A program made the translations under genes and the position numbers. Below the pieces are notes generated by a model. It saw only the letters and a program-made list of their open reading frames with translations. It did no database searches and was not told where the DNA came from. This document shows, piece by piece, positions 1 through 24,071 of a stretch of DNA of 24,071 bases; position 1 is the stretch's first letter, and each line of letters begins with the position of its first letter. The stretch is from a virus. The stretch lies in IMG/VR virus record IMGVR_UViG_3300028025_003320, positions 1 to 24,071 of that record; one strand, given 5' to 3'.

Positions 1-132
1 AACCTGAGCGCTGGTAATACCAGTTGGCGCAGTCCAAGAACCGTTGGCGGTAAACACGGCTTCATTGACCGAAACTCGAGCTGAGCTGTCGTTTGGAAAT
101 ACAATGAATTCTTTACTGGATGAAATTGCCAT
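1..132 (-). CDS. Putative tail fibre protein, N-terminal fragment (cut by window edge)
   Basis: The first 44 residues are visible from an ATG at 132, and the frame is open to the window edge. It begins MAISSSKEFIVFPNDSS and then runs FTANGSWTAPTGITSAQV. That pattern (F-x-x-x-G-x-W-x-A-P-x-G-I/V-T) is the usual opening of glycine-rich phage tail and fibre domains, where the strand is followed by a VxGxGGGG segment. The glycine-rich part would lie outside the window. A purine-rich AAGGGACAGG stretch precedes the ATG. It follows the 102-residue gene by 17 bases and is probably in the same transcript. Fibre identity is inferred from the motif and from neighbouring fibre-like genes. Confidence 0.65.
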   Translation of the reverse strand, partial: MAISSSKEFIVFPNDSSARVSVNEAVFTANGSWTAPTGITSAQV

Positions 133-149
133 TGATAATTACCTGTCCC

Positions 150-458
150 TTAGTTGCTAACGATAACGCCGGAGATTAAGAAATCTACAGACGCCGCTGC
201 GTCAGAGGTAACTACTAGCGACTCTGTCGGAAGTATTACCGTACGTGTATCAAAATTTACAGTTCCATTTCCAGGAACTTGAAGACCTGTGCAGAAAGAA
301 AAGCCACCCACAGTAATAGTTACTGTACGTGTTGATCCTGTCTTATTAGACAAGATGATGTTTGTGATAATTCCGGTGTTACCGCTGGTTACTGGAGTTG
401 TACCAGCGTCTGTTGTACCAGCAGTTCCAGCACGAAAGCGATTTACTGTAGTTGCCAT
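150..458 (-). CDS. Small beta-rich virion protein, unknown function
   Basis: A 102-residue protein rich in Thr, Val, Gly and Ile with alternating strand-like segments (GIITNIILSNKTGSTRTVTI, then SLVVTSDAAASVDFLISGVI) and almost no charge. This looks like a small beta-sandwich of the kind used in fibre attachment or capsid and tail decoration. The start at 458 overlaps the stop of the 112-residue gene upstream (TAATG), so the two are translationally coupled. It sits between two fibre-like genes, which suggests a virion role. I do not recognise a named family. Confidence 0.7.
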   Translation of the reverse strand: MATTVNRFRAGTAGTTDAGTTPVTSGNTGIITNIILSNKTGSTRTVTITVGGFSFCTGLQVPGNGTVNFDTRTVILPTESLVVTSDAAASVDFLISGVIVSN

Positions 459-796
459 TAGGCTAGGACCCCCATATAACTTAGGATTGATAGTTCGGAA
501 GCTTCCGCGGTTATCGCGGCAAGCTTGTTATTTCCCGCAGTGTTAACCGCAGAAACTTGTGTAGTACCCGCAGTGTTAACAGCAGTAACCTGTGTTGTAC
601 CAGCGGTAGTAATTGACGTCACCTGTCCAGCAGTTGCTGCAACGATGTCGTTAACCCCAAGCAGAGTACCTAAGGTCTCTAGGGATTTAGAAACAAAAAC
701 TAAATCTTGCGCCGTATATGTGCTGGCTGCAAGGCTGGTTGTAATTTCCGCCTTTACCGCCTCAATTTGAGTTGATAAACTGTCATAACTAGGCAT
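458..796 (-). CDS. Putative tail fibre or fibre-associated protein with 11-residue repeats
   Basis: A 112-residue protein with a helical N-terminal half (IEAVKAEITTSLAAS, and DLVFVSKSLETLGTLLGVND) followed by tandem 11-residue repeats at about residues 58-101: QVTSITTAGTT, QVTAVNTAGTT, QVSAVNTAGNN and a diverged KLAAITAEASE. Hendecads with alternating small hydrophobic residues form right-handed coiled coils, and similar A/T/N-rich repeats occur in phage tail-repeat proteins. The DNA behind them is a 33-bp tandem repeat. The start at 796 has a CAGGACTAG ribosome-binding region and lies after a terminator and a candidate extended -10 promoter, so this is probably the first gene of a short fibre operon. 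The function is inferred. Confidence 0.72.
   Translation of the reverse strand: MPSYDSLSTQIEAVKAEITTSLAASTYTAQDLVFVSKSLETLGTLLGVNDIVAATAGQVTSITTAGTTQVTAVNTAGTTQVSAVNTAGNNKLAAITAEASELSILSYMGVLA
540..638 (-). repeat. 33-bp tandem repeat encoding hendecads
   Basis: Three 33-base units can be read at 540-572, 573-605 and 606-638. The first two begin gtgttaac and are about 80% identical, and the third is more diverged. The unit length of 11 codons keeps the frame, so recombination between units would lengthen or shorten the coiled-coil shaft of the encoded fibre-like protein without breaking it. Confidence 0.8.
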
Positions 797-825
797 CTAG
801 TCCTGCTTTCTGGGGTGTATTATGA

Positions 826-834
826 ATTGTAGCA
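826..834 (-). promoter_or_regulatory. Candidate promoter, extended -10 (TG-C-TACAAT)
   Basis: On the minus strand the sequence reads TGCTACAAT about 30 bases before the ATG of the 112-residue gene, a match to an extended -10 element. It lies just downstream of the terminator that ends the large virion gene, which is where a new promoter would be expected. I see no clear -35 element. Phage-specific sigma use cannot be judged. Confidence 0.33.
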
Positions 835-856
835 TACTTGAGAACTTTGTTTATAT

Positions 857-887
857 AAAAAGACGGCATTATGCTTGAGCCTCCGTC
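857..887 (-). terminator. Rho-independent terminator-like hairpin after the 1097-residue gene
   Basis: On the minus strand GACGG (887-883) pairs with CCGTC (866-862), followed directly by TTTTT. The 5' arm lies inside the last codons of the large virion gene. The stem is short and the loop is long, so it may be leaky. It separates the large virion gene from the small fibre genes. Confidence 0.5.
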
Positions 888-3800
888 CAAGAGATACGAG
901 CTGAGATCTGGGAGCTTACGGCACCAATATTGGTGGCAGTAATAACTAGGATATCTGGCCCATTTGGGTAGGAAGGCGTTAATGGATTTCCATTTCCACC
1001 CAAAATTGAGTTTCCAAGCTCTCTAATAGCTCTAAGGTCTACAGCAGTTACGTTAAACGCTGTAGGGGAACCGTTTTCGGTAAAGACTGAAATAACTGAG
1101 TCACCGCCCGAAACAAGGCCGGAAGGTACGTTTGACGCAGGTACGTCTCCAGCACCAGGCCCTGTATTATCAAAATACAATACCTGTGCCAAAGATCCTC
1201 CAGAGATTAGGTCCTTAGTCCAGTCATTTGGAAGACCGGTATAGGCAACCCTTGGAGTAAAGGTTATGTTTCCAGAAACCGCTCCAGCGTTGGCAGTAGT
1301 TAGATATACGCGATCTCCCGCAGTATAGCTAACAGTGTTAGTTCCTGAAGCTCCAATACCGGTTCCAGAAACAGTCATACCCGGCACAACACCGTTAGTT
1401 CCTCTTACGTCGGTAATTACAACGAAGGGGTTTCCAGCAACACCGTTTCCAGCTCTAACCGCATTCATCTGCACAGCAGTGTGCGCATTGTAAGATATAA
1501 ATGCTGGATTTAGCAGTCCGTCAAGACGGAAGGATCCGTTAGTCTGCACACCCATAGACTGTAGCTGTAGCTGCATTCGGTTTGTAAGTTCTCGAACACC
1601 AAAGTTACGGGCTAATCCGTTATCTACCGAAGGAGCTAGTCGAATTGCTAGCAATGGACGTGTAGTTCCTGCTGGAACAGCCAAGTACTTTGTCATACCA
1701 CCAGTAAAAATGTAGTTCTGGTCGTTATCAAAACGGCCATCCATAATTACAGATGAACCCCAGTGAGATAGCATAGGAGCACATGTTTGGTTAATGGGGT
1801 GAACAGATACTTGAGCGTCTCCTCCAGAGCCATTTATAGATGAGTCTGGGGTAAATACTACTGGCAAAACAGTGCCTGAATAGGTAAAGTTTTGATCAGG
1901 GAAGTTAATGTTTACTGTCTTACGTCGAGTTAACCCGTTAAGAAGGTAGCCCTTCTTTACTGGGTCAAATGCGCCAATGCTGGAATAAGACATTATCTCA
2001 ACATTTGTTGCGTCTTGAACTAAAATATTTCCTGAAGCTGGCCAGTAAGCGGCGTTCTCAACCCACATAGATGTGTGGTTTGCCTCAATTGAGGAGCCTA
2101 TAGCTCCAGAAGCTCCGGCAATAGCTCGAGTAAATCTAATTGGATCATTTGCAACTTCATACCGTGCAGGCAAGTTACCTGAACGCTGATATGCCGCTAC
2201 GTTTTTATTGTTGTTTGCGATCTGGTGGAAGTAAACAATATCTCCAGAAACACCGCGAACGCCGTAACGAATAAATCCTGCGCCGTACCAAGAGTAGTCA
2301 ATGTAAACCATCTGCATTTTTTTAGTGTCAATTTCAAAACCTGAAGGGCCAGTGCCATCGAGTTTATCCATATTCCACTCAGATTGTCTAAATCGCTTTT
2401 CTTGAGTAATTAAAGCTCTAACGTTAGATGCGCTTGCGCCTCGATATGCTGGGGCAATAAATAGCTGAGTGTCACTAGCAATAGTAATAACTCTGTAGGA
2501 TGCTCCACGAATAACAATATTTTGCCCAACAATTAGTTGTTTTCTAAATTGAGTGTTTGTTCCTGTAACTATGTTTGAGTTAGCTGTAGTTGAAACTCTT
2601 CCCATAAGTTCTTTTTCTGAGTGTCGGCGAACTACTGATAGTCCCTGACCGTCAAACTCAAAGAAGAAACCATTTTGATCATCAAACATTCCGGTTCTAG
2701 TTACTCCGCCATCCCACTCATAGACAGTAAGAAACCCTAAACCAGCAGGGTTTAGATCTATTGCGGGGACCGTAGCTGTAATATTAAGATTAATTCTTAG
2801 GGTATTAGCGTCTACAATCTGAGACACAACAAAGTTACCATTAAATGGATTATATGAAGAGGCGCGACTTACTTGCATTCCCTCAATAAATACCTTAGCA
2901 CCAGCTTGTAAGCAGTGGTCTTGCTGCGTAGTAATTGTTGCGTACTGTGTCCCAACGCTGCCAGAATTTAAAACATAACGTTGGATATCAAATGTAGGGG
3001 TAAATTTAGATCCAGTAGAGTATTGAATACCCTTACCTGACTGATAACGGAAGTAACGTCTTGTTTGGCGTATTGTTACCGCTCCAGGAACGTTATTGTA
3101 GGTAGTAAGTTGAACTCCACCATCTGCTGGTCGATGAACTATATAACCATCGTTTTTAGCCATAATTGTAGATGTACTAGGAACAACAACTGATGTTTGT
3201 ACTCTACCAAGATCAATTATAGCTGTTCTTGTTGTAGGAACAGAAATAATTGGATAAGTACCGTCAAAGCTATTAGTATTAGAAACAATTACTTGTGTAC
3301 CTGGGTACAGGCCGTGTGGGTTTTCAAAAACAATAGTTACCTGTGAAGAGGGGGCATTTCCATTCGAAGATGCGTTCCATTGTCTAAGGCTGTTTGTGCC
3401 TCCAGGAATACCTAATGAGTTTGAGGTGTTTATTCCGCCAGGAATGTGGGCATTATCAAAAATGTCTCCACCATATACTGAAGAAGTTCCAATGTTTACA
3501 AGTTCTCCACTTACAACGCCCTTTGCAGCATAGGTAAACTGAGTTCCACTAAGAATTGATGCAACTAGGAACGTACCTTCAACAAGACCGCTTTGTGTGT
3601 CCTGTACGCTAACAATGTTTCCGGCAACTAGGGCATGCGGTTGGGCAGTAGTAACTATAACTGTAGATCTAGGCCCTAAACCATTTGCGTTAATAGATGT
3701 TACTTCAAAAGAGTTACCACCCGTACCTTTTGCAAAGAAAGTAGAGTAGTTTGATGTTAAGAAAAGTGATTCCCACTTTGATGGCTGCAATGAGTATTCA

Positions 3801-4162
3801 AAGTCGGTATCCATAAGGGACTGTGGGGTGGATGTACGGAGCTTACCTACTGCATCTTGTAAAGACTCTTCTACGTCAACAACAGAGGCATAATCATCAA
3901 TGATAACTTGGAGCTTGTCGGTAGATGACATGGAAGCGGTGTTGTACTTAAGAACAATGTGGGTTTCAATATCCGCACCATCTTGTTCTCTTAACCAGTT
4001 TGCATAACCTAAAGCTGGATCTGAAAAATTATAAATTACAATATTTTTTGTTACGTTGGTTATCAACATTAAGCGTTGAGGCTGAAGGTTTCTTTTTATG
4101 ACGATTGTTTTTGTAGCAGGATTAAATATATAATCCTCTTCAAACATTACATTTCTTGACAC
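869..4162 (-). CDS. Large virion structural protein, T4-like cyanophage type
   Basis: A 1097-residue protein. From memory of the family it resembles the ~1000-residue virion proteins of T4-like cyanophages. The N-terminus is MSRNVMFEEDYIFNPATKTI with TNVTKNIVIYNFSDP at 36-49. The segment LMDTDFEYSLQPSKWESL at 116-133 is close to a phrase typical of that family. So is the block at about 590-670 (FRQSEWNMDKLDGTGPSGFE, then YIDYSWYGAGFIRYG). At least three beta modules of the type T-x-x-x-H-x-L-x-x-G-x-x-V-x-V...G-T/N-F/Y-x-V lie near 166-212, 274-318 and 407-460. The GTG start at 4162 has an AGGAAGG site upstream. It follows the collagen-like genes closely and ends at a terminator. Its place in the virion (baseplate or fibre-bearing tail structure) is inferred. 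Confidence 0.85.
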   Translation of the reverse strand: MSRNVMFEEDYIFNPATKTIVIKRNLQPQRLMLITNVTKNIVIYNFSDPALGYANWLREQDGADIETHIVLKYNTASMSSTDKLQVIIDDYASVVDVEESLQDAVGKLRTSTPQSLMDTDFEYSLQPSKWESLFLTSNYSTFFAKGTGGNSFEVTSINANGLGPRSTVIVTTAQPHALVAGNIVSVQDTQSGLVEGTFLVASILSGTQFTYAAKGVVSGELVNIGTSSVYGGDIFDNAHIPGGINTSNSLGIPGGTNSLRQWNASSNGNAPSSQVTIVFENPHGLYPGTQVIVSNTNSFDGTYPIISVPTTRTAIIDLGRVQTSVVVPSTSTIMAKNDGYIVHRPADGGVQLTTYNNVPGAVTIRQTRRYFRYQSGKGIQYSTGSKFTPTFDIQRYVLNSGSVGTQYATITTQQDHCLQAGAKVFIEGMQVSRASSYNPFNGNFVVSQIVDANTLRINLNITATVPAIDLNPAGLGFLTVYEWDGGVTRTGMFDDQNGFFFEFDGQGLSVVRRHSEKELMGRVSTTANSNIVTGTNTQFRKQLIVGQNIVIRGASYRVITIASDTQLFIAPAYRGASASNVRALITQEKRFRQSEWNMDKLDGTGPSGFEIDTKKMQMVYIDYSWYGAGFIRYGVRGVSGDIVYFHQIANNNKNVAAYQRSGNLPARYEVANDPIRFTRAIAGASGAIGSSIEANHTSMWVENAAYWPASGNILVQDATNVEIMSYSSIGAFDPVKKGYLLNGLTRRKTVNINFPDQNFTYSGTVLPVVFTPDSSINGSGGDAQVSVHPINQTCAPMLSHWGSSVIMDGRFDNDQNYIFTGGMTKYLAVPAGTTRPLLAIRLAPSVDNGLARNFGVRELTNRMQLQLQSMGVQTNGSFRLDGLLNPAFISYNAHTAVQMNAVRAGNGVAGNPFVVITDVRGTNGVVPGMTVSGTGIGASGTNTVSYTAGDRVYLTTANAGAVSGNITFTPRVAYTGLPNDWTKDLISGGSLAQVLYFDNTGPGAGDVPASNVPSGLVSGGDSVISVFTENGSPTAFNVTAVDLRAIRELGNSILGGNGNPLTPSYPNGPDILVITATNIGAVSSQISARISWTEAQA

Positions 4163-4174
4163 TTAGATTCCTTC

Positions 4175-4585
4175 CTAGATCAGCGTAATCGGTGAGATAA
4201 TAGTGGTAGTAGTAGAAGATGCAGAGCCTGCCGCAGCAGTAGTCTTAGGAAAATAAATACCTAAGTTTAATAGTGCATCCATTTTTAAAAGTTCTCCAAC
4301 GCCGCCATCACCAGCAACACCTTGTGCACCAGTTGCTCCCGCAGCTCCTGTAGGTCCAGCTGAACCTGTTGGTCCAGTTGCTCCCGCAGTTCCAGTAGCT
4401 CCTGTGGCTCCAGTAGCACCAGCTACACCGGAAGAGTATGGCAGACCAGTCCACTGATTTACACCGTTACCTACTTTAAATTTTCCGGTATCAGTTTCTA
4501 AACCTAGCTCTCCCTCAGCAAGTGTGGGATTAGTAGACGTCCAGTTTGCAGCCAACCCTCTTCGAAGTTGAATTTTTACTGTCAT
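4175..4585 (-). CDS. Tropism-determinant-like N-terminal domain with collagen-like shaft
   Basis: A 136-residue protein. Residues 1-50 ([20 protein letters not shown], then GELGLETDTGKFKVG and the NQWTGLPY ending) match the N-terminal domain of major tropism determinant and many fibre proteins (Mtd_N type), a small trimerising virion-attachment domain. Residues about 53-93 are Gly-X-Y collagen-like repeats ([20 protein letters not shown]), and the rest is a short Thr/Ser-rich C-terminus with no obvious receptor-binding domain. The ATG overlaps the stop of the 632-residue collagen protein (TAATG), with GGAGGAATT as ribosome-binding site. It is probably an adaptor or short fibre in the same appendage. 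No reverse transcriptase or variable repeat is present, so there is no sign of a diversity-generating system. Confidence 0.85.
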   Translation of the reverse strand: MTVKIQLRRGLAANWTSTNPTLAEGELGLETDTGKFKVGNGVNQWTGLPYSSGVAGATGATGATGTAGATGPTGSAGPTGAAGATGAQGVAGDGGVGELLKMDALLNLGIYFPKTTAAAGSASSTTTTIISPITLI

Positions 4586-6483
4586 TAAATAATTCCTCCA
4601 GCGTCAATCGTAATTGTTCCGCCATAAATAGAGTTTGGAGCACCACCGTCAATATCAAGAATTGTAGTGCTTGCAGGCCCCGTAGGTCCTGTTGAACCGG
4701 TGGCACCTGTGGCACCTGTGGCTCCGCTAGATCCTGTTGGCCCTGGAACAGTAGAGTCAGCTCCCGTAGCGCCAGTAGCTCCGGTAGGCCCTGTTGAACC
4801 TGTTGCCCCATTAGTTCCTGTTGCGCCGGTAGCTCCCGTTGCGCCAGTTGCGCCGTTAGTTCCAGCAGGTCCTTGAATGCTTCCAACATTTACCCATGCA
4901 GATGTTGTTGCAGACCAAACATAAAGAGAACCGGAAATTAAATATCCATCGCCCGGATTTCCTGTTGGATGCGCTGTTTGAAGTTCTCCTAAAGTTGCGT
5001 ATGTACCAAGAATTGTTACGCCAGTACCTTGTGCACCAGTGGCACCAGTTGCACCCGTGGCGCCAGTAGCACCGTTAGTTCCGTTAGTTCCAGCAGCACC
5101 TGTTGCACCTGTCGCACCTGTGGAACCTGTGGCTCCCGTAGGGCCTACAACAGTTGAGTCAGCACCCGTAGCACCAGTTGCGCCCGTAGCACCAGTTATA
5201 GATTGTCCAGTAGATCCAGTTGCACCTGTAGCTCCAGTTGCACCTGTGGCGCCTGTTGGACCAACAATTTGTCCGGCGCTATACCAAGCTGTTCCGTTCC
5301 AAACATAAATATCACCGTCAGCATCAACAATCCAGGCATCGTTTATCGAGTTACCTGTTGGTGGAAGTGCTGCTGTGTTTGCCTTAGATCCCTTAAGTGT
5401 TATAGAAACACCTTGTGGTCCTGTAGCACCAGTTGGGCCTGTAGATCCAGTTGGGCCTACAATTTGTCCTACGTTATCCCATTCATAACCTTCCCAAACA
5501 TAAAGATCGCGCCCAATAAAGTACGCATCATTAATTTGTGGGTTTGTTATTGTTGAAAGTAATCCTGTATTAGCAAGAGTTCCTTGGTACCTAATTGATA
5601 CGCCTTGATCACCCTTAGCACCAGTAGGTCCAGTAGGACCAGGAACTGTAGAAGCCGCTCCGGTTGAACCCGTTGCTCCAGTTGGTCCAGTAACACCAGC
5701 AAGTCCTCTAGGACCTTCAGGACCGCTTGGTCCTGTTGAACCGGTAGATCCAGTCGGTCCAGTAACACCGGTTGGTCCAACATCTCCACGAGGACCGGTA
5801 ACACCTGCAGGTCCAGCTACACCAGCTGTTCCGGTAGCACCAGTAGGTCCGGCTACACCAATAGGTCCAGTATCTCCTGATGGTCCAGTAGCGCCAGTAG
5901 CGCCGCGAATTCCTTGAGTACCTGTTGCACCCGTAGGTCCAGCCTCTCCGGTTGCGCCAGTAGCGCCAGTAGCCCCAACGTTTCCAGTTGGTCCGGTAGG
6001 TCCAGGCACTGTTGATGGCGCACCAGTAGATCCTGTTGCACCTGTTGATCCCGTAGCTCCTTGTGCTCCTGTAGCACCCGTCGCACCAGTTTCTCCACGA
6101 GTACCTCTAGGTCCTTCAGGACCTGTAGCACCCGCTGGTCCTGGAACTGTACTTGCCGCTCCAGTAGGTCCCGTATCACCAGTAGCTCCGCGAGTTCCTT
6201 GCGGACCTGTTGGACCTGTAACACCTGTAGGTCCAAGGTCTCCTGTTAAACCTCGAGGACCAGTAGCACCTGTTGCACCAGCACCAGTTGGACCAGTTGC
6301 TCCGGTTACAGATGCGCCGGTTGCTCCAGTAGGTCCTGTAGCTCCTCTAGGGCCAGTTTCTCCCTGTGGTCCTGTAGGGCCTCTTTCAGCTTCGGCAATT
6401 TCCCCTAAAAGAAAAACGCTAGGGTCATTATTGTCGGAAGGATTTCCAATTAAATTAGGTGTATCAGACACTGAAATCTCCAT
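4585..6483 (-). CDS. Collagen-like fibre protein with three interleaved beta modules
   Basis: A 632-residue protein made mostly of Gly-X-Y triplets (GPTG, GATG, GPRG) from about residue 35 to 605. The triplet runs are interrupted by three related globular modules at about 295-344, 359-409 and 488-538. Each ends in a (D/S)-(L/I)-YVW...W...VG/AGQI strand pattern followed again by G-P-T-G. These modules are common in phage fibres with collagen shafts. The phrase [12 protein letters not shown], or a close variant, recurs between segments. The C-terminus ([20 protein letters not shown]) resembles the short DGG-containing ends of many phage fibres. It overlaps the upstream 365-residue gene by 20 bases. 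It probably forms a long flexible trimeric fibre, and receptor binding is inferred. Confidence 0.9.
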
Positions 6484-7561
6484 TGGTAGTTGTTACCTGG
6501 GGCTTAGTATATATCTTTCCTTCCAAGTATGTACGAGTTACGCCATCAGAAGGGCGAGTTAATTGCAGATCCCAATAAGTAGTTCTTGGAAGATCATCTG
6601 TAACCGTGCTTGGTAAAGACAAAGTAATTTGGTCTAAAATGCCGCCAACAACAGATCTACCCTTAGTAATTGTAAATGTAGCCAAAAGAAGTGGGCCTAC
6701 TTGATTTCCAGGTATTTGTGGGTACAAGCGAATTTGAGAAAGCGGCGTGTAGTTAGTTAGATCCTCATCAAAAGTAAATGTAATTGAGAAAGAGTCTCCA
6801 GCTTTCATAACAAGATCTTTAGTTGCAGCAGGTCCTGGAGGGGTGGTATCCCAGTAGTTAGGCTTAGGAAGACGAACTCTTTGTGGAATAGAACCATCAT
6901 CAATTTCTTGTGGTCTGTAGACAGGTACGTACTTATTAGTTCTACGACTAATTCGGCGCAGAGTAAGAACTTCAATTCGGTACATACCTACACCTAGTAA
7001 GGTGCAGAGTTCTCGGTATTGTTCCTTACGAGAAGAAACAATCTCCATCAGCTGCCTAAAACGCTCTGATCTAGGTATGGAAACTCCGTCAGGAGAAATA
7101 ATGTCAATATCAAAAGCAGCGTCAGTAGCCAGCGTATATAGGGCCATAGAAGACGCTAGAAGTACTAGTGGATATTCCTCAACCAAGGGGAGGGTAGGAA
7201 GCGTAGCTAGGCTTCCATTGCTATCTGTGCTGTTGTATGAGTGCTCGTAAAAAGCAGAAGTTACGTAGTATTGAATTTCAGTGTCTGTAAAATACTTATA
7301 AGTTACTCCAGAGACTTTAATAATAGCTCCGCTTGCGGGGGTGGCGTTTAGTTGAAATAGGCCGTTAACTTCCTCTACGGATACCGCGGTAGATACGTTT
7401 ACTCCGTTTACGTATACTCGTAGAGATATTCCTTTAATTGGGGAGTGGCTAAGTTGAAATCTTTTTGTTACGCCGTCGCCGGTAAACTGTTCCTCAAAAG
7501 ATTTTCCGATATCCCCGATTTCTGCTCTAAGTCGAGCAGATAGGGTCTGAATGTTTGCCAC
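6464..7561 (-). CDS. Putative neck, head-tail connector or baseplate protein
   Basis: A 365-residue protein in three apparent parts. Residues about 25-95 are a beta domain with [19 protein letters not shown] and VYVNG, a motif common in phage structural proteins. Residues about 90-195 are helical ([54 protein letters not shown]). Residues about 245-360 are a second beta region starting [20 protein letters not shown], which resembles the N-terminal beta domain of baseplate or fibre-attachment proteins (BppU-like). The GTG start has GGAGG four bases upstream. It lies first after the strong terminator and directly before the fibre genes, suggesting a part that links fibres or tail to the head. 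The exact role is uncertain. Confidence 0.7.
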
Positions 7562-7600
7562 TAATCCTCCAACTAAGTTTCAAAACCTATCATCTAACAA

Positions 7601-7606
7601 GTTATA
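7601..7606 (-). promoter_or_regulatory. Candidate -10 element before the 365-residue gene
   Basis: The minus strand reads TCCTATAACTTG, with TATAAC about 40 bases before the GTG at 7561. It sits just beyond the strong terminator, where a promoter for the fibre block would be needed. No convincing -35 element is visible. Low confidence. Confidence 0.3.
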
Positions 7607-7620
7607 GGATAAGTCACGGT

Positions 7621-7666
7621 AAAAAAGGGCCCGCCCCGACATGAGGGCAGCTCTGTCGAAGCGGGC
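7621..7666 (-). terminator. Strong rho-independent terminator after the capsid block
   Basis: On the minus strand GCCCGC-TT-CGACA pairs with TGTCG-GG-GCGGGC (arms 7666-7654 and 7641-7629). The two T-G wobbles are only paired on the minus strand, and a CCTTTTTT tract follows. It lies between the end of the 121-residue post-capsid gene and the fibre block, so it ends the terminase-portal-capsid transcript. Confidence 0.85.
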
Positions 7667-7683
7667 GATCTATTAGCGCTTCT

Positions 7684-8049
7684 TTACATGCGATCGTACA
7701 AATATCCCTTTTCTTGGAGATGTACAGCTACATGCTTTGCTACTTTGTACTTTTGACCAGCTTTGAAGGAAAAGTGATTTCCTACGCCAATCGTTACAAA
7801 ATCTAAATCTTCTGCAACTCGAATTACCTGAGCGTCATCAGCTAGGTCTACGCCTACGCTTTCAACCTCATCAATTACTGTTGCTTCGCCCTTAACTGTC
7901 AAATCAAGAACTTCTGTTTCCATCTTAGCTGCAGCCGCTGCTGTAGCCATTGACATTTCATTTGCGCGTTCTGCCAGCGCATCTGCGTTAAGTCTAATCT
8001 GTTCTTCACGCTGACGTCCAGTGACGTCGGTTACTTTTGCTTTTGCCAC
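7684..8049 (-). CDS. Small conserved protein downstream of the capsid gene
   Basis: A 121-residue protein. The N-terminal half is helical and Ala/Glu-rich (REEQIRLNADALAERANEMS). The C-terminal half has a recognisable small domain: FVTIGVGNHFSFKAGQKYKV followed by HVAVHLQEKGYLYDRM. A similar ending (G-x-G-N-H-Y-x-F...Y-K-V-P...H-L-x-E-K-G-Y) is, from memory, common in small proteins of the actinophage structural module, of unknown function. The GTG start at 8049 has AGGAG upstream. A 9-bp hairpin separates it from the capsid gene, and a strong terminator follows it. A head-completion or decoration role would fit the position but is not shown. Confidence 0.75.
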   Translation of the reverse strand: MAKAKVTDVTGRQREEQIRLNADALAERANEMSMATAAAAAKMETEVLDLTVKGEATVIDEVESVGVDLADDAQVIRVAEDLDFVTIGVGNHFSFKAGQKYKVAKHVAVHLQEKGYLYDRM

Positions 8050-8078
8050 GATTATTATTCTCCTGTAAGTTTGTGTTG

Positions 8079-8106
8079 GGGGGCTGGATTTTTAGGCCCA
8101 GCCCCC
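8079..8106 (-). other. Intergenic stem-loop after the capsid gene
   Basis: Perfect 9-bp stem gggggctgg (8079-8087) with ccagccccc (8098-8106) around a 10-base loop. On the minus strand no T tract follows, so it is not a classical terminator. It may protect the 3' end of capsid mRNA or lower expression of the next gene. Confidence 0.6.
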
Positions 8107-8118
8107 TAACGGGTTAAA

Positions 8119-9195
8119 TTAGTTTGTTTCTGCTAGAACTACAGACTGATCTGTAATAAGACCAAGACCGTAAATAGCATACCAAGCAAGCGCGTGCTCA
8201 CGTCCGAAGTCAAGAATACCGCCATCGCGGAGTTCGACTGGAAGAGAGATTGCGTGACCGAATGCGTTATCTCCAATGAAGATAGCTGTATAGCGGTCCT
8301 TGTTACCGTTACCTGTCTTTGTTACTGGTGATGTGTATCCTCCACCAGTTGGGTAAACGATTGATCCTGCTGCTACAGCTGTATCAGCTGAGTAGCCTGA
8401 ACCTGCACCGTTTGTTACCTTTTGAATCTGTGTTGTCTCGATGAATACTGTGTCGTATAGACGACCAATTTCACCAAGCATGAAGTTACCTGGAGCTGCG
8501 TACTTTGTAACTTCAATGAATTCTGGATTGTCACGAAGCTTACGGCTTTGGTGTGGGTGAATGAAAGCAACATATGTCTCACCTAGGCGAGGGATGTTCT
8601 TGGTTGCAAGTGTTTCTACTGCATCCTTAACAACGCCAGTTGTAAGATCAAATGCACCTGTTAGAGATGCACGGTTTGTGCCTGCTGTACCTGTTCCGTA
8701 CCAGTCATTAGCAGCTGAAAGACCTGAGCGGTCGTAGCCGTAGATAACTGAAGATGCGGCCATGAGTGTGTCACGAGCCTGACCATCTAGATAAAGGGCC
8801 ATGTTGCGGCCTAGGAGACGTGAGGCTGATGCCATTACGTCATCGAATGAAGCGTTCAATAGAAGCTCAGATACAGCAATTGCATAGCCGTGCTCTGCAA
8901 CTGTGATTGAGAACTGTTGAGCTGTTAGGGCGTTAGTTGACATACGAACACCTTCAACGAGTGAACCCGCGAAGCCGAGGTTGTTGTAACGCATAAAGTT
9001 AATCTGTAGACCAGGTGCAACACCGAGTTCTGTCTTCTTAACAGCGAACTGTTCGAAGCGAAGAATTGGCATTGACTGGAAAAGGATTTCCTTTGACCAG
9101 ATGGTCTGAATTGCTTGTGTAAGCTGGCTATTAGCGCCAGAGTACGCTGTTGGGGCCGCGGCTAAATTGCCGGTACCGGTTACGGCTGATGCCAT
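8119..9195 (-). CDS. Major capsid protein, N4-gp56-like
   Basis: A 358-residue protein with HK97-fold capsid features of the N4-gp56 family as I remember them. The N-terminus has QTIWSKEILFQSMPILRFEQ (about 30-49). It continues with a conserved EHGYAIAVSELLLNAS segment near 101-116, RLLGRNMALYLDGQARD near 126-142, and YVAFIHPHQSRKLRDNPEF near 208-226. The C-terminal part runs GEIGRLYDTVFIETTQI (241-257) and later LPVELRDGGILDFGREHALA. GGAG precedes the ATG. It follows the scaffold gene by 44 bases, in the standard portal-scaffold-capsid order. No cleavable N-terminal delta domain is evident, which fits use of a separate scaffold. Confidence 0.9.
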   Translation of the reverse strand: MASAVTGTGNLAAAPTAYSGANSQLTQAIQTIWSKEILFQSMPILRFEQFAVKKTELGVAPGLQINFMRYNNLGFAGSLVEGVRMSTNALTAQQFSITVAEHGYAIAVSELLLNASFDDVMASASRLLGRNMALYLDGQARDTLMAASSVIYGYDRSGLSAANDWYGTGTAGTNRASLTGAFDLTTGVVKDAVETLATKNIPRLGETYVAFIHPHQSRKLRDNPEFIEVTKYAAPGNFMLGEIGRLYDTVFIETTQIQKVTNGAGSGYSADTAVAAGSIVYPTGGGYTSPVTKTGNGNKDRYTAIFIGDNAFGHAISLPVELRDGGILDFGREHALAWYAIYGLGLITDQSVVLAETN

Positions 9196-9239
9196 GTTGG
9201 TGTTACTCCTTAGTCATTGATGAATAGATTGTGGTATTA

Positions 9240-10004
9240 CTACCCGAAAATTCCCTTGCCACTGCTAGCTGCTGCGTTTCCGAGCAACTTTCCGCGATAT
9301 TTCGCATACTCAGCAACAGACATATTGGCAATTTGTTCTGCCGTAAACTGTTGTTGATCTGCACTTGTTTCTAGAGTTGGAGGCAACGTAGTTCTTGTCC
9401 CCGCCATCTCTCTACGCAAACTTTGCGTAGCTGCCTGTGTAGAGTCAAGAATACGATTTGATCGCTCCTTAAGGCCTGAAATGCTAGCTTCAATCTCCTC
9501 AGAGTTGTTACCTGAAATAAGATCAAGTAACTCAGGAAGAATATTATCCTGTTCTTGTGAGATGCGTGTGTTTCGATACTCATTTAATTCTGAGTATTGA
9601 CGTTCACGCTCAAGAAGGAGAAAAGCCTTTTCACGCTCTAAACGTTCAGCTTCTAGTTTCTCCGCCCACTCTTTTTCTTTAGTTTCAAGAAGTTGACGGA
9701 CATCCATCTCAGCCTCTGCCTTTTTACGGTTTTCAGCTTCTTGCTCTGCACGAAGTCTGTCAGCTTCTGCGAGTCGTTCTTCGCGCTCCTTCTTCAGAAC
9801 AGTAAGTTCTTCCTTTAGAGAATCTATTTGAGGGTAGAGCTTCGATTTCTCTTGCTCACGTACCTTTTTTAGATCTTCTTCCGAATAAGATTTAGGAGAC
9901 TGCGATTGGATGGGTGTAACGAGGTTTTCTGTTGGTGCTGGCACATCTTGCAAGAAAGCTTCCTGCGCAATTGCTGAACCAACTATTTCGGTTGTTTCTG
10001 ACAT
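9240..10004 (-). CDS. Capsid scaffolding protein
   Basis: A 254-residue, highly charged protein with a long predicted coiled coil at about residues 40-150 (EEDLKKVREQEKSKLYPQID, then REERLAEADRLRAEQEAENR). The flanks are flexible: an acidic N-terminus and a C-terminal part with TAEQIANMSVAEYAKYRGKL near 221-240, a plausible capsid-binding helix. Size, composition and position between portal and capsid genes are those of phage scaffolds. AAGGAATAATC precedes the ATG. The assignment rests on context and coiled-coil character rather than on a family motif. Confidence 0.82.
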   Translation of the reverse strand: MSETTEIVGSAIAQEAFLQDVPAPTENLVTPIQSQSPKSYSEEDLKKVREQEKSKLYPQIDSLKEELTVLKKEREERLAEADRLRAEQEAENRKKAEAEMDVRQLLETKEKEWAEKLEAERLEREKAFLLLERERQYSELNEYRNTRISQEQDNILPELLDLISGNNSEEIEASISGLKERSNRILDSTQAATQSLRREMAGTRTTLPPTLETSADQQQFTAEQIANMSVAEYAKYRGKLLGNAAASSGKGIFG

Positions 10005-10024
10005 GATTATTCCTTAGGTGTAAG

Positions 10025-10057
10025 AGGTCGTTGTCCGAATTAATGCCACGATGACCT
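10025..10057 (-). other. Imperfect intergenic stem-loop before the scaffold gene
   Basis: aggtc (10025-10029) pairs with gacct (10053-10057), and further pairs can be drawn inward with mismatches. It lies in the untranslated gap between portal and scaffold, a short way from the scaffold ribosome-binding site. Weak as a structure on its own. Confidence 0.3.
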
Positions 10058-10081
10058 GCGGATTTTTTTAGTGTGTATAGC

Positions 10082-10107
10082 CTGACAAATATTGCTTGGT
10101 TTGTCAG
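10082..10107 (-). other. Intergenic stem-loop after the portal gene
   Basis: Perfect 8-bp stem ctgacaaa (10082-10089) with tttgtcag (10100-10107) and a 10-base loop, placed just after the portal stop codon. No T tract follows immediately on the minus strand. It is likely an mRNA-stability or processing element that sets scaffold and capsid levels apart from portal. Confidence 0.55.
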
Positions 10108-10118
10108 CCTAAACTGGA

Positions 10119-11828
10119 TTACCCTGCTCCAGGGTATTTGTTATCGTCATCTACGCCTTTTCGAGATGGAAGTTTAGTTCCATAGGCTTTGGTGACGAGT
10201 TCTGTCTGCATCTGCTCAATTGTTTGAGCCTCGAATGGGGTTACTATTCCAGGTTGACCAGTAGGTCCTGGGCCAGTTCCATCGCCAGTATCCGCCCCAG
10301 GTGGGAGCTCTCCCCCACCATCAGGCAGGAGTCCTGTTAGAGATGCAATAGCTGCGTTTATTTGGGACTTATAGAGGTTCAATGCGCCGTCTGACTTGGC
10401 GTCCTCAATAAGCTCTACACGAATTTCCTCAAGCTTTTCAGCAGGGAATTCTTCACCAAGGGTTCTTAAAGCACCTTGACGGCTTTCTAGGTTCATAGAC
10501 ATCTTAGTTTGGATCTCGTTTAGCACGATGAGCTTGTCTAGTGGAAGAGGTTGTGGGAAGTGAACAATGCTCTCATAGGTCATTGCATCATCCGGATTAA
10601 GAACTGGGTACTGATCCCCACGAATAGGGCCGTTAACATCTGGGTTGTAGGTAAGTAGTTCAGGTTCTTTTAGGGAGATCGTAAGAAGGACTAGTTCGTT
10701 AATTCGACGAAGTCCTTCACCATATTGAACAATCTTCTGTTGGTAGCGGTTCATCAAAGGCTGGAATTGAATCGCTAGTGCTGTTCCTGAAGTATTAGAA
10801 ATAGGTTGGATTTGACCCAAAGCTGTTTCTGGGATTCCAATCATTTCATGCATAGCTCTTTTGATCATTTCTAGATAACGCATTGCGCCGTCAAGTCCTG
10901 CGCCTCCGCCTTCTAGATTAAAGACTTGAGCGTCTTTTGGTAGCCCGCCCCAGACCTTCTTCGGACCTTTTTCAAGGGAAGAGGCCTTAGCACCGGTGAT
11001 AACTGTAACGGGTGCCGCATGGTAGTTAATGATGTCTGCTATATCTGTAGCTACTTCGTTATAATTACGATTAAGAACAATTAAGTCGTGACAATCAGAA
11101 AGCCCCCATGGGGATCCGGATACTCTTACGTTTGGAATATGAATGATTGGTACTAGGCCAATTGGGTTTGGTCGAGAGTCAATAAGCTCATCGTTAATGT
11201 ATTCTTCAATACGATCATCGGTAAGAATTTCAGTATAGGTATATACCTGGCGAGTTCCTTCTAAGGATGTTCCCCAAAAACGGTACTTAAGCTTAAAACG
11301 AATAAGTCTAGATCGATCGTGTGGGTGGAACTCAGGAAAGCAAAAAGATGCGTTTAATGGTAGAATTCTTACTCGTCCAGGATGCTTACGTCCTGATGGA
11401 TCTTCATATGCTTCTTCATAAGCTACTTTAACAAAGCAGTCTCCTGATACTCCGCCTTGCTGGCCCATTTCCCAGAGCACGCCGTTCTTGTCATTGTCTG
11501 TTTCCCACACTCGTTTTAGAATGTCTGGAATGATAGCTTCTGTTGCGTGTGGGCTACGGAATGTTGCGCCGCGACCAAAAGTAAAGTTAATTAAATAATC
11601 TGTAAATGCTCGGTAATAGTTATAAACCATTTGAGCTTCACCAAGCTCACGTCGGTATGGCCAGTGATGGCCTAGGTACATTGCCCAGTTTAATGAATAA
11701 CGATTTAGTCGTGGGCCGTGGACTTCAAACTCTTCATCTGCGAGTTCTACGAGACCTAGTGGTGAAATGGAGATAGTTAAGTCAGACGACGCTGCCCTAT
11801 AACTCGGAGGACTAAAATCAATACTCAT
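10119..11828 (-). CDS. Portal protein
   Basis: A 569-residue portal (head-tail connector ring) protein. Supporting segments are YNYYRAFTDYLINFTFGRGA at 69-88 and WEMGQQGGVSGDCFVKVAYE at 119-138. SPWGLSDCHDLIVLNRNYNE lies at 239-258. The long helix region follows, with MIKRAMHEMIGIPETALGQI at 321-340 and SNTSGTALAIQFQPLMNRYQ at 344-363. The last of these is the motif at the crown/stem helix of many portals. The C-terminus is Gly/Pro-rich and probably flexible. The start at 11828 lies 3 bases after the stop of the 89-residue gene. Terminase, portal, scaffold and capsid appear in the usual order, separated by only two small genes. Confidence 0.92.
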   Translation of the reverse strand: MSIDFSPPSYRAASSDLTISISPLGLVELADEEFEVHGPRLNRYSLNWAMYLGHHWPYRRELGEAQMVYNYYRAFTDYLINFTFGRGATFRSPHATEAIIPDILKRVWETDNDKNGVLWEMGQQGGVSGDCFVKVAYEEAYEDPSGRKHPGRVRILPLNASFCFPEFHPHDRSRLIRFKLKYRFWGTSLEGTRQVYTYTEILTDDRIEEYINDELIDSRPNPIGLVPIIHIPNVRVSGSPWGLSDCHDLIVLNRNYNEVATDIADIINYHAAPVTVITGAKASSLEKGPKKVWGGLPKDAQVFNLEGGGAGLDGAMRYLEMIKRAMHEMIGIPETALGQIQPISNTSGTALAIQFQPLMNRYQQKIVQYGEGLRRINELVLLTISLKEPELLTYNPDVNGPIRGDQYPVLNPDDAMTYESIVHFPQPLPLDKLIVLNEIQTKMSMNLESRQGALRTLGEEFPAEKLEEIRVELIEDAKSDGALNLYKSQINAAIASLTGLLPDGGGELPPGADTGDGTGPGPTGQPGIVTPFEAQTIEQMQTELVTKAYGTKLPSRKGVDDDNKYPGAG

Positions 11829-11831
11829 GTA

Positions 11832-12101
11832 TTAAACTAACCCTTCATTTTTCTTATCTCGTTTGATTTTTGCAATCTTAGCTTTTTTCTTTTTTTGTTC
11901 TTCAGTTTTTACATCTCTAAATTTAGTTGGTACTTCTGACTTCGAAGATACCCATTGTCCACCCTGTCTAGAATATTCTTCTGATGCCCACTTGTTAGCT
12001 GCAAATGATGTTGTAGCCATAGGGCTTCTTGGCGGATACTTACTTTTTGCTTGACGCATTATGCTGTTCCACAATTTTTGGTTTTCAGCAACTTTAGCCA
12101 T
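11832..12101 (-). CDS. Small basic conserved phage protein between terminase and portal
   Basis: An 89-residue protein. The N-terminal part has a recognisable phage pattern: MAKVAENQKLWNSIMRQAKS, then FAANKWASEEYSRQGGQWVS. A similar V-A-E-N-x-x-L-W...A-K...W-V-x-x-x-Y-x-x-x-G-G-x-x-V pattern is, from memory, common in small proteins near phage terminase genes. The C-terminal third is lysine-rich (EEQKKKKAKIAKIKRDKK) and probably binds nucleic acid or is disordered. TTTAGGAGC precedes the ATG. Its function is unknown; a packaging accessory role would fit the position. Confidence 0.8.
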   Translation of the reverse strand: MAKVAENQKLWNSIMRQAKSKYPPRSPMATTSFAANKWASEEYSRQGGQWVSSKSEVPTKFRDVKTEEQKKKKAKIAKIKRDKKNEGLV

Positions 12102-12125
12102 TTAAGCTCCTAAATAAAGATAAGG

Positions 12126-12166
12126 GGGTGCCCGACTTCGGAGAAGGGGTACAAAGTCGGGTACCC
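12126..12166 (-). other. Intergenic stem-loop between two small late genes
   Basis: gggt-g-cccgactt (12126-12138) pairs with aagtcggg-t-accc (12154-12166): 12 Watson-Crick pairs with one internal mismatch on the minus strand. The minus-strand continuation is CCTTATCTTTATTT, a loosely T-rich tract, so partial termination or mRNA stabilisation are both possible. Confidence 0.5.
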
Positions 12167-12183
12167 ACCTAAGTGTATCTTAC

Positions 12184-12591
12184 TTAGTCGTTAACTCGAG
12201 CCGGGTTAGCACGTTGGTAGCGTGATCCTGTACGGAACACTTCCTCAAAGCTTGCTTCCGCGTAATCTTGGAAATTACCGTTTTCGTACTCTGAGATGTA
12301 TGTAGGTGCTTCTACCCAGGCTGCTGAACCGACGTGAGCACGCTCGCTCATAGTCTCTTCGGCTGGCTTTGTGTGTACAGCCTCATTGTGGTTCGGACGA
12401 CCAGCTGGGGTGTTATACCCCTGATTAATTCCATTCTGAAATTCTTGTGGAACATCAGTGTCTGTTGCAACGCCCTCTTCGAAACGAAGTGGTCCGCGAA
12501 GTCCCGCAGAAGCTGGTGACATCTTACGCTCGTAAGAAGCACCGACTCTTTCAGGGAATCCTGGGTTAGGCGCAATTGTTGATTCTGCCAT
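12184..12591 (-). CDS. Small conserved protein downstream of terminase, unknown function
   Basis: A 135-residue, polar, slightly acidic protein rich in Asn, Glu, Gly and Pro with little predicted secondary structure. Visible segments are MAESTIAPNPGFPERVGAS, PAGRPNHNEAVHTKPAEE and the C-terminal EASFEEVFRTGSRYQRANPA. GGAGAAAAAAC precedes the ATG. It lies between terminase and portal, with an untranslated gap on each side (86 bases before, 82 after), and the downstream gap carries a stem-loop. I do not recognise the family. The low complexity and position suggest a flexible packaging or head accessory protein. Confidence 0.72.
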   Translation of the reverse strand: MAESTIAPNPGFPERVGASYERKMSPASAGLRGPLRFEEGVATDTDVPQEFQNGINQGYNTPAGRPNHNEAVHTKPAEETMSERAHVGSAAWVEAPTYISEYENGNFQDYAEASFEEVFRTGSRYQRANPARVND

Positions 12592-12677
12592 GTTTTTTCT
12601 CCTATAGGTGTGGATTGAGGTCCTCGGGAATAGTCTCCACCTAAATTAAGGTTTTGTTTCCCTAAACGGATATAGAT

Positions 12678-14375
12678 TTACTTAAAAAACGGGGATGAGC
12701 TTACTTCTACAGTAGGCATAACTAATTCTTGCGTTAGAGAACAGGCCAGGGCCAGGGAGTCTACAAAGTCATCGTGGGCGTGGGCCTCGTCTGGGGCAGC
12801 TACCAAAAAGTTAGGGCCTTTATACTGAACTTCGGCATCCACCATCTGTTGGTAAAACCGCTTCCAGATACGGAGTCGTCTAGTTTTAGCGTGAGCTGGC
12901 CAAGAGATCAGTTGTCGTTGAATTAGGGCTTGCATATGCTTCCAACGCTTAGACTGTTCTGTAGGGCTGGAAGTTACGGATATAACCTCGGCTCTAGGAA
13001 GCAGCATTTTTAGTCGTTGAGCTACGGCATCACCAACGCCATTAGCATCTACGGCTACCGCATATACGTCATAGTTTCCTAAGAAGTTTACGATTTGAAA
13101 ATACTGTTCTTCCCAGTCGTCGCCCTGGATTTCTAGCCAGTTTAAGATTCGATGGTCGTAATACCCAAATTCATCAGGTCGATCCCAGTCAACCCACACA
13201 ACTGTAACAACCGTAGAGTCCATTTTACGAGCAGGGTCAATACCTACTACAACTGGGGACATATGGTATGACTTTTGAACTTCTTGAGAGGTATCCCCTA
13301 AATCATCCATAACCGTGGAAGTTACAAACATTCCCCGTTCTAGCAACCATTTGCAGTTGTAAGACATCTGAAATTCATCAGACTCCTCACCAACTCGAAG
13401 CATCTCTTTACGGATAAACTTTTCATAGTTAGCGTTGAACTTAGCTACGTCTTTCCAGTCCCATTGAAAATGATTCTGCTTTCCGTTACGACCGGTCTGC
13501 CTACGCTTGTTTAGCTGTATAGCACGATAAAAGTTATTCTTGGTATTAGTTGGGGTGCCAGTTTTTACCATGGTGGCGTTGTAATACGCTCCCATAGGGG
13601 AGATAGATTTAGCTACGATAAAGTCGTCAGCTTCTTGGCACTCATCAATAATCATGAGGTGGAAAGACTTAGATTCAATCTTAGCTCTTGGGTTTGCTGT
13701 CATCATCATCAGGGTAGAGCCTGAGTTCTTTAATTTAATGTTTCTAGTAACACCCGGGCTTTTTGCAGTAAAGTCGTCAATTTCCGGATCACCCAAAATA
13801 TCTAAAGCGTGCTCGCTTGTAAGTCTAGATACAGTTCTTGAATACAAAGTTTCCGCCTGCGCTTGAACGGGGGCAAACATACCCACCCAAATTCCATCAC
13901 CAAACTTACCTAAAAGATCGGGGTACATCTTAGCTAGTCTAGGTAATATGACCATCAAAGTAGCCACGGTATCCGCAACAGTCTCAGACTTTCCAGACTG
14001 ACGTGAAGCTAAGGCGGTTATCTCTTCGCCGTCATTAATAATTACGGACTCAATAATTCTTCTAGCTAATGGCTTCTGATATGGGTGCAGATCGTGTCCG
14101 ACCAACAACTTCATAAAAGACATGATTTTGTCTACAAGTGATGTAACGAATTCTCTAGAGAGCTCATCCAACCCATCATCTTCGTTTTCAAGGTCTTCGT
14201 CGCTAAGGGGAGTAAAATCGTTGCTAGCATCACTATGAGAATACTGATCGTCATCTTCTTCATCTTCTTGCTCTTCTTCAAACTCTTCAAGTTCGTCCTC
14301 ACCCTCTTCGTCAAGAAAATCCTCTATATACTCGTCAGCGAGCTCAGTAGGTACGTACAGCTCATCATTTGACAT
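12678..14375 (-). CDS. terL: Terminase large subunit (packaging ATPase and nuclease)
   Basis: A 565-residue terminase that drives DNA packaging. Visible parts are an adenine-binding region HPYQKPLARRI at 97-107 and a Walker A variant SRQSGKS at 124-130. The Walker B strand LMIIDEC at 240-246 has its catalytic Glu, and the coupling motif TGTPT lies at 272-276. The RNase H-like nuclease has acidic residues in VVVGIDPARK (Asp380), YAVAVDANG (Asp443) and AHDDFVDSLALA (Asp535/536/539). The SRQSGKS form is shared with T4-type terminases. The first ~70 residues are an unusual acidic extension (DEEGEDELEEFEEEQEDEED at 22-41). The start overlaps the upstream gene by 11 bases, with GGAGAGAG in front. 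No separate small subunit is recognised; one of the small upstream genes may serve. Confidence 0.93.
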   Translation of the reverse strand: MSNDELYVPTELADEYIEDFLDEEGEDELEEFEEEQEDEEDDDQYSHSDASNDFTPLSDEDLENEDDGLDELSREFVTSLVDKIMSFMKLLVGHDLHPYQKPLARRIIESVIINDGEEITALASRQSGKSETVADTVATLMVILPRLAKMYPDLLGKFGDGIWVGMFAPVQAQAETLYSRTVSRLTSEHALDILGDPEIDDFTAKSPGVTRNIKLKNSGSTLMMMTANPRAKIESKSFHLMIIDECQEADDFIVAKSISPMGAYYNATMVKTGTPTNTKNNFYRAIQLNKRRQTGRNGKQNHFQWDWKDVAKFNANYEKFIRKEMLRVGEESDEFQMSYNCKWLLERGMFVTSTVMDDLGDTSQEVQKSYHMSPVVVGIDPARKMDSTVVTVVWVDWDRPDEFGYYDHRILNWLEIQGDDWEEQYFQIVNFLGNYDVYAVAVDANGVGDAVAQRLKMLLPRAEVISVTSSPTEQSKRWKHMQALIQRQLISWPAHAKTRRLRIWKRFYQQMVDAEVQYKGPNFLVAAPDEAHAHDDFVDSLALACSLTQELVMPTVEVSSSPFFK

Positions 14376-14613
14376 TCTCTCTCCGATGTACTACTTCTAA
14401 TGCTTCAAAAAGTACTTCTGCGGCCAATTTAGCCTCATCTAGATAAAAGCCATTCTTTTGCTTTTTCCAGGAAGATATATTTCTGGCTATGTCATAGATA
14501 GACGTTTCAGCCCAAGCAAGTAAGTCTTCGTTACTTAATAGCTGTATGCGCTTCTGTATGCGAGTTAGCTCACGCTTTGCTGACTTTTTCTTACTGAACT
14601 TTATCTGAATCAT
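14365..14613 (-). CDS. Small conserved gene upstream of terminase
   Basis: An 82-residue protein from the ATG at 14613; a TTG at 14625 could add four residues. It is basic and helical at the N-terminus (FSKKKSAKRELTRIQKRIQL) and then reads LSNEDLLAWAETSIYDIARN, a pattern like the L-L-x-W-A-E helix in small proteins near the actinophage terminase. The end overlaps the terminase start, and the beginning overlaps the upstream gene, so all three are coupled. A role as DNA-binding packaging partner (small terminase-like) is possible from position and charge but is not demonstrated. Confidence 0.65.
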   Translation of the reverse strand: MIQIKFSKKKSAKRELTRIQKRIQLLSNEDLLAWAETSIYDIARNISSWKKQKNGFYLDEAKLAAEVLFEALEVVHRRENVK

Positions 14614-14896
14614 TCGCTGCCCCAAGTCTAATATTGTCCCAGTCTACCTCATCTTTAGTCAAGCTTCGTCCATTTATAGCGTAAGTTAAGGCTTCGCCTT
14701 CAGTAAACCCAGTTTTGCTCCACTTACCAACAACTAGGCCCTTTTTGCTTAGGGGTAGGCGAAGTGCAATTCCCCGGCCGTGCCTAAACGGATGCTCAAT
14801 TTCTTGAGTCTCAGCTTTTTCAACTAGTTCTTTAGGTTTAAAAGAATAGGTAATTCCATGCCAGTAGAACATTCCAAGATCCTTAGTCTTTGCCAT
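14591..14896 (-). CDS. Small hypothetical protein upstream of terminase
   Basis: A 101-residue protein that begins MAKTKDLGMFYWHGITYSFK and has a compact mixed segment HGRGIALRLPLSKKGLVVG. The ending is FTEGEALTYAINGRSLTKDE followed by a polar tail. The ATG overlaps the TAA of the KTSC gene (TAATG), whose last Lys and Arg codons provide the AGAAGG ribosome-binding site. The 3' end overlaps the next gene. I recognise no family. Confidence 0.72.
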   Translation of the reverse strand: MAKTKDLGMFYWHGITYSFKPKELVEKAETQEIEHPFRHGRGIALRLPLSKKGLVVGKWSKTGFTEGEALTYAINGRSLTKDEVDWDNIRLGAANDSDKVQ

Positions 14897-15528
14897 TATT
14901 TTTTCCTTCTAACTGCTTTGCCAATTTGTGCTGTTCTATAAGACTTATATGCCACATACTGTAGCTGGGAAGGTATTTGTGACCTGTCGGCATAACCCCT
15001 AGGTTTGTTATCTAACACATTCTTAATGTATTCCCACTTACTAGAGAGGCCCTTAAAATCTACCCACTCGCCATCTTCTACGTCATAGTAGTTGTAAATT
15101 ACGCCCGTGCTAAAAACTATAGTTAAAACTTTTCTTTTCTTGTCATAAGCAGCAGCTACAGTTCTCGGTCTATCTGGATTACTGGTTGCGGTAGGGGTTT
15201 CAATATCTGGCCCACTAAAGTCTGCAATTCCATATAAATCTGCATCTTCAGGCTCAAGTAAATTACCTGAATCCCCATAGTATTGTCTAAGATCGTACCT
15301 GTAATCTACAAGGTTGTTGGGCATGCCCGGTTGAGTTGTGCCAAAAACTTCATCTGCTTCTCTTAAATACTGCCTATCTTTTACTATGTCTGACTCTACG
15401 GATCTAGATACAAGCTTATTTCTAGATATCTGTTCTGCTCTAGCTTGGTCAGATGCACCTAAACGCGATCCTCGGCTTAATTCAGCCTCCATGATTTTTC
15501 GGTATTGCTCCGCTAAAGACTCAGACAT
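14896..15528 (-). CDS. KTSC-domain protein
   Basis: A 210-residue protein. Residues about 120-178 (PRTVAAAYDKKRKVLTIVFS, then GVIYNYYDVEDGEW) fit the KTSC fold: a beta strand pair with V-x-x-x-x-Y-D...L-x-I-x-F-x-x-G-x-x-Y-x-Y, then a helix and the turn LSSKWEYIKNVL. KTSC domains are small and found near nucleic-acid proteins and in phages; their biochemical role is not established. The first 65 residues are charged and helical, and the C-terminus is basic (IGKAVRRKK). GAGGAG precedes the ATG by nine bases. It lies in the terminase operon. Confidence 0.75.
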   Translation of the reverse strand: MSESLAEQYRKIMEAELSRGSRLGASDQARAEQISRNKLVSRSVESDIVKDRQYLREADEVFGTTQPGMPNNLVDYRYDLRQYYGDSGNLLEPEDADLYGIADFSGPDIETPTATSNPDRPRTVAAAYDKKRKVLTIVFSTGVIYNYYDVEDGEWVDFKGLSSKWEYIKNVLDNKPRGYADRSQIPSQLQYVAYKSYRTAQIGKAVRRKK

Positions 15529-15534
15529 ATAAGG

Positions 15535-15798
15535 CTACTCCTCGCAGGTATGTGTTTCTAGCTGTGCTTCAGAAACAAGGGTAGAGCAATCGTTGCATCT
15601 AAACCATTTTGTTGCTTTAAAGTTATTTTGGGCTGTACCTTCAACAGGGATGTCATCCCCGCCGTCTTCAGGCTGTCTCTGGTAGTCCCACACTATCTTC
15701 GGCTCCGCCAGTACTTCCGGTGGGAAGGGGCCCCGAGGCTGGTGCACTTTGTTCGGAACTGGATGTATCTGTCTTGTCGCTATTCTTTCGACTCTCAT
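15535..15798 (-). CDS. Small protein with C-terminal zinc-knuckle, overlaps upstream gene
   Basis: An 87-residue protein ending WFRCNDCSTLVSEAQLETHT followed by Cys. Cys68, Cys71, His83 and Cys85 make a plausible Cys2-His-Cys zinc site. The N-terminal half is Pro-rich (PVPNKVHQPRGPFPPEVLAE). The ATG at 15798 has GGGAGGATCTAAAA directly before it, a strong site, although its first 131 bases overlap the 3' end of the 99-residue gene in another frame. A later GTG at 15693, with GGAG nine bases upstream, would shrink the overlap to 26 bases. The zinc-binding end is outside the overlap either way. The function is unknown. Confidence 0.65.
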   Translation of the reverse strand: MRVERIATRQIHPVPNKVHQPRGPFPPEVLAEPKIVWDYQRQPEDGGDDIPVEGTAQNNFKATKWFRCNDCSTLVSEAQLETHTCEE

Positions 15799-15967
15799 TT
15801 TTAGATCCTCCCGTAGGTTTTGGCTTATTTAAAACTTCTACGTGTGGGGGTAGAAAGCTGGTGTTTACAAACCAAGGCAAGTTGTCTATGCAGAAGTATT
15901 GAACCTCTGCTCCAGGATTATTAAACTTAAATTGGGCTTCATTACCACAAATTACGCATTTTGCCAT
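15668..15967 (-). CDS. Small zinc-finger-like protein with disordered tail
   Basis: A 99-residue protein. The N-terminal third is a compact domain with CVICGNEAQFKFNN and a later Cys (Cys4, Cys7, Cys26, possibly His42), which resembles short zinc-binding phage proteins. From about residue 48 it is low complexity: rich in Ser, Thr, Gly, Pro and Asn, with no secondary structure. That tail is the part that overlaps the next gene. AAAGGCGG precedes the ATG. It is the first leftward gene after the divergent intergenic region, so its promoter should lie between 15968 and about 16030. The function is unknown. Confidence 0.7.
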   Translation of the reverse strand: MAKCVICGNEAQFKFNNPGAEVQYFCIDNLPWFVNTSFLPPHVEVLNKPKPTGGSKNESRKNSDKTDTSSSEQSAPASGPLPTGSTGGAEDSVGLPETA

Positions 15968-15988
15968 ATTTTACCGCCTTTCAATGAA

Positions 15989-15997
15989 ATATAAGTT
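15989..15997 (-). promoter_or_regulatory. Candidate promoter motif AACTTATAT before the terminase operon
   Basis: The minus strand reads AACTTATAT with its edge 22 bases before the first leftward gene of the terminase block. The same nine bases occur at 23923-23931, 19 bases before Hsp20, also the head of a transcript. The match and similar spacing suggest a -10-like or phage late-promoter element. Two occurrences are too few to prove it. Confidence 0.35.
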
Positions 15998-16013
15998 TAC
16001 CGCACATTCCTGG

Positions 16014-16043
16014 TTGCAGACCCCCTGTAGTTACTGCTACGGT
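16014..16043 (+). promoter_or_regulatory. Candidate promoter for the lysozyme transcript
   Basis: TTGCAG at 16014-16019 and TACGGT at 16038-16043 are spaced by 18 bases and fit a loose -35/-10 pair of actinobacterial type. The predicted start would fall near 16050, exactly where the 9-bp GNRA hairpin begins. If the P1 helix at 16026-16082 is part of the RNA, the real start must be further upstream, so the two readings compete. Confidence 0.28.
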
Positions 16044-16149
16044 ATATCCATGGCTCAGGCAACTGGGCCATCACTAACTACGTAACAAAAGGGTTGCAGT
16101 ACGAATCCGGCAGACATAGGCCGGATTGCTTTATGTGGGTGACAGTCAC
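16026..16149 (+). ncRNA. Structured RNA leader upstream of the lysozyme gene (candidate)
   Basis: Three nested or adjacent helices fill most of the 219-base gap. (1) 16050-16058 pairs with 16063-16071, a 9-bp stem closed by a GCAA tetraloop (GNRA). (2) 16026-16033 pairs with 16075-16082, enclosing that hairpin. (3) aatccggc 16104-16111 pairs perfectly with gccggatt 16120-16127. A near-perfect palindrome gtgac-a-gtcac follows at 16139-16149. The wobble pairs in (1) and (2) and the GNRA loop work only for RNA read on the plus strand, so the leader belongs to the lysozyme mRNA or is a small RNA upstream of it. I could not fit it to a tRNA or to a riboswitch consensus I know, including c-di-AMP. 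Confidence 0.4.
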
Positions 16150-16186
16150 ATAGGGTAAGAACTGGCCTTCTAGCCTAGGAGATAGT

Positions 16187-16708
16187 GTGAATTTTAATGC
16201 AAAACAGAAAATTGGAATACTAGTAATATGCGCCGCACTTCCGTGGATCCCTCCAGCTTTAGCAGCTGAATCAGATGGGTCTACAGTAACGGCAGCTACC
16301 CCAGTAAAAACGGGGTTAGATCTATACAGGGGGGCTACAGAGCTCTCTGATACCGACCTGAAGGACCTGCTAAGCCAAGTAGGATTTGAAGGTCAAGCAC
16401 TTAGGATCGCTTGGGCGGTTGCTAAAAAAGAGTCTAATGGGCGTCCAAAGGCCCACAATGGAGATACCAGCACTGGAGACAACTCTTACGGGATTTTCCA
16501 GATAAATATGCTTGGTAGCTTAGGTACTGATAGGAGAGAGAAGTTTGAACTTAAAAGTGACTTGGAGTTGTTTGATCCGGTAAAAAATGCCCAGATTGCC
16601 TACTACATGACAAATGGGGGAAGCAACTGGTCTTCTTGGAAAATATATCCTGGAAAGAACAATGGTTCACGATACGCGGAGTTCTTTGAAGAATTCCCTA
16701 AATTATAG
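16187..16708 (+). CDS. Secreted lysozyme-like (transglycosylase-fold) endolysin
   Basis: A 173-residue protein and the only rightward gene here. Residues 1-27 are a classical signal peptide: a Lys-containing N-end, the core IGILVICAALPWIPPALA, and a likely cut after Ala26 or Ala27. The catalytic part follows a lysozyme/SLT pattern: AWAVAKKESNGRPKAHN with Glu82 as probable catalytic acid, SYGIFQINMLGSLG at 100-113, then LFDPVKNAQIAYYM and GGSNWSSWKIYP. It would cut peptidoglycan outside the membrane. The GTG at 16187 is chosen because AGGAG lies five bases upstream. It ends at a bidirectional terminator. With Sec export a holin may not be strictly required, or it could act at entry or be of host origin. 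Confidence 0.85.
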   Translation: MNFNAKQKIGILVICAALPWIPPALAAESDGSTVTAATPVKTGLDLYRGATELSDTDLKDLLSQVGFEGQALRIAWAVAKKESNGRPKAHNGDTSTGDNSYGIFQINMLGSLGTDRREKFELKSDLELFDPVKNAQIAYYMTNGGSNWSSWKIYPGKNNGSRYAEFFEEFPKL

Positions 16709-16717
16709 GATTAACAT

Positions 16718-16751
16718 AAAAAACCCCCCGGTTATTAGCCGGGGGGTTTTT
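16718..16751. terminator. Bidirectional terminator between lysozyme and PASTA genes
   Basis: ccccccgg (16724-16731) pairs with ccgggggg (16739-16746) around a 7-base loop, flanked by AAAAAA on the left and TTTTT on the right. Both strands therefore read a GC-rich hairpin followed by a T tract. It sits exactly between two convergent genes. Confidence 0.92.
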
Positions 16752-16767
16752 GTTTGTGTTGAGAAGC

Positions 16768-17826
16768 TTATGAAGCTGCTGCCCAAGGTGTAATTGTAAT
16801 TGTAGCTGTTGAAAGAACATTTGCTGTTCCTGCTGCAACTGACTGTGTTCTGATTGTTCCAGCAACACCCACAACTGAAGCAGTTTGAGCTGATAGAGAA
16901 ACTGCGGTTGTTGCAGTAGTTGCTACTGTAAATGTGTTAGTTGCGTTATCAACAACGGTGTATGTTCCGTTAAGGGCCGCATCTCCGCCAGCAAATGCTG
17001 AAACAGTTACCTTAGTACCTACGCCGTATGCAGCGCCTGCACCTGAAGCAGTGAATACAAGGAGGTTAGAGCCTGAAGCACGAGCTGCTGCGGTAACAGT
17101 CTTAGCTGCGTTTGTAGCTGCTGTAGCTGTTGTGATATTAGCTGCTTCGTAACCAGCATCCTTAAGCTCGTCAAGAGCTAGTGCTGTTGTTTCGCCGAGT
17201 ACGTTAGGTACTACGATGTAAGGAATTCCAGCACCATCAGCTGCTGAACGAGCTGTTGTCTTCTCTACCTTACCGTACCACTGTCCTGTAATAAGGCCAG
17301 CGTTAGCTGAGTTAGTTACGGTGAACTTTAGCTTATCTGCTGAAGCAACTGTTGCTGCTGAGAGGTTATAAGCAGAAGCTGTAAGGCCGGTAATGTTTAC
17401 TACATCGCCAGCTGAAAGTTCGTTTTGTGATGTGTATGTAACAGTTGTTCCGTTACCTGAAGCTGCTGTAACCATGTAGTTACCTGCTGCTTCTACGAAT
17501 GAAGGGAAGTTAGCCCACTCTGCTTCAATATCTGAGTGGTTGTTTAAGTCTGGGTTTAGGCGTGCGCTAGCAACAGTGCTCTTATTTGTCCACTGGCCGT
17601 TTTGTGAGCCGCCGTATGTTTCTGTAGCTGTTGGGGTTCCATCGGCACGCTCGTCATTTGGCTGAGCTGGGCGAGATCCCCATACAAAATCTACACGAAG
17701 GTTTCCTGCGGAATCGGTAGCATTACCGTTGTTGTTAACTCCGGCTGGTTGTGCTGCAATTGCTACAGACTCTGCGCCCGTAGCGTTGTCAGATCCAATA
17801 GCTGCTGGTAAGTTATAGCTTGACAT
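16768..17826 (-). CDS. PASTA-containing virion or surface protein with inserted beta modules
   Basis: A 352-residue protein of low charge, rich in Ala, Thr, Val and Asn. Residues 203-232 (YIVVPNVLGETTALALDELK, then DAGYEAANI) match the first half of a PASTA repeat. The expected second half (GTIRTQSVAAGTANVLSTAT, ending ITITP) occurs only at 323-346. Between them lies a ~90-residue insert containing GVGTKVTVSAFAGGDAALNG and TYTVVDNATNTFTV. A related module is at about 128-172 (LSAGDVVNITGLTASAYN). There is no signal peptide. PASTA repeats bind peptidoglycan or muropeptides in host proteins; in a phage the likely use is a decoration or fibre protein that touches the cell wall. AAAAAGGAC precedes the ATG. 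Confidence 0.78.
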   Translation of the reverse strand: MSSYNLPAAIGSDNATGAESVAIAAQPAGVNNNGNATDSAGNLRVDFVWGSRPAQPNDERADGTPTATETYGGSQNGQWTNKSTVASARLNPDLNNHSDIEAEWANFPSFVEAAGNYMVTAASGNGTTVTYTSQNELSAGDVVNITGLTASAYNLSAATVASADKLKFTVTNSANAGLITGQWYGKVEKTTARSAADGAGIPYIVVPNVLGETTALALDELKDAGYEAANITTATAATNAAKTVTAAARASGSNLLVFTASGAGAAYGVGTKVTVSAFAGGDAALNGTYTVVDNATNTFTVATTATTAVSLSAQTASVVGVAGTIRTQSVAAGTANVLSTATITITPWAAAS

Positions 17827-17863
17827 TATGTCCTTTTTCTCTAGAGAGGTGTAATTCCGCCTG

Positions 17864-17897
17864 ATCGGGGCGTAGGTTGTAGTATCCCGATTTTTTT
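17864..17897 (+). terminator. Plus-strand terminator facing the leftward operon
   Basis: atcggg (17864-17869) pairs with cccgat (17886-17891), extended by a G-T wobble that only works on the plus strand, followed by a run of seven T. No rightward gene lies just upstream; the nearest is the lysozyme 1.1 kb away. It may stop readthrough or antisense transcripts of the PASTA gene before they enter the leftward cassette. Confidence 0.6.
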
Positions 17898-17915
17898 AAT
17901 TTAAGTACGGCTTAA

Positions 17916-18164
17916 CTAGCTACGCGACTTCTTACCCGTTGGGTACAAGTTGGGGGTGTTTGAGTCAACGCTGTCCCAGGGGCGGGTTAGGTGGTCGCTA
18001 CCACTTGTACGGCCTTTTTCAATGTTATCTTTGTTCTTAGACATTTCTTGCCGCGCCTGAGCCTCTAGAGCGCTCCAGTCACCATTTGCGGGAAAACCGT
18101 ATTCATCGGCCTCTTGGGCCTCAAGTTTACGGTTTCTTACGTTTGATGATGGGTTGGTTTTCAT
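17916..18164 (-). CDS. Small hydrophilic protein, last of the coupled cassette
   Basis: An 82-residue polar protein beginning MKTNPSSNVRNRKLEAQEAD, with a helical middle (DWSALEAQARQEMSKNKDNI) and a short basic end. Its ATG overlaps the stop of the HNH-like gene (ATGA, 4 bases), so it is translated by coupling. I recognise no family. After it comes an 89-base untranslated gap with a plus-strand terminator. Confidence 0.7.
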   Translation of the reverse strand: MKTNPSSNVRNRKLEAQEADEYGFPANGDWSALEAQARQEMSKNKDNIEKGRTSGSDHLTRPWDSVDSNTPNLYPTGKKSRS

Positions 18165-18454
18165 TTCTCGTTCTCTTTCTTGCCGGCTCGGCGTTTATTC
18201 TCTTTAGCAGTGTTCTTGCTGCGAGATATGGCTCGTAGGTTGCCCTTGGAGTCATTATTATGGTTATTGTCTTTATGGTCCACCGTGGTGTCCTTAGACT
18301 TAAGTTTACCGTTTTTTGCCTCGTAGTCAGCTCTAGCTTTGTTCTTAGAAGTCGTGACCCACTTACCGCCTACCTTTTTCTTGTAGACGTATATAGGGCG
18401 TCCGCCATTAGCAGCGGACCCCTTATACGGACCAAACTTCTTTGTCTCAGACAT
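18161..18454 (-). CDS. Small HNH-like nuclease domain protein
   Basis: A 97-residue, very basic protein. Residues 58-83 carry TVDHKDNNHNNDSKGNLRAI followed by SRSKNT. This is the His-Asn-His pattern of HNH_3-type nucleases (V-D-H-x-D-x-N...N-L-R...S-x-x-N), with Asp59-His60 and Asn72 as metal and general-base candidates. The usual upstream strand is reduced to YVYKKKVGGKWVTTS. At under 100 residues it is a minimal domain that could be a homing-type nuclease or a nicking partner of terminase, as HNH proteins are in several phages. The first ATG overlaps the preceding stop (TAATG). Confidence 0.75.
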   Translation of the reverse strand: MSETKKFGPYKGSAANGGRPIYVYKKKVGGKWVTTSKNKARADYEAKNGKLKSKDTTVDHKDNNHNNDSKGNLRAISRSKNTAKENKRRAGKKENEK

Positions 18455-18741
18455 TACTTCTTCTTTTTCTTTTCCCGCTTGTCCTCAGCCTTTTCGCCCT
18501 TTTTTCCTTCTTTGGCTTCGTGGGCTTTTTCCTTAGATTTAATTTTTTTAATAATTGCGTCATCCTTTTTACGGTCTTCTGCAATTGTGGCTGGCTTCTT
18601 CTTCTTGCCGTGAGCTTTGTCGGCTTTTTCAAAAGCTTTTTTATCTTCCTTACCAAAAGCTGCTCGTTTAAGAAGGCGGGCATCCATTTTTTCGTCCTTA
18701 GACTTTGTATACTTGCCCTTCATAAATGATGGTGTAGCCAT
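18454..18741 (-). CDS. Lysine-rich small protein
   Basis: A 95-residue protein with about one lysine in every three residues, mixed with Glu, Asp and Ala; it is probably one long charged helix or is disordered. It begins MATPSFMKGKYTKSKDEKMD and ends in KREKKKKK. The start overlaps the stop of the 47-residue gene (TAATG), and its own Lys codons provide the purine-rich lead for the next gene. A DNA-condensing internal virion role is possible but unproven. Confidence 0.72.
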   Translation of the reverse strand: MATPSFMKGKYTKSKDEKMDARLLKRAAFGKEDKKAFEKADKAHGKKKKPATIAEDRKKDDAIIKKIKSKEKAHEAKEGKKGEKAEDKREKKKKK

Positions 18742-18884
18742 TACATACCCTTCTTTCTGTTCATAGTGGCCTTCTTAGCAGGAGCTTTTGAAGACGCTTT
18801 CTTATCAAACTTCTTATTAGCAGCAGCTAGAGTTTTCATGCCGTGCTTATCTTTTGGCTTACCACAGCCACAGGTGGCGCACAT
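18741..18884 (-). CDS. 47-residue peptide with MC-x-x-CGCGK start
   Basis: A short gene of 47 residues: MCATCGCGKPKDKHGMKTLA, then a Lys/Ala-rich tail (NKKFDKKASSKAPAKKATMN) ending in KKGM. The start and stop both overlap neighbours by one base (TAATG at each end), which supports it as real despite its size. Cys2, Cys5 and Cys7 could bind a metal. The first residues repeat those of the next gene upstream. Confidence 0.72.
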   Translation of the reverse strand: MCATCGCGKPKDKHGMKTLAAANKKFDKKASSKAPAKKATMNRKKGM

Positions 18885-19057
18885 TACTTTTTCTTCTTCC
18901 GTAGGGCAGCGAAGTCAGATCCTTCTAGCTTGCCGTCTTTGTCTACATCAAGCTTCTTCTGCTTTGGAGACATTTTCTTTGCAGTCTTCTTTGCCTTTGG
19001 GCCCTTACCAAAACCTGGCTCGCCTTTTTTCTTACCACATCCGCATGCTACGCACAT
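18884..19057 (-). CDS. 57-residue peptide with MC-x-x-CGCGK start and EF-hand-like loop
   Basis: The ATG at 19057 is preferred over one 42 bases upstream because it lies next to the preceding stop and gives the same MCVACGCGK start as the neighbouring paralogue. The middle is Lys/Gly-rich (GEPGFGKGPKAKKTAKKMS). Near the end LDVDKDGKLEGSDFAALR carries an EF-hand-like calcium loop (Asp, Asp, Asp-Gly, then Glu and Asp at the expected spacing) before a KKKK tail. There is only one loop, so calcium binding is a suggestion. Confidence 0.7.
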   Translation of the reverse strand: MCVACGCGKKKGEPGFGKGPKAKKTAKKMSPKQKKLDVDKDGKLEGSDFAALRKKKK

Positions 19058-19058
19058 A

Positions 19059-19229
19059 TTATTTTTTCTTCTTTCTCGAAGCAGCAGCATTATCAACAAG
19101 GTTTGGGTAAGGACGACCAGCGGCCTTAGCTTTTGCCTTTGCAGACGCTTTCTGCGATTTGGTTAGTTTACTTGTAGATTCTGGTTTTGGATCTTTCTTG
19201 TCCCAGAAAGCTTTCTTCTTGGTAGCCAT
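19059..19229 (-). CDS. 56-residue lysine-rich protein with AGRPYPNLVDN motif
   Basis: A short gene (start 19229, stop 19059): MATKKKAFWDKKDPKPESTS, then KLTKSQKASAKAKAKAAGRP, YPNLVDNAAAS and a KKKK end. The L-T-x-x-Q-K...A-K-x-x-A-G-R-P-Y-P-N-L-V-D-N pattern is, from memory, a recurring small phage protein of unknown function. The start shares one base with the preceding stop (TAATG), and one base separates its stop from the next ATG. Confidence 0.75.
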   Translation of the reverse strand: MATKKKAFWDKKDPKPESTSKLTKSQKASAKAKAKAAGRPYPNLVDNAAASRKKKK

Positions 19230-19435
19230 TATTTGCCCTTCTTATGGGGGTTCTTCTTGTGCCAGTCTTTAGTTGCCTTGACGCCCTCTTTGACTGTCTT
19301 AGCCCCAGCTTTCTTAGTTAGATTGATCTTGTCATACTTACCAGCCTTAGCGCTGGCAGCATGATCCACAATTATCTCACCCTTTTTATTTTTCTTAACT
19401 ACGTGGTCTGCACCACCAGCTTTAATCTTAGGCAT
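19229..19435 (-). CDS. Small lysine-rich protein of the coupled cassette
   Basis: A 68-residue protein starting MPKIKAGGADHVVKKNKKGE at the ATG at 19435, which shares a base with the preceding stop; a start four codons earlier is possible but would overlap more. It continues IIVDHAASAKAGKYDKINLT and ends in HKKNPHKKGK. It is highly basic and has no known domain. The GAAGGG needed by the next gene lies in its last codons. Confidence 0.72.
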   Translation of the reverse strand: MPKIKAGGADHVVKKNKKGEIIVDHAASAKAGKYDKINLTKKAGAKTVKEGVKATKDWHKKNPHKKGK

Positions 19436-19716
19436 TAGCAGTCCCAAGCTCTGCGTGCTTTATTTAGGCGGCTATTAGGGTCTTTAGCTGCTTTAGGAAA
19501 CATCTTAGCTTGCCCAGCTGATCTAGCGCAGTAAGACTTACGACGAGCAGCAGACTTCTTAGATTTAGCTGCTTCTTCTTTTTTTACAGGTGGCTTTAGT
19601 GTTCCACCAGTTTCACGCTTATATGATGCGCGTCCTTTAGCGTTTAGACCGCCGTTTTCGTTCTGCCCCTCTTTACGGGTCCAAGCGGCAGATTTCTTTT
19701 TAGTTTTAGTTGCCAC
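19435..19716 (-). CDS. Small basic phage protein with RRKSYCAR motif (DUF6321-like)
   Basis: A 93-residue protein. The region GLNAKGRASYKRETGGTLKP, then ARRKSYCARSAGQAK, and the ending DPNSRLNKARRAWDC match a small phage family I know from cyanophages (probably DUF6321: G-R-x-x-Y/F-x-R-E-x-G-x-x-L-K-x-P...R-R-K-S-F-C-A-R...W-x-C). The function is not known. The start is a GTG at 19716 sharing one base with the preceding stop (TAGTG). The family name should be checked by search. Confidence 0.78.
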   Translation of the reverse strand: MATKTKKKSAAWTRKEGQNENGGLNAKGRASYKRETGGTLKPPVKKEEAAKSKKSAARRKSYCARSAGQAKMFPKAAKDPNSRLNKARRAWDC

Positions 19717-20003
19717 TAATCTAGGTCCTTTCGATATGCCGGTCTTGGTTCAGGGGCGCAATTGCGTCGAACGTGGTCCATCGCCTTGCCCCAAATAACC
19801 TTTGTGTTATTCTCCATAGAGAATTGACTCAAAGATAAGCGTTTATTGTATCTGTCAGGCGCAGCCTTCACAGTCTCACCGCAGTTATCACAAGTCCAAG
19901 AATGAACTTGCTCATCCTTGTGCCACTTTACGTCACCAAGATTGGTGGTCTTTTTGGCTAGATCACTAACTGGTGGACGTTTTTTACGGCTTCTGGCTGC
20001 CAT
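19716..20003 (-). CDS. Small zinc-finger-like protein
   Basis: A 95-residue basic protein with HSWTCDNCGETVKAAPDRYN followed by MDHVRRNC. Cys38, Cys41, His77 and Cys82 make a plausible zinc site of the C-x2-C...H-x4-C type. The N-terminus is Lys/Arg-rich (RSRKKRPP). GAGG lies nine bases before the ATG, and the start overlaps the end of the 576-residue gene by 20 bases. A nucleic-acid-binding role is likely but unproven. Confidence 0.75.
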   Translation of the reverse strand: MAARSRKKRPPVSDLAKKTTNLGDVKWHKDEQVHSWTCDNCGETVKAAPDRYNKRLSLSQFSMENNTKVIWGKAMDHVRRNCAPEPRPAYRKDLD

Positions 20004-21714
20004 CGCTGTTTACCTCAGTAAACTTGTTGGCTACATTAGATATAACTCGAACTGCTCTAGGGGCGCGCCTCTTTCCTCCACGACCTTCACTAGCCAAAGC
20101 TCGTTGTTCTTTAGCCTTTGCAGCTCCGCGCTCGCGTTGTTCAGTAACTTGACCTATTCTCTTTGTTCTGTGAGCAATAGCTTCGCTGCTAATCTTTCTA
20201 AACATTTCGGGATTCTTGTGTCTTGCCTCAAATACGGCAGCTACAGCATCTCTCTCATTGTACCTAACGCCAGCTGCTTGTGCCTTAGTCTTTAAAAAGC
20301 TTCTAAGGTGGTGAGGTTCTAGATCAGAACCGCCTTCTTTACCCTCAACAGGTACGCGTATGAACTTAGTTAGCGCATGCATACGGTCTTCGTGAGAAGC
20401 CATAACACCAAATGGGGTTTCTTTAGGGCGATCAGGCTGTGCAGATATTTCTCCTGCACGAGTCATCTTAATTGGGTAATCCATTGCAGATACCGCCTCA
20501 CCTACACGAGCTGCGCCCTTAGGAACCTCTCGCGTGTAAGACTTAGTTAAATCGCGCTCATCTGCTCTTGTTACAGAAACAGTTGGTCCTGGACGCTCTC
20601 CGCGTACAACGGTTCCACTCTTAAGTTTCTTATCTGCCTTCTTAGGCTCACGAATAATAGATTCGGCTTTATCAATAACAGCTGATTTTTCAGTTGGATC
20701 AGTAATTTTTTCAGCACGCTTAAGCATGCTACCCTTTAATGCGTCTTTATTAGCATCAATACGGGCAGCTTTTTCTCTAGCAAGCGTGTCTGTTTTTTTG
20801 CTGCTTTCTTCAGCTCTTGCATTAAGAACGTTAGAAGTTCTTTCTCCGCCCTTTGCAGCTGCTTTGTATCCCTTAGTTGCATTAGGTTCTAAAGCTCGCA
20901 TAGCGTTGTAACGAGCTTTACGTTCAATCCGCCTACGTCGTCCAGGAGAGGTATCTCCTGCGGTTCTAGCAATATCTGCAATGTTAAGAATTCCAGCTTT
21001 ACCTTCACCAGGCATTTGTGACGGGCCATCAGTACGAACCCACTTACCATCAACTTTCTTACCTGTGTTAGGTTTAGATACCGGCTTTGCTTGAGCTTCT
21101 GGAAGCGGAACTACTGGTACAGTTTTAGCGGCCTCAATCTTTGCTTTAGCCGAGGCTGTGCGTTTAGCTGTACGTCGTTCTCTTACTGACTTTGGTACAT
21201 CAGCGCGAGCTTGAGTCTCTTTTTCTTCTTTAACTTGAGCACGCTTACTAGATTCTTTAACTAGGCGCTTATCATTTATAGCAAGATCATTTAACGCAAC
21301 TTTTTTATCATCACCAATAAGTGGTTGAATAGCGCCGCTTTTGCTAACTCGAGAAAGTCCCATACCCAAAGAACGCTCAGATAATCTACGTTGTGCGCCT
21401 TTCTTTACCGCAGGCGTTACATCCTGATGTCCAGCGCTGCCAGATAGTTCTCTATCTTTAGCTTCTAGCTTTAGTGGTGCTAGTGGCGCTTCATCGCCCT
21501 TAATTCGATCTACGTGCTTAGCACGACTTGCAGCATCTGCTGCTTCTTGTGCTTCACGTTCTGACTTCTTTGGGCGCTCCGTAATATTAACAGCACTCTT
21601 ACGATACTCTTCTGGTGTAGAAAGACCAATCTCACGCGCTTTACGAGATTCACGACTATAGACCTTAGCTTTTTCAGTCTTCTGTTTCATTACTCTATTG
21701 CCGGTACGCGCCAT
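19984..21714 (-). CDS. 576-residue highly charged, mostly disordered protein
   Basis: Rich in Lys, Arg, Glu and Ala along almost its whole length (KTEKAKVYSRESRKAREIGL, KSEREAQEAADAASRAKHVD), with few hydrophobic segments. One part looks folded: about 444-515 (HALTKFIRVPVEGKEG, then LEPHHLRSFLKTKAQAAGVR and RDAVAAVFEARHKNPEMF), a helical domain. A Pro-rich stretch (VPVVPLPEAQAKPVSKPNTG) lies in the first half. No transmembrane segments, signal or known catalytic motif are seen. The ATG shares a base with the preceding stop. Its size, charge and place in the virion region suggest an internal head protein packed with DNA, which is inference. Confidence 0.72.
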   Translation of the reverse strand: MARTGNRVMKQKTEKAKVYSRESRKAREIGLSTPEEYRKSAVNITERPKKSEREAQEAADAASRAKHVDRIKGDEAPLAPLKLEAKDRELSGSAGHQDVTPAVKKGAQRRLSERSLGMGLSRVSKSGAIQPLIGDDKKVALNDLAINDKRLVKESSKRAQVKEEKETQARADVPKSVRERRTAKRTASAKAKIEAAKTVPVVPLPEAQAKPVSKPNTGKKVDGKWVRTDGPSQMPGEGKAGILNIADIARTAGDTSPGRRRRIERKARYNAMRALEPNATKGYKAAAKGGERTSNVLNARAEESSKKTDTLAREKAARIDANKDALKGSMLKRAEKITDPTEKSAVIDKAESIIREPKKADKKLKSGTVVRGERPGPTVSVTRADERDLTKSYTREVPKGAARVGEAVSAMDYPIKMTRAGEISAQPDRPKETPFGVMASHEDRMHALTKFIRVPVEGKEGGSDLEPHHLRSFLKTKAQAAGVRYNERDAVAAVFEARHKNPEMFRKISSEAIAHRTKRIGQVTEQRERGAAKAKEQRALASEGRGGKRRAPRAVRVISNVANKFTEVNSDGSQKP

Positions 21715-22331
21715 TAGAATACAACCTTTCCGGAGTTTTTCATTTTAGTTAATGCTGGATTATTAGGGGTTCCTGGAGCTTTTGGTGTTGCGGGTGCTTT
21801 ACCACTTGGCGCTTTAGCAGCACTCTTTTTTACGCGAGGCTTACTAGCAGTAGTTTTTTTAGCTGCAGTCTTTTTAGGTTTAGAGTTTTTAGCAGCTTCT
21901 GCCCTAAGTCTTGCTGCTTCAAGTTTAGTTGCAGCCATTTCTCTTTTAAGCTCGGTGTTTTTAATTAACTGATCTCCATAAGTTGGAGTATTATCTGGCT
22001 CTCCGGTGCTATAACGGCCCGCCGTAACATTTCTACGTGTAACCCTTTTAGGCTTACCGGTTCTTTCATCCTTAACCATATCGCTGCCGTGAGTCAAGAT
22101 ATGTTTATTTGCTAAATCAAATTCTGTTTTACGATCAATAACTTTAGACGCTGTCTCAGCTGCGTAACGCTTTAGCGTGCTTTCATCTCTACGGTCGGCT
22201 TGATAATTAAATAGCTCCATATTTTGTTTTGCGCGAGTCATCCCCATCGCCATTTGACCTAAACGGCCGAGAATATTGCCCGACTTCGCACTGGCTTCTA
22301 CCGGCTGAAAGCCGCCTTTTCCGATTGGCAC
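21714..22331 (-). CDS. Hypothetical protein with histone-H1-like C-terminal tail
   Basis: A 205-residue protein. The first ~150 residues are mixed helical (NILGRLGQMAMGMTRAKQNM, STLKRYAAETASKVIDRKTE). The last ~55 residues are a Lys/Ala/Pro tail (KPKKTAAKKTTASKPRVKKS, then APSGKAPATPKAPGTPNNPA) very like bacterial and eukaryotic H1-type tails, which bind and compact DNA. The GTG start at 22331 has TTAGGAT upstream. Its stop overlaps the start of the 576-residue charged gene. Together they suggest DNA-condensing virion proteins. A coincidence of composition cannot be excluded. Confidence 0.72.
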   Translation of the reverse strand: MPIGKGGFQPVEASAKSGNILGRLGQMAMGMTRAKQNMELFNYQADRRDESTLKRYAAETASKVIDRKTEFDLANKHILTHGSDMVKDERTGKPKRVTRRNVTAGRYSTGEPDNTPTYGDQLIKNTELKREMAATKLEAARLRAEAAKNSKPKKTAAKKTTASKPRVKKSAAKAPSGKAPATPKAPGTPNNPALTKMKNSGKVVF

Positions 22332-22355
22332 GTAGAGATATCCTAACTTTAAGTG

Positions 22356-22574
22356 TTAATACGTAAGAAGTTTAGCAACTCCACCTTGGCCTGTAAGGGC
22401 AAGGGCGTGCTTATTGTAGTGGTGTTGGCAGAAATAAAGGGGGCCAAAAGGCAAATCGCATTTAATTAGCGCCCTAGCAGAGCAGCCGTCACAACGAGGC
22501 GATAGCTCCGGTTGAGGCATCTCCACCTGCTGCGGCGTCTCCTGTAGTTGGGGCACTGGGATCTCCTTTGGCAT
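22356..22574 (-). CDS. DUF7455-like zinc protein
   Basis: A 72-residue protein. After a Pro/Gln-rich start (PVPQLQETPQQVEMPQPE) comes RCDGCSARALIKCDLPFGPL and YFCQHHYNKH, giving Cys28, Cys31, Cys49 and His51/His52 as a likely zinc site. This matches small proteins of actinobacteria and their phages (DUF7455 as I recall: C-D-x-C-x-x-x-A...L-P-x-G-x-L-x-F-C-x-H-H). There is no clear ribosome-binding site before the ATG at 22574, and GTG or ATG starts near 22520-22526 are possible. The first 86 bases overlap the 3' end of the 77-residue gene. One of the clues to an actinobacterial host. Confidence 0.7.
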   Translation of the reverse strand: MPKEIPVPQLQETPQQVEMPQPELSPRCDGCSARALIKCDLPFGPLYFCQHHYNKHALALTGQGGVAKLLTY

Positions 22575-22722
22575 CGTTGTTGTTTTGGGAACTATTTGAC
22601 TGTGCAGTTGTTAAATATCCGCCGCCTCCCCAGAAAGAATATGTGGGGACCAGAACTCCGCCGACCCAGAGCATGCCGGCACTTTTTCTCAAATAATTAA
22701 TTTGTTGACTGCTCAGCTCCAT
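22489..22722 (-). CDS. Small hypothetical protein overlapping the DUF7455-like gene
   Basis: A 77-residue protein with a conserved-looking first half (MELSSQQINYLRKSAGMLWV, GGVLVPTYSFWGGGGYL) and a low-complexity second half rich in Asn, Ser, Gly, Asp and Ala. GGGAG precedes the ATG by ten bases. The low-complexity part overlaps the next gene in another frame, as in the 15668/15535 pair. No family is recognised. Confidence 0.6.
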   Translation of the reverse strand: MELSSQQINYLRKSAGMLWVGGVLVPTYSFWGGGGYLTTAQSNSSQNNNDAKGDPSAPTTGDAAAGGDASTGAIASL

Positions 22723-22793
22723 ATAACGAATGCTCCCAGATTTGCAGAGATATAGTCGTTCAAACGCGGGCTTTTTTGGGGGGCTTTTTGTAC

Positions 22794-23360
22794 TTACGCT
22801 TCTTGTACGAAGGTATGAATCTCTCCACCTGAATAGATGTCATGCTTACACGCCGCTTCAATTGCACGACGTAAAATCTTTTCAGCAGCTGCGGGCGTCT
22901 TAGCTTTTGAATAATCTAGGGCTTCTAAGGCTCCGAGTGCAATATCTCCACCAGATCCAGCATAGTAGACATTACGGGCTTCTCTATCCCAAGAGTAATC
23001 ATTAAAGATCGGGTAGAGAGTTCCTCTTACTGAGACGATAAGATTAGAGTCTTGCCATGCTGCATCGCCATCTTCTTTACCTTCAAAGCCTGCATCTTGG
23101 AATGCCTTACGCATGCTAGGGATGAACTTCTTAGTCATGAATACATCTAGATCTTCTCCTGCACGTGGCTTAGGAGGTTTCCATCCGAACTGTGTAATGT
23201 TTCCACCACGAGATGCACCAGAGACAGCTATCAATACGCCGTTGTTATCTATGACCTTTGATGTTGCAAGTTCCATAAAACGACCATCTTCATCTGATGC
23301 CCGCGAATCACACCCTATGACTGACCATCCGTTTCCCTGTATAGCCACAAGTGTAGTCAA
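22794..23360 (-). CDS. Proteasome-beta-like Ntn hydrolase
   Basis: A 188-residue protein close to 20S proteasome beta or HslV subunits. After removal of Met1 it starts TTLVAIQGNGWSVIGCDSRA, so Thr is N-terminal with no propeptide. Mature Asp17 lies in CDSRAS, and Lys34 in TSKVIDNNG fits the catalytic Lys33 with one extra residue. VYYAGSGGDIALGALEAL matches the Ser129 region. RRAIEAACKHDIYSGGE matches the conserved D-x-x-S-G-G (Asp166, Ser169) of the active site. It should be a threonine protease that assembles in rings. No alpha subunit or ATPase lies in this window. It could process capsid proteins, degrade host proteins or work with host regulators. It lies between Hsp20 and the coupled cassette. 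Confidence 0.85.
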   Translation of the reverse strand: MTTLVAIQGNGWSVIGCDSRASDEDGRFMELATSKVIDNNGVLIAVSGASRGGNITQFGWKPPKPRAGEDLDVFMTKKFIPSMRKAFQDAGFEGKEDGDAAWQDSNLIVSVRGTLYPIFNDYSWDREARNVYYAGSGGDIALGALEALDYSKAKTPAAAEKILRRAIEAACKHDIYSGGEIHTFVQEA

Positions 23361-23404
23361 TGTAAAGCCCTCTCGTTTGGATGCCCGTAAAGCATACCAT
23401 AGAC

Positions 23405-23437
23405 AAAGACCTCCCGTACCAGTGGTAGGGAGGCCTC
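23405..23437 (-). terminator. Terminator-like hairpin after Hsp20
   Basis: cctccc (23410-23415) pairs with gggagg (23428-23433), with TACCA/TGGTA able to pair inside. The minus-strand continuation is TCTTTGTC, a weak T tract, so termination may be partial and read-through into the hydrolase gene is expected. Confidence 0.45.
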
Positions 23438-23451
23438 TGTGTCAGTACAGA

Positions 23452-23904
23452 TTACTTAATTGCTATGATTTTAGGCTTTTTCTCCTCAGGAAGCTCTCTA
23501 CGAAGAGTGACAGTAAGCATACCGTCTGAAAACTCTGCCTCAGTGACATCTACGTACTCAGCTAGAGGAAAGACGTGCTCAAAGTCCCTACGAGCGATCC
23601 CCTGGTGTACATAGTCAAATTCACTAGGTGAGAGAGTTGTATTGATACCCTCCCCCGAGATTTTTAATACTTGATCCTGGACCTCAACTGTAATTGCATC
23701 TTTATTGAATCCAGCTAGAGCGACCTCAACAATGTAATGATCCTTGGTGATAGCTCTAATGTTATATGGAGGATACTTCTCAGAATTAGCTTTCTTTAGA
23801 ATTTCTTGAAGCATATTGAACTGATAGGCGTATCCAACCCCCCGGCTATGTAGGTTATCAACCCAGGCATTGGCAGAAGTTGGTGTATAGGTAGCAACGT
23901 GCAT
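23452..23904 (-). CDS. Small heat-shock protein, Hsp20/alpha-crystallin family
   Basis: A 150-residue protein. YPPYNIRAITKDHYIVEVAL at 44-63 begins the alpha-crystallin domain, and GFNKDAITVEVQDQVLKISG continues it. GIARRDFEHVFPLAEYVDV near 102-120 and FSDGMLTVTLRRELPE near 125-140 complete the domain, and the C-terminal I-A-I (147-149) is the I-x-I tail motif used in oligomer assembly. It is an ATP-independent holdase. The ATG at 23904 is chosen because AAGGAG lies seven bases upstream; a longer reading from 23961 would overlap the preceding gene and lacks a site. Hsp20 genes are common in T4-like cyanophages and may help capsid or tail folding. Confidence 0.92.
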   Translation of the reverse strand: MHVATYTPTSANAWVDNLHSRGVGYAYQFNMLQEILKKANSEKYPPYNIRAITKDHYIVEVALAGFNKDAITVEVQDQVLKISGEGINTTLSPSEFDYVHQGIARRDFEHVFPLAEYVDVTEAEFSDGMLTVTLRRELPEEKKPKIIAIK

Positions 23905-23922
23905 AATATATCTCCTTAGACG

Positions 23923-23931
23923 ATATAAGTT
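23923..23931 (-). promoter_or_regulatory. Candidate promoter motif AACTTATAT before Hsp20
   Basis: The minus strand reads AACTTATAT 19 bases before the Hsp20 ATG. The identical nonamer is found 22 bases before the first gene of the terminase block (15989-15997). It could be a phage-specific late promoter -10. The distance to the start codon would leave only a short leader holding the ribosome-binding site. Confidence 0.35.
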
Positions 23932-23953
23932 AATTGTCCCCCGATTGGCAGGA

Positions 23954-24071
23954 CTAACCAATCATAACACCGGGCCACTGCCAAATATTCCCCCGACCTT
24001 GAAAATTTTTAGCCACTGCCTGCCCAATATAGGTCATGGCCTCCTGTCTCACCTGGCGATAAGGTTCATAG
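23954..24071 (-). CDS. C-terminal end of an unknown gene (cut by window edge)
   Basis: On the minus strand the frame is open from the window edge to a TAG at 23954. It gives about 38 residues ending AKNFQGRGNIWQWPGVMIG. It stops about 50 bases before the Hsp20 start with no terminator between, so it may be co-transcribed. Alternatively the internal ATG near 24037 with AGGAGG two bases upstream could start a very short peptide, which is less likely. No family can be assigned from this fragment. Confidence 0.5.
   Translation of the reverse strand, partial: YEPYRQVRQEAMTYIGQAVAKNFQGRGNIWQWPGVMIG

Follow-up and report, generated by a model that had tools for sequence, protein, structure and literature searches.

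Proteasome-type proteases such as HslV and the 20S proteasome work with AAA+ partners; the Met preceding the Thr is normally removed, and Thr1 is the nucleophile in assembled rings. In 2021, Fuchs, Alva and Lupas described 22 new proteasome homologues, found no co-occurring AAA+ partner for the novel homologues, and listed PPH and AAH, which occur in phages, as functionally unknown, although they found no Actinobacteria-specific phage carrying AAH (PMC8665760). The same work gives an acidic pore loop as a trait of BPH, the betaproteobacterial proteasome homologue, links this loop to the absence of an unfoldase, and describes connectase, a proteasome homologue acting as a monomeric ligase (PMC8665760). 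BPH and Anbu showed no activity in vitro despite intact sites, and a Ser-for-Thr swap at position 1 has been reported for some BPH proteins and for CodW (PMC5777263). The gene list of Alteromonas phage V22 also includes a 'proteasome-like' gene (PMC7289586). Because phage proteasome homologues (PPH and AAH) were already known in 2021 (PMC8665760), the gene described here is not the first, and a first-pass annotation that called a stand-alone phage gene of this kind unusual has to be corrected, since both that study and PHROG 1040 already cover such genes. What is new is the extension to actinophages, among them cultivated phages whose hosts for the most part have no proteasome.

The gene lies in a 24-kb IMG/VR fragment (the window, meaning the whole stretch of DNA that was analysed). 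The coordinates of the original call hold exactly, and an ORF check of the window placed the gene on the minus strand, the plus-strand frame being riddled with stops (Table 1). Support for the TTG start comes from 68 relatives whose ATG, GTG or TTG occupies this same position, most of them behind a ribosome-binding-site-like sequence of the GAGAGGG type or GGAG; most of these relatives also have an in-frame stop 0-12 codons before the start. With the start conserved in this way, the earlier reading that Thr directly follows Met, with no propeptide, is retained. Residues are numbered from this Thr (Thr1).

Table 1. Coordinates of the proteasome-like gene, its predicted functional residues and adjoining features in the window.
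Feature	Position	Strand	Remarks
Proteasome-like Ntn protein gene, 188 aa	22794..23360	minus	TTG start at 23360; stop codon counted in
Thr1 codon, predicted nucleophile exposed by Met removal	23355..23357	minus	Invariant in 53 close and 71 diverse homologues
Asp17 codon	23307..23309	minus	Invariant in 53 close and 71 diverse homologues
Lys34 codon (Lys33 equivalent)	23256..23258	minus	Invariant; preceding loop variable in length
Acidic low-confidence loop AGFEGKEDGDAAWQDS, residues 90-105, pore-loop position	23046..23093	minus	Low-pLDDT block after the second helix
GSGG turn (G134-S-G-G137), equivalent of the proteasome Ser129 region	22947..22958	minus	G-x-G invariant, Ser not
DIYSGG (D173-I-Y-S-G-G178), equivalent of 20S-beta Asp166-x-x-Ser169-Gly-Gly	22824..22841	minus	Invariant in close relatives, not family-wide
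GAGAGGG, ribosome-binding-site-like	23368..23374	minus	5' of the start; relatives have similar sites in the same place
Hsp20 small heat-shock protein gene, directly upstream	23452..23961	minus	PF00011, E 4.1e-14; phrog_432, E 1.1e-35

The protein matched Pfam PF00227 with an E value of 5.8e-7 (29.8 bits against a cut-off of 22.4; in a six-frame search the score was 18.8 bits, below the cut-off), and PHROG 1040, 'peptidase HslV family', over nearly its full length (residues 1-186, E 3.9e-25). AlphaFold2, run as a monomer prediction on an alignment of 71 viral homologues only, returned a model with a pLDDT of 92.3 and a pTM of 0.88, in which helices H1 to H4 are present and the C-terminal H5 is absent. 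Helices at residues 50-59 and 71-89 precede the next strand pair in the model, the second of these being a 19-residue helix in the H2 position, and the pore-loop position has a median net charge of -4 in the Thr-Thr/Thr-Ala set of homologues. When the model was compared with the PDB using Foldseek, BPH (5ovs/5ovu) was the best match (TM 0.70-0.75; E about 1e-10), and HslV and 20S beta also matched with E below 1e-8. More than 1,100 PDB entries matched at E 0.001 or better, and the 50 listed were all proteasome, HslV or BPH. Comparison with viral models gave 37 matches at E <0.001, the best with TM 0.91-0.93 and some labelled HslV or proteasome. The Pfam, PHROG and Foldseek matches far exceed chance, and because they agree with the AlphaFold2 model, we conclude that the 188-aa protein is a proteasome-superfamily Ntn protein with a predicted alpha-beta-beta-alpha four-layer fold. 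The first-pass assignment to a proteasome/HslV-type Ntn fold is thus borne out by AlphaFold2 and Foldseek (BPH, HslV, 20S beta); as far as fold and family are concerned, we found neither a non-Ntn fold nor a non-peptidase Ntn family, with no acyltransferase-like or amidotransferase-like protein among the PDB matches listed. Membership of the established peptidase families was rejected as well on curated cut-offs, both for HslV (TIGR03692, 18.3 bits against 157.75; NF003964, 19.0 bits against 137) and for archaeal and bacterial 20S beta (TIGR03634, 29.7 bits against 224; TIGR03690, no match at E 1).

The active-site features named in the first-pass annotation (Thr1, Asp17, Lys34, GSGG and D-x-x-S-G-G) were all found in the 188-aa protein, and T1, T2, D17, K34, GSGG and DIYSGG are all invariant in 53 distinct close relatives. 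The median pairwise dN/dS of these relatives was ~0.095 (an approximate value, as dS was high in many pairs), and a ratio near 0.1 indicates purifying selection on the protease gene. T1, D17 and the Lys did not vary among 71 diverse viral homologues (21-85% identity), position 135 was S, C, T or V, and D-x-x-S-G-G was gone in most, although it is retained in the close relatives of the window protein. The claim of a complete catalytic set therefore stands for the intact Thr-Asp-Lys triad; across the 71 homologues, only these three residues of the set are invariant. Asp/Lys spacing was the canonical 17/33 in 42 of the 71 and 17/34 in another 21; the Lys lies at 34 rather than 33 because of a one-residue insertion in the preceding loop, the length of which varies family-wide. 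The DIYSGG sequence aligns with DDDSATGG of 20S beta, that is, with the 20S-beta D-x-x-T/S-G-G. In the homologue from a marine relative, Tenacibaculum phage pT24 (L079:3001-3597), position 1 is Ser, not Thr. An intact site is not in itself proof of proteolysis, given the inactivity of BPH and Anbu in vitro (PMC5777263).

A 99.5-kb relative, G001, matches the window in two blocks that jointly cover most of it, as would fit a circularly permuted genome of some 100 kb. We searched for partner genes in 20 near-full-length relatives, made up of 18 contigs of 76-136 kb and others such as DSL-LC01; each carries exactly one proteasome-family copy. No alpha subunit was found in these 20 relatives, where the single family match per genome argues against both a concealed alpha subunit and a further copy, and AAA_2 gave no match over the cut-off that would indicate an HslU/ClpX-type unfoldase. 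Thus the check proposed in the first-pass annotation, for an alpha subunit or AAA+ partner elsewhere in the genome, yielded no dedicated one of either type. PF00004 matches over the cut-off in the relatives include a ~480-aa MoxR-type AAA_5 protein with a VWA neighbour, checked in G001, where the pair occupies G001:C1:81355-84767 (L264). A role for this ~480-aa protein as the unfoldase is unsupported, as it is MoxR-type and sits beside VWA in G001 and none is annotated in Hum25, a temperate Arthrobacter phage of 42.7 kb that carries the protease gene and has no AAA+ protease partner annotated. In the annotation of DSL-LC01, an AAA family ATPase adjoins a 'cobalamin biosynthesis protein'.

The neighbourhood of the gene is variable. 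Hsp20 is encoded in 14 of the 20 relatives, only sometimes adjacent to the protease gene and often distant from it, and its absence from the other 6 weakens the case for Hsp20 as an obligate partner. Hsp20 genes are also frequent in cyanophages. The commonest arrangement, a KTSC-like protein followed by the protease and a PASTA-like protein, accounts for 36 of 69 loci, and two alternative neighbour sets account for 8 loci each. In the window, a 352-aa protein with a weak PASTA-domain match is encoded at 16768-17826, and its homologue lies directly downstream of the protease in 41 of the 69 loci; this PASTA-like protein had no match in annotated phages. Near the tail genes, the window also encodes a 632-aa collagen-like repeat protein (4585-6483; PF01391, E 2.5e-48).

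Homologues of the protease were recovered by tblastn from 27 annotated phage records, each at <60% identity, and 68 loci with 77-96% identity came from an IMG/VR scan; a further, limited IMG/VR scan confirmed at least 580 stretches that carry the branch. In a tree of 58 sequences, the window family forms one clade (support 92/88) with the homologues from DSL-LC01, Hum25, Pitbull, Pumpernickel and Planktophila phage E7; HslV, 20S beta and the Thr-Cys group of other phages all fall outside it. The tree has long branches, and because support at its deep forks is moderate, it supports the actinophage grouping but not the exact placement of this clade relative to HslV or 20S. The clade comprises the ~100-kb freshwater group, phages of Arthrobacter, Microbacterium and an Actinomycetia bacterium, and cultivated 'Ca. 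Planktophila' phages, and every member with a host on record infects actinobacteria. The last of these are two in number, LanE43-AprE7 and LanE43-AprF5 (PMC10202952; OX376640 and OX376641, listed as 'ct2KA10'), and both carry the homologue. We conclude that the actinophage branch of proteasome homologues is large and appears to be previously undescribed. A DNA search of the phage collection found nothing near the window sequence, a profile built from the close relatives gave no confirmed match in genome contigs, and the same profile gave no match in 397 actinobacterial genomes in a search run without a positive control. Outside the actinophage clade, a 'hypothetical protein' on Sinorhizobium fredii plasmid pSfreGR64b (L330:5001-5546) is a Thr-Cys viral-type member of the proteasome family; its gene lies within a nitrogen-fixation cluster, flanked by nifQ and iron-sulfur assembly/nifS genes, and it has homologues on further rhizobial plasmids.

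At least two WhiB genes per genome were present in all 20 relatives, which points to actinobacterial hosts. The GC content of the window is 43-47%, near that of LanE-43 (46.5%) and its phages (44.7-44.8%; PMC10202952), and, taken with the WhiB genes, this suggests that the window phage probably infects a low-GC freshwater actinobacterium. As candidate hosts we considered the Nanopelagicales, the order of Ca. Planktophila. No PF00227 protein was found in 147 of 151 Nanopelagicales genomes; the other 4 had two matches each, as expected for 20S alpha plus beta. HslU over the cut-off was found in 0 of the 151, whereas ClpX-like AAA+ genes, appearing as HslU matches below the cut-off, were present in all of them. 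The earlier suggestion that the host supplies an unfoldase is accordingly narrowed: HslU would not be available if the host belongs to the Nanopelagicales, and only unrelated AAA+ proteins such as ClpX would be left as candidates.

The reading to which we lean, by a modest degree, is that the gene encodes a BPH-like, homo-oligomeric, propeptide-less N-terminal-threonine peptidase of group I, on the HslV/BPH side, that is activated by removal of Met and acts without a dedicated unfoldase. The compact layout, with H1-H4 and no H5, fits the description of group I in PMC8665760. From these features we infer a peptidase whose Met1 would be removed by the host methionine aminopeptidase, exposing a Thr1 that would be activated by Asp17 and Lys34. 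Identical subunits would stack into a double ring, as in HslV and BPH, with the active sites in the inner chamber and the acidic loop (residues 90-105) lining the ring entrance. Its substrates may be unfolded or loosely folded proteins made during infection, degraded independently of ATP and of any dedicated AAA+ unfoldase, and in low-GC freshwater actinobacteria the phage protein would be the only proteasome-type protease of the cell. A broader proposal, which we regard as doubtful though conceivable, is that the actinophage branch installs a single-subunit proteasome in hosts that have no proteasome-family protease, either for unfoldase-free degradation at the time of infection or as the first proteasome-fold protease of virion maturation.

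The main alternative is that the protein is a virion-morphogenesis protease that cuts a head, scaffold or internal virion protein in place of a classical prohead protease. In Planktophila phage E7 (LanE43-AprE7, L335:7500-8036), the gene begins 17 bp beyond the portal gene, with scaffold-like and capsid genes downstream of it, a place often taken by a prohead protease; in Hum25 it would be some 1.2 kb away from the terminase genes, provided that the genome ends join. In the window group the gene shares its strand with the terminase, portal and capsid genes and lies upstream of them, often between the KTSC-like and PASTA-like proteins, and profile searches recognised no prohead protease among the head-region proteins scanned. 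However, the capsid protein (71-74% identity) and the terminase (51-53%) also occur in BRock-group Streptomyces phages, and the protease gene is present in none of four of these, so that this capsid type does not need the protease; moreover, homologues in many other phages lie among nucleotide-metabolism genes, far from head genes. The placement of the gene in a virion module by the first-pass annotation thus holds for E7 and not for the relatives in those other phages. The position directly after the portal gene in E7 speaks for a morphogenesis role, which we nevertheless consider unlikely.

Docking on a host AAA+ unfoldase (ClpX, ClpC, or ARC/Mpa where present), which the phage protein would redirect to chosen host or defence proteins, has the precedent of HslV and 20S and could draw on the ClpX-like proteins of the Nanopelagicales. 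Yet HslU over the cut-off is absent from that order, the 69 loci of the relatives show no fixed partner gene, and the novel homologues of Fuchs et al. had no co-occurring AAA+ (PMC8665760), and we judge such docking distinctly improbable. It is also conceivable that the protein is no protease in practice and that, as a monomeric Ntn enzyme like connectase (PMC8665760), it ligates or processes a single specific peptide. In the model, however, the two-helix S3/S4 insertion of connectase is missing and both helix pairs are kept, unlike in connectase, and the nearest folds found by Foldseek are the ring-forming BPH and HslV, which leaves a connectase-like activity very improbable.

With one subunit, no propeptide and no known partner, the protein is the simplest proteasome-like system for study. 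The order of 'Ca. Planktophila', dominant freshwater bacteria, is almost wholly without proteasome-family genes, and its two cultivated phages carry the protease; this is a clean setting for the role of a viral proteasome, as there should be no 20S or HslV of the host to hide its effect. The phage homologues left functionally unknown in PMC8665760 included no actinophage AAH, whereas the present branch is actinophage.

Compared with the systems described previously, the window protein is a full-length match to PHROG 1040, and the phage homologues in that group have the same Thr-Asp-Lys set; PHROG 1040 pools several deep branches, and the window protein belongs to the actinophage branch inside it. 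With HslV and 20S beta it shares the fold and the Thr1/Asp17/Lys33 set, and with HslV of E. coli the Met-Thr-Thr start, but it scores only 18-30 bits against HslV and 20S-beta profiles with cut-offs of 137-224 and is accompanied in the 20 relatives by neither an HslU-type match over the cut-off nor an alpha subunit. It has the 20S-type D-x-x-S-G-G, which HslV lacks, whereas 20S beta has a propeptide and an alpha subunit and the window protein has Thr directly after Met and one family copy per genome. AAH, compared here by layout only, has in common the group I layout (H1-H4, no H5), the lack of a propeptide and the occurrence in phages and Actinobacteria. PPH is likewise viral, of group I and encoded by a stand-alone gene, but it has about 140 residues and no H2 (PMC8665760), whereas the window protein has 188 residues and a helix in the H2 position. 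BPH shares the acidic pore-loop position and the absence of a known unfoldase and is the best fold match in the PDB, although it is bacterial rather than viral and the two proteins are only 18-22% identical in the structural alignment.
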